Shown piece after piece: positions 1 through 41,391 of a DNA stretch of 41,391 nucleotides. Below the pieces are notes generated by a model. The model searched no databases, was not told the origin of the DNA, and saw nothing but the letters and a program-made list of their open reading frames with translations. The translations under genes and the position numbers were made by a program. Positions within the stretch are counted from its first letter, which is position 1. Every line of letters starts with the position of its first letter. The DNA is from a bacterium (lineage in GTDB: Bacteria > Patescibacteriota > Patescibacteriia > 2-01-FULL-39-33). Location: NCBI GenBank assembly GCA_029558735.1, contig JAKQDP010000057.1:1-41391 (forward strand), read 5' to 3'.

Positions 1-25
1 TTTTTATTCTTAAGTTTTAATCGCT

Positions 26-3000
26 ATGGTTAAAAAGCATCACTTAAGATTAAATTGGCGGATTTTGAACGCGGCAGTGGTATTTTCGCTGTTGTTTTCA
101 ACTATTCAGCCGGCCTGGTCGGCTAACGGCGAAATTGAGCCAGCCATTAATTCGGGTGAAATTGTGATTACCGAAATTATGGCTGACCCGCAGGTTGTTT
201 CTGATACTGTTGGCGAGTGGTTGGAATTTTATAATGCCACCGACCGAGAGATTGATTTAAGTGCCTGTTTTTTTGGGGATGCCAGCAGCACCCCTCACCA
301 ATTGGATGGTTTGGTGATGGGTGCTTTTAGTTATGTCGTAATGGCGAGAAACACTGAATCGTCTCAAAACGGCGGGGTGACTGACGGAATAAATTATGGC
401 GGATTTGTGCTTAATAACAGCGCTGATTCGGTAGTGCTTAAATGCGGCGAGACCATTGTCGACCAGGTGGAATATGATTTTTCTGCCGGCTGGTCCGGCG
501 CGGCCGGCGCGTCAATTGTTTTGGCTGATCCGGCGTTGGACAACGATAACCCGGCCAACTGGTGCTTGTCTTCAAGCGAATTTGGCGCCGGTGATTTGGG
601 AACGCCGGGATTTATTAATGATCGTTGCGGCAGTGAAGCTCCCCAGGAGCCGATTTGCACCGATAATGATTTGGACGGCTATAGCCAGGAAGGCGGCGCT
701 TGCGGGCCAAGTGATTGCGCTGACAGTGATGCTCTGATTAACCCCGATGGTTTAGAGGTTTGTAATGAAGTAGACGATAATTGCAATGGAGAAATTGATG
801 AGGGTGGTGTTTGTCTAGTTGGACCGATTTGCGGTAATGGCGCTCAAGAAGAAAGCGAACAATGCGATGATGGTAACACGGTGACTGGCGATGGTTGCAG
901 TAATTTGTGCCAACTTGAGCCGGATATTCCTTGTGGCCAGCTGGCCGAGACCACTGGTTGGTATGGTCGTTATTTTAATTATTCTAGGGAGCATCCGGAG
1001 ATGGACATACCACCAGAGCAGTGGCCGAGTCAGATATCTGGCCATCCTTTGGGCATTTGGACGACCGATTGGTATGATGCTCAATATTTCAGTTTTGCTC
1101 GAATTGATAACACTATTGCTTTTGGTGACGATTTTTTTCCGTTTGATTCGGCTGTTACTGAGTTTGATAATGGTCATGAATTTTATTTTGGCGTTCATTG
1201 GCGGGGGCTGGTGGAAATTACCACGGCCGGCGATTATGGTTATTATCTTGATTCTGATGATGATAGCTGGCTGTATCTGGACGGCGCGTTGGTTACCGAT
1301 TTATCAGGCATTTCTTCCAAAGAGTTGGTTAGTGACACGGTTTATTTGTCGGCTGGCCGGCATATTATCGATATTTATTTTGCCAATCGGCAATCACTCC
1401 AGTCGTCATTTCAGTTTTACTGGCAATCGCCGGAGATAATCGTCAAGCCGGTTGCTCCGGATTGCCCGCTTTATCCGTATTGCGGCGACGGTCAAATCAA
1501 TCAGGCCTGGGAGCAATGCGACGGCGGCGCTGATTGCACCGAGCATTGCTTGTTGCCCGACCAAACCGGCTGCCAAGATTTGGTTTTGGCTAAAATTGAT
1601 ATTACCAACTTTGCCAACTGGGGCAATGGCAATATGACCGACGATGTTTATCTGGGCGGGATTTTCAATGCTGTTCCCAGTGGCACTTGGTTTCCGCTCT
1701 ATTGGCAGGGGCAATATTTTACTGATACTGATATTGGCGCTTACGAAGCTGTTCCCGGTTTGGCGGTTGAGCGAACCGCCGGCCATTTGCGTTTAGTGAT
1801 GGGCGCCAGTCATCAATTAGACGATTTATCGGAAGAACATAGTCAGGGCAGGCTGGAATTTTATAATGCCCGCCTCTTGGCGTTAGTTAGCGATGAGGCG
1901 GCTAGTGCTGGCGGCCCCAATGGGCTGGAAGAAGGTTTTGATGGTATTGGTATTGGCAGTTATGACTCGGAAAATGACGAGGTCTGGAGCGAGTCCAGCA
2001 GCACGGTTAATTTTTGGTTGACGGCTGATGTCGCTGATGATGGTTTTTATGCTGATTGGGAAATCATTACTGATTGTCGTGATGCCAAACTCAGCGGCTA
2101 TAAATGGTTTGACCGCGATCGGGATGGTCAATGGGGTGAAACCGAGGTCGGCTTAGCCGACTGGCTGATCAAGCTAATCAAATTTAATTCTTGCGACCCT
2201 GGCGAGCCGTGGGCTGATGCGATTGTTGCTTATCAGCCGGGCCTTAAAGATACCGGCGCCCCCCTCGATCAGGAAAATCTTGATCCTAGCCGGGCTTTGG
2301 GGGAGGCGCAATTTGACGATAGTTTAAATTTTGTCTCGCTGGGTTTGGGCGGCAGTTTGGTTTTGGAGTTTGATAATATTATTTATAATGGTTTTGGCGC
2401 TGATCTGGAAATAATAGAAACTTCCCCCAAGAATCTTAATGGCGATAATTGTTTGGAAACCGTGGGGGTTTGGGCGTCGCCGACCGGCGCCACCGACAGT
2501 TGGCAATATTTGGGTTCGGGCTGTCTTAGTTCCGCTTTTGACTTAGGCGATTTGAATTGGGCCAAGTATCTTAAATTAGTTGACCAAAGCGATCCAGCCG
2601 CTTTAGCCGAAGGGGCGGATGGCTTTGATGTTGATGGCGTTAGGGCAATCCATTGTGCCGCTGGCTTTGAATCAATCGCCAATACCCAAACCGACGCTGA
2701 CGGCAGTTATTGTTTTGACCATTTGGCCACCGGTCATTATCAGGTAATGGAAGATTTACCGGGCGGTTGGATTAATAGTACGCCGTGGTTTTATGATTTT
2801 GATATTGATAATAATGACAGTCAGCAGGCTGATTTTGGCAATTATTTAGTTTGTACTGATCAAGATGAAGATGGTTATAGTTTGGAAGGCGGCGCTTGCG
2901 GGCCAAGTGATTGCGCGGATGACAATTCTGCCATTCATCCCGGCGCTCCGGAAGTTTGCAATCAAGCGGATGATAATTGTGACGGCCAGATTGACGAAGG

Positions 3001-3946
3001 CGGCATTTGCTCCACTGGCGTTGCCGCCGGCGGTTTGCCCGGGTTGTATATTCATACCGAGACTAGTCAATCACAACCGACTGGCGTAAGAATTACGTGG
3101 TTTACTAATCGGCCGGCCAATAGTCGCGTGGTTTATGATACGCTAGCCCATTCGTTATTGGCTGACCAGCCTAATTATGGTTATCGTTGGTCTAGCCTCA
3201 CTTATGATGACGCGTCCAAAGTCACTTACCATTCGGTTTTGTTGGAGAATTTGGATCCGAATGTATTTTATTATTTTCGACCGATATCGGCGAGTGGTGA
3301 TAATGAGGCTAAGGGTGTTGAGTTGGCTGCGATTAATGATTTGGCTGAGTCAATGGAAAATACCTCGTCTTCTTTGCCAACAGCTCTACCGGAAACCGAT
3401 TCAACTGCAACGCCGGCATTGTCAGCCGGCCCAGACTTAGCTGGCGGGTCGGTCAGCGATGGCGACTGGTCGATTGGTGGGGATAATAGCGGCGCCTCAG
3501 TAGGAACAGCTAATGACGAATTGACCGAGGCGGCGAGGGGCGAGGAAGCCGACACTGGCACCGTAGCCGGCGCCGGTGAAACTTGCAATTCTTGGCCCAA
3601 CTGGCTGGTAATGGTGTTGGTCATTGGTTATGGCGGTTTGTTGCTACTTAATTATTTTAGTAAATCAATCAAAGAGGAAGAAAATGACCAAGATAAAAAA
3701 AGCAATCGCCTCAAGGATAATTTAGTTTGGCCGTTTATTATTTTTTTGGCCGCCGGACCGATTTTAGCGGCTATATTTTGCGCTGGCTGGTCTTGGTGGT
3801 TGTGGTTATTGGTGGTGATTGTTTATTTTGTTATTTTACGCTTTTATTACCAAGGTATTGCCACCAAAAATTATTGGACGGTTAGCGTTTTGCTGACTTT
3901 ATTTTTATTGTTGCTCTTGGCGATAATTAGGAGTTGTCGATGCTAA
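26..3946 (+). CDS. Large secreted, membrane-anchored multidomain surface protein
   Basis: A 1306-residue exported protein. It has an N-terminal signal peptide (basic start, hydrophobic residues about 15-28, cleavage near AWSA) and about four hydrophobic helices after residue 1190, which should anchor it in the membrane. Visible modules, in order: a lamin-tail-like domain (about 45-200, with EIVITEIMADPQ and GEWLEFYN); a MopE-type Cys/Asp metal-binding repeat (about 211-262); a Cys-rich DGCSNLC repeat; a PA14/fibro-slime-like domain (about 315-470); a split SdrD-B-like domain (start near 690, end near 910); a second MopE repeat (about 942-995); and a fibronectin-like domain (about 1005-1105), followed by a Ser/Thr/Ala-rich linker. 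It is probably a cell-surface adhesin or structural protein. The ATG has no Shine-Dalgarno sequence. The exact role is not known. Confidence 0.85.
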   Translation: MVKKHHLRLNWRILNAAVVFSLLFSTIQPAWSANGEIEPAINSGEIVITEIMADPQVVSDTVGEWLEFYNATDREIDLSACFFGDASSTPHQLDGLVMGAFSYVVMARNTESSQNGGVTDGINYGGFVLNNSADSVVLKCGETIVDQVEYDFSAGWSGAAGASIVLADPALDNDNPANWCLSSSEFGAGDLGTPGFINDRCGSEAPQEPICTDNDLDGYSQEGGACGPSDCADSDALINPDGLEVCNEVDDNCNGEIDEGGVCLVGPICGNGAQEESEQCDDGNTVTGDGCSNLCQLEPDIPCGQLAETTGWYGRYFNYSREHPEMDIPPEQWPSQISGHPLGIWTTDWYDAQYFSFARIDNTIAFGDDFFPFDSAVTEFDNGHEFYFGVHWRGLVEITTAGDYGYYLDSDDDSWLYLDGALVTDLSGISSKELVSDTVYLSAGRHIIDIYFANRQSLQSSFQFYWQSPEIIVKPVAPDCPLYPYCGDGQINQAWEQCDGGADCTEHCLLPDQTGCQDLVLAKIDITNFANWGNGNMTDDVYLGGIFNAVPSGTWFPLYWQGQYFTDTDIGAYEAVPGLAVERTAGHLRLVMGASHQLDDLSEEHSQGRLEFYNARLLALVSDEAASAGGPNGLEEGFDGIGIGSYDSENDEVWSESSSTVNFWLTADVADDGFYADWEIITDCRDAKLSGYKWFDRDRDGQWGETEVGLADWLIKLIKFNSCDPGEPWADAIVAYQPGLKDTGAPLDQENLDPSRALGEAQFDDSLNFVSLGLGGSLVLEFDNIIYNGFGADLEIIETSPKNLNGDNCLETVGVWASPTGATDSWQYLGSGCLSSAFDLGDLNWAKYLKLVDQSDPAALAEGADGFDVDGVRAIHCAAGFESIANTQTDADGSYCFDHLATGHYQVMEDLPGGWINSTPWFYDFDIDNNDSQQADFGNYLVCTDQDEDGYSLEGGACGPSDCADDNSAIHPGAPEVCNQADDNCDGQIDEGGICSTGVAAGGLPGLYIHTETSQSQPTGVRITWFTNRPANSRVVYDTLAHSLLADQPNYGYRWSSLTYDDASKVTYHSVLLENLDPNVFYYFRPISASGDNEAKGVELAAINDLAESMENTSSSLPTALPETDSTATPALSAGPDLAGGSVSDGDWSIGGDNSGASVGTANDELTEAARGEEADTGTVAGAGETCNSWPNWLVMVLVIGYGGLLLLNYFSKSIKEEENDQDKKSNRLKDNLVWPFIIFLAAGPILAAIFCAGWSWWLWLLVVIVYFVILRFYYQGIATKNYWTVSVLLTLFLLLLLAIIRSCRC

Positions 3947-3971
3947 TTAAAGGGATAGTTTTAATTTTGCC

Positions 3972-4000
3972 TTGTTTTTATTGATAATTTCCGTTATAAT
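3972..4000 (+). promoter_or_regulatory. Sigma-70-type promoter of the HU gene
   Basis: TTGTTT (3972-3977), a 17-bp spacer and a perfect TATAAT (3995-4000), ending 51 bp before the HU start codon. The intervening leader is A-rich and has no Shine-Dalgarno sequence. Confidence 0.7.
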
Positions 4001-4051
4001 TAATGGTGTGGAAAACTCAAAGGTTAAAAAAATAACTAAATAAAAAGATTT

Positions 4052-4333
4052 ATGGCTAAAATGACCAAATCTCAGATGCTGGCTACTTTGGCGGAAGACA
4101 CCGAATTAAGCAAAAAAGATGTCACCAGCGTCCTGGATAAGCTGACTGAATTGGCTTATTCAGAAGTAAAAAAGAGCGGAGAATTCACTGTTCCCGGTAT
4201 TGGCAAGTTGGTTAAAGTTCATCGCAAAGCCAGACAGGGCCGTAATCCGGCGACTGGTGAAACGATTCAGATTCCCGCCAAAACCGTGGTTAAATTCCGC
4301 GTGGCTAAAGCCGCCAAAGACGCAGTGTTATAG
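4052..4333 (+). CDS. hup: HU-family histone-like DNA-binding protein
   Basis: 93 residues, the normal length for HU/IHF. It shows the family layout: an N-terminal helical dimerisation part (TKSQMLATLAEDTELSKKDV) and the signature stretch near residues 47-65 (GIGKLVKVHRKARQGRNPATG), which includes the RNPATG tip of the DNA-bending arm, followed by KTVVKFRVAKAAKDAV. It should bind and bend DNA as a homodimer and act as the main nucleoid protein. It is monocistronic, with its own promoter upstream and a strong terminator downstream. The gene symbol is generic; HU cannot be told from IHF with certainty here, but the single-gene setting and sequence fit HU. Confidence 0.95.
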   Translation: MAKMTKSQMLATLAEDTELSKKDVTSVLDKLTELAYSEVKKSGEFTVPGIGKLVKVHRKARQGRNPATGETIQIPAKTVVKFRVAKAAKDAVL

Positions 4334-4382
4334 TTGGTTGAAGCGGTTTTAATTTCAAACGAAAATTTTTAGCAATCCGTTC

Positions 4383-4420
4383 AAAAATTCCGATCAGGTT
4401 TACACTGGTCGGAATTTTTT
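4383..4420 (+). terminator. Intrinsic terminator of the HU gene
   Basis: A 15-bp stem (4383-4397 with 4405-4419, one T-G wobble) closes a 7-nt loop. The T-rich end of the 3' arm runs on to 4420. The loop contains TTTACA, which also serves as the -35 of the next gene (see the 4399-4427 entry). Confidence 0.85.
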
Positions 4421-4427
4421 GTATAAT
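4399..4427 (+). promoter_or_regulatory. Promoter overlapping the HU terminator, driving the glycosyltransferase operon
   Basis: TTTACA (4399-4404) lies in the terminator loop, and TATAAT (4422-4427) follows after exactly 17 bp. The start codon at 4451 is only about 17 nt from the expected transcription start. The short leader has no Shine-Dalgarno sequence. Confidence 0.65.
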
Positions 4428-4450
4428 AGAAAATGAATTAAAAAATTCTC

Positions 4451-5785
4451 ATGCCTAAAAGAAAAAAGAAAGCCTGGGTGGTAACTGTTGATATGGGTTA
4501 CGGCCATCAACGCGCCGCTTACCCTTTGAATTATTTTGCCGAAGGCGGAATTATCAGCGCCAATAATTATTCCAGCATTCCCAAACGCGATCGTAATATT
4601 TGGCACCAAACCAGGTCGTTTTATGAATTCATTTCTCGGTTTAAAAAGGTGCCGGTCATTGGCACTAAGGCGTTTGAGCTTTATGACAAACTGCAATCCA
4701 TTCCCGATTTTTATCCGCGGCGCGATTTGTCCAAGGCGAACACCCAATTGAAACAAATGTATAATTTGTTTGAGGTGTCCAATTGGGGCAAACATTTGAT
4801 TGATAAATTGGCCAAACAGCCCTTGCCGATTGTCACCACCTTTTTCACGACGGCGATGATGGCGGATTTTTATGGTTATCCGGGAGATATTTTGTGTTTG
4901 GCAACTGATACGGATATCAGTCGCGCTTGGGTGCCGCCGGAACCGGCTAAAAGCAAAATTGTTTATCTGGCGCCCAATCGGCGAGTGGCTGAACGGCTCA
5001 AGCTTTATGGTGTTCGGCCGGATAAAATTTTTTTAACCGGTTTTCCTTTGCCCTTGGAGAATGTCGGCAATAATCTGAAGATTATTAAGCACGATTTGGG
5101 TCGGCGGCTGGCTCAATTGGATCCGGAGAGAATTTATATCAATCAGTATGAAAAGACTTTGCGTCATCACCTGGGTAATTATTTTAAGAAGACTATTTCT
5201 CGGCCGTTAACGATTACTTTTGCGGTTGGTGGCGCCGGCGCTCAGCGAGAACTGGGTGGTGAGATTATTAAAAGTTTGCGTCAGCAGATTGGTGGCGGGC
5301 AAATCAGAGTTAATTTGGTCGCTGGTATCCATAATGTGGTCAATCGTTACTTCAGGCGAGCAATCAAGGAAGCGGGCTTACAGAAAACTATCGGTTCGGG
5401 AGTAAATATTATTTTTGACGCCAATAAATACGAATATTTTAAAAAATTTAATCAAACACTCAGAACTACCGATGTGTTGTGGACCAAGCCGAGTGAGTTG
5501 TCTTTTTATTGCGCTTTGGGACTACCGATTATTATGGCGCCCCACATTGGTTCGCAGGAGATTTTCAATGAAAAATGGCTTCAATCCATTGGCGCCGGGA
5601 TTAATCAGGAAGACCCCCGTTATACAAGCGAGTGGTTGTCTGATTGGCTTAAATCCGGCTGGCTGGCTGAGGCGGCGATGCAGGGATTTTTGGAAGCGCC
5701 CAAGTATGGTACTTTTAATGTGGAGAAAATCACTTTTCACCGATTTAAGGAGGCCAAGAAAATCAAGACAGTATTACAGTATTAA
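4451..5785 (+). CDS. GT-B-fold glycosyltransferase (MurG / diacylglycerol glucosyltransferase-like)
   Basis: 444 residues. The N-terminal half has a nucleotide-sugar glycosyltransferase glycine loop, GYGHQRAA (residues 16-23), close to the GGGH motif of MGDG/UgtP-type enzymes. The C-terminal half has the donor-binding signature VLWTKPSELSFYCALGLP followed by GSQEIFNEKWLQSIGAGI, as in MurG/UgtP. The likely reaction is transfer of a sugar from a nucleotide donor to a lipid or envelope acceptor at the inner face of the membrane. The acceptor cannot be read from sequence. It is 1 nt upstream of a secreted peptidase-like gene, which suggests an envelope operon. No signal peptide is visible. A lineage-specific relative of the family is also possible. 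Confidence 0.7.
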   Translation: MPKRKKKAWVVTVDMGYGHQRAAYPLNYFAEGGIISANNYSSIPKRDRNIWHQTRSFYEFISRFKKVPVIGTKAFELYDKLQSIPDFYPRRDLSKANTQLKQMYNLFEVSNWGKHLIDKLAKQPLPIVTTFFTTAMMADFYGYPGDILCLATDTDISRAWVPPEPAKSKIVYLAPNRRVAERLKLYGVRPDKIFLTGFPLPLENVGNNLKIIKHDLGRRLAQLDPERIYINQYEKTLRHHLGNYFKKTISRPLTITFAVGGAGAQRELGGEIIKSLRQQIGGGQIRVNLVAGIHNVVNRYFRRAIKEAGLQKTIGSGVNIIFDANKYEYFKKFNQTLRTTDVLWTKPSELSFYCALGLPIIMAPHIGSQEIFNEKWLQSIGAGINQEDPRYTSEWLSDWLKSGWLAEAAMQGFLEAPKYGTFNVEKITFHRFKEAKKIKTVLQY

Positions 5786-5786
5786 T

Positions 5787-7346
5787 ATGGCAAAAAAATT
5801 TCTTCTCTTTCTCTTAATTTTAGGCGGGGTCTTAACATCCTCGCCGGTTTTAGCTGCAGGTGGTTTATTGAAAGCGACTGACAGTTCGACAGTTTATTAT
5901 TTGGCCGGCAATAATGTTCGCCATCCGTTTCCCACGGAAGACACTTATTATAGTTGGTATGACAGTTTTAGCGAGGTGGCTGTTTTAACTTCGGCAGAAA
6001 TTGCCAAATATCCGCTGGGCGCTAATGTCACCATTCGACCGGGGAATTTTATTGCTAAATTTGCCACCGATTCGAATTATTACGCGGTTGAGCCGGGCGG
6101 GGTATTGCGGTTAATTACCGACAACGGACTACTGTCGGAAATTTTTGGTGCTGATTGGATTAAGCGGGTGGTCGATTTGCCGGATGCTTTTTTTGGCGAT
6201 TATCTGATGGGCGAACCGATTAAATACAGCCACCAATTGCCTAGCGGTATTATTTATCAACAGGGCAAAAATGGTACTTATTATTACAAAGCGGCTGAAG
6301 ATTTAATTTGGCCGTTTAAGGATTTTCAGGCGGTTTTGGCTAACGGCTTGAAAGCTTCCGATATTGTTATAAATCCCACTGTTTTCAATGAGCGCCGGCG
6401 CCAAATTGATGGCTTTGACAGTCGGATTTTCAATCCGGCGGCTGAGCCGGCTTTAGCCACCAATGATTGCGAAAACAAGCATTTGAAGGTCGCTTTTATT
6501 TTGGTCACTAAAGATGGTTACCAGCCGGCTCAGATGGAAAAAATTACTGCCATTCAGGATAAATTGGAACAGACTTTTAGCTGGGCGACCAAAGGTTTGG
6601 CGGAAATTGACGCCAGCTTTCCAGTGGTGGTTTTGGGTGATGATGATTACCTTTTATTTAAAGACACTGACGGTCAAGATAAGCCGGATAACGAAGTGAT
6701 TAACACTTTTTACGATATTCATCCGGATGTGTTTGATTTTATTGTTTTATATAATAATTTTGTACTTGCTGAGCCAGTGATCGCCAAATATCTGACGGTT
6801 ACCAATGATTTTTCCGGCACTGGCAATGCCCGAATGCGCAGCGCCTTCAATTTCGGTTCCGGCGGTAAATTGAAAGGCATTGCCAATATGGGCAATATCA
6901 ACAAATACAATATTGATGTCGGCAATAATTTGGATTTGGCGGTCAATTATATTCTGCATGAGCTAGGTCATCATTTCAGCGGTCGGGCCCGATTTGTTGA
7001 TGACAGCGGCATTATTCGTACCGATCTGTTGGTAGATAAGGATTTTCAGCATTGGCATATGTATGTCAATGCTGTTTCGCCCTTGGGTGGCAATGGTTGG
7101 GCCAGTAATGGCGACGGCAGTTTTACCAATGTAATTTCCACTTTGGCCAATCCGGATAAAAAACAGTACTCTGATTTGGATTTGTATTTTATGGGATTAT
7201 TGCCAAAAATTGCTGTCAGCCCTATTAGTTATCTGGTGCCGGACAAGCCCGGCGAAGTTGGTAATCGGATTAATGGCCACCTTGAGGAAGTTATTATTGA
7301 CCAAATCATCAAAGCGATGGGCGATTGGCAGTGTATTTTGAATTAA
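5787..7346 (+). CDS. Secreted surface protein with HELGHH zinc-peptidase motif
   Basis: 519 residues from the ATG at 5787, one base after the upstream stop. This start gives a clean signal peptide (MAKKFLLFLLILGGVLTSSPVLAA); a longer in-frame extension into the previous gene is not credible. The N-terminal 250 residues carry two copies of a surface repeat I associate with Patescibacteria (VYYLAGNNVRHPFP..YYSWY, then GIIYQQGKNGTYYYKA). The C-terminal half has an HExxH motif (HELGHH, residues 391-396) preceded by NLDLAVNYI, consistent with a zinc metallopeptidase. The third zinc ligand is not obvious, because the spacing does not match a classical HExxHxxGxxH. It is likely exported and may trim surface proteins. 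The substrate is unknown. Confidence 0.7.
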   Translation: MAKKFLLFLLILGGVLTSSPVLAAGGLLKATDSSTVYYLAGNNVRHPFPTEDTYYSWYDSFSEVAVLTSAEIAKYPLGANVTIRPGNFIAKFATDSNYYAVEPGGVLRLITDNGLLSEIFGADWIKRVVDLPDAFFGDYLMGEPIKYSHQLPSGIIYQQGKNGTYYYKAAEDLIWPFKDFQAVLANGLKASDIVINPTVFNERRRQIDGFDSRIFNPAAEPALATNDCENKHLKVAFILVTKDGYQPAQMEKITAIQDKLEQTFSWATKGLAEIDASFPVVVLGDDDYLLFKDTDGQDKPDNEVINTFYDIHPDVFDFIVLYNNFVLAEPVIAKYLTVTNDFSGTGNARMRSAFNFGSGGKLKGIANMGNINKYNIDVGNNLDLAVNYILHELGHHFSGRARFVDDSGIIRTDLLVDKDFQHWHMYVNAVSPLGGNGWASNGDGSFTNVISTLANPDKKQYSDLDLYFMGLLPKIAVSPISYLVPDKPGEVGNRINGHLEEVIIDQIIKAMGDWQCILN

Positions 7347-7376
7347 AAAAATAGATAAATAAGTATATTTTTTTCA

Positions 7377-7394
7377 CTCCCCTGCGAAGGGGAG
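7377..7394 (+). repeat. Short GC hairpin upstream of the TrmH-family gene
   Basis: CTCCCC (7377-7382) pairs with GGGGAG (7389-7394) around a 6-nt TGCGAA loop. It has no T-tract, so it is not a convincing terminator. It lies 17 nt before the methyltransferase ATG and could be a processing or leader hairpin. Confidence 0.4.
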
Positions 7395-7410
7395 GGGTTG
7401 TAAAGTCACT

Positions 7411-7890
7411 ATGTCAAAAGATTTCTATGTCATTTGTGACAACATTAGAAGCCTGTATAATGTCGGTTCTATTTTCCGGACGGCTGACGCTTTGGGAGTA
7501 AAAAAGATTTATCTTTGCGGCATTACCGGCACCCCGCTCCAGAAAGGTTTGGCCAAAGTTGCCTTGGGGGCGGAAAAAAGCGTCAGTTGGGAAAAGGTCG
7601 GTCAAACTTGGCGAGTAGTGGAAAAATTAAAGCGGCAAGGCGTTCAAGTAGTGGCCCTGGAGCAGACTTTGGGTAGTATTGATGTCAAGCGGTTTAAGCC
7701 GATATTCCCCTTGGCCTTGGTACTGGGTAATGAAGTTGACGGAGTGGCCGAAAGTGTGCTAAAAAGAACAAATGGTGTCGTCCATATCCCAATGGCAGGA
7801 ATCAAGGAGTCGCTCAATGTGGCCGTAGCGTTCGGTATCGCAGGGTATGAGATAATTAGTGGAAAAGTTTATAAAGTTCAAAGTTTATAA
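7411..7890 (+). CDS. TrmH/SpoU-family RNA 2'-O-methyltransferase
   Basis: 159 residues, a minimal SPOUT enzyme without an N-terminal substrate-binding extension. All three SpoU motifs are visible: motif 1 NIRSLYNVGSIFRTAD (residues 11-26), motif 2 LALVLGNEVDGV (about 108-119) and motif 3 VHIPMAGIKESLNVAVAF (about 129-146). The family methylates ribose 2'-OH in tRNA or rRNA using S-adenosylmethionine bound in a trefoil knot. The short length fits the TrmL/TrmH-like group, but the target nucleotide cannot be read from sequence. The stop codon lies inside the AT-rich inverted repeat that precedes tRNA-Pro. Confidence 0.9.
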   Translation: MSKDFYVICDNIRSLYNVGSIFRTADALGVKKIYLCGITGTPLQKGLAKVALGAEKSVSWEKVGQTWRVVEKLKRQGVQVVALEQTLGSIDVKRFKPIFPLALVLGNEVDGVAESVLKRTNGVVHIPMAGIKESLNVAVAFGIAGYEIISGKVYKVQSL

Positions 7891-7946
7891 AGTCAATAAT
7901 TGTTTGACTTTATGAACTTTACAGACTTTTAACTTTATAAACTAAA
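7863..7946. repeat. Nested AT-rich direct and inverted repeats between the methyltransferase gene and tRNA-Pro
   Basis: AGTTTATAAAGTT (7866-7878) has an exact inverted copy at 7931-7943. Inside it, a 10-bp stem (7887-7896 with 7904-7913) closes a 7-nt loop, and AAAGTTTATAAAGT occurs twice in direct orientation. The block spans the end of the upstream CDS and ends just before the tRNA. Confidence 0.7.
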
Positions 7947-7949
7947 TTC

Positions 7950-8026
7950 CGGGGTGTAGCTCAGTTGGCTAGAGCGCTACGTTCGGGACGTAGAGGTCGC
8001 CCGTTCAAGTCGGGTCACCCCGACCA
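7950..8026 (+). tRNA. tRNA-Pro (anticodon CGG)
   Basis: A full cloverleaf of 77 nt with CCA encoded. The 7-bp acceptor stem is CGGGGTG (7950-7956) with CACCCCG (8016-8022). The D-arm includes AGCTCAGTTGGCTAGAGC. The anticodon stem CTACG/CGTAG closes the loop TTCGGGA, so the anticodon is CGG (7984-7986) and reads CCG proline codons. The T-arm is GCCCG-TTCAAGT-CGGGT. The discriminator is A (8023) and CCA is at 8024-8026. Confidence 0.95.
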
Positions 8027-8050
8027 AATTAAAAGCGTGTTTTAATTTTT
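8026..8050 (+). terminator. AT-only terminator hairpin after tRNA-Pro
   Basis: AAATTAAAA (8026-8034) pairs with TTTTAATTT (8040-8048) around GCGTG, with the T-run continuing to 8051. It abuts the uppS start codon at 8052. The stem is A/T-only, so efficiency is uncertain. It may also act as a tRNA 3' processing hairpin. Confidence 0.5.
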
Positions 8051-8051
8051 T

Positions 8052-8738
8052 ATGACAAAAATCAAACATTTGGGGATTATTATGGACGGCAATCGCCGCT
8101 GGGCGAAGAAACGGGGACTTCCCCCCATGGCCGGACATCAAAAAGGTTATGATAAAATGAAACAGGTCGGCGACTGGTGTTTGGCGCGGGGCATTGATTT
8201 TTTGACGGTTTACGCTTTTTCTACGGAGAATTGGCAGCGCAGCAAAAAAGAAGTGGATTATTTGATGAAGCTGTTGGAACGGGGACTAACCAAGGAATTG
8301 CCGCAGTTTATGAAAAAAAATATTCGGTTGAAAATAATCGGCAGTCGCGATAAATTGTCAGTCAGTTTAAAGCGAGCGATTAAAACGGCTGAAGACAAAA
8401 CTAAAAATAATACCGCCGGCACTTTGAATATTGCTGTTAATTACGGCGGACGGCTGGAAGTAGTGGAAGCGGTCAAAAAAATTGTTCGCCGAAAAATTCC
8501 AATCAATCAGATTAGCGAACAGACCATTTCCGATTATGTCTGGACGGCGGGCGAGCCGGACCCGGATTTGATTATCAGGACTTCCGGCGAATATCGGCTG
8601 TCCGGCTTTTTGACCTGGCAGGGGGTTTATAGCGAATTGTATTTTACCAAAAAGTTTTGGCCGGATTTTTCCGAACGAGATTTGGATGAAGCGATTTTAG
8701 AGTTTAATCGCCGCACTCGGCGGTTTGGGGCAGGATAG
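8052..8738 (+). CDS. uppS: Undecaprenyl diphosphate synthase (cis-prenyltransferase)
   Basis: 228 residues, typical of the family. It shows HLGIIMDGNRRWAKK with the catalytic-site Asp12 and the MDGNRRWA signature, GHQKGYDKM, the LTVYAFSTENWQRS motif, and the C-terminal pyrophosphate/Mg-binding block PDLIIRTSGEYRLSGFLTWQ followed by YSELYFTKKFWPDF. It condenses isopentenyl diphosphate in cis onto farnesyl diphosphate to make the undecaprenyl carrier for peptidoglycan and other surface polymers. There is no Shine-Dalgarno sequence, and the start codon sits directly behind the tRNA terminator-like hairpin. Confidence 0.97.
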   Translation: MTKIKHLGIIMDGNRRWAKKRGLPPMAGHQKGYDKMKQVGDWCLARGIDFLTVYAFSTENWQRSKKEVDYLMKLLERGLTKELPQFMKKNIRLKIIGSRDKLSVSLKRAIKTAEDKTKNNTAGTLNIAVNYGGRLEVVEAVKKIVRRKIPINQISEQTISDYVWTAGEPDPDLIIRTSGEYRLSGFLTWQGVYSELYFTKKFWPDFSERDLDEAILEFNRRTRRFGAG

Positions 8739-8935
8739 AAATTGGAAACTGGAAAGTAGTAACCGGTAAGGGGTAACGGAACTTGTAACTCGTAATCCGG
8801 AACTCGAAATGTGCTAGTCTTCAATAATACGACAATATAACAATATAACAATTTAACAATTATTATAATAGCAATCTGTAGCGCTGGACAATTCAACAAT
8901 TATTGTTTTAAATTATAAATTTTAATAAGCCAAAT
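8739..8935. repeat. Intergenic low-complexity repeats after uppS
   Basis: There are two kinds of short repeat. The first is a degenerate series of GTAAC(T/C)NG/GGAACT-like units (about 8755-8808). The second is tandem ACAATATA/ACAATTTA units (about 8831-8862), partly repeated near 8887-8903. Similar CAATATAACAATTT units occur at 35489-35581. No gene is supported in this stretch. Confidence 0.65.
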
Positions 8936-8962
8936 AAAACAGCGGGTTAATCACCCGTTTTT
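8936..8962 (+). terminator. Intrinsic terminator downstream of uppS
   Basis: CGGGT (8943-8947) pairs with ACCCG (8953-8957) around TAATC, followed by TTTTT (8958-8962). Upstream AAAA can extend the stem against the T-run. Confidence 0.7.
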
Positions 8963-8970
8963 ATTTTAAT

Positions 8971-9004
8971 AAAAAAAAGACCGGCAGGAACGATTTCCTG
9001 CCGG
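8971..9004 (-). terminator. Intrinsic terminator of the minus-strand small membrane protein
   Basis: A perfect 10-bp GC-rich stem, CCGGCAGGAA (8981-8990) with TTCCTGCCGG (8995-9004), and a 4-nt loop. Read on the minus strand it is followed by a tract of eight T (8971-8978, after TC). Confidence 0.9.
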
Positions 9005-9014
9005 GGAATGTTAA

Positions 9015-9251
9015 TCAGCTCTGGTACCGGCTCCAATCTCGATGGATATAAATCGGAGCCGGCTTGCGGGAGCGCCACAGCCAGCGGCTGATGTAGACTG
9101 CTGGCACGGCGACGGTCCAGATCACAATAATCGCAAAGGCGATTACTGGGATAAACCAGGGGAAAATTTCAGGCCAACGGCAGGCCAGAAAAATAATTCC
9201 CACCGCCGGGATCTCAATAAACAGTAACGTGTTCATTACCTTTTCAAACAT
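9015..9251 (-). CDS. Small two-helix membrane protein, unknown function
   Basis: 78 residues from the ATG at 9251. I chose this start because a strong GAGGAG ribosome binding site lies 6 nt upstream; an ATG nine codons earlier has none. Two hydrophobic segments are visible: about residues 9-24 (LLFIEIPAVGIIFLAC) and 30-54 (WFIPVIAFAIIVIWTVAVPAVYI). A short basic tail, rich in Trp and Arg, follows (SRWLWRSRKPAPIYIHRDW). I do not recognise the family. The gene is a stand-alone unit with a consensus promoter, a strong Shine-Dalgarno sequence and a strong terminator, so it is likely well expressed. This is unlike the housekeeping genes around it, which lack Shine-Dalgarno sequences. Confidence 0.7.
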   Translation of the reverse strand: MFEKVMNTLLFIEIPAVGIIFLACRWPEIFPWFIPVIAFAIIVIWTVAVPAVYISRWLWRSRKPAPIYIHRDWSRYQS

Positions 9252-9309
9252 CTTCTTCTCCTCTTTTTTACAGTACAACTAGTACGCCCCTTTTTAATCC
9301 ATACCTATC

Positions 9310-9338
9310 ATTATATCATATTTTGACATACTTGTCAA
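9310..9338 (-). promoter_or_regulatory. Perfect consensus promoter for the small membrane protein
   Basis: On the minus strand TTGACA (9338-9333), 17 bp, TATAAT (9315-9310). Both hexamers match the sigma-70 consensus exactly. The expected leader to the ATG at 9251 is about 50 nt and contains GAGGAG. Confidence 0.85.
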
Positions 9339-9350
9339 TAGTAATTTTAT
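9323..9350 (+). promoter_or_regulatory. Probable divergent promoter for rarA
   Basis: TTGACA (9323-9328), a 16-bp spacer, TTTTAT (9345-9350). The -10 is weak. The -35 lies inside the spacer of the opposing promoter, so the two should compete. Confidence 0.45.
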
Positions 9351-9392
9351 CTGGCTTGTTGTTGCCGGCAAATAAGAGTAAAATGTTCGTAT

Positions 9393-10649
9393 ATGGACTT
9401 ATTTGATGAAAAATTAAGCCAGAAATTGGCTTCTGAGGCGCCTTTGGCCGATAGAATGCGTCCAACAGCGCTTAGTGATTTTGTCGGCCAAAATGAGGTG
9501 ATTGGCCCGGGTAAACTCTTGCGCCAACTAATTGAGCAGGACCAAGTGCCCTCAATGATTTTTTGGGGGCCGCCTGGCTCGGGCAAAACCACTTTGGCCA
9601 GGATTATCGCCAATTTGACCCATTCGGAATTCGTTTCTTTTTCGGCGGTGACTTCCGGCGTCAAAGACTTGAAGGTGATTATCAGTCAGGCCAAAGACAG
9701 ACGCAAGTTTCATTCGCGTCGGACAATTTTGTTTATTGACGAAATTCACCGCTGGAACAAATCTCAGCAGGATGCGCTCCTGCCTCATGTGGAAAATGGC
9801 ACCATCACGCTAATTGGCGCTACCACTGAGAATCCCAGTTTTGAAGTTAACTCGGCGTTGTTATCACGTTCGCGGGTGTTTGTTTTGCAGCAGTTGGCCG
9901 CTGAAGATATCGCTGCTATTCTGCGGCGGGCGCTCAAAGACCAAGAGCGGGGACTGGGTCAATTGGCAGTGCTAGTGGATAAGGCAGTGATTGATTATTT
10001 GGCCAATTTGGCCAGTGGCGACGCTCGGACCGCTTTAAACGCTTTAGAGTTTGCCGTTAAGGCGACGCAAGCGGATAAAAATGGTATAATAAAATTAAAT
10101 CAGGATATCATCAAGGAGTCGTTGCAGAAATCGCATTATTTGTATGATAAGGGTGGTGAGCAACATTACAATATTATTTCTGCTTTACATAAGTCAATGC
10201 GCGGCAGTGATGCTGATGCTGCTCTGTATTGGCTGGGACGGATGCTGGAAGCCGGTGAAGACCCGCTTTATGTCGCTCGACGGTTGGTGCGCTTTGCCGC
10301 TGAAGATGTCGGCTTGGCCAATTCTCGCGCTTTGGAGCAGGCGGTGGCCGGTTATCAGGCCTGTAGTTTTATTGGTTTGCCCGAATGTAATGTGATATTG
10401 GCTCAAGTGGTGGTTTATTTGGCCAAGGGTCCCAAAAGTAACGAGCTTTATCGCGCTTACGGCCAAGTTCAAAAAGATGTTAAAGAAACTATGGACCAGC
10501 CGGTGCCGCTTCATCTGCGCAATGCCCCGACCAAATTAATGAAGGACTTGGGTTATGGCAAGGATTATAAATACAGTCCAGATTATGATTATCAGGAAGA
10601 GCAGGACTATCTGCCGGAGAAGCTTAAAGGCAGAAAATATTTGCAGTAA
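9393..10649 (+). CDS. rarA: Replication-associated recombination protein A (AAA+ ATPase)
   Basis: 418 residues, full family length. Walker A is GPPGSGKTT (59-67). Walker B is ILFIDEIHRW (112-121), with the RarA-type H-R-W-N-K-S-Q-Q-D run. The sensor-1 region is GATTENPSFEVNSALLSRSRVF. The C-terminal half has the tetramerisation/lid signature typical of RarA/WRNIP1 (HYNIISALHKSMRGSDADAA, then EAGEDPLYVARRL and PLHLRNAPTKLMKDLGYG). It acts at stalled forks, with SSB and single-stranded DNA ends as known partners in other bacteria. The start is the ATG at 9393, shortly after the weak divergent promoter. It belongs to the clamp-loader clade but lacks the polymerase III accessory domains. Confidence 0.96.
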   Translation: MDLFDEKLSQKLASEAPLADRMRPTALSDFVGQNEVIGPGKLLRQLIEQDQVPSMIFWGPPGSGKTTLARIIANLTHSEFVSFSAVTSGVKDLKVIISQAKDRRKFHSRRTILFIDEIHRWNKSQQDALLPHVENGTITLIGATTENPSFEVNSALLSRSRVFVLQQLAAEDIAAILRRALKDQERGLGQLAVLVDKAVIDYLANLASGDARTALNALEFAVKATQADKNGIIKLNQDIIKESLQKSHYLYDKGGEQHYNIISALHKSMRGSDADAALYWLGRMLEAGEDPLYVARRLVRFAAEDVGLANSRALEQAVAGYQACSFIGLPECNVILAQVVVYLAKGPKSNELYRAYGQVQKDVKETMDQPVPLHLRNAPTKLMKDLGYGKDYKYSPDYDYQEEQDYLPEKLKGRKYLQ

Positions 10650-10727
10650 AATTGCAAATCACAAATAGCAAATCATAAATTTCAAATAAATTTGAAATTT
10701 AAACTTAAATATTTAAAATTTAAACAC
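10650..10727. repeat. AT-rich inverted repeats between rarA and the next gene
   Basis: Short units such as GCAAATCA and AAATTTCAAATAAATTTGAAATTT form small palindromes across this 78-bp gap. They resemble the repeats at 33050-33110. No promoter is clear. Confidence 0.5.
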
Positions 10728-11039
10728 ATGCCTCAAGACCCAATGAAACTTTTTATCGACAAATTAATGGCCGAAGCGGGCTTGGATAACTTGCCCGAGG
10801 ACTATCGGCAGGAATACGAGAATAAATTGCGCCAGCAGGTTGATCAGCGTATCGGTCTGATTGCTATGGGCGCTTTGGACGAACAGGGAATGAAGGATTT
10901 TGAAAAGTTGGCGGACAGCCGGCCCGATTCCCAGGCGCTCAAAGATTTTTTTGCCAAAAAAATTCCCAATTTCGGGGAAAAGGTCAGAATTGGATTGGCA
11001 GAATTCGCTCAAGAGTTTATTGCCGCCGCTAAAAAATAA
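10728..11039 (+). CDS. Small acidic protein resembling DUF5663
   Basis: 103 residues from the ATG at 10728. An in-frame ATG 12 codons upstream lies in AT-repeat sequence and gives a Lys/Phe-rich leader, so I did not choose it. Visible features are AEAGLDNLPEDYRQEYENKL (about residues 11-30), then QQVDQRIGLIAMGALDEQGMKDF and a helical C-terminus (EFAQEFIAAAKK). The LDNLPEDY...LDEQG pattern is what I remember for the DUF5663 family, common in Patescibacteria; this is recall, not a search. No catalytic motif or membrane segment is seen. It lies 11 nt upstream of the 1295-aa gene, so the two are probably co-transcribed. Confidence 0.7.
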   Translation: MPQDPMKLFIDKLMAEAGLDNLPEDYRQEYENKLRQQVDQRIGLIAMGALDEQGMKDFEKLADSRPDSQALKDFFAKKIPNFGEKVRIGLAEFAQEFIAAAKK

Positions 11040-11050
11040 TTTTTTTTGTT

Positions 11051-14000
11051 ATGGCTAGTGAAAATATTCCTAATAACCAACCAGTAGATGAATCATCTGA
11101 ACCATTTGAAATTGTGCCTGATGGCTGGAAACCTAAAGATTCTTTTCGGAACCGACGGGAACCCTCCCCAGAATTAGATGACGATGATGATTTATTTGAA
11201 GATGGTGATGATGAACCGCTTAGCCTTTTTGATCATCCTTTGAAATTAGGCGAATCAACAGATCAAGGTCGATCTAGTAACCAGCCCAAGGAAGTGTCAG
11301 TTAGGGAGAGAAAAGGTTCTAAAAAAATTTCAGATGAATCTATTGAATCGCTTACTTTAAAAGAATTAAAAGATAAATTAATTGGGTTGACGGGCAGACA
11401 AATGTGGATAAGAAGGACTAGTGGCAGTTGGCAAAAGGCACGACTTGATGAGGTTTATAATAATTTATTTGTTAAAATGGTTTGGGATGATTGGTCAAGT
11501 GGAGAAGAAATGAAAAAAAATCTTTCCGGAGTTAAGCTTTTGCAATGGCAGGAGGAGAGACAAGATGAAATAAAAAAAGCCAAAGAATCTGAAGTCGCAG
11601 GAGGATATGTGGAACCAGTAGAAGCATCAGTTAGCGATCCAAATCAAAGCAATAATACTGCCGAAGGGGGAAAGGAAAAAGAAAAGGAAGAAGAATCAAA
11701 GGGGCCTACTTTTGATATTGAGCTCGAGGATCCTGAGGATAAAGAAGCTGATGAGGGGCTGGATTTATCAGAGTCAATTAAAGAAGATGAAAACAACTGG
11801 AGGAATAAAATTACTTCCGGTCAACCTCCAACTATTAGATACAGCCGGTTCAGTCCTAATAGAAGAGAAAGTGAGTCTCCAGAGAGTCCGGCTAATAGCA
11901 TCCCTAAAACTTTGACTCAATTACTTAATGAGGCAAAATGTTTGAAAATTTTAGAAAGCGGGGACGTTTCAAGTCAGCCAAATAACCAAGAGCGTCTGCA
12001 GAAGGCGGTAGCCGAAGCAAGGTGGGCGGAAATTGCCAAGTTGAAGAGCAATGAAACAGTAGAAGAAAAAATTAAGCAATTAATTGATTTTTTAAGTGAA
12101 ACAGGAGAAACAGACCGAGCTGAGGAGCAATCAGTAGCAGCTGAACAAGGAGCTGATAGTTCAACTCAATCAAAAGAAGCGGTATTTGAAGAGTTGAGTG
12201 AGCTTTTAGGGCTCGATCGTGAAACAATTGAGGAAATTTTTAAGAGCCAAGAAATTTTTATTAAAGAAAGAGCTAAACAGGAAGAAGTGAAGAGTAGAAG
12301 CATTAAAAAACGATTAGGTTATGCAGCGGCACGATTGGGATTATATAGCGCTTTGGGAATTGGTGGTGTTGCAACTGGTGGTTTGGGCGGTTTTGGCGCT
12401 GGCTTAATTATTGGATCGGTTAGATTTTTTGACCGCTATGCTAGTGGAAAGCTTTTACACAAGAAAATTACTAAGCAGGAGAATGAACTTAAGACGTCTA
12501 TTAAAAATGAGGATGAGCCAAAGAGGCAAGAGATTATAGATAATTTTTTAGCCAGATTAGCTTTGGCCAAACAGGAGAAAATTGACCAAGATTTTGCCCA
12601 ACTCGTATCAGCCGAGGAGGAAAATGAGAGTTTTTCGCAGCTTTCTGGTTTGACGATTGACCATTATTTGGCTTTGAATGCTGATATTAAGCAGGAACAA
12701 AAAGATTGTATTAAGTCTTCTTTGTCAGCCTTGGCTGAAATTGATCATAACAACCAGGGACTAGCCGAGCAAGTATCTGCCAGGTCGGGTTTTAGGGCGA
12801 TTTTAGACCATAAATATTTCAAGGGTTTTGCTGCTCTATTAACCGGCAAAGAGGAGAGCAGTAAGGAAAAATTGCTTAGCGCGGCTATATTTGGCGTGGC
12901 TGGTGCGGCCGCGCGGGAAGTGCCGTTGGTTCGGCGGGCATTATTGGCTTTGGCCGGCGCCAGAGCCGGTGAATTAGCGGGCAATATGTATCTAAAGCAA
13001 GTCAAGGGATTTAAAGAAATTACTGCTGACGAACTTAAAAAAGAACCTGATAAATTATTTTATCGGGCGCGACGTCAGTTGCTTTCAGCGGAGTTCAAGA
13101 AAAAATCAAAGCAGTATTATGCTTTAAAAAAGCAAGTGGAAAAAATGATTGAAGAGAGGGTTGGAGCAGAAATCGAAAGAGCCGAAGAAGCTACTAAAGT
13201 AATAACAAAGGATAATAAGCAACTGTTTAAAGATATTAAATTCAGTCGAAAAGCTTTAATGGCTTCGCGGATTTTGGGCGCGGTCGGCGGAGTTTTATTG
13301 GGTGAAGCCATAAATAGCTGGTTGTCTGGCAGAGCCGAAGAGCCAATCCCCGAGGAAGCGGCACCGTCAGCCGCGCCAGAAGTATCAGTAGCGGAAAGTG
13401 TTGGCGGTGGTGATAGTGGAGAAAGCTTCAATAGAGCCATAGAAAAAGGTCTGGCCGCCAAAAGGGAAGAATTATTAAAAGACTTTGTCGCCGAACATCG
13501 GTTATTGGAACAGACGGGCGCGGAAATAAATGTTTCGCCAAACGGCGCGGCTAAAGTGGTTTATGAAATTGGTCGGGGCAAGGATTTTTCGGCTTTGGAT
13601 CAGGCATTAAGGCGGCTAGTGGTTCAAGAATTTGATGTCGGCATTGACAATCAGTTTGACGCGGTGGAAGCGGCCCGGGCGGAAAATGTCTTGGCCAATC
13701 TGCGGGTATTGTTGGGCGGCAACAAGATTGCCGGTTTGGAACCCGAGCAATTGGAGGGAATTGTTAGTTTTAGCGACAATCATTTGGAAATTAGCAATTA
13801 TGGTCGGTTTGAAGAAGAAATTTTAAAGCCGTTGTTTAGTCGAGCCGACAGTAATATCCAAACGCCGGACAATGTAATGGAATATGTCAATCGCACTTCT
13901 TTGGCCCGCTGGCAAGAGATGTTCAATGAGCGTCAAGCGGCTGATTCTTCGGTTAAAGTGGATTTTTCCGCCTGGCAGGCAAAGCAGTCGCCAGTTGGCG

Positions 14001-14938
14001 CGGCAAGCAGCGCCACGGTCGCGCCGGAGGGGGCGGTAAAAGTCGTCGAAGCAACTCCGGTATCGCCAACGGCTGAATTTAAATTTGCTTGGCAGCCAAT
14101 AGAAAATAGTTCAACTGTCCGGCTGGCTGATTTTACTGCTCAAGTCGGAGAACTGTCTCCTGATTTTGACCAATTAAACAACTCTTTGGTTCATTCAGTT
14201 GGGGAATTTGAAGTTTTTTTAAAGGATATTAATGGCGATGGCCGGCCTGACGCTTGGTTGCTTAAAGCTGGCGGGCATAGTTTGGAGATGAAAATAGCAG
14301 ACTTTGATCCTTCGGCGGTTGCCCGCGAAGTGGCGGCGACCGGTAATAATATTGAGAATATTGCCGCAAAATTGCTCCATTTCAATCGAGGGGAAGCGCT
14401 GGACTTTTTGAGCCAAGCCAAAGCAGCCGGAATTGAAGGCATTAATTATCAAAATTTTGAGCCCGGCAGCCAATTTGAAAATTTACTTAACAGTTTTAGG
14501 GGGCCGCGGCTAGCTTTATTGAAGAATAGTCATAACCAATTTGACCCGAGTCATTTTGAGATTTTTAGCCGGCTATTTAATACAGCTCAGTCAGGTCAAA
14601 TAGAGCGGTCGTTACGATTGGTCAAAGATTTGGATTGGAATAAAGACCAGGAAACGGCTTTTGGAGTGCTTTTAGCCGAACCCAATCAACTGGTTGCTAA
14701 GGACTTAATGGCCAAAATTTTTGGCTGGGAATTGATTACTCCTCAGGCGCGATTGGACAAAATCTCTGACCATAGTGTTGTTTTCAAGCGCTTGGGCGGC
14801 TTGGGCGGCAAGGTGGAACTTGATTTTATCAAGAAAAAAATAATTGTCGGCAGTCAGGTTTTATCCGGTGAAATAAAAAGTTTCAAACTCAATGAACTGG
14901 CGCAAGTAATTGACTATTTAACCAATAAGCAAAAATAA
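11051..14938 (+). CDS. Large (1295 aa) hydrophilic protein with glycine-rich hydrophobic segments, unknown function
   Basis: I do not recognise this protein. Residues 1-400 are very acidic and charged, with much low-complexity sequence, and look disordered. Three Gly/Ala-rich hydrophobic stretches follow: about 429-454 (ALGIGGVATGGLGGFGAG), about 607-640 (AAIFGVAGAAAREVP, then ALLALAGARAGELAG) and about 741-753 (ILGAVGGVLLGEA). These are separated by charged helical, coiled-coil-like regions. After a Pro/Ala/Glu linker, a C-terminal globular half includes a calcium-loop-like DINGDGRPDAW near residue 1057 and leucine-rich repeats of helix-strand type. There is no signal peptide. The glycine-rich hairpins could insert in membrane or pack as helices. 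The stop codon overlaps the next ATG by one base, indicating translational coupling to the Nudix gene. Confidence 0.75.
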   Translation: MASENIPNNQPVDESSEPFEIVPDGWKPKDSFRNRREPSPELDDDDDLFEDGDDEPLSLFDHPLKLGESTDQGRSSNQPKEVSVRERKGSKKISDESIESLTLKELKDKLIGLTGRQMWIRRTSGSWQKARLDEVYNNLFVKMVWDDWSSGEEMKKNLSGVKLLQWQEERQDEIKKAKESEVAGGYVEPVEASVSDPNQSNNTAEGGKEKEKEEESKGPTFDIELEDPEDKEADEGLDLSESIKEDENNWRNKITSGQPPTIRYSRFSPNRRESESPESPANSIPKTLTQLLNEAKCLKILESGDVSSQPNNQERLQKAVAEARWAEIAKLKSNETVEEKIKQLIDFLSETGETDRAEEQSVAAEQGADSSTQSKEAVFEELSELLGLDRETIEEIFKSQEIFIKERAKQEEVKSRSIKKRLGYAAARLGLYSALGIGGVATGGLGGFGAGLIIGSVRFFDRYASGKLLHKKITKQENELKTSIKNEDEPKRQEIIDNFLARLALAKQEKIDQDFAQLVSAEEENESFSQLSGLTIDHYLALNADIKQEQKDCIKSSLSALAEIDHNNQGLAEQVSARSGFRAILDHKYFKGFAALLTGKEESSKEKLLSAAIFGVAGAAAREVPLVRRALLALAGARAGELAGNMYLKQVKGFKEITADELKKEPDKLFYRARRQLLSAEFKKKSKQYYALKKQVEKMIEERVGAEIERAEEATKVITKDNKQLFKDIKFSRKALMASRILGAVGGVLLGEAINSWLSGRAEEPIPEEAAPSAAPEVSVAESVGGGDSGESFNRAIEKGLAAKREELLKDFVAEHRLLEQTGAEINVSPNGAAKVVYEIGRGKDFSALDQALRRLVVQEFDVGIDNQFDAVEAARAENVLANLRVLLGGNKIAGLEPEQLEGIVSFSDNHLEISNYGRFEEEILKPLFSRADSNIQTPDNVMEYVNRTSLARWQEMFNERQAADSSVKVDFSAWQAKQSPVGAASSATVAPEGAVKVVEATPVSPTAEFKFAWQPIENSSTVRLADFTAQVGELSPDFDQLNNSLVHSVGEFEVFLKDINGDGRPDAWLLKAGGHSLEMKIADFDPSAVAREVAATGNNIENIAAKLLHFNRGEALDFLSQAKAAGIEGINYQNFEPGSQFENLLNSFRGPRLALLKNSHNQFDPSHFEIFSRLFNTAQSGQIERSLRLVKDLDWNKDQETAFGVLLAEPNQLVAKDLMAKIFGWELITPQARLDKISDHSVVFKRLGGLGGKVELDFIKKKIIVGSQVLSGEIKSFKLNELAQVIDYLTNKQK

Positions 14939-15447
14939 TGATCAGAGAAAAATCAGCCGGAGTGATTGTTTTCCGCTTTAATCCGAGAGACGGGTTGCAA
15001 TATTTAGTCTTGTATCATCGTGGCAGTTACTGGAATTTTCCCAAGGGCAAAATTGATGCCGGCGAGAGCGAAGAGGTGGCTGCCCAGCGGGAATTGGCGG
15101 AAGAGGCCGGTATTAAAAAGGTGGAATTGATTGACGGTTGGCGGCAGGAGACCGATTTCTTTTTTAAAGAGAAGCGGGCCGACCAAACAGAATTAATTAA
15201 GAAAAAGATGGTCTTGTTTCTGGCTAAATTACCAGCCGGCGCTAAAATTGATTTGTCAAATGAACATAATGGCTATGCTTGGTTGGATTCTAAAACAGCG
15301 GCCAAATATTTAAAATTTAAAAATTTGAAGGAAATTTTAGTTGAGGCCGATTCTTATGTCAATAATAAAATAAAAGAGTATCGAGCCGGGCGTGGTCGAG
15401 CAGGCTCGGCGAACAAAAAATATTATGGCCGAAAAACAAATCGGTAA
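14938..15447 (+). CDS. Nudix hydrolase
   Basis: 169 residues. A complete Nudix box is visible at residues 37-59: G37-x5-E43-x7-R51-E52-L53-x-E55-E56-x-G58-I59, which supplies the metal-binding glutamates. The preceding strand VIVFRF...YLVLYHRGSYWNFPKGK fits the diadenosine-polyphosphate/8-oxo-dGTP type, where WNFPKGK is common in Ap4A hydrolases. It hydrolyses a nucleoside diphosphate linked to another group; the substrate is not certain, but Ap4A-type is the best guess. It is translationally coupled to the upstream 1295-aa gene (TAATG overlap). The basic C-terminal tail (about 25 residues) overlaps the next gene by 23 nt. Confidence 0.9.
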   Translation: MIREKSAGVIVFRFNPRDGLQYLVLYHRGSYWNFPKGKIDAGESEEVAAQRELAEEAGIKKVELIDGWRQETDFFFKEKRADQTELIKKKMVLFLAKLPAGAKIDLSNEHNGYAWLDSKTAAKYLKFKNLKEILVEADSYVNNKIKEYRAGRGRAGSANKKYYGRKTNR

Positions 15448-15682
15448 AATCACTCATTATTTTGATAAAATTGGCGTGGGGGTGATTGAATTGACTGACG
15501 GTAGTCTGACTAAGGGGGATAAAATCAGAATTCAGGGACACGATAGTGATTTTGAGCAGGTGGTAATGTCAATGCAGATTGACCGGGAAGAGGTCAATGA
15601 AGCAACGGCCGGTCAAACAGTCGGTTTTAAGGCCGACCAGCCGGTTAGAGGGCATGATATTGTTTACAAGATAGAAGAGTGA
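15425..15682 (+). CDS. EF-Tu domain-2-like beta-barrel protein
   Basis: 85 residues from the ATG at 15425, which overlaps the Nudix gene by 23 nt. The whole protein is one domain resembling domain 2 of translational GTPases and the C-terminal barrel of U32 peptidases: IGKITHYFDKIGVGVIELTD, GDKIRIQGHDSDFEQVVMSM, DREEVNEATAGQTVGFK and GHDIVYKI. It has no G domain, so it cannot be an elongation factor; annotation pipelines call this family 'translation elongation factor-like'. A role in RNA or ribosome binding is possible but not shown. It stops 4 nt before queH. Confidence 0.8.
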   Translation: MAEKQIGKITHYFDKIGVGVIELTDGSLTKGDKIRIQGHDSDFEQVVMSMQIDREEVNEATAGQTVGFKADQPVRGHDIVYKIEE

Positions 15683-15686
15683 TTTT

Positions 15687-16229
15687 ATGAAACAAAAATT
15701 ATTGCTCCATACATGTTGCGCTACATGTAGCGTTTTTTTGGCGGAAAAATTGTCAGCCGATTATCAGGTGACTGTTTTCTTTGATAATTCAAATATTTAT
15801 CCAAAGTCTGAATATGACAAGAGGCTGAAAGAGGCGAAAAATTATTTTGAACAACAGGGCATTGAGTTTGTGGAATCGTCTTATGATCACCAAGATTGGC
15901 TAATGGCGATTGCAGAATTGGAAAGCGAGCCGGAAAGAGGAAAGAGGTGTCTTGTCTGTTATCGTAAAAGATTACTGAATACGGCTTTATATGCGAAGAA
16001 AAATGATTTTGATTTTTTTGCTTCCACTTTGTCAATAAGTCCCCACAAAGACGCCCAAAATATCAATAATATAGGAGAGGAAATCGCTGAGGAAATCGGA
16101 TTGAATTTTCTGGCGGGGGATTGGAAAAAGAATGACGGATTTAAAAAAGCTATGGAGGTAAGCCGGCAATGCGATTTTTATCGCCAAAATTATTGCGGTT
16201 GTGAATTTTCCTTGAGAACCGAAGCTTAG
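15687..16229 (+). CDS. queH: Epoxyqueuosine reductase QueH
   Basis: 180 residues, matching the QueH (DUF208) family length. The diagnostic cysteines are present: Cys10-Cys11 in LLLHTCCATC and Cys88-x2-Cys91 in GKRCLVCYRKRL. Together these fit the iron-sulfur-cluster site of QueH. Additional cysteines occur near the C-terminus (SRQCDFYRQNYCGCEFS). The enzyme reduces the epoxide of epoxyqueuosine at tRNA position 34, the last step to queuosine, and replaces QueG without needing cobalamin. No other queuosine gene is in the window. The stop codon lies inside the downstream terminator. Confidence 0.93.
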   Translation: MKQKLLLHTCCATCSVFLAEKLSADYQVTVFFDNSNIYPKSEYDKRLKEAKNYFEQQGIEFVESSYDHQDWLMAIAELESEPERGKRCLVCYRKRLLNTALYAKKNDFDFFASTLSISPHKDAQNINNIGEEIAEEIGLNFLAGDWKKNDGFKKAMEVSRQCDFYRQNYCGCEFSLRTEA

Positions 16230-16239
16230 CTCGGTTTTT
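16217..16239 (+). terminator. Terminator overlapping the queH stop codon
   Basis: AACCGA (16217-16222) pairs with TCGGTT (16231-16236) around an 8-nt loop that holds the TAG stop. A short T-run follows (16235-16239). The stem is modest. Confidence 0.5.
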
Positions 16240-16280
16240 GGCGTTGAATATGTTATCGTTGACGGTTGGTTTTTTCTGGT

Positions 16281-16310
16281 TTGATTTTTTATTTGGTTCT
16301 ATGGTATAAT
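16281..16310 (+). promoter_or_regulatory. Promoter of the slipin operon
   Basis: TTGATT (16281-16286), an 18-bp spacer and TATAAT (16305-16310), with an extended -10 TG at 16302-16303. It lies 25 bp before the first gene of the operon. Confidence 0.75.
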
Positions 16311-16335
16311 TTAAACAAAGTTATAAACTAATTTT

Positions 16336-16674
16336 ATGTCGCCAGAAAAATGGGAACAAATCAAAGGGCAAATTCAAGACGTTTTTGGCGATGGCGTTGA
16401 GCAAACTCAAGAAGTCCTGGCTGAGCCGGAAGTAGGGGAAAAAGAAACGATTATTTTTAACGGTCCTTTGGGCCGGATGAAATTGGAATATTATACCCGG
16501 CCGATAGTCTTGGACAAGCGCACCCATGGTTCCCGCCGGATCGGTTCTCAGACCGCGGTAGAATATATTTATTCTGCCGATCAATTTAGCCATAGCCTCA
16601 AAGTTTATCAATGGGATGATAGCCAGGACAATTGGGTGGAGGCCGAATTAAGTTCAGGCGTTTTTTCTATTTAA
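16336..16674 (+). CDS. Conserved-looking small soluble protein, unknown function
   Basis: 112 residues, first gene of the slipin operon, directly behind a good promoter. The N-terminus is helical and acidic (MSPEKWEQIKGQIQDVFGD). The rest reads as alternating beta strands (KETIIFNGPLGRMKLEYYTRP, then RIGSQTAVEYIYSADQF and HSLKVYQWDD). No catalytic motif, cysteine or membrane segment is seen. I do not recognise a named family. The expected leader is about 18-20 nt and has no Shine-Dalgarno sequence. Confidence 0.75.
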   Translation: MSPEKWEQIKGQIQDVFGDGVEQTQEVLAEPEVGEKETIIFNGPLGRMKLEYYTRPIVLDKRTHGSRRIGSQTAVEYIYSADQFSHSLKVYQWDDSQDNWVEAELSSGVFSI

Positions 16675-16694
16675 AAAATAAATTATTAACAGCT

Positions 16695-17033
16695 ATGTTG
16701 AGGAGGAAAAAAACCGACCGGCAAGCGCTGGTCAAAAAAGGCATCTCAGCCGGCTTGGTTGAGATAGCGGTGATTATATTAATCGCTTTTTTCTTTATTG
16801 CTTCCGAGACTTTAATGCCGGCCAAGTCCGGCAGTTTGGTTTTGGGCATTGCCGCCGTTTTGGTGTTACTGGTTATTGGCGCGGCTATTGCCGGCATACT
16901 GGTTTTTGGCTGGCCGCTTTATTTGGCATTGCAAAAAAAATATTATGAAGCGGTGCTGGTTTTTTGTTGCACCCTGGCGACGCTGTTGGCTTTTTTTCTG
17001 TTGATTGTTTTGGCGGAAATATTGATTTTTTAA
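16695..17033 (+). CDS. Small membrane protein with three predicted helices
   Basis: 112 residues from the ATG at 16695. An earlier in-frame start would overlap the upstream gene and precede the helices with an odd basic leader. Hydrophobic segments are at about residues 18-36 (AGLVEIAVIILIAFFFIAS), 46-75 (VLGIAAVLVLLVIGAAIAGILVFGWPLYLA) and 85-108 (AVLVFCCTLATLLAFFLLIVLAEIL). The N-terminus is strongly basic (MLRRKKTDRQALVKK), which predicts it faces the cytoplasm. The family is not recognised. It shares the sequence TTAACAGCT just before its ATG with the slipin gene. Confidence 0.7.
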   Translation: MLRRKKTDRQALVKKGISAGLVEIAVIILIAFFFIASETLMPAKSGSLVLGIAAVLVLLVIGAAIAGILVFGWPLYLALQKKYYEAVLVFCCTLATLLAFFLLIVLAEILIF

Positions 17034-17065
17034 CAATAATTTGAAGATTAATTTATTTAACAGCT

Positions 17066-17839
17066 ATGGATATTATTATTTTGTTAATTATTATTATTTT
17101 TGTGCTGATAGCGGTCAGCTTGCGTCAAATCAACGAATATGAACGGGGAGTTAAGTTTCAGTTGGGCCGGTTTTGCTTGATAATGAATCCCGGTTGGCAC
17201 TTGGTTTGGCCGGTTATTCAGACAATGCAAAAAATTGATGTTCGGGTCAGGGCAGTGGACGTGCCCGACCAGGAAGCGATTACCAAGGATAATATTTCCG
17301 TTCGAATTAATGCGGTTATTTATTATAAAATCAGTGACGCCGCTAAGGCGGTGATTGAGGTGGAAAATTTCGCTTATGCCGTTTCTCAATTGGCCCAAAC
17401 GACGATGCGCAACGCTACCGGGGAAGTCAGTCTGGATGAATTATTGAGCAATCGCGAAGAGATTTCTTCCCGGATTCAAAAAATCGTTGATCAAGCCTCT
17501 GATCCCTGGGGCATAAAAGTCATCAATGTTGAACTAAAGGATATCCAATTGCCGGAAGAAATGAAACGGACCATTGCCAAACAGGCCGAGGCCGAGCGAG
17601 AAAAGCGAGCTGTGATTATTAAAGCGGAAGGTGAGGTGATCGCCGCTGAAAATATGGCCAAAGCGGCCGAGACCTTGAGTCGTTCCAATGGCGCGCTCCA
17701 TTTACGCACCCTGCAATCGATTAATGATTTGTCTTCAGACCAATCTAATACGGTTATTTTTGCCCTCCCCCTGGAGGTGCTCCGGGCTTTTGAGGGTTGG
17801 AATAAAATTAAAAACAACCACGATGAAAGAAATCAATAA
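17066..17839 (+). CDS. Slipin / stomatin-like SPFH (band 7) protein
   Basis: 257 residues. One N-terminal membrane-inserted hydrophobic segment (about 3-19, DIIILLIIIIFVLIAVS) is followed by the SPFH domain with QINEYERGVKFQLGRF, NPGWHLVWPVI, KIDVRVRAVDVPDQEAITKD, VRINAVIYYKI and TTMRNATGEVSLDELLSNRE. A coiled-coil region follows (EMKRTIAKQAEAEREKRAVI, then KAEGEVIAAENMAKAAE). This is the p-stomatin/slipin pattern. Slipins oligomerise and organise membrane microdomains, and their usual operon partner is the NfeD (1510-N) serine protease. No NfeD gene is here; instead the operon ends in a protease-fold protein without catalytic residues. It overlaps the next gene by 17 nt. Confidence 0.93.
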   Translation: MDIIILLIIIIFVLIAVSLRQINEYERGVKFQLGRFCLIMNPGWHLVWPVIQTMQKIDVRVRAVDVPDQEAITKDNISVRINAVIYYKISDAAKAVIEVENFAYAVSQLAQTTMRNATGEVSLDELLSNREEISSRIQKIVDQASDPWGIKVINVELKDIQLPEEMKRTIAKQAEAEREKRAVIIKAEGEVIAAENMAKAAETLSRSNGALHLRTLQSINDLSSDQSNTVIFALPLEVLRAFEGWNKIKNNHDERNQ

Positions 17840-18290
17840 AACCATTAATAACTCAATTGCCCAACAAATTGTTCTGGCCGTGATTGTTATTTTTATTTTT
17901 TTGGCCGGCTTGGTGACATTATTGGGTCGTTATTATCAATCAGTGGAGGAAGTTGATCACCAAATTGTTCAAAGTATGCAGCCGGTTGCTTCGACGGTGG
18001 ATGCGGATAAATTGACCGCGACTTATCAGTCGCAGTATCGCGGTTTGATTGGTGATTATTTGGGGCGGCTTGATCAGGACCTGGGCGGCGAGGAATTATT
18101 GTCGGCTACCCGACAAACCAAGCAGTCACTGTTGAATTTAAAGGTGACAGCGGCGTTTAAAGACACTCATTTGGCGACAGTGCTGTTATTAGACAATTTG
18201 GAAGCGGCCTTTGGCCAGGCTGACAATAAAGTTATTCAAACGGATGTTTCGCAACTGGAACAATTGTTGGATAATTTTTCCGCCAATTAA
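17823..18290 (+). CDS. Single-pass membrane protein with helical extracytoplasmic part
   Basis: 155 residues from the ATG at 17823, inside the 3' end of the slipin gene. A hydrophobic segment at about 18-38 (QIVLAVIVIFIFLAGLVTLLG) follows a short, weakly charged N-terminus. The remainder is mostly helical, rich in Gln, Leu and Asp (VEEVDHQIVQSMQPVASTVD, LLSATRQTKQSLLNLKV, HLATVLLLDNLEAAFGQADN), like a small helical bundle outside the membrane. No named family is recognised. Overlap with the slipin and a 2-nt gap to the next gene support coupled expression. Confidence 0.7.
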   Translation: MKEINKTINNSIAQQIVLAVIVIFIFLAGLVTLLGRYYQSVEEVDHQIVQSMQPVASTVDADKLTATYQSQYRGLIGDYLGRLDQDLGGEELLSATRQTKQSLLNLKVTAAFKDTHLATVLLLDNLEAAFGQADNKVIQTDVSQLEQLLDNFSAN

Positions 18291-18292
18291 TT

Positions 18293-19060
18293 ATGATATT
18301 TCTTTTTCTTAGGCTATTTCCTCTTTTATTGCCATTAATTCAGTTGTTGATTTTGGTTGCCTTGTCTTACGCGGTTAATTATTGGCTCTGGCTGTTGCTG
18401 ACATTATTGGCGGCAAACACTTTTTATTTTTTATTATTGTATGCCAGGTTAAGGAAGAAAAAAGTTTTTATTATTTGGTGGCATTCGTTGGTGATGATTG
18501 TAGCCGGCTTCGTGTTTATTTTGTTTGTGAGTGATCGTCTCTCGGTCTTATTATTGGCAATCACTTATGGTTTGATTTATTTTTTTTATCTTGAGTCGGT
18601 TTTTCATTATTTTTATCAAACCGGCAAGGCGACTTTGCTCAGTTTGGAGAACGTTATTAATTATGTCAATTTATTGACGGTATTTTTGGGGGTTGCCGCT
18701 CTTATTAATTTCTATATCTTTATCAATTTTTATTGGCTCTGGCTGTTGGTCATTGCTTTTGCTGCTTTTTTAATTTTATTTTACAGTCGGTTTCTGTTCC
18801 TTGAGCTAAATTCCAAGGAGCATTTAATTTTATCATTGATTTGCACTTTGTTATTGTTGGAATTTTTGGGCGGAATTATTTTTTTGCCAACCAGCTTATA
18901 TAGTTTAGCCGCTGCGGTGGCGTTGGGCTATTATTTTATCAGTTTGGTCTTATTGGCTCAATTTAATGGCGAGTTGACTCGGAGGACCTTGATACGTTAT
19001 AGTGTCTTTACCTTAGTTGCTTTATTTGTTGTCTTTTTTACTGCCCTAATCACTTATTAA
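18293..19060 (+). CDS. Polytopic membrane protein, about eight helices
   Basis: 255 residues, almost entirely hydrophobic. Strings such as FPLLLPLIQLLILVALSYAV, LLLTLLAANTFYFLLLYA, SLVMIVAGFVFILFVSD, LLTVFLGVAALINFYIFINF, LICTLLLLEFLGGIIFLPT and SVFTLVALFVVFFTALITY indicate about eight transmembrane helices joined by short loops. No transporter or enzyme motif is visible. It is co-transcribed with the slipin, so an envelope-organising role is an inference from position only. Two bases separate it from both neighbours' reading frames. Confidence 0.7.
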   Translation: MIFLFLRLFPLLLPLIQLLILVALSYAVNYWLWLLLTLLAANTFYFLLLYARLRKKKVFIIWWHSLVMIVAGFVFILFVSDRLSVLLLAITYGLIYFFYLESVFHYFYQTGKATLLSLENVINYVNLLTVFLGVAALINFYIFINFYWLWLLVIAFAAFLILFYSRFLFLELNSKEHLILSLICTLLLLEFLGGIIFLPTSLYSLAAAVALGYYFISLVLLAQFNGELTRRTLIRYSVFTLVALFVVFFTALITY

Positions 19061-19062
19061 TC

Positions 19063-20145
19063 ATGAAAAAAATCAGATTAGAATTGGTATTAATTATTTT
19101 GAGCTCGATTATTTTCGGCTTCTTAGCCGGTATTTTGGGCTATTCTTTATCTAGTAGCCAGGGTTTTACGATTCCTTTCTGGCACAGCATAGATTTTTCC
19201 AGTGAAAATTTGGGCCAGGTATTGATTGATCAGCCGCGCAATGTGGTGGTTAGCCAAGATTTGCGCCTGAAACAAATTGAACACGAGTTGTTTCCGTCAT
19301 TGGTGAATATTTATCCGGCCCAAACTGGCGGCACCCCGCTCAATCAAATTTACCTGCCCGAGGAATTATTGGCACAGGGTTTTGTTTTGACTACTGACGG
19401 TTGGATAGTGACTGCCGCTAGTGGGTTTAATAATGCCAAGATTAAGTATCAGGCCGTTGATCATCAGCTCAAGGAATACGGATTAGGTGATTTTATTTAT
19501 GATTCAGCAACGGAAATTGTTTTGGCCAAGATGCCGGCCGATGGTCTGGCGGTGGCTAAAATTGGCAGCTCTAATGATTTGGCGGTCGGCCAAACAGTGG
19601 TCTTGGCGTTTAATAGAAATAATGTCATTCCGGTTAATATTCGCGATATCGGTTATGATTTTTCTGTACCCTCTGGCGCAGTCCTTTCTTCGGAAAAATT
19701 GGTTAAAGAGATTTTTTTGGATTATCAATTAGACGAGTCTCTTAATGGCGCGGTGGTAGTCAATTTAAAAGCGGAGATAATCGGTTTAGTGGTCGACGGC
19801 CGGGTTGTTCCGGTTGATTATTTTAAAAATATTTTCAATCAGGTGCTAAGTGCGGGCAAGATTAGTCGGCCAATTTTGGGGATTAAATATATTGATTTGG
19901 CTCAAGTTGAGGGGTTGAGCGATTATGATACTAAGGGCGCTTTGGTGTATGGCGCACTCGATCGGACCAGCCCGGCTTATGGTCAGCTGCGGGAGGGGGA
20001 TATTATAAAAAAAGTAAATGACATTGAGCTTAATGTTTATCGGGGTTTGGCGGAAATAATCGCTGGCGCCAAGCCGGGCGAGGAAGTGGATTTATTAATC
20101 GTCAGAAACAATCAAGAACAAACAGTAATTATTAAATTAAAATAA
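19063..20145 (+). CDS. HtrA-like membrane-anchored PDZ protein, catalytic triad lost
   Basis: 360 residues with an N-terminal signal anchor (about 5-30), a trypsin-like HtrA domain (about 70-262) and a C-terminal PDZ domain (about 268-358, ILGIKYIDLAQ..GALVYGALDRTSPAYGQLREGDII). The fold landmarks align with DegP/DegS but the catalytic positions do not. The strand that normally ends TNNHV reads GWIVTAASGF, so Ser120 replaces His. DLALLK reads EIVLAK, so Glu151 replaces Asp. GNSGGP reads SLNGAV, so Asn228 replaces the nucleophile Ser. It is therefore most likely an inactive protease-fold scaffold or peptide sensor. The PDZ peptide-binding groove looks intact. It is the last gene of the slipin operon. 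Confidence 0.85.
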   Translation: MKKIRLELVLIILSSIIFGFLAGILGYSLSSSQGFTIPFWHSIDFSSENLGQVLIDQPRNVVVSQDLRLKQIEHELFPSLVNIYPAQTGGTPLNQIYLPEELLAQGFVLTTDGWIVTAASGFNNAKIKYQAVDHQLKEYGLGDFIYDSATEIVLAKMPADGLAVAKIGSSNDLAVGQTVVLAFNRNNVIPVNIRDIGYDFSVPSGAVLSSEKLVKEIFLDYQLDESLNGAVVVNLKAEIIGLVVDGRVVPVDYFKNIFNQVLSAGKISRPILGIKYIDLAQVEGLSDYDTKGALVYGALDRTSPAYGQLREGDIIKKVNDIELNVYRGLAEIIAGAKPGEEVDLLIVRNNQEQTVIIKLK

Positions 20146-20193
20146 TTTTTTACATCTAGCGTTAGTCATTATAAGCGAGAGGAGGGGCGTTAG

Positions 20194-20550
20194 ATGTTTA
20201 ACTTCAATCGGGAAGCAGACGAACATTTGTATTTGACCATTAGGCAGCTTGTTGATTTAGTGCTCCAGAAAGGAGGCAATTTCGCTTTGGCTTTGGAGCT
20301 ATTGAAAAAAATGGATTGCGGCCGGCCCTGTCCCAGCAGCAAGAAAAATCCCGCCGGTTGGCAGAATGTGCCTTTGACTAAAATGACGAAACAAGACTTG
20401 GTTGCCCTGTTAAACGGACCGCCCAAACAAGGAGTGAGAATTGGCGGTCACCTTAAATGTTTTTTTGGCCAATGGGTTTTCGCTGATGACTTGGTCTATC
20501 GACGAGTGGTCGATAAGGTCTTTAGGTCGTGGTGGTATTGGCTGTTTTGA
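20194..20550 (+). CDS. Small soluble orphan protein with strong ribosome binding site
   Basis: 118 residues. A very strong Shine-Dalgarno sequence (GAGGAGG) sits about 10 nt before the ATG, and an intrinsic terminator follows 8 nt after the stop, so this is a stand-alone transcription unit. The N-terminus is helical (FNREADEHLYLTIRQLVDLV). A middle CGRPCPSSKKNPAGW segment has two cysteines in CxxxC spacing, and the end is rich in aromatics (FRSWWYWLF). No known family is recognised. It sits between the slipin operon and dnaE. Its expression signals resemble those of the genes at 9015-9251 and 39165-39413, although the proteins are not alike. Confidence 0.65.
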   Translation: MFNFNREADEHLYLTIRQLVDLVLQKGGNFALALELLKKMDCGRPCPSSKKNPAGWQNVPLTKMTKQDLVALLNGPPKQGVRIGGHLKCFFGQWVFADDLVYRRVVDKVFRSWWYWLF

Positions 20551-20557
20551 AGATTGG

Positions 20558-20581
20558 GCCCAGAGTAGCTTCTGGGCTTTT
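20558..20581 (+). terminator. Intrinsic terminator of the small orphan gene
   Basis: GCCCAGA (20558-20564) pairs with TCTGGGC (20571-20577) around GTAGCT and is followed by TTTT (20578-20581). The dnaE promoter -35 begins 3 bp later. Confidence 0.8.
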
Positions 20582-20584
20582 AAT

Positions 20585-20613
20585 TTGCTTTGGCGGGCTG
20601 ATTATTTTATAAT
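20585..20613 (+). promoter_or_regulatory. Promoter of dnaE
   Basis: TTGCTT (20585-20590), a 17-bp spacer and a perfect TATAAT (20608-20613). Expected transcription start is near 20620, giving a leader of about 64 nt. Confidence 0.7.
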
Positions 20614-20624
20614 AATAAAAAGGG

Positions 20625-20664
20625 ACTTCAATAAATTGGGAGCGGTAATTTATTGAAGTTTTTC
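20625..20664 (+). terminator. Hairpin plus T-tract in the dnaE leader (attenuator-like)
   Basis: A perfect 13-bp stem (ACTTCAATAAATT at 20625-20637 with its complement at 20647-20659) closes a 9-nt loop and is followed by TTTT. It sits within the first few nucleotides of the predicted dnaE transcript. It has intrinsic-terminator form but lies downstream of the dnaE promoter, so it would act as an attenuator or a 5' protective structure. Confidence 0.6.
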
Positions 20665-20683
20665 TATTTTTGAAGTTAATTTT

Positions 20684-23600
20684 ATGTCTTTTGTCCACTT
20701 ACACACTCACTCGCATTATTCGCTTTTGGACGGTTTGGGGAAAATAGACGAGCTGGTCCGGCAAGCGGTTGATTTTGGCATGCCGGCGTTAGCCTTGACC
20801 GATCACGGGGTAATGTATGGGGCGGTAGAATTTTTTCAGAAGGCGACTAAGGCGGGAATAAAGCCGATTATCGGCCTAGAAGCTTATGTCGCCAGAAATG
20901 GCCACTTGAACAAACGGGCCAAGATTGATGAAAAACCATATCATCTCGTTTTATTGGCTCAAAATGAACAGGGTTATCGGAATTTGGTTAAATTGACTAC
21001 CATTGCTCATTTGGCCGGTTTTTATTATCGGCCGCGAATTGATTGGGAACTGTTGACCCAACATCATGAAGGGTTGATTTGCCTGACTGCTTGCTTGGCC
21101 GGAGAGTTGGCGACCAATATTATCAATAATGATCTGGATTCGGCGCGGGAGATGGTTGGGCGTTATCGGGATTTGTTCGGCGCTGATAATTTTTATTTGG
21201 AAGTTCAACATCATCCTCATTTGGCGCATCAACAGCTGGTTAATGATCATATTTATAAATTCAGCGAAGAATTGGCGGTTCCAGTGGTGGCCACTAATGA
21301 TGTCCATTATTTAGACAAGGAAGATGCTGAGTTTCAGGATATTTTATTGTGCATTCAGATAAAAAAAACTTTAGCCGATACGGACAGACTGTCTATGCTG
21401 GGCGATGATTTTTCTTTTCGTTCGGCCGAGCAAATGGCGGAAGATTTTAAAGACCATCCTCAGGCGCTTGCCAATACGCTGAAAATCGCCGAGCAGTGTG
21501 ATTTTAAGCTGACTTTAGGTCGGGCAGTATTGCCGAATTTTCCCTTGCCGGCCCAGCAGACCGCTGAATCTTATTTGGCTGATTTGTGCCGGCAGGGGCT
21601 TAAAAAAAAATATCCGATTGGTTGTGATGCGGTTATTAATGAGCGGATGGCTTATGAACTGGAAATAATCAGCAAGACCGGTTATGCCGGATATTTTTTG
21701 ATTGTGGCTGATTTTATCAATTGGGCCCGAGATAACGGCATTATCGTCGGTCCCGGCCGGGGTAGCGCCGCCGGATCCTTGGTCTCTTATTTGATTGGCA
21801 TTACCAATATTGATCCGGTTAAGTATGATTTGGTGTTTGAGCGTTTCTTGAATCCGGAGCGAATTTCTATGCCGGATATTGATACCGATTTTGCCGATAG
21901 CCGGCGTGATGATGTGTTGCGTTATGTCACCGAAAAATATGGCCAGGAAAAAGTGGCTCAGATTATTACTTTCGGCACGATGGCCGCTCGAGCGGCCATT
22001 CGTGATGTGGGCCGGGTAATGAGTTTGCCTTATAATTATTGCGATCGGGTGGCCAAACTGGTGCCAATGTTTACCAAACTCCAAGAGGCGATTGATACGG
22101 TGCCAGAGCTTAAGGAAGTAATGGCTGAGGAACAGGGGCGGAAACTGTTGGCGGCCGCTCAACATTTGGAGGGGGTAGTGCGCCATGCTTCCACTCACGC
22201 TTGCGGGGTGGTGATTACGCCCGAATCATTGGATAATTATTGTCCGCGTCAATATGGCAGCCAGGGAGACAATTCAATTATAGTGCAATATGAAGGCAAA
22301 TCAGTGGAAAGTCTCGGCTTATTGAAGATGGATTTTTTGGGTTTGTCCAATTTGACCATTATTGAGCAGGCCTTAGAAATTATTAATAAAATTCATGGCC
22401 ATAAAATTGATATTGGGGCTATTCCTCTGGACAATCAAAAAGCTTTTGAATTGTTTCAGCAGGGGCGGACGACCGGTGTGTTTCAATTGGAGTCAGCCGG
22501 AATGAAGCGCTATCTTCGTCAATTAATGCCGACTGATTTGGAAGATATTATTGCAATGGTGGCCCTGTATCGCCCCGGTCCGATGGAATATATTCCCGAT
22601 TATATTGCCGGCAAACATGGCCGGCGCAAACCCAATTACCTCCATCCCAAACTGGAGCCGATTTTGAAAAAAACTTATGGAGTGGCGGTTTATCAGGAGC
22701 AGTTGTTGCAAATTGCCAGAAATTTGGCCGGCTTTAGCTATGGCGAGGCTGATATTTTGCGGAAAGCGGTTGGCAAGAAGATCAAGGAATTGCTGGATGA
22801 ACAAGAAACAAAAATGATTGCCGGAATGGTTAAAAACGGCATTGAAACTAAAATTGCCAGAAAAATCTGGGAATTTATTTTGCCCTTTGCTTCCTACGGC
22901 TTTAATCGTTCTCACGCCGCTTGTTATGCTTTGATTGCTTATCAGACGGCTTATTTAAAAGCCAATTATCCGGCTGAATTTATGGCGGCGCTCCTAACCT
23001 CTGATCAAGGCAATTCCGATCGAGTGGCGATTGAAGTGGATGAATGCCGACAAATGGGCATTGAGGTTTTACCGCCGGATATTAATGAAAGTTTTTCCAC
23101 TTTTACGGTCGTGGCGGATAGTTTAAAAACCAACACCCCGCGGATTCGGTTTGGCTTATTAGCTATTAAGGGCTTGGGCGAAAATATTGTTAGGGCCATC
23201 ATTAAGGAACGTAAAGCCAACGGCAAGTTTCAGAATTTGGAAGATTTTTTGAGCCGGGTTAAAAGTAAGGACCTAAATAAACGATCGTTGGAATCAATGA
23301 TAAAGTCCGGCTGTTTGGACAGTTTGGGCGATCGCAATCAATTATTGACCAACCTTGAGAAAATATTGAGGTTTGTTCAGGAGATTAATAAAAATGGCGA
23401 TAATGGTCAAAATAGCTTATTTGATGATGCCCCGCAGATAAAATTAAGCAATCTTACCTTGGCTCAGGCGGAGCCATTGGATAAAAAACAACGGCTTAAT
23501 TGGGAAAGGGAGTATCTGGGTTTATATGTATCGGAGCATCCCATGTTTGAATTTAGTCAAAAAATTTCTCGTTTTGTTATCAGTTGCTCTACTCTAAAAA

Positions 23601-24154
23601 ACTGCGCTCCCGGGGCGGAAGTGCGGTTGGCTGGCATCATTACCAGTGTCAAAAGGATTTACACCAAAAAAGGTGAACCAATGGTTTTTGCCACTATTGA
23701 AGACTCGAGTGGTCAGGTGGAGCTATTGGTTTTTCCCAAAATTTTGGAACAGAATCCCCATTTGTGGCAAGTGGATTCCATTATTGCTTGCGCCGGCAAG
23801 ATTTCCGACAAAGATGATGAAGTTAAAATATTGTGTGATCGGGTCTCAGTGTTGGAATTGGATAATATTGAGGAAGTGTTTGACCGGATTTTAAAAGGCT
23901 CGGCGGCCAGAAACGGGGCAGAAACTAATCAGCTTCCATCCGCCGAACCGGAAATCTCCATCACCATTAATGAGCCGATTGACTATCAATTATCAAAACA
24001 GCTCAGGGATTTATTTTATCAAAATCCGGGTAATCACCGAATTCAATTATTGATTAATCGTCGCTCTGGCGTTAAACAGAAAATTAAAACCAGTTTTAAG
24101 GTTAGCCAACGGGATGCCTTAATTAAGCAGATTAAGCAATTATTAGGTTATTGA
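20684..24154 (+). CDS. dnaE: DNA polymerase III alpha subunit
   Basis: 1156 residues, normal DnaE1 length. An N-terminal PHP domain is visible (HLHTHSHYSLLDG, LTDHGVMYGAVEF) with its HxH motif kept. The polymerase core has PGRGSAAGSLVSYLIGITNIDP, the catalytic pair Asp400 and Asp402 in PDIDTDF, and the third catalytic Asp550 in LLKMDFLGLSN. Then come thumb/fingers motifs (TGVFQLESAGMKRYLR, ALYRPGPMEYIPDYIAGKHG), the FNRSHAACYALIAYQTAYLK helix, helix-hairpin-helix repeats, and an OB-fold (VRLAGIITSVKRIYTKKGEP). It is the replicative polymerase. There is no Shine-Dalgarno sequence before the ATG. A leader hairpin may control it. Confidence 0.98.
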   Translation: MSFVHLHTHSHYSLLDGLGKIDELVRQAVDFGMPALALTDHGVMYGAVEFFQKATKAGIKPIIGLEAYVARNGHLNKRAKIDEKPYHLVLLAQNEQGYRNLVKLTTIAHLAGFYYRPRIDWELLTQHHEGLICLTACLAGELATNIINNDLDSAREMVGRYRDLFGADNFYLEVQHHPHLAHQQLVNDHIYKFSEELAVPVVATNDVHYLDKEDAEFQDILLCIQIKKTLADTDRLSMLGDDFSFRSAEQMAEDFKDHPQALANTLKIAEQCDFKLTLGRAVLPNFPLPAQQTAESYLADLCRQGLKKKYPIGCDAVINERMAYELEIISKTGYAGYFLIVADFINWARDNGIIVGPGRGSAAGSLVSYLIGITNIDPVKYDLVFERFLNPERISMPDIDTDFADSRRDDVLRYVTEKYGQEKVAQIITFGTMAARAAIRDVGRVMSLPYNYCDRVAKLVPMFTKLQEAIDTVPELKEVMAEEQGRKLLAAAQHLEGVVRHASTHACGVVITPESLDNYCPRQYGSQGDNSIIVQYEGKSVESLGLLKMDFLGLSNLTIIEQALEIINKIHGHKIDIGAIPLDNQKAFELFQQGRTTGVFQLESAGMKRYLRQLMPTDLEDIIAMVALYRPGPMEYIPDYIAGKHGRRKPNYLHPKLEPILKKTYGVAVYQEQLLQIARNLAGFSYGEADILRKAVGKKIKELLDEQETKMIAGMVKNGIETKIARKIWEFILPFASYGFNRSHAACYALIAYQTAYLKANYPAEFMAALLTSDQGNSDRVAIEVDECRQMGIEVLPPDINESFSTFTVVADSLKTNTPRIRFGLLAIKGLGENIVRAIIKERKANGKFQNLEDFLSRVKSKDLNKRSLESMIKSGCLDSLGDRNQLLTNLEKILRFVQEINKNGDNGQNSLFDDAPQIKLSNLTLAQAEPLDKKQRLNWEREYLGLYVSEHPMFEFSQKISRFVISCSTLKNCAPGAEVRLAGIITSVKRIYTKKGEPMVFATIEDSSGQVELLVFPKILEQNPHLWQVDSIIACAGKISDKDDEVKILCDRVSVLELDNIEEVFDRILKGSAARNGAETNQLPSAEPEISITINEPIDYQLSKQLRDLFYQNPGNHRIQLLINRRSGVKQKIKTSFKVSQRDALIKQIKQLLGY

Positions 24155-24207
24155 TTTGCAGTGGCCGATTTTGAGTATTTTTTATTGCTTTTTAAGGCTA
24201 TTAATTT

Positions 24208-24217
24208 ATGCTATAAT
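24208..24217 (+). promoter_or_regulatory. Extended -10 promoter upstream of the Clp remnant
   Basis: TATGCTATAAT contains a perfect TATAAT (24212-24217) with the extended TGN element. The matching -35 region is weak (TTTTTA at 24189-24194). It probably still drives the downstream baseplate-like gene. Confidence 0.55.
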
Positions 24218-24243
24218 AAAATCAAGCTGACGGGGGTTTAATT

Positions 24244-24657
24244 ATGGGCAATATTTTCTCAAATTTTTCTTTTATTTATTTATTTTTATCATTGGCTTTA
24301 TTGATGGCGCCAGCGATGATTTGGTATTTTCGTTTTGTCAGTAAATCTAACGCCACGGCTTATTTTGGTATTTTATCCAAATATTTGAGGGATTTGACTG
24401 CTTTAGTATGACTCAAAAAACTGGATTCGGTGATTGGCCCGGTGGTGATTTTTCCGCAAGCCATTAAAGTTTCAATTATTTTAACCAAAAAAATCAAGAA
24501 CCGCGCTTATCCCGATAAGTCGATTGATGCTTTGGACGAGGCGGCCAGTAGTGTTCAGTTGAAGAATATTTCCGGGCCCAATCAGAGCCGACCCAAGGTG
24601 ACCGCCAAGGACATTAGGGGGGGGTTATTCGCCAATGGTATTAAGCATAAAAAATAA
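24244..24657 (+). pseudogene. Remnant of a membrane-anchored Clp/Hsp100 ATPase
   Basis: Reading from the ATG at 24244, codons 1-55 give a membrane segment (IYLFLSLALLMAPAMIW) and then SKYLRDLTALV, the conserved run that opens the first AAA+ domain of ClpB/ClpC (canonical KYGRDLTALARQGKLDPVIGR). Codon 56 is an in-frame TGA (24409-24411), where the family has Arg, consistent with CGA to TGA. The same frame continues with LKKLDSVIG, then jumps to the end of the domain: AIKVSIILTKKIKNRAYPDK followed by SIDALDEAASSV (canonical LPDKAIDLLDEAAS) and KVTAKDI. Walker A, Walker B and the whole second AAA+ domain are missing. It is a decayed gene with an internal deletion plus a nonsense mutation. Confidence 0.85.
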
Positions 24658-24671
24658 ATATTAAATTCAAC

Positions 24672-25808
24672 ATGACGGAAGAATTCTCAACTCTCTCAAC
24701 ACCCAAAATCGGCTTATATCGCAACATTTCCATTTTTTTTATTGTCATGGCGGTCATTTTATTGGTGGTAGTATTTTTGTTTTTTTACAATCAGGCCACC
24801 ATTATTATTACTTCGGAAAAACGAGATATTAATTTGAGTTTTAATTTGGAAATTAAAACTGAACCGACGGCTGATGAGCTCAGGGAAAAGGATATTATTG
24901 CCGGCTCTTTGGTTAATCAGGAGTTGGATGTGGAAGGAGTTTTTGATGTTACCGTCACCAAGACGGTCTCCTCCGGTTTGGTTGGCCGAGTTAAGCTGGT
25001 TAATGGATTATCCAAAGATCAGCCGCTTTTAAAAACCACCCAGCTTCAGGCGGCTAATGGTGTAATTGTTCGGACCAATGAATATGTGGTGGTGCCGGCC
25101 GGCGGTAGTGTGATGGTTGATGTTTATCCTAAGGATCCGGAAGAATTTATTGATATTGAGCCGGGCGATTTGACGGTTATCAAGCTTAATCCGGCTAGTC
25201 AAGCAAAAGTTTATGGGGTGGCCGAGACGGTTTTGACCGCCAAGCCGCGGCAAATTAAAATTTTGTCCGAGGCCGATATCAATCAGGCCAAGCAACAACT
25301 ATTGGAGCAAGCCGAGAAAAAATTGCGCCAAGAGTGGCAACTGCCGGAACAACAAAAAGTCACTGTCCAGGTCGTAGAAGCCAAAACAGACAAAACCATT
25401 GGTGAAGAAACCGAGCAATTTAGCTTAACATTGAAGGTTATCGGTAAATATTTGACAGTCAACAATGACCAATTGGCCAGCTTAATTGCTAGAAAAGTCG
25501 AGAATTTGAATTTAGCTGGCGTTCAGGTCAATAATATTAATTTTAATGATTTGGAGTATACGATTACTGATGAGGACTTAAAGGGGAGTGTTTTAGCCAA
25601 GGTTAATTACGCCTTAGAAGCCTTAATTGACAAAAACAATCCAATTTTAGACCCGGCCAATTTGGTCGGCAAAGAAGCCACCGAGGCTGAGACCTATCTT
25701 TTGAATTATGATTTGATTAAAGAGGTGGATGTTATCATTAGTCCGGGTTGGAATAAAAAAATTCCCAAAAATGAAGACAGAATAAAGATTATTATCAGAT
25801 ATGAATAA
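24672..25808 (+). CDS. Single-pass membrane protein with baseplate-J-like extracytoplasmic domain
   Basis: 378 residues. A single transmembrane segment lies at about 20-40 (ISIFFIVMAVILLVVVFLFFY), followed by a beta-rich extracytoplasmic region. Stretches such as LNFSFNLEIK-like strands, PTADELREKDIIAGSLV, LLKTTQLQAANGVIVRTNEY and VVVPAGGSVMVDVYP match what I recall of the Patescibacteria family that pipelines label 'baseplate J/gp47'. This copy lacks the usual long cytoplasmic N-terminal half. The role is unknown; there is no other phage or contractile-system gene nearby, so a literal baseplate is not supported. It follows the Clp-ATPase remnant by 14 nt. Confidence 0.65.
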   Translation: MTEEFSTLSTPKIGLYRNISIFFIVMAVILLVVVFLFFYNQATIIITSEKRDINLSFNLEIKTEPTADELREKDIIAGSLVNQELDVEGVFDVTVTKTVSSGLVGRVKLVNGLSKDQPLLKTTQLQAANGVIVRTNEYVVVPAGGSVMVDVYPKDPEEFIDIEPGDLTVIKLNPASQAKVYGVAETVLTAKPRQIKILSEADINQAKQQLLEQAEKKLRQEWQLPEQQKVTVQVVEAKTDKTIGEETEQFSLTLKVIGKYLTVNNDQLASLIARKVENLNLAGVQVNNINFNDLEYTITDEDLKGSVLAKVNYALEALIDKNNPILDPANLVGKEATEAETYLLNYDLIKEVDVIISPGWNKKIPKNEDRIKIIIRYE

Positions 25809-25941
25809 GAAAAAATTAGCCACCAAAACCAAGACAGGCCTGAATCTGCAGGGAGTGTCTCAGGCCACCAGTCTCTTGTTGGGCGTCAGTATTTTGGTTG
25901 GTACGATAATGTGGCTGATCTTTGTGCTTGGCAAGAATTAA
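25801..25941 (+). CDS. 46-residue single-helix membrane peptide
   Basis: ATG at 25801 overlaps the end of the preceding gene by 8 nt, and the frame runs to TAA at 25939-25941. The product has a basic N-terminus (MNKKKLATKTKTGLN) and one clear transmembrane helix (ATSLLLGVSILVGTIMWLIF), ending VLGKN. The overlap and the well-formed helix support a real, translationally coupled gene. No family is recognised. Confidence 0.6.
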   Translation: MNKKKLATKTKTGLNLQGVSQATSLLLGVSILVGTIMWLIFVLGKN

Positions 25942-25962
25942 GATTGATTGCTCGGTCAGCCC

Positions 25963-25992
25963 TTGGCAAAATGGGGCTGATTTTGTTATATT
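25963..25992 (+). promoter_or_regulatory. Probable promoter of the miaB-miaA fusion gene
   Basis: TTGGCA (25963-25968), an 18-bp spacer, TATATT (25987-25992). It ends only 11 bp before the ATG at 26003, so the leader would be very short or leaderless. Confidence 0.5.
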
Positions 25993-26002
25993 AGTAAAAC
26001 CT

Positions 26003-28171
26003 ATGAATAAAACATATTATCTCTGGACTTTGGGTTGCCAGATGAACAAATCCGACGCGGAAAGAATAGCCGCTATTTTAAATGATTTGGGTTATCGGTC
26101 TTCGTCTTTTGAGGCGGCGGCTGATTTGATAGTAGTGGTCGCTTGTTCGGTTCGGCAAAGCGCCATTGATCGGATTTATGGTCGGTCGCGCCAGTGGCAG
26201 GCGAGACGGCAGCAGGGCCGATTAGTTACTATTTTGACCGGTTGTGTTTTAGCCTCGGATCAGGAAAAATTAAAGCATAAATTTGATTTACTGTTGCCGA
26301 TCAAAAATATTGTTCAATTGCCAAAATTATTAGCCGATTTAAAGCCACTAGCAACGAAAGATTATTTTCAGCTTGAGCCGGCTGCCAGTCGGTCTTATTC
26401 GGCCCTGGTGCCGATTATGACTGGCTGTAATAATTTCTGTGCTTATTGCGTGGTGCCTTATAGTCGCGGCCGCGAAATCTCGCGGCCGGCCCAAGAAGTT
26501 ATTGACGAGTGTCGGCAGCTTATTAAGCGAGGCGTTAAAGAAATAGTTCTATTGGGGCAGAATGTTAATTCTTACCATTCATCGTTCGCCGGGCAACAAT
26601 ATGATTTTTCCGAGCTATTAAAAGCGATTGACGCTATTAATGGCGATTATTGGCTTCGTTTTATTACCAGTCATCCCAAGGACCTATCGGATCAACTGAT
26701 TGCGGTTATGGCTGACAGCCGGCACCTTACGCCTTATTTGCATTTGGCTTTGCAATCGGGTGATGATGCAATATTAAAAGCAATGAATCGCCAATATACG
26801 GCCCCACACTATTGGGAATTGGTCAAGCGGGCCCGACAAGCCATTCCTCGATTGATGATCTCCACTGATATCATTGTCGGTTTTCCCGGCGAAACCAGAA
26901 GTCAATTCAACCAGACTGCCAAACTAATGAAGAAAATCGGTTTTGATATGGCTTATATTGCCAAATATTCGGCCCGGCCCGGGACTGCCGCTGCCCGATT
27001 GAAAGACACTGTCAGTCTGGAAGAAAAAAAACGGCGCGCCAAAGAATTGACCGATATTCTCAAACAATCGGCCGAGACCGCTAACCGAAAATTAATCGGT
27101 GCCACCACCAGGGTCTTGGTGGAGCGCTGTGTCAATGGCCGCTGTCAGGGTAAAAATGAACAGTTTAAAACAGTGGTTTTTTCCGGACCGCGTCGTTTGG
27201 TCGGTCAGTTTGTCGAGGTGGTAATCGAAGAGGCGGACAGTTGGGGTCTTCGCGGCGCAGTGGTTGCCCCCCGGGTGGTGGTGGTTTTGGGGCCGACCGC
27301 TTGCGGCAAGACCAGATTGGCGGTTAGGTTGGCCAGTCAGTTTAATGGTGAAATAATTTCCGCCGATAGTCGTCAGGTTTACCGCGGTATGGATATTGGG
27401 ACGGGCAAAGATTTGGCCGATTATCAGCTCGGCGATCATACTATCCCGTATCACTTAATTGATGTAGTTGGTCCCCAAACTGATTTTAATGTCGCCAAAT
27501 ATCAAAAATTGGCTTATCGTCAGATAGCGGAAGTTTTGGCGCGAGGCAAGACGCCGTTTTTGGTGGGGGGCAGCGGGTTGTATTTGGACGCGGTGATTGA
27601 CGGTTATCAATTGCCTCAATTGGCTAAAAATAGCGCCAAGATCAGAGAGGCACTTAATCAAAGGTCATTACCCCAATTAGTTGCCGACTTAAAAAAAGTT
27701 GATTTGGCGAGCTATCGTCAGATTGATAAAAAAAATCGTCGCCGGGTTCAGCGGGCCCTGGAAATATATTATCAAACCGGTCAACCCAAGTCCGGCCAGA
27801 TCAATAAAGTAAAGCCCGATTACCAGTGGCTGGTTATTGGAATCAAATTCCCGTTGGAAGAAATTTATCGTCGCATTGCCAGGCGGTTGCGAGTCCGCTT
27901 AAAACAGGGGATGATTGAAGAAGTTAGTCAGCTCAAGGCCAATGGTCTCAGCTGGAAACGGCTGGATGATTTTGGTTTGGAATATCGTTGGATTGCTCGC
28001 TACTTGAGAGGGCTGATTGATTATCCGACGATGTTGGCTGAATTGGAAAAAGCCATTCGTCATTTTGCCAAGCGCCAGCTGACCTGGTTCAAAAGAAGAG
28101 ACGATATCCATTGGGTGACCAATTTTAGGCAGGCGAAGAAATTAACTCAAATTTTCTTGAATAAAAAATAA
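26003..28171 (+). CDS. miaB-miaA: MiaB-MiaA fusion: tRNA A37 methylthiotransferase joined to dimethylallyltransferase
   Basis: 722 residues in one frame. Residues 1-420 are a full MiaB: UPF0004 domain with Cys12, Cys48 (ACSVRQSA) and Cys81 (LTGC) for the auxiliary cluster, radical-SAM cysteines 142/146/149 in GCNNFCAYCVVPYSRGREIS, and a C-terminal TRAM domain ending near WGLRGAVV. Residues 422-722 are a full MiaA: P-loop GPTACGKT (430-437), SADSRQVYRGMDIGTGK, VGGSGLYLDAVIDGY, RRVQRALEIYYQTGQP and FAKRQLTWFKRRDDIHW. MiaA prenylates N6 of A37 and MiaB then methylthiolates C2, giving ms2i6A37. The two domains abut with no linker. The start at 26003 gives the standard MiaB N-terminus (KTYYLWTLGCQMNKSDAE). 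Confidence 0.95.
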   Translation: MNKTYYLWTLGCQMNKSDAERIAAILNDLGYRSSSFEAAADLIVVVACSVRQSAIDRIYGRSRQWQARRQQGRLVTILTGCVLASDQEKLKHKFDLLLPIKNIVQLPKLLADLKPLATKDYFQLEPAASRSYSALVPIMTGCNNFCAYCVVPYSRGREISRPAQEVIDECRQLIKRGVKEIVLLGQNVNSYHSSFAGQQYDFSELLKAIDAINGDYWLRFITSHPKDLSDQLIAVMADSRHLTPYLHLALQSGDDAILKAMNRQYTAPHYWELVKRARQAIPRLMISTDIIVGFPGETRSQFNQTAKLMKKIGFDMAYIAKYSARPGTAAARLKDTVSLEEKKRRAKELTDILKQSAETANRKLIGATTRVLVERCVNGRCQGKNEQFKTVVFSGPRRLVGQFVEVVIEEADSWGLRGAVVAPRVVVVLGPTACGKTRLAVRLASQFNGEIISADSRQVYRGMDIGTGKDLADYQLGDHTIPYHLIDVVGPQTDFNVAKYQKLAYRQIAEVLARGKTPFLVGGSGLYLDAVIDGYQLPQLAKNSAKIREALNQRSLPQLVADLKKVDLASYRQIDKKNRRRVQRALEIYYQTGQPKSGQINKVKPDYQWLVIGIKFPLEEIYRRIARRLRVRLKQGMIEEVSQLKANGLSWKRLDDFGLEYRWIARYLRGLIDYPTMLAELEKAIRHFAKRQLTWFKRRDDIHWVTNFRQAKKLTQIFLNKK

Positions 28172-28200
28172 ACTGGAACAATTGTTCCGGCTTATTTTTT
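28164..28200. terminator. Bidirectional terminator between miaB-miaA and the minus-strand genes
   Basis: The palindrome GGAACAATTGTTCC (28175-28188) is flanked by an A-rich run on the left and a T-rich run on the right, so it can terminate transcripts from both sides. Confidence 0.75.
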
Positions 28201-28209
28201 ATTCTGATT

Positions 28210-28404
28210 TTATCGCTCGGCTTTTTCCTGGCTATAATCCCGTTCGTTGCTTTCTCCGCGACTGCGGTTTTCCCGATAACTTTCTTTAATTTCTTGTTGG
28301 CTGTGGCCAAAAGTTTTTTTCAGCCATTGGTCTGTTAATTCATCGGCCGCCGGTTCAGCGTTGGCATCTAAGCCGGTGGCAAAGGTGATTTTTTCTCGAC
28401 TCAT
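28210..28404 (-). CDS. Small acidic/charged protein, unknown
   Basis: 64 residues, very hydrophilic (ITFATGLDANAEPAADELTD, then QWLKKTFGHSQQEIKESYRE), with a disordered Arg/Ser/Glu-rich tail. No known domain is visible. It lies 2 nt downstream of the 146-aa gene and ends in a bidirectional terminator, so it is the last gene of the gatB transcription unit. Function unknown. Confidence 0.55.
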   Translation of the reverse strand: MSREKITFATGLDANAEPAADELTDQWLKKTFGHSQQEIKESYRENRSRGESNERDYSQEKAER

Positions 28405-28406
28405 AT

Positions 28407-28847
28407 TTAAAAGTTTAATTTTGGTTTTTGCCTGGTTGACGACTGACTGGCCGAACCGGTCGCTGAATTTTTGCCGCCCAACAAATCTTCCGACCAGGCT
28501 TCTTGACGCCGTTCTCTCATCACGCGGTTGATATTTCTTTTCTTGATTATTTCGTGACGAACATAACTGTTAACAATTTTTTTGGCATCATAATCAAAAC
28601 CGCTGACCCCGCTATTTTTTAAGGCGCCAATCGCTTTTTCAATTTGTTTGGGCGGCAAGGCGGCGTTTTGGCGAACCAGTTGATTGATTTGTTTGTCGGA
28701 ATAGCCGGCCTGCTTGAGACTGGTGGTAATTTTTTTCTGGTTGCTGGCGCTTAGGCCGGCGTAATTGGTCCGGTGTTTGTAAACATCGGAGAACTTAATT
28801 GTTTTCGGCCGGAATTGATTGAGTGGATTTTGATTCCAGAGGCCCAT
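28407..28847 (-). CDS. Small helical basic protein, unknown
   Basis: 146 residues, basic and mostly helical (LSASNQKKITTSLKQAGYSD, KQINQLVRQNAALPPKQIEK), with a low-complexity Ser/Gln tail. The region GYSDKQINQLVRQNAALPP suggests a small helix-bundle module. There is no membrane segment or signal peptide. The start at 28847 lies 4 nt after the gatB stop (28852), so it belongs to the gatB transcript. I do not recognise a named family. Confidence 0.65.
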   Translation of the reverse strand: MGLWNQNPLNQFRPKTIKFSDVYKHRTNYAGLSASNQKKITTSLKQAGYSDKQINQLVRQNAALPPKQIEKAIGALKNSGVSGFDYDAKKIVNSYVRHEIIKKRNINRVMRERRQEAWSEDLLGGKNSATGSASQSSTRQKPKLNF

Positions 28848-28851
28848 ATGG

Positions 28852-30378
28852 TTAAGTTAATTTTTTCTTGAAAATTTCGTTTAGGGTTTGGGGGTTGGCT
28901 TTGCCCTGAGTGTTTTTCATTGCTTGGCCGATTAGGAATTTTAAGGCATTTTCTTTGCCGGCTCGATAATCGTCGACCACCTTGGGATTAGCGGCGATGA
29001 TTTGATCAATAATTGTTTCAATCGTGTTATCGTCTTCCAGTTGGCCCAAATCTTTTGCGGTCATAATATCCGAGGGGTCGTCGCCGGTTTTAAACATTTC
29101 CGCCAAAATTTTTTGGGCCGCTAGATTATTAACTTTATGGTGATAAACCAAGGTAATAAATTCGGCAAAATTTTCCGGGGTAATTTTACATTCATTGACT
29201 TTAATTTTGGCCAAATTTAGGTGGTTGGCGAGTCGGTTAATCAACCAGTTGCTGATCAGTTTAATTAGTTTGGCCCCCTCTTGTTGCCAGATTTCTTCTG
29301 CGGTGCCCTCAGTTTCCGGCAGGGCCACCAACCAGCCGATCAGCTCGGAGATGACTTGTTCGGTGTAAGCAGCCAGATTTTTGTCACTGACAAGAATTTT
29401 GGCGTCTGCTTCGCTAAAGCCGTATTGGCGAATGAAACGGTTAAGTTTTTTTTGCGGTAATTCCGGCAGGGTCGCTTGCAATTGTTCAATTAGCTGCTCT
29501 GAGATCGCCAACGGTGGCAAATCCGGCTCGGGAAAATAGCGGTAATCAGCCGCCGTTTCTTTGGTTCGTTGAGCAAAGGTGACTTGGTTGTTTTCATCCC
29601 AACCGCGCGTTTCCTGGCTGATTGAACTGCCTTGGCTCAGTAATTTTTCTTGCCGTTTAATTTCGTATTCAATCGCTTTTTCTACCGCTCGAAAAGAATT
29701 GATGTTTTTCAGCTCCACCTTTGGGTTTAAGTGGTAGCCGGCGATTGGTTTGACTTCAGCGCCAGCAATGGTAAATTTGTCCTCTTCCTGCAAAGAAACA
29801 TTGGCTTCGCAGCGCATTTGGCCCCTTTCCATATCGGCATCGGAGATTTCCAGATAACGTAATATTTGTTGGTATCTTTGGCAAAATTCTTTGGCTTGCT
29901 GGGCTGATTCAATGCAGGGGTCGGTGACCAACTCGATTAGCGGGGTGCTGGAGCGGCTTAAATCAATTAATGAGCCGGCCTGGCTGTGCAAGAGTTTGCC
30001 AGTATCTTCTTCCAGATGGACCCGGGTGATACTAATGTCTTTGTCGCCAATACTGAGCTTGCCCTGGTAAGCGAGCGGCAAATCAGCTTGGGAAATTTGA
30101 TAACCCTTGGGCAGGTCAGGATAGAAATAATTTTTTCGGTCAAATTTGGTTTGAAGATTGATTTTGGCTTCCAGCGCCAAGCCGACCAAAATCGTCCATT
30201 CCACTGCCTGGCGGTTAAGAGTTGGCAGGGCGCCGGGCTGGCCGGAGCAGATCGGGCAAATATTTTCATTGGGCTTATCCTTTAACTCATAACCATTGGC
30301 ACAAGAGCAGAACATCTTAGTTTTAGTTTTTAACTCGGCGTGAATTTCCAGACCGATAACCGGCACATATTTGGGCAT
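28852..30378 (-). CDS. gatB: Asp/Glu-tRNA amidotransferase subunit B
   Basis: 508 residues, full GatB length. N-terminal signature VIGLEIHAELKTKTKMFCSC is followed by the zinc-site CPICSGQPGALPTLNRQAV. Catalytic-core motifs include KNYFYPDLPKGYQISQ, RVHLEEDTGKLLH, LIDLSRSSTPLIELVTDP, MRCEANVSL and VELKNINSFRAVEKAIEYE. The C-terminal half is the YqeY-like tRNA-binding domain ending KFLIGQAMKNTQGKANPQTLNEI. With GatA and GatC (not in this window) it converts Glu-tRNA(Gln) or Asp-tRNA(Asn) to the correct aminoacyl-tRNA. The ATG is not preceded by a Shine-Dalgarno sequence. Two small unknown genes follow on the same strand. Confidence 0.98.
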   Translation of the reverse strand: MPKYVPVIGLEIHAELKTKTKMFCSCANGYELKDKPNENICPICSGQPGALPTLNRQAVEWTILVGLALEAKINLQTKFDRKNYFYPDLPKGYQISQADLPLAYQGKLSIGDKDISITRVHLEEDTGKLLHSQAGSLIDLSRSSTPLIELVTDPCIESAQQAKEFCQRYQQILRYLEISDADMERGQMRCEANVSLQEEDKFTIAGAEVKPIAGYHLNPKVELKNINSFRAVEKAIEYEIKRQEKLLSQGSSISQETRGWDENNQVTFAQRTKETAADYRYFPEPDLPPLAISEQLIEQLQATLPELPQKKLNRFIRQYGFSEADAKILVSDKNLAAYTEQVISELIGWLVALPETEGTAEEIWQQEGAKLIKLISNWLINRLANHLNLAKIKVNECKITPENFAEFITLVYHHKVNNLAAQKILAEMFKTGDDPSDIMTAKDLGQLEDDNTIETIIDQIIAANPKVVDDYRAGKENALKFLIGQAMKNTQGKANPQTLNEIFKKKLT

Positions 30379-30460
30379 ATTGGTTGAAAAAATAATCAGA
30401 TTAATACTTTTTAATACTTTTTTAGTTTAGCTGAAATATGAGAAAAAATCAAATAAAATA

Positions 30461-30487
30461 GCCCGGTCTTTTTAAAAAAAGCCGGGC
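30461..30487 (-). terminator. Intrinsic terminator of the thymidylate synthase operon
   Basis: GCCCGG (30461-30466) pairs with CCGGGC (30482-30487), with further A-T pairing inside. Read on the minus strand it is followed by TATTTTATTTG. It lies 25 bp past the thyA stop. Confidence 0.75.
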
Positions 30488-30511
30488 CAGTGCTTGTTTA
30501 AAATGCTTAAA

Positions 30512-31495
30512 TCAAGCGCGTAATTGGCCGGTTTTTAACCGGTCAATGATTGTTTTGATGGTGCTTTGTTTTTCAGGCGGAAATCGCCACTCCGTGATTT
30601 TTTCCGGGGTGAGCAGTTCTTCCAGTTGGGGAATTACTTCCAGATCGCGAGCCACTTCGCTGGCCAGCGAACGATTGACAAACGCCTCATCAGTGGGAAA
30701 GGCGTCAAAGAAACTGGCCAAGCCTTTGGCTTGGTCGCCGCCGACTAGGCCGAAGTCTTGGCCGTAAATATGGAGCGAACAGGAAAAATCAGCGTAACTG
30801 CCCAGTTTGACTGGTCGGCCGCTAATGGCGGCAATTTCTTGAGCCACTATTTGCAGCCAGAAGGTGATTGCGATCACATTATCGCTCCAAGCTTTATACA
30901 GATCGCGGGAGCGCCACATGGTGGTGGCGTTCAAATTGAGCGAGCCGTCTTCATTTTCAACGCAACGCAGTTGCAATTCCCTGAGGCAGGGCATATCTTC
31001 GGTCAAAAAGGGATCCAAATTGGGGACAGCCGTGGTGCAGATGGCCCGCCGGGTGTAAGGGATTTGGGCGACCAATTCAATCGCTCTGGCCAGTTGGTTA
31101 AAACTGCCGCCGCTGCTTTCCGGATGGGCGACTAAGCGCTGGTGATAAGTATAGGGCCACTGCTTAGCTTCCAGTTCTTTGCCATCAATCACTTGGCGCA
31201 GAATGCTGGTTGGCACCACTAAATGGTCTTTGGCGCCCATAATCTCGGCAATATAAGCGCCGCGTTCGCAAAAAGAAATTGGCGAATAACGCGGGTCGCT
31301 AAACGGGTCTTTGACTTCAATCAGCACCCGAGCATCGCGGCTGGGCGGGTCAATATATTGACCCGCCTCGTTCTGGCGGTCATACTGAGTGCGCATTGGC
31401 AGCCCATCGGTCCAAACCGTTTTAATGGCGCGCCAGAGCGCTTGGGGAATGTTTTCGGCCACAATATGACGAGTCGGCAGGTTGCTATTGGTCAT
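30512..31495 (-). CDS. thyA: Thymidylate synthase (ThyA superfamily)
   Basis: 327 residues, longer than bacterial ThyA but with its active site. The nucleophile is Cys170 in EDMPCLRELQLR. YTRRAIC (147-153) supplies the phosphate-binding arginine pair. MWRSRDL (193-199) corresponds to QRSxD. Asn206 in WSDN matches the Asn that selects uracil over cytosine, and LHIYGQD holds His242 and Tyr244. This argues for dUMP methylation with methylene-tetrahydrofolate rather than dCMP hydroxymethylation. Sequence around the motifs is divergent, nearer to archaeal or phage-type enzymes by eye. An AAAGGAG ribosome binding site precedes the ATG. It follows the first thymidylate kinase by 18 nt in the same operon. 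Confidence 0.85.
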   Translation of the reverse strand: MTNSNLPTRHIVAENIPQALWRAIKTVWTDGLPMRTQYDRQNEAGQYIDPPSRDARVLIEVKDPFSDPRYSPISFCERGAYIAEIMGAKDHLVVPTSILRQVIDGKELEAKQWPYTYHQRLVAHPESSGGSFNQLARAIELVAQIPYTRRAICTTAVPNLDPFLTEDMPCLRELQLRCVENEDGSLNLNATTMWRSRDLYKAWSDNVIAITFWLQIVAQEIAAISGRPVKLGSYADFSCSLHIYGQDFGLVGGDQAKGLASFFDAFPTDEAFVNRSLASEVARDLEVIPQLEELLTPEKITEWRFPPEKQSTIKTIIDRLKTGQLRA

Positions 31496-31513
31496 AGCTA
31501 GACTCCTTTACTG

Positions 31514-32233
31514 TTAATCCTCAGTGTATCTGGAAAGCAAGCGGATTTCTGTGGCGTGGACTATTTGGGCGTTAATTTTATTGATGTCTTTGGCGCCGTC
31601 AATAACAACCACCCGCTCCGGCGCTTCTTGGGCGATAGTCAGATATTCTTGACGGACTCGCTCAAAAAAACTTTTGTTGCAAGTGCGCTCAAAAAAAGCG
31701 TCTCCGCCGCGCTTGCTTTGTTGGCGTTGAATCATTTCCGCCACGCTGATATTCAAGAAAAAAGTGATGTCCGGATTTAGGCCGGGGCTGGCCAAGCGGT
31801 TCATTTGGCTGATCAAAGATATTTTATCCGGATGGCTGTAAAAACGCCCGCCGCCCTGATAGGCGCGAGTGCTATCAAGAAACCGATCCAGAATGACAAT
31901 TTTGCCTTGGGCCAACTTGGGTCGGACAAAACTGTTGACAAATTCGGCTCGGGCCGCCAAAAACATGAATAATTCGCATTCGCTGCTGCGGCTGAACTCG
32001 TAGGGGAGCAATTTTAAATCAGGAAAATCTTCATGGCCCCTGAGTTCGCGCCAAATAGCCGGCAGGGTTAATTCCGGATGCTTGAGGAGCGCCCTTAAGG
32101 CCTCGCCATAAGGCACTCCGCCCGGTTCGCGACTTAGGATGGCCGGGTATTGTTTGTTGATTAGCGCCTGTAACAAGAGTTGGGCTTGGGTGCCCTTGCC
32201 AGAACACTCGATTCCCTCAAAGGTGATTAACAC
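31514..32233 (-). CDS. tmk: Thymidylate kinase, divergent form (first of two)
   Basis: 239 residues from a GTG at 32233. I chose it because an AGGAGG ribosome binding site lies 7 nt upstream. A TTG two codons earlier would almost touch that site. The P-loop is GIECSGKGTQ, with Cys and Gly-Thr-Gln instead of the usual DGSGKTT. The enzyme signature LDRFLDSTRAYQGGGR is kept, and SREPGGVPYGEALR fits the substrate loop. An insertion of about 25 residues (near LPAIWRELRGHEDFPDLK) precedes SRSSECELFMFLAARAEFV. It should phosphorylate dTMP to dTDP. It is the first gene of a two-gene operon with thyA. A second, more ordinary thymidylate kinase lies just upstream. Confidence 0.85.
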   Translation of the reverse strand: MLITFEGIECSGKGTQAQLLLQALINKQYPAILSREPGGVPYGEALRALLKHPELTLPAIWRELRGHEDFPDLKLLPYEFSRSSECELFMFLAARAEFVNSFVRPKLAQGKIVILDRFLDSTRAYQGGGRFYSHPDKISLISQMNRLASPGLNPDITFFLNISVAEMIQRQQSKRGGDAFFERTCNKSFFERVRQEYLTIAQEAPERVVVIDGAKDINKINAQIVHATEIRLLSRYTED

Positions 32234-32276
32234 AACCAAGCCTCCTTTAGTTGTTTAGGTGCGAAAAACTGGGTTT

Positions 32277-32305
32277 AAATTAACAAAAATATAGCCGGAA
32301 GTCAA
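32277..32305 (-). promoter_or_regulatory. Promoter of the tmk-thyA operon
   Basis: Minus strand TTGACT (32305-32300), 17 bp, TAATTT (32282-32277). Expected leader of about 37 nt containing AGGAGG. Confidence 0.5.
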
Positions 32306-32371
32306 TCTTAAAAATCGATCCCATTTGAGCTTTAAAGATTTATTTGAGGCGGGGCTTTTATTATGCTGATT

Positions 32372-32980
32372 TTACAAGTTGCTTACCTCCTTTATAATTT
32401 CCTCAAAAACTTCTTTTTCCGGCTTTTCGCCGTCAATCACTTTGATACCCGGGTATTTTTTGGAGAGTAGTTCATAAGCGCGCCAGACTTTTTGCAGCTT
32501 TTCTGATTGTTCAAACAATTCCAGGCTTTGGCGATTATCCTTGATTCTAGTTAGACAGACCTTAGGCGATACTTTTAATAAGATAGTCAAATCCGGTAGG
32601 ATAAATTGGCTATTAATATTATAAAGCCAGTCATCATCGTTAATATCCAAAGAGCCATAGGCCAGTGACGACAAAAAATAACGGTCGGTAATAACCGTCA
32701 GGCCTTTGGCCAGGCGGGGGATGATGTCCTTAGTCAGATGATTGGCGCGGTCGGCAGCAAACAATAGTTGCAGGGAATAAGGATTGACCATTTTCCAGTC
32801 GCCGGTTAGAGAGCTTTTAATGATGCCGCCAATAACGCTGCTGGTCGGTTCTTGAGTGGTCCAAAAAGATTTTTTGCCGGTTTTGAAGTGGTCGGCAATT
32901 CTGGCGGTTTGAGTGGAAGCGCCCGAGCCGTCTAAGCCCTCAATGGCGATGAATTTGCCCGGGTATTTGTTTTTGAACAT
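32372..32980 (-). CDS. tmk: Thymidylate kinase, GASTQ type (second of two)
   Basis: 202 residues, standard Tmk length. P-loop is IEGLDGSGASTQ (residues 13-24). The DRY/F motif is VITDRYFLSSLAYGSL, and the ADRANHL segment fits the dTMP-binding region. GASTQ in place of GKTTQ is a variant I associate with Patescibacteria and some archaea; here it has lost the P-loop lysine, so the role of the lysine must be filled differently or activity is altered. No Shine-Dalgarno sequence is visible, unlike the neighbouring tmk. It lies between the tmk-thyA operon and the NMP-kinase-like gene, both on the same strand. Confidence 0.88.
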   Translation of the reverse strand: MFKNKYPGKFIAIEGLDGSGASTQTARIADHFKTGKKSFWTTQEPTSSVIGGIIKSSLTGDWKMVNPYSLQLLFAADRANHLTKDIIPRLAKGLTVITDRYFLSSLAYGSLDINDDDWLYNINSQFILPDLTILLKVSPKVCLTRIKDNRQSLELFEQSEKLQKVWRAYELLSKKYPGIKVIDGEKPEKEVFEEIIKEVSNL

Positions 32981-33049
32981 AGCATGCTTTTTTATAAAGA
33001 ATTAAAGTAAATTACCGGATATCAAACCGATAAAATCTTTCAGTAAATC

Positions 33050-33110
33050 CCAAATTCAAAATTTCAAGTTCCAAAGTAATTTTTTGTAATTTTGGATTTG
33101 AAATTTATTT
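33050..33110. repeat. AT-rich inverted repeat between two kinase genes
   Basis: AAATTTCAA (from about 33058) pairs imperfectly with TTGAAATTT near 33099-33107, and inner parts (TTCCAAA / TTTTGGA) also pair. It resembles the repeats at 10650-10727. No gene is supported here. Confidence 0.55.
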
Positions 33111-33111
33111 A

Positions 33112-33708
33112 TTATTTATAATTTTGAATTTGTGATTTTATTCCCTTCATCATCTCATCGATCTGCTTTTTCAAATTTTCCACCTTGCCGTTGTTATCCA
33201 GCCGATAGCCGGCTTGTTTGGCTAATTTTCTGATTTTTGTTTCTGTCGGTAACTGGGCATCGCGCAGAAATTGGGCCCAGGTTTTTGTTTGGTCATCCGG
33301 ATTTTGGGTTCGCCTAATTAGCCGCCTATAGCGAATTTCCGGTTCGGTATCAACATGAATCAGCCAAAAGCCGGGCAAGGTTTTTAGCTGGGTAATATCT
33401 TGGGGCAGGCGGATATTCGGCAGACAGACAATTGGCGCGGTTGCTTTTTCGACTTGATTAGTGATGGCTTTTGCCAGGATATCCTGGCCGAACCGCCGGC
33501 GTAAATCATTGCCCAGCCAGGCCATATTTTTTCGAGTTTGCGGCAAATTGATGACAGTGAGAATATCTCTCAGCGGTTGAGAAAAACTGATCGTCCGGGA
33601 ATGGTATTTTTTTTCCAGATAAGCAGCGACCGTATCTTTGCCGCTGGCGATTTCTCCCACTAGACCGAGGATGATTTTGGGGGTCACGGGGCGCTTATTG
33701 GTGGTCAT
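33112..33708 (-). CDS. P-loop nucleoside/nucleotide kinase-like protein
   Basis: 198 residues. P-loop is GEIASGKDT (18-26), followed by a helix and SFSQPLRDIL, a pattern of deoxynucleoside-monophosphate kinase and dephospho-CoA-kinase-like proteins. NIRLPQDI and LIHVDTEPEIRYRRLIRRTQ fit the core strand and the lid. The C-terminus is basic and helical. It should phosphorylate a small nucleotide; position next to dCMP deaminase and two thymidylate kinases suggests a deoxynucleotide substrate, but dephospho-CoA cannot be excluded. The ATG lies 14 nt inside the end of the dCMP deaminase gene, so the two are translationally coupled. Confidence 0.75.
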   Translation of the reverse strand: MTTNKRPVTPKIILGLVGEIASGKDTVAAYLEKKYHSRTISFSQPLRDILTVINLPQTRKNMAWLGNDLRRRFGQDILAKAITNQVEKATAPIVCLPNIRLPQDITQLKTLPGFWLIHVDTEPEIRYRRLIRRTQNPDDQTKTWAQFLRDAQLPTETKIRKLAKQAGYRLDNNGKVENLKKQIDEMMKGIKSQIQNYK

Positions 33709-34201
33709 ATTGCTCGATTAAGGGATTAATAATCATTAATTCCACTCCCGCTTGTTTGAAAATTTCCTTGGACAAATCTCCGGCATGGTAGTCTTTTTCG
33801 CAAACTACTCGTTTAATCCCGACATTAATGATCATTTTAGCGCAAACATAGCAGGGAGTCATTTTGCAGTAAAGAGTGGCGCCATCTAAGGCAATACCCA
33901 GTTTGGCGGCCTGGCAAATGGCATTTTGTTCGGCATGGGTGGTCCGGATACAGTGCTGGGAAACATGGCCGTCCTCATAAGTGACGCTGTGCAGCTGGTG
34001 GCCAATTTGGTCGCAATGGGCCAGGCCAATCGGCGAGCCAACATAGCCGGTGGCCAAAATTTGCTTGTTTTTAGCAATCACACAGCCGCTACGGCCGCGG
34101 TCGCAAGTCGCTCGACTGGCCACTTGGCTGGCAATATTCATAAAATATTCGTCCCAGCTGGGACGAATATATTTTTCAGTTTGGGGATTAGTATTTTCCA
34201 T
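33695..34201 (-). CDS. Deoxycytidylate deaminase (ComEB-type)
   Basis: 168 residues. The zinc-dependent cytidine deaminase signature is complete: HAE at 89-91 (CIRTTHAEQNAI) and PCxxC with Cys117 and Cys120 (KMTPCYVCAKMIINVGIKRV). Upstream RATCDRGRSGCVI and the GSPIGLAHCD insertion, which carries extra His/Cys ligands, are typical of dCMP deaminases. It turns dCMP into dUMP, the substrate of the thymidylate synthase encoded 2.2 kb downstream. Its promoter overlaps the rplA terminator. It is the first gene of the dTTP cluster. Confidence 0.93.
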   Translation of the reverse strand: MENTNPQTEKYIRPSWDEYFMNIASQVASRATCDRGRSGCVIAKNKQILATGYVGSPIGLAHCDQIGHQLHSVTYEDGHVSQHCIRTTHAEQNAICQAAKLGIALDGATLYCKMTPCYVCAKMIINVGIKRVVCEKDYHAGDLSKEIFKQAGVELMIINPLIEQYDHQ

Positions 34202-34207
34202 AAGATT

Positions 34208-34236
34208 ATTTTATCATAACAATTATTGTAAAACAA
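34208..34236 (-). promoter_or_regulatory. Promoter of the dCMP deaminase operon, overlapping the rplA terminator
   Basis: Minus strand TTGTTT (34236-34231), 17 bp, TAAAAT (34213-34208). The -35 lies in the T-tract of the rplA terminator. The -10 ends only 6 bp before the ATG at 34201, so the start would be leaderless or almost leaderless. Confidence 0.55.
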
Positions 34237-34264
34237 AACCCCGCCCTTGGTAAAGGGTGGGGTT
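34231..34264 (-). terminator. Intrinsic terminator of rplA
   Basis: AACCCC..CCCTT (34237-34248) pairs with AAGGG..GGGGTT (34253-34264) with one G-T wobble and a small loop. On the minus strand it is followed by TTTTGTTT. Confidence 0.85.
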
Positions 34265-34290
34265 TAACGAGAAGGATGGGTATTTTAAGA

Positions 34291-34986
34291 TTAGAGCGCT
34301 ACCTTAATGCCCGGACCCATAGTGCTATTAAGACTGATATTTTTGATATAAGTGCCTTTGGCGCCGGTGGGCTTGGCCTTACTAATGCTGTCTAAGAGCG
34401 CCTGAAAATTTTCTACCAATTTTGTCTGGTCAAATGAAGCTTTGCCGATAATCACATGGAGATTGCCAGAGTCGTCATTTTTATAGTTGATTTGGCCCTT
34501 TTTCAGATTTTTAACCGCCTCGGCGATATTATTGGTAACCGTGCCATCCTTGGGATTAGGCATTAAACCGCGCGGGCCGAGCACTTTGGCCACTGGTCCC
34601 AGTAGTTTCATTGTGTCTGGCGCGGCCACCAGTACATCAAAATCAATTTTGCCCTTTTTGATTTCTTCCAATAAGTCGGCTTCGCCAACCAGATCAGCGC
34701 CGGCTGCTTTGGCGTTTTTTTGTTGCTCGCCATTACCTGTCAAAACGGCAATTCTGATATTCTGGCCGCTGCCATTTGGCAAAATGACCGAGTGGCGGAC
34801 CTGCTGGTCGCTTTTTTTCGGATCAATACTGAGGTTAAAATGGGCTTCAATGGTGGCGTCAAATTTGACTTGAGCGGTTTTTTTTGCCAAATCAATCGCT
34901 TCCTCAATTGGATAGGCCTTTTTCGGGTCAACCATTTTTTCCAAATCTTTAAATCGTTTGGATTTCGGGTGGTCTACTTTTTTCAT
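34291..34986 (-). CDS. rplA: Ribosomal protein L1
   Basis: 231 residues, full length. Signature stretches include AYPIEEAIDLAKKTAQVKFD, VRHSVILPNGSGQNIRIAVL, LVAAPDTMKLLGPVAKVLGP and RGLMPNPKDGTVTNNIAEAV, the last being the classical L1 signature. The C-terminus ends LNSTMGPGIKVAL. L1 binds the 23S L1 stalk and represses its own operon in many bacteria. A sequence that mimics the 23S binding site lies in the leader just upstream (see 35001-35038). No Shine-Dalgarno sequence is evident before the ATG. Confidence 0.98.
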   Translation of the reverse strand: MKKVDHPKSKRFKDLEKMVDPKKAYPIEEAIDLAKKTAQVKFDATIEAHFNLSIDPKKSDQQVRHSVILPNGSGQNIRIAVLTGNGEQQKNAKAAGADLVGEADLLEEIKKGKIDFDVLVAAPDTMKLLGPVAKVLGPRGLMPNPKDGTVTNNIAEAVKNLKKGQINYKNDDSGNLHVIIGKASFDQTKLVENFQALLDSISKAKPTGAKGTYIKNISLNSTMGPGIKVAL

Positions 34987-35000
34987 AATTATTTTAATTT

Positions 35001-35038
35001 GGTGGTGTTAGCGGCAGCCGGACTAAGGCGCCTCCCAC
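35001..35038 (-). promoter_or_regulatory. Putative L1-binding leader RNA in front of rplA
   Basis: The minus-strand sequence begins GTGGGAGGC and ends CTAACACCAC. It folds as GTGG:CCAC, an internal loop (GA on one side, GCTAACA on the other), GGC:GCC, then GCC:GGC with a one-base bulge and a TTAGTCC loop. The 23S L1 stalk has the same GUGGGAGGC / ACCAC framing, so this looks like an autoregulatory L1 site. Confidence 0.6.
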
Positions 35039-35054
35039 ATTGTTTTTATAAGAC

Positions 35055-35480
35055 TTATTTTTCCAGTTCAATACCCATCTGGCGAGCGGTGCCGGCAATA
35101 ATCTTACAAGCGGCATCCAGGTCAGTGGTATTTAGGTCAGGCATCTTGATTTTGGCGATTTCTTCCAGTTGGGCGCGAGTGATTTTGCCCACTTTTTCTT
35201 TGAGCGGTTTGCCCGAGCCTTTTTTAACGCCGGTGATTTTTTTAATCAGTTCGGCGGCCGGCGGGGTTTTCAAGATAAAATCATAGCTTCTGTCCTCATA
35301 AACGGTGATTTCCGCCGGAATAATGTCGCCCTGCTTATCTTTGGTCTTGTCATTGAATTTTTGGCAGAATTCGGCGATATTAAGACCGTGCTGGCCTAAA
35401 GCCGGACCGACGGGCGGCGCCGGGTTGGCTTGGCCGCCGGGGATCTGCAATTTTATGATTGTTTTTATTTTTTTTGCCAT
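35055..35480 (-). CDS. rplK: Ribosomal protein L11
   Basis: 141 residues, exact family length. The N-terminal [20 protein letters not shown] and [16 protein letters not shown] are diagnostic, as are [20 protein letters not shown] and the C-terminal [20 protein letters not shown] followed by [11 protein letters not shown]11 forms the GTPase-associated centre with L10/L7/L12. It is in the canonical secE-nusG-rplK-rplA order. The 161-bp gap to nusG holds a GC hairpin and AT repeats. No Shine-Dalgarno sequence is seen. Confidence 0.98.
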
Positions 35481-35488
35481 AGAATTTA

Positions 35489-35581
35489 TTGTTATATTAT
35501 TAAATTGTTATATTGTTTTTGTGCCATATCACAAGGCCATCTTAATGATAAATATTACAATATAACAATTTGACAATTTGT
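35489..35581. repeat. Inverted AT repeats of the CAATATAACAATTT type between nusG and rplK
   Basis: Two inverted arms, around 35489-35516 (TTGTTATATTATTAAATTG) and 35558-35581 (CAATATAACAATTTGACAA), share CAATATAACAATTT in opposite orientation. The same unit recurs after uppS (about 8831-8862). Confidence 0.65.
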
Positions 35582-35601
35582 AATTATTATTTATTTTCCA
35601 G

Positions 35602-35621
35602 CGCGTTATCGTTATAACGCG
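35602..35621. repeat. Perfect hairpin in the nusG-rplK gap
   Basis: CGCGTTAT (35602-35609) pairs with ATAACGCG (35614-35621) around CGTT, flanked by CCAG and CTGG that can extend it. There is no T-tract. It could be a processing site or an RNA-binding element in the polycistronic mRNA. Confidence 0.55.
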
Positions 35622-35641
35622 AGAAGCCCTGGATTTATATA

Positions 35642-36187
35642 TTAAATTTTCTTTATCTGTAAAAAGTCCAATTCTACTGGCGTCTCGCGGCCAAACATTG
35701 ATATCAATACTTTAATCTTGCCCCGGCTTTCATCAATTTCAGTCACTTTGCCTTCCATATTCTTGAAGGGGCCGTCAGTAATTTTGACCGGATCGTTTTT
35801 GACGACATCAATTTGGTATTCTGGCTCGTCTACTCCCATCCGTTTTTGCAGAGATTTGATTTCTTCTTCTGATATCGGTGTCGGCGTATTGCCCGAGCCA
35901 ACAAAACCGGTGACATGGGGCGTATTTCTGACCACATACCAGGAATCGTCAGTCACCATCATTTCCACTAAAACATAGCCGGGATAGATTTTTTCCTCAA
36001 CGATTTTTCGTTTGCCGTTCTTGATACGAATCTTTTTTTCCTTGGGAATAAGGACACCGAAGATTTTGTCTTCCATGTCCATTGATTCGATACGCTGTTT
36101 GAGGTTGTGCTCAACCGCCTCCTCCAATCCGGAATAGGTATGCAGGACATACCATCTTTTGCCCAAGTTGAGTGTTTGTTTAGCCAT
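35642..36187 (-). CDS. nusG: Transcription termination/antitermination factor NusG
   Basis: 181 residues, normal length. The NGN domain is visible (RWYVLHTYSGLEEAVEHNLK, KIYPGYVLVEMMVTDDSWYV, VRNTPHVTGFVGSG). The KOW domain follows (VVKNDPVKITDGPFKNMEGK, VTEIDESRGKIKVLISMFGR). It links RNA polymerase to Rho or to the ribosome and works in antitermination. It lies between secE and rplK, the usual operon order. The ATG is 48 nt downstream of the secE stop. Confidence 0.98.
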   Translation of the reverse strand: MAKQTLNLGKRWYVLHTYSGLEEAVEHNLKQRIESMDMEDKIFGVLIPKEKKIRIKNGKRKIVEEKIYPGYVLVEMMVTDDSWYVVRNTPHVTGFVGSGNTPTPISEEEIKSLQKRMGVDEPEYQIDVVKNDPVKITDGPFKNMEGKVTEIDESRGKIKVLISMFGRETPVELDFLQIKKI

Positions 36188-36235
36188 AGAATTAGCTGGT
36201 TAGCTTTTTAGCTTATTAGCGGATTAGGTTTGTTA

Positions 36236-36424
36236 TTAAATGATTCGTCCCAAGGCCACGGTCAAAAGATAATCAACAATTCCCAAAAAGGCGGCCACTC
36301 CCAGAGAAATGCCAATAACCAAAATGGTGTGTTGTTTGACCTCTTTTTTGGTTGGCCAGGTAACTTTTTTCAATTCGTTTTTGGAGTCTTTGACATATTG
36401 GGCCAAAGCATTGATTTTTGCCAT
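36236..36424 (-). CDS. secE: Preprotein translocase subunit SecE
   Basis: 62 residues, the short single-helix form of SecE. The conserved cytoplasmic amphipathic motif ELKKVTWPTKKEV (residues 17-29) precedes one transmembrane helix (about 33-56, TILVIGISLGVAAFLGIVDY). It is a core part of the SecYEG channel. It heads the secE-nusG-rplK-rplA operon. The ATG at 36424 is preceded by a leader hairpin, with no Shine-Dalgarno sequence. Confidence 0.95.
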   Translation of the reverse strand: MAKINALAQYVKDSKNELKKVTWPTKKEVKQHTILVIGISLGVAAFLGIVDYLLTVALGRII

Positions 36425-36439
36425 ATTTTTGTATTTTAA

Positions 36440-36457
36440 AATCCCCGCCCGGGGATT
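36440..36457 (-). repeat. Leader hairpin of the secE operon
   Basis: AATCCCC (36440-36446) pairs with GGGGATT (36451-36457) around GCCC. It falls within the expected secE leader, between promoter and ATG. No T-tract follows that would make it a terminator. Confidence 0.5.
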
Positions 36458-36473
36458 AAATTAAACTATGATT

Positions 36474-36502
36474 ATTATAAATTATTTTAAGAAAAAAATC
36501 AA
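36474..36502 (-). promoter_or_regulatory. Promoter of the secE-nusG-rplK-rplA operon
   Basis: Minus strand TTGATT (36502-36497), 17 bp, perfect TATAAT (36479-36474). Expected leader is about 43 nt. Confidence 0.7.
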
Positions 36503-36630
36503 GTTTATTTTATTGGCTGGTTTTTTAACAGACGGGGTCGGTCCTGTCTTTATTGAAAAGTAGCTGGCGCTCTTGGTTTAATATGGTTTTCCTGCTATTT
36601 TATTGTCTAAATTTAGATAAAATTATAGAT

Positions 36631-38115
36631 TTAGTTGGTCATCATCGCCGGAGTGGCGGGAATCGGTTTAACTTGGGGTAGATCCTTTGGCAAAGAGCTG
36701 GTCGTCTGCTCGTAGCGGTCCAAAATTTCTTTAATTAAGGGCACGACAAGATTTTTTTGGAAATAAGAGGTGTTTTCCGGTATTTTGGTCACTGGAAATA
36801 CCAAGGCCGGGATGATTAATTCTTCGTTTTCTTTGGTGTTGTCATTAAAGCGGTAGATTTTGACCAGACCGATTTCCGGAGTTCCGATTTCCGCTTCCAA
36901 GACTTTTTCCGATGTTCCGCCGGGCAAGGCGTGATTGCCGGCGTTGCCAGTTGTTGCTATTTCCAGCAGGCGGCTGACATTTTGTTCCACCGGGTAGCGA
37001 GAAGCCTGATAATTATTGGTGCTGTGGTTCCACAAACCAATGACTTTGTTTTCGCGGATATTAATGCCCACTCGCATGCCGAATAGATTACCGGATTCAT
37101 CCAGGACGGTTTTGTTGTCAATTAGTAGCGGATAAATCACATTGATTATATCCGGCACATTGCTGCTATCTGTTTCGTAGAATTGCCGCCAGCTGTCTTC
37201 CACTTGGGGTTGGCCATACGGCGAGAGGTCAATGGCGTATTTATTGACAAAGTCATTAGCTTGGCTGATTAAGTCACTATCATTTGACACATCGTCTATA
37301 GAGAGTGGCTGGTCAATGCATCTTTCGCCGGCAGCACAACGAGAAACTGCCGTTTCCCCCTGGGTGTAATTTTGGCTGACAGAGACATTATTTTCTTGAA
37401 AATCAATGGTGACAAGATAGCCGTAGTCGCGATCCTCCATTAGGCCAAGGCTCTGCATTTTAGGGTTGGATAATTTGGACAAATCAATCAGGTCGAATTT
37501 CAGCCGACTGATCAAATTGGCAATCATTGAAGCGTTGGCGCTGGTTTTGATGCGCTTAAACACATTCATTTCCGCATCGTCGATTGTGAAATTGTCTCCG
37601 GTATAAACGAATTTGTAGCCGACTATTTCCGGTATGCCGATATAATTGGTGGCTAGGCCGCTCCCGTCGCCGGCGCCGCGTCCGTCGGCCAGAATTTCTT
37701 GGCTCGGTGTTGCGACCAAGCTGCCGAAAGCCTGATTGGCGAGGCTATTGATGCCCACTTTGGCGTCAAACTCCAAGGACAGTCCATTGCTGCCGCTCAT
37801 TTGGCTCTGGCTCCAGAAAAATGTCGGAAGAGCGATAATTATTACAATTATTGCGCCCAAGCCGGCATAAGCCAGTTTATTAAAAGACAGTGCCAGCCAA
37901 GACGCGGTCTTTTTAATTTTTTTATTGGCGCTCAACTCTTCAATTTTCGCCAATAATTCTTGGCGCAGGCGGTTTTTGAACTCTTCGTCAAATTCCGTGT
38001 CCGGCCGGACTTTAATCAGCCGGTCGATGATTTTGACCAGCTGTTTTTCATATTGTTTGAAATCTTGGTCGATTTGATATAAGTCATTGAGAATAGTTTG
38101 GATGCGTTGGTCCAT
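36631..38115 (-). CDS. Membrane anti-sigma-like protein paired with the ECF sigma factor
   Basis: 494 residues from the ATG at 38115. A TTG right after the sigma stop would add six residues but is less likely. The N-terminal 75 residues are helical and charged, with the size of an anti-sigma domain (MDQRIQTILNDLYQIDQDFK, FKNRLRQELLAKIEELSANK). A single transmembrane helix is at about 82-101 (AYAGLGAIIVIIIALPTFF), followed by a large extracytoplasmic part of about 390 residues ending in a Pro-rich tail. No ZAS zinc motif (HxxxCxxC) is seen. Position directly downstream of the sigma gene, and topology, are the evidence for an anti-sigma role; it has not been matched to a named family. Confidence 0.7.
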   Translation of the reverse strand: MDQRIQTILNDLYQIDQDFKQYEKQLVKIIDRLIKVRPDTEFDEEFKNRLRQELLAKIEELSANKKIKKTASWLALSFNKLAYAGLGAIIVIIIALPTFFWSQSQMSGSNGLSLEFDAKVGINSLANQAFGSLVATPSQEILADGRGAGDGSGLATNYIGIPEIVGYKFVYTGDNFTIDDAEMNVFKRIKTSANASMIANLISRLKFDLIDLSKLSNPKMQSLGLMEDRDYGYLVTIDFQENNVSVSQNYTQGETAVSRCAAGERCIDQPLSIDDVSNDSDLISQANDFVNKYAIDLSPYGQPQVEDSWRQFYETDSSNVPDIINVIYPLLIDNKTVLDESGNLFGMRVGINIRENKVIGLWNHSTNNYQASRYPVEQNVSRLLEIATTGNAGNHALPGGTSEKVLEAEIGTPEIGLVKIYRFNDNTKENEELIIPALVFPVTKIPENTSYFQKNLVVPLIKEILDRYEQTTSSLPKDLPQVKPIPATPAMMTN

Positions 38116-38133
38116 ATTTTTGAAAGTTATCAA

Positions 38134-38703
38134 TTAATTGGGAAAGTTGCCGGCCAGTAAAGCCAACATCATAATTACAGCCAAATCTTGGCGCAGCCTG
38201 CCGGCCACTCGGGAGAACATCATTTTGCAACTGGCTTCGCTTTTGCCCATGATTTCGGCGATTTCCTGGTAGGACAGTTCATCCCACAGCCGCATCATGA
38301 CAACATCCTTTTGTTCAGGACTAAGCCGCTCCAAGTATTGTTCCACTCGCGTCAATTCCTGCCGGTCGCTTAACTCTTGTTCAAGGTTGTCGTTGGCGCT
38401 AATGCCCCAGGCTCGCTCAATATCGCTGGTCGGCCGCTGCTGTCGGTAATGGTCGATAACATTGTTGCGGGCGATCCGGTACAGCCAGGAGGAAAACGAG
38501 CCTTTATTAAAGTGATAAGTGTTGATTTTTTCGAGCGCTTTGAAAAATGTCTGGCTGGTCAGGTCTTCGGCCGTGTCTTTGTCGCTTATTCGCCAATAAA
38601 TATAATTGTAGATTTTTTTGATGTAGCGGTCATAAAGCAGGCCAAAGTCGGCTAAATCTCCTTTTTGGCATTTTTCAATGATTTGGGATTCGCTGATTTC
38701 CAT
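38134..38703 (-). CDS. ECF-type RNA polymerase sigma factor
   Basis: 189 residues. Region 2 is clear (FGLLYDRYIKKIYNYIYWRI, DTAEDLTSQTFFKALEKI, GSFSSWLYRIARNNVIDHYR), including the DAED-like DTAEDLTSQTF and the -10-binding helix. Region 4 follows (LERLSPEQKDVVMMRLWDE, LSYQEIAEIMGKSEASCKMM) with its helix-turn-helix. There is no region 1 or 3, as expected for group IV. A short hydrophobic tail (LAVIMMLALLAGNF) ends the protein. The next gene downstream encodes a membrane anti-sigma-like protein, 18 nt after the stop. A possible 51-codon frame overlaps the start (38652-38807). Confidence 0.93.
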   Translation of the reverse strand: MEISESQIIEKCQKGDLADFGLLYDRYIKKIYNYIYWRISDKDTAEDLTSQTFFKALEKINTYHFNKGSFSSWLYRIARNNVIDHYRQQRPTSDIERAWGISANDNLEQELSDRQELTRVEQYLERLSPEQKDVVMMRLWDELSYQEIAEIMGKSEASCKMMFSRVAGRLRQDLAVIMMLALLAGNFPN

Positions 38704-38807
38704 GTTTGCCCGTCGGTTAAAATTAAATAATAGGCCCGCTCGCTGGCTTGGTCCAACTGGTCGACGCTTATGTTTAATTGCCGATTTATTTTCTTTAAAT
38801 ATAGCAT
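38652..38807 (-). CDS. Possible 51-codon upstream frame overlapping the sigma-factor start
   Basis: ATG at 38807 opens a frame of 51 codons ending in TAG at 38652-38654, overlapping the sigma gene by 52 nt in another frame. The product has a basic start (MLYLKKINRQLN) and continues SVDQLDQASERAYYLILTDG, which looks protein-like with balanced codon use. No family is recognised. It could be a translationally coupled leader peptide controlling the sigma gene, or chance. There is no clear Shine-Dalgarno sequence. Confidence 0.3.
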   Translation of the reverse strand: MLYLKKINRQLNISVDQLDQASERAYYLILTDGQTWKSANPKSLKNAKKEI

Positions 38808-39164
38808 ATTGGCTTTATTTTGTTTACTTTGTTATATATAACGCTTAAAAGCGGGAAAAAGTAACAAAAAACTGGCTCAATAGCCGGTTATCAAACATTG
38901 GTAAAAATGGTTATAAAAAAGCGCTACCTGATAGAAAGAAAAATATTTGTGATGGTTATATCTTTAGAAAAATTTGTTTTTTGGCGCTAAAAATGTTAAT
39001 CTGTGATTAAAGCATAAACGGTTTTGAAAACCCATCATTGGAAAATTAATTAAAGAAGGGCTGATTAGCAGGGGGGTGTTTTAGTTCCCCCTTGGTTGTT
39101 TTGGTGGCGATCTTGATTGTCAGAGCTAAAAAAATTCTAGCTTGATTACAAGGAGGGACTAAGA
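38808..39164. other. Gene-free stretch between the sigma operon and the small orphan gene
   Basis: No gene is supported. It holds two adjacent palindromes (GTTATATATAAC at 38831-38842 and CGCTTAAAAGCG at 38842-38853) upstream of the sigma gene on the minus strand. A G6/C5 hairpin (39071-39076 with 39087-39091, loop about 10 nt) may be a terminator. A small AGCTA/TAGCT repeat lies near 39124-39142, before the ribosome binding site of the orphan gene. No confident promoter was found. Confidence 0.5.
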
Positions 39165-39413
39165 ATGGATTTTAAGGCGATCAAAGTCGGCTTGCGGGTC
39201 AAAATAACCCGTCTGAGCGACGAGGTTTGGCTGGCCAAAGTCAATCCTCGCTATCTGGTTAATCGGCGTCTGGGGGTGAGCGGCGTCATTGTCGGGTCGC
39301 TTCCCGTCTCCATTTTCGGGTCGCTTCCCGGCGAGAATCGCCGGGCCTGGTGGGTGGAGCAGGAGGGTGAAAAAACCGCTGTTTATTTGTCTGATGAGTT
39401 GGAACCGGCTTGA
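39165..39413 (+). CDS. Small basic beta-rich orphan protein with strong ribosome binding site
   Basis: 82 residues. The Shine-Dalgarno sequence AAGGAGGG lies 7 nt before the ATG, the strongest in the window together with 20194. The product reads as short beta strands (VGLRVKITRLSDEVWLAKVN, RRLGVSGVIVGSLP, RAWWVEQEGEKTAVYLSDEL), so a small barrel is possible. A tandem repeat near residues 43-56 (GSLPVSIF then GSLPG) comes from a duplicated 24-nt unit (see the finding at 39292-39330). It has its own terminator and no operon partner. I do not recognise a named family. Confidence 0.6.
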   Translation: MDFKAIKVGLRVKITRLSDEVWLAKVNPRYLVNRRLGVSGVIVGSLPVSIFGSLPGENRRAWWVEQEGEKTAVYLSDELEPA

Positions 39414-39441
39414 GTTCAAGCCGCGCCCGCTATTAAATTAG

Positions 39442-39474
39442 GCCCTGGTCGCTTGATGCCGCCGGGGCTTTTTT
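39442..39474 (+). terminator. Intrinsic terminator of the small orphan gene
   Basis: GCCCTGG (39442-39448) pairs with CCGGGGC (39462-39468) with one T-G wobble and is followed by TTTTTT (39469-39474). Confidence 0.85.
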
Positions 39475-39507
39475 AGGTCTAATGCCAGCCTTGGGCGCCG
39501 GCTTTAA

Positions 39508-39541
39508 TGAACATACCTTGGTATGTTCAGTGGTATGTTCA
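39508..39541. promoter_or_regulatory. Triple-half-site inverted repeat between convergent terminators
   Basis: TGAACATACC (39508-39517) and GGTATGTTCA (39520-39529) form a perfect 10-bp inverted repeat with a 2-bp spacer. A third copy of GGTATGTTCA follows at 39532-39541, 12 bp on. It looks like a protein-binding array, but it lies between two converging genes rather than at a promoter. Confidence 0.4.
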
Positions 39542-39546
39542 GCGGT

Positions 39547-39573
39547 AAAAAAAGGGGGGGGTAATAGTCCCCC
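39547..39573 (-). terminator. Intrinsic terminator of the cation exchanger gene
   Basis: GGGGG (39557-39561) pairs with CCCCC (39569-39573) around a 7-nt loop. On the minus strand it is followed by seven T (39553-39547). Confidence 0.8.
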
Positions 39574-39581
39574 AAAGCAGA

Positions 39582-40520
39582 TTATTCAAATAAAAAATTA
39601 ATCACCACAAATAAAATATATAAAGCTAATAGGACAAGACCTTCGCGGCGGTCCATTTTTTTGTGGCTTTTATAAAACCAGGCAAAGCAAATCAAGACTA
39701 GGGCCATAAATATCGCCGTCAGCCAGTAAGTAGCGTCAATATTAAAATTGATTGGCCTTAGGAAAGCCAGGACGCCTAAAATTAAAGTATTAGTGAAGGA
39801 CGAGCTTAATAAGTGGCTAAGCGACAATTCTGAAGATTTTTTGCGCCAAGAGGTCAGGGCAATGCTGATTTCCGGCAGGTTGGTGCCAAGAGAAAAAACA
39901 ATCAGACCCATCGTCAGTTTGCTAATGGTGATGTATTCCAATAATTGGACGGTAATTACCACAATATAATGGGAAACAATTAGGATACCGATAGTGCCGC
40001 TAATCGCCAGAATAATTGATTGCCCCGGCCGGTCGCTGATGGCGGTATGAAGGCTGGTTTGGTGGTCCAACCGGTTGAGGCGATACAAATAAGCGACTAA
40101 GCCAAGGTAAAGTCCGATCATAATCAGGCCGTCGGTAGCGCCATAATAGCCGTTGAGGCCGAAAAAAATCGGCGTCATTGTTACCAGTAGGGCGGGAATG
40201 ACGCCGGCTAAGCGGCCGTCGGTTTTGATTTTGCGATTAAGTAGAATACTGACACCCAAAATCAGTCCCAGCATCACCATAACGCCGCCAATAATATTGC
40301 CGACCGACAAGGGGGCAACTTGATTAATAGTGGCGTTGATGCCTAGTGATAATTCCGGCAGGCTGGTGATGATGCCCAATAACAGGCCAAAAACAAACAG
40401 CCGGATTTTTAAAATGGCGCCTAAGCGCTTGATGTGATTGACTGTCAGTTCGGCCAGCCAACCCAAAGCGACAAATAGTATCAGTAGCAATACGGAATTA
40501 ATTAGAATCAGCATAATCAA
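39582..40520 (-). CDS. CaCA-family cation (Na+/Ca2+) exchanger-like protein
   Basis: 312 residues with about ten hydrophobic helices and two inverted alpha-repeats. Repeat 1 reads TSLPELSLGINATINQVAPL then SVGNIIGGVMVMLGLILG. Repeat 2 reads FSLGTNLPEISIALTSWRKK then SELSLSHLLSSSFTNTLILG. Both keep the T-x-LPE core that coordinates cations. In repeat 1 the Asn of GN is kept. In repeat 2 the usual GN/GD position reads SH, and GSN reads SSS, so one ion-binding site should differ from known exchangers. It is expected to exchange a divalent cation for Na+ or H+; the ion is uncertain. It sits behind the HTH gene on the same strand. Confidence 0.85.
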   Translation of the reverse strand: MIMLILINSVLLLILFVALGWLAELTVNHIKRLGAILKIRLFVFGLLLGIITSLPELSLGINATINQVAPLSVGNIIGGVMVMLGLILGVSILLNRKIKTDGRLAGVIPALLVTMTPIFFGLNGYYGATDGLIMIGLYLGLVAYLYRLNRLDHQTSLHTAISDRPGQSIILAISGTIGILIVSHYIVVITVQLLEYITISKLTMGLIVFSLGTNLPEISIALTSWRKKSSELSLSHLLSSSFTNTLILGVLAFLRPINFNIDATYWLTAIFMALVLICFAWFYKSHKKMDRREGLVLLALYILFVVINFLFE

Positions 40521-40561
40521 TTTTATTAACCGTAATTAAAAAAGTTTTTCAGTTTGGATTA

Positions 40562-40590
40562 ATTATAGCACAAAAAACCGCGCCAATTAA
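40562..40590 (-). promoter_or_regulatory. Promoter of the exchanger, overlapping the upstream terminator
   Basis: Minus strand TTAATT (40590-40585) lies in the loop of the terminator of the HTH gene, and TATAAT (40567-40562) follows after 17 bp. The -35 is weak. About 41 bp separate the -10 from the ATG at 40520. Confidence 0.45.
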
Positions 40591-40605
40591 TTATTGAGGC
40601 GCGGT
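40572..40605 (-). terminator. Intrinsic terminator of the HTH gene, partly inside its coding end
   Basis: A perfect 8-bp stem ACCGCGCC (40577-40584) with GGCGCGGT (40598-40605), loop of 13 nt, and minus-strand T-run at 40577-40572. The 3' end of the coding sequence lies in its arm. Confidence 0.85.
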
Positions 40606-40953
40606 TGGAGAGGAGGTTGGACGAGGTGGTTTATTGTTTGAGGGTTTATTGGCGTGGTCATTTTTTTCTTGGGAGCTGATGGTTTTCGGGTTGGGGGAGT
40701 AGAGCTTGTTTTTGATTTTCCATTTGTCCACATATTGGCCAATACCGTCGCGGTTGAATTTGTTGAGCGTTTTAACTCGCGATTGTGACCATTTGAGCAA
40801 ACTTTCAAAATTGATTTTATAGACCCCGCGGACGACAATATAAAGCACCTCCTGGTCCTTGATGGCTCGGCGAATGGTTTTCTCGCTGATGCCGAACAGG
40901 TTGGCTGCTTGGGAAATCGTCACGCGAATCGGTTGTTTTTGTTCAGAGGGCAT
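40591..40953 (-). CDS. Small HTH (MerR/excisionase-like) DNA-binding protein
   Basis: 120 residues. The N-terminal 60 residues are a helix-turn-helix of the MerR/excisionase type: VTISQAANLFGISEKTIRRA followed by IKDQEVLYIVVRGVYKINFE, where the last part is the beta wing. The C-terminal half is basic and low-complexity (KTISSQEKNDHANKPSNNKP). It could regulate its own region, for example through the 30-bp palindrome at 41080-41109, which lies about 130 bp upstream of its start; that link is inference. The start at 40953 has no Shine-Dalgarno sequence. Confidence 0.75.
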   Translation of the reverse strand: MPSEQKQPIRVTISQAANLFGISEKTIRRAIKDQEVLYIVVRGVYKINFESLLKWSQSRVKTLNKFNRDGIGQYVDKWKIKNKLYSPNPKTISSQEKNDHANKPSNNKPPRPTSSPTAPQ

Positions 40954-41022
40954 TTTTGCGGTATTGAATTTTTTGGATTGATAAATTTAGAAATTTAAAA
41001 TTTTAAATTAGAAATTATTGTA

Positions 41023-41031
41023 TTATCCACA
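41023..41031 (+). promoter_or_regulatory. Perfect DnaA-box sequence
   Basis: TTATCCACA matches the strongest DnaA box. It lies in the AT-rich divergent gap between the HTH gene and the second sigma gene. It is single, with no second box or dnaA/dnaN nearby, so it is not an origin by itself. Confidence 0.4.
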
Positions 41032-41079
41032 CCAGTAATAAGCCCTTAAAACAATAACTCCAAAATCCTATTTTTACTG

Positions 41080-41109
41080 AGATTTGTCTAGACATGTCTA
41101 GACAAATCT
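41080..41109. promoter_or_regulatory. Perfect 30-bp palindrome, likely operator
   Basis: The 30 bp are self-complementary and contain two tandem copies of TGTCTAGACA (41085-41104 as a pair), flanked by AGATT and AATCT. Each copy is itself a palindrome. It lies about 58 bp upstream of the second sigma promoter, and a half-site TTGTCTAAGA recurs at 41201-41210 near the expected start of transcription. Confidence 0.6.
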
Positions 41110-41166
41110 TACAATTTTTAATCTTTTTAGTCAAGTTCGCAAGCTGATTAAAAAGCAGTAAAACCA

Positions 41167-41195
41167 TTGCCAGAAAATAATTTTTGTATTATAAT
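41167..41195 (+). promoter_or_regulatory. Promoter of the second ECF sigma gene
   Basis: TTGCCA (41167-41172), 17 bp, perfect TATAAT (41190-41195). The expected leader to the ATG at 41252 is about 50 nt. Confidence 0.75.
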
Positions 41196-41251
41196 TACTT
41201 TTGTCTAAGATAAGTTGGTGTAACAAACATTCAATTATTTCGTCTCATCTA

Positions 41252-41391
41252 ATGAAGAATCCTTTGAGTCAGCAGATTCTTTTTTTGAAAGTCAAAAACC
41301 AGGACCCGGAAGCCTATGGCCAATTTTACGATTTATACGTTAAGCGTATTTATCGTTTTATTTATTTTAAGGTTAATTCGGTTTCCGACAG
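41252..41391 (+). CDS. Second ECF-type sigma factor (5' end only, cut by the window)
   Basis: ATG at 41252 opens a frame that runs off the window after 46 full codons. The visible part starts MKNPLSQQILFLKVKNQDPE and continues AYGQFYDLYVKRIYRFIYFK, which matches sigma-70 region 2 and resembles the start of the sigma factor at 38134-38703 (ADFGLLYDRYIKKIYNYIYW). It is transcribed from a good promoter and lies behind the 30-bp palindrome. Region 4 and any anti-sigma partner lie outside the window. Confidence 0.8.
   Translation, partial: MKNPLSQQILFLKVKNQDPEAYGQFYDLYVKRIYRFIYFKVNSVSD

Follow-up and report, generated by a model that had tools for sequence, protein, structure and literature searches.

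The frame at positions 26003..28171 (+) of the window, by which we mean the whole stretch of 41,391 nucleotides that was analysed, raises the question of whether two tRNA-modifying enzymes, MiaB and MiaA, are joined here in a single polypeptide, how such a gene came about, and what purpose the joining serves. A preliminary description made from the DNA letters had proposed one uninterrupted frame of 722 residues in which a complete MiaB is followed without linker by a complete MiaA. The frame bears this out: it opens with ATG and runs without an internal stop to TAA (722 aa plus stop), and both halves scored above their equivalog cut-offs. Pfam domains were found in the order UPF0004 (residues 5-94), Radical_SAM (136-308), TRAM (363-421) and IPPT (458-698), all above their gathering scores. 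The MiaB half (residues 1-421; 26003..27265, +), with UPF0004, radical-SAM and TRAM parts, matched the NCBIfam model TIGR01574 over residues 4-421 with 394.1 bits (cut-off 355.3), while it stayed below the cut-offs of the rival models MtaB (296.9 bits, cut-off 357.05) and RimO (233.9 bits, cut-off 356.95). All six cluster cysteines aligned to those of 7mjv, namely Cys 12, 48 and 81 of the auxiliary cluster in UPF0004 and Cys 142, 146 and 149 of the radical-SAM CX3CX2C motif, and the TRAM domain (27089..27265, +) was recognized with 28.6 bits against a cut-off of 21. The MiaA half (residues 422-722; 27266..28168, +) matched TIGR00174 over residues 425-706 with 225.7 bits (cut-off 148.65) and was aligned to solved MiaA structures. 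It carries the P-loop GPTACGKT (residues 430-437; 27290..27313, +), located by sequence and alignment, together with DSRQVY with the conserved Asp, GGSGLY, the insertion domain, RALE and, at residues 690-696, KRQLTWF. The preliminary description had already named the P-loop at this place and the KRQLTWF motif. The junction GAVVAPRVVVVL (residues 418-429; 27254..27289, +) leads from the last TRAM strand to MiaA strand 1, and at the joint, SWGLRGAVVAPRVVVVLGPTACGKT, the first MiaA strand comes directly after the last TRAM residues, so that the protein is essentially linker-free, as had been claimed. The window fusion is one complete MiaB and one complete MiaA in one frame.

Structure models agreed with the profile results. 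The AF2 model of the window protein had a pLDDT of 95.3 and a pTM of 0.86 with an ordered junction, flanked by strands 416-420 and 424-429 at a local pLDDT of about 96-97. Foldseek matched the MiaB half to the MiaB-RNA crystal structure 7mjw (TMt 0.89) and the MiaA half to the MiaA-tRNA crystal structure 2zm5 (TMt 0.87). Confident folding of both halves, together with their crystal-structure matches, puts the fusion far beyond chance. The genome, 99% complete with 991 kb in 75 contigs, contained no second MiaA or MiaB; the only other match was a radical-SAM protein of 28% identity.

A fused frame could also be produced by an assembly error in which a single-base indel at the C6- and G-rich junction merged two overlapping genes. 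The window junction does contain CCCCCC and G runs, and in close unfused relatives the two genes overlap by 22-34 nt in different frames, with MiaB stopping right after the TRAM domain. However, an extra or missing base at the joint would lengthen MiaB by 16-36 codons, up to a stop at 27325 or 27354 that lies past the P-loop. Such an overlap is abnormal and unlike that of the close relatives, and MiaA would be left with no ATG near the junction from which to start. Since 17 further fusions occur in other genomes as well, we regard an assembly error as extremely improbable. Another alternative is that a free MiaA is made beside the fusion by internal initiation. The junction segment 27254..27289 has no ATG, but codon 420 is GTG (27260), and GTG codons lie at -10 and at -5 to -3 before the P-loop. 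Against initiation at GTG 27260, no clear Shine-Dalgarno sequence was seen upstream when the sequence was read by eye, and six other fusions (6/18) have zero ATG, GTG or TTG codons in the last 20 codons before the P-loop, which makes such initiation unlikely for the window. In 14 of the 18 fusions, ATG was absent from the 40 codons that precede the P-loop of MiaA; where no start codon lies ahead of the MiaA part, a separate MiaA is hardly possible.

The preliminary description had suggested a search for this architecture across Patescibacteria. Loci fetched from 381 genomes sampled across the class, from 380 sampled across the phylum and from GTDB contigs, with phyla beyond Patescibacteria hardly covered, were translated stop to stop and the frames scored with MiaB and MiaA profiles. 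This ORF and HMM analysis revealed 18 distinct Patescibacteria proteins, 17 beyond the window, that hold MiaB and MiaA in one frame. Two of them belong to the window's family and are also present in GTDB contigs titled Candidatus Buchananbacteria (L003, identical with L054, and L004, identical with L055). Seven (L038-L044) belong to the family coded f6, in which an eighth case (G731) is split between contigs, and the others are L032, L059, L060, L062, L067, L134, L205 and L212. The fusions L134 (genome G391), whose start is cut off at a contig end, and L212 (G633) come from other classes of the phylum. Of the 381 genomes sampled across the class, at least 12 carried a fusion, a lower bound taken among the matches listed. 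When 10 of the 18 fusions were rechecked with NCBIfam models, the MiaA part scored above its cut-off in all 10 and the MiaB part in eight, the two misses being TRAM-less proteins. In the alignment, the fusions conserve the six cluster cysteines of MiaB and, in MiaA, the Gly and Lys of the P-loop, the Asp-Ser pair and KRQxTWF; the sole gap, at Cys 12, falls in a fusion whose start is truncated by a contig end. The MiaB-MiaA fusion is thus recurrent in Patescibacteria and no one-off. Several apparent fusions, among them those of G015, G071, G156 and G439, were rejected on inspection of the DNA, which has separate genes with a stop between them, and the coriobacterial locus of Adlercreutzia (L074) was rejected for one in-frame stop between the genes.

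To trace the origin of the fusion, we built a tree from 146 rows of concatenated MiaB and MiaA, comprising 18 fused loci and 128 unfused loci with both genes. The fused or separate state changed at least 13 times on this tree, a count that is blind to gain versus loss. A single clade of the fusions in the window's family (window, L003 and L004) was rejected with an AU p of 2e-5, as was a clade of L003 and L004 with a p of 0.0012. The fused proteins of this family are not one clade, and therefore the fusion arose repeatedly or was undone; a single gain followed by later splits may have occurred within the family. In 72 of the 128 unfused loci, miaA lies on the same strand within 150 nt of miaB, and the unfused pairs often overlap, the shared stretch ranging from a few bases up to tens. 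Separate pairs such as L005 and L006 are like the window in gene order and strand and encode proteins about 55-62% identical to it, but there each enzyme has a gene of its own, with a separate start and stop, and the two genes lie in different frames. Separate genes are also present in the same-family genomes G001, G002 and G004, and those of G001 and G004, the window's nearest relatives, overlap, which most likely is the ancestral state. The preliminary description had counted separate overlapping genes in close relatives against the fusion. Such genes were found in these two genomes, but the fusion stands, because 17 other genomes, two of them of the same family, carry a single-frame fusion. 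Most nearby unfused pairs are adjacent and often overlapping, which points to recurrent stop loss or frame merging that joins a conserved gene pair. The junctions of the different fusions vary in length and sequence.

Some fusions lack parts that the window protein has. In all seven f6 fusions, MiaA is short by about 60 residues (541-606 in the window), RALE included, and the same deletion was found in five unfused f6 relatives (L011, L167, L168, L170 and L173). The missing residues presumably correspond to the anticodon-contacting insertion domain of MiaA. RALE is conserved in 47 of 47 proteins outside the shortened f6 MiaA, which keeps the P-loop and KRQxTWF, and the AF2 model of one such f6 fusion had a pLDDT of 92.2 and a pTM of 0.79. 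TRAM was undetected in four fusions (L059, L062, L067 and L212) and in the unfused MiaB of L029, L061, L064, L066, L129, L199, L204 and L213-L215, several of which adjoin miaA. Since unfused relatives show the same losses, domain loss is independent of fusion.

We consider it very probable, from the sequence, that the window protein is a bifunctional tRNA-A37 ms2i6A synthase whose gene derives from a merged miaB-miaA pair. The C-terminal MiaA half would take the dimethylallyl group of DMAPP and attach it to N6 of A37 in tRNAs that have A36A37A38, and the N-terminal MiaB half, with its two [4Fe-4S] clusters and SAM, would next place a methylthio group on C2 of i6A37. Loss of the miaB stop, or merging of the two frames where miaB and miaA were adjacent or overlapped, would have given rise to the gene. 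Such events presumably occurred repeatedly in Patescibacteria, and the simplest consequence of the fusion would be that both enzymes are made in 1:1 amounts from one reading frame. A36A37A38 is the recognition sequence of MiaA (PMC5372745), and the prenyl group is required before MiaB acts (PMC9553926). A36 was present in six of the 39 resolved tRNAs (Leu-CAA, Leu-UAA, Phe, Cys, Ser-UGA and Tyr), and every one of these carries A36A37A38, so that, given the need of MiaB for prior prenylation, ms2i6A37 is the most likely product. IspH, GHMP kinases and the type-2 IPP isomerase IDI-2 were not detected in the whole genome; with no DMAPP-pathway gene detected, DMAPP would come from outside the cell or via an unrecognised route. 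We infer both activities, their order and the external origin of DMAPP. The source bacterium is tiny and probably host-dependent. MiaA was present with no MiaB match in several genomes, including G005 and G006 (98% complete), which suggests i6A without methylthiolation in some lineages.

Each half on its own resembles a known enzyme. Like MiaB (TIGR01574; PDB 7mjv-7mjz), the window protein has the full-length sequence, the six cluster cysteines, TRAM and the fold (TMt 0.87-0.89), but its C terminus runs on into a second enzyme. The MiaA half shares the P-loop, DSRQVY, GGSGLY, KRQLTWF and fold (TMt 0.87) with the E. coli MiaA-tRNA structures (PDB 2zm5/3foz; TIGR00174), whereas it has no ATG of its own and receives its N-terminal strand straight from TRAM. 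TrcP of Vibrio cholerae is similar in that one polypeptide holds two enzymes for consecutive steps in the anticodon loop, and different in its chemistry, which turns C at position 32 into U and then into pseudouridine, and in having an extra long helical tRNA-binding domain (PMC9553926). The preliminary description knew of no natural MiaB-MiaA fusion, and our literature search, limited to open-licence PMC papers, likewise found none published. As far as the open literature shows, the window holds an undescribed domain architecture joining known enzymes.

What the fusion is for can be read in two ways, both of which are compatible with an ms2i6A synthase. One is selection for channelling, in which a tRNA with new i6A37 would swing from the MiaA to the MiaB site before release and be converted fully to ms2i6A. 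The recurrent fusion of enzymes for consecutive steps and the high pTM of the two-domain models, in the window and in another fusion clade, are consistent with this, and TrcP offers a precedent, being a two-step tRNA-editing fusion with proposed channelling (PMC9553926). On the other hand, sister genomes work with separate proteins, so channelling is not required; the fusion was repeatedly gained and/or lost inside one family; and fusion of compact overlapping pairs can arise without selection for channelling. We therefore find channelling rather doubtful. The other reading is that the fusion is a near-neutral by-product of compaction, in which stop loss or an indel fuses overlapping pairs and the domains stay independent with no new property. 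The adjacent or overlapping pairs of unfused relatives, with identical gene order, argue for this, as do the scatter of fused and unfused states and the differing junctions, while retention of the fusion in seven complete f6 genomes of five genera argues against it; on balance, we lean towards such a by-product. A bolder proposal is that a processive ms2i6A synthase, whose MiaB and MiaA parts act during a single binding of the tRNA, evolved repeatedly in Patescibacteria. In some lineages the partner would then stand in for lost tRNA-binding parts, with TRAM missing in four fusions and the MiaA insertion domain in seven. We put it forward as speculation that is probably wrong in this form.

Whichever purpose it serves, the fusion is a natural and recurrent tethering of consecutive tRNA-modifying enzymes with untethered counterparts in sister genomes, and the existence of both states makes its effect on ms2i6A levels and tRNA hand-over directly testable. 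A reduced genome here retains the predicted full ms2i6A route with no detectable DMAPP synthesis, which points to outside supply. Automatic annotation is expected to name such a fusion MiaB only or MiaA only, and pathway surveys may therefore miscount.

The neighbouring genes give no hint of a specialised role for the fusion. On the upstream side, dnaE (20684-24154) is followed by a short ORF of 75 aa (24430-24657, +) that has an AAA-lid match and is possibly a gene remnant, and by a gene for a 378-residue protein (24672-25808). Downstream, on the opposite strand, are two small ORFs, gatB, a thymidylate-synthase-like gene and a thymidylate kinase gene. The thymidylate-synthase-like protein (327 aa; 30512-31495, -) adjoins the kinase, and its closest model, the methanogen-type TIGR03283, was matched below the cut-off. 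Finally, a MiaB 51% identical to that of the window was found on a contig assigned to a Jordarchaeia archaeon MAG (L088), an archaeal assignment that is possibly a binning error.
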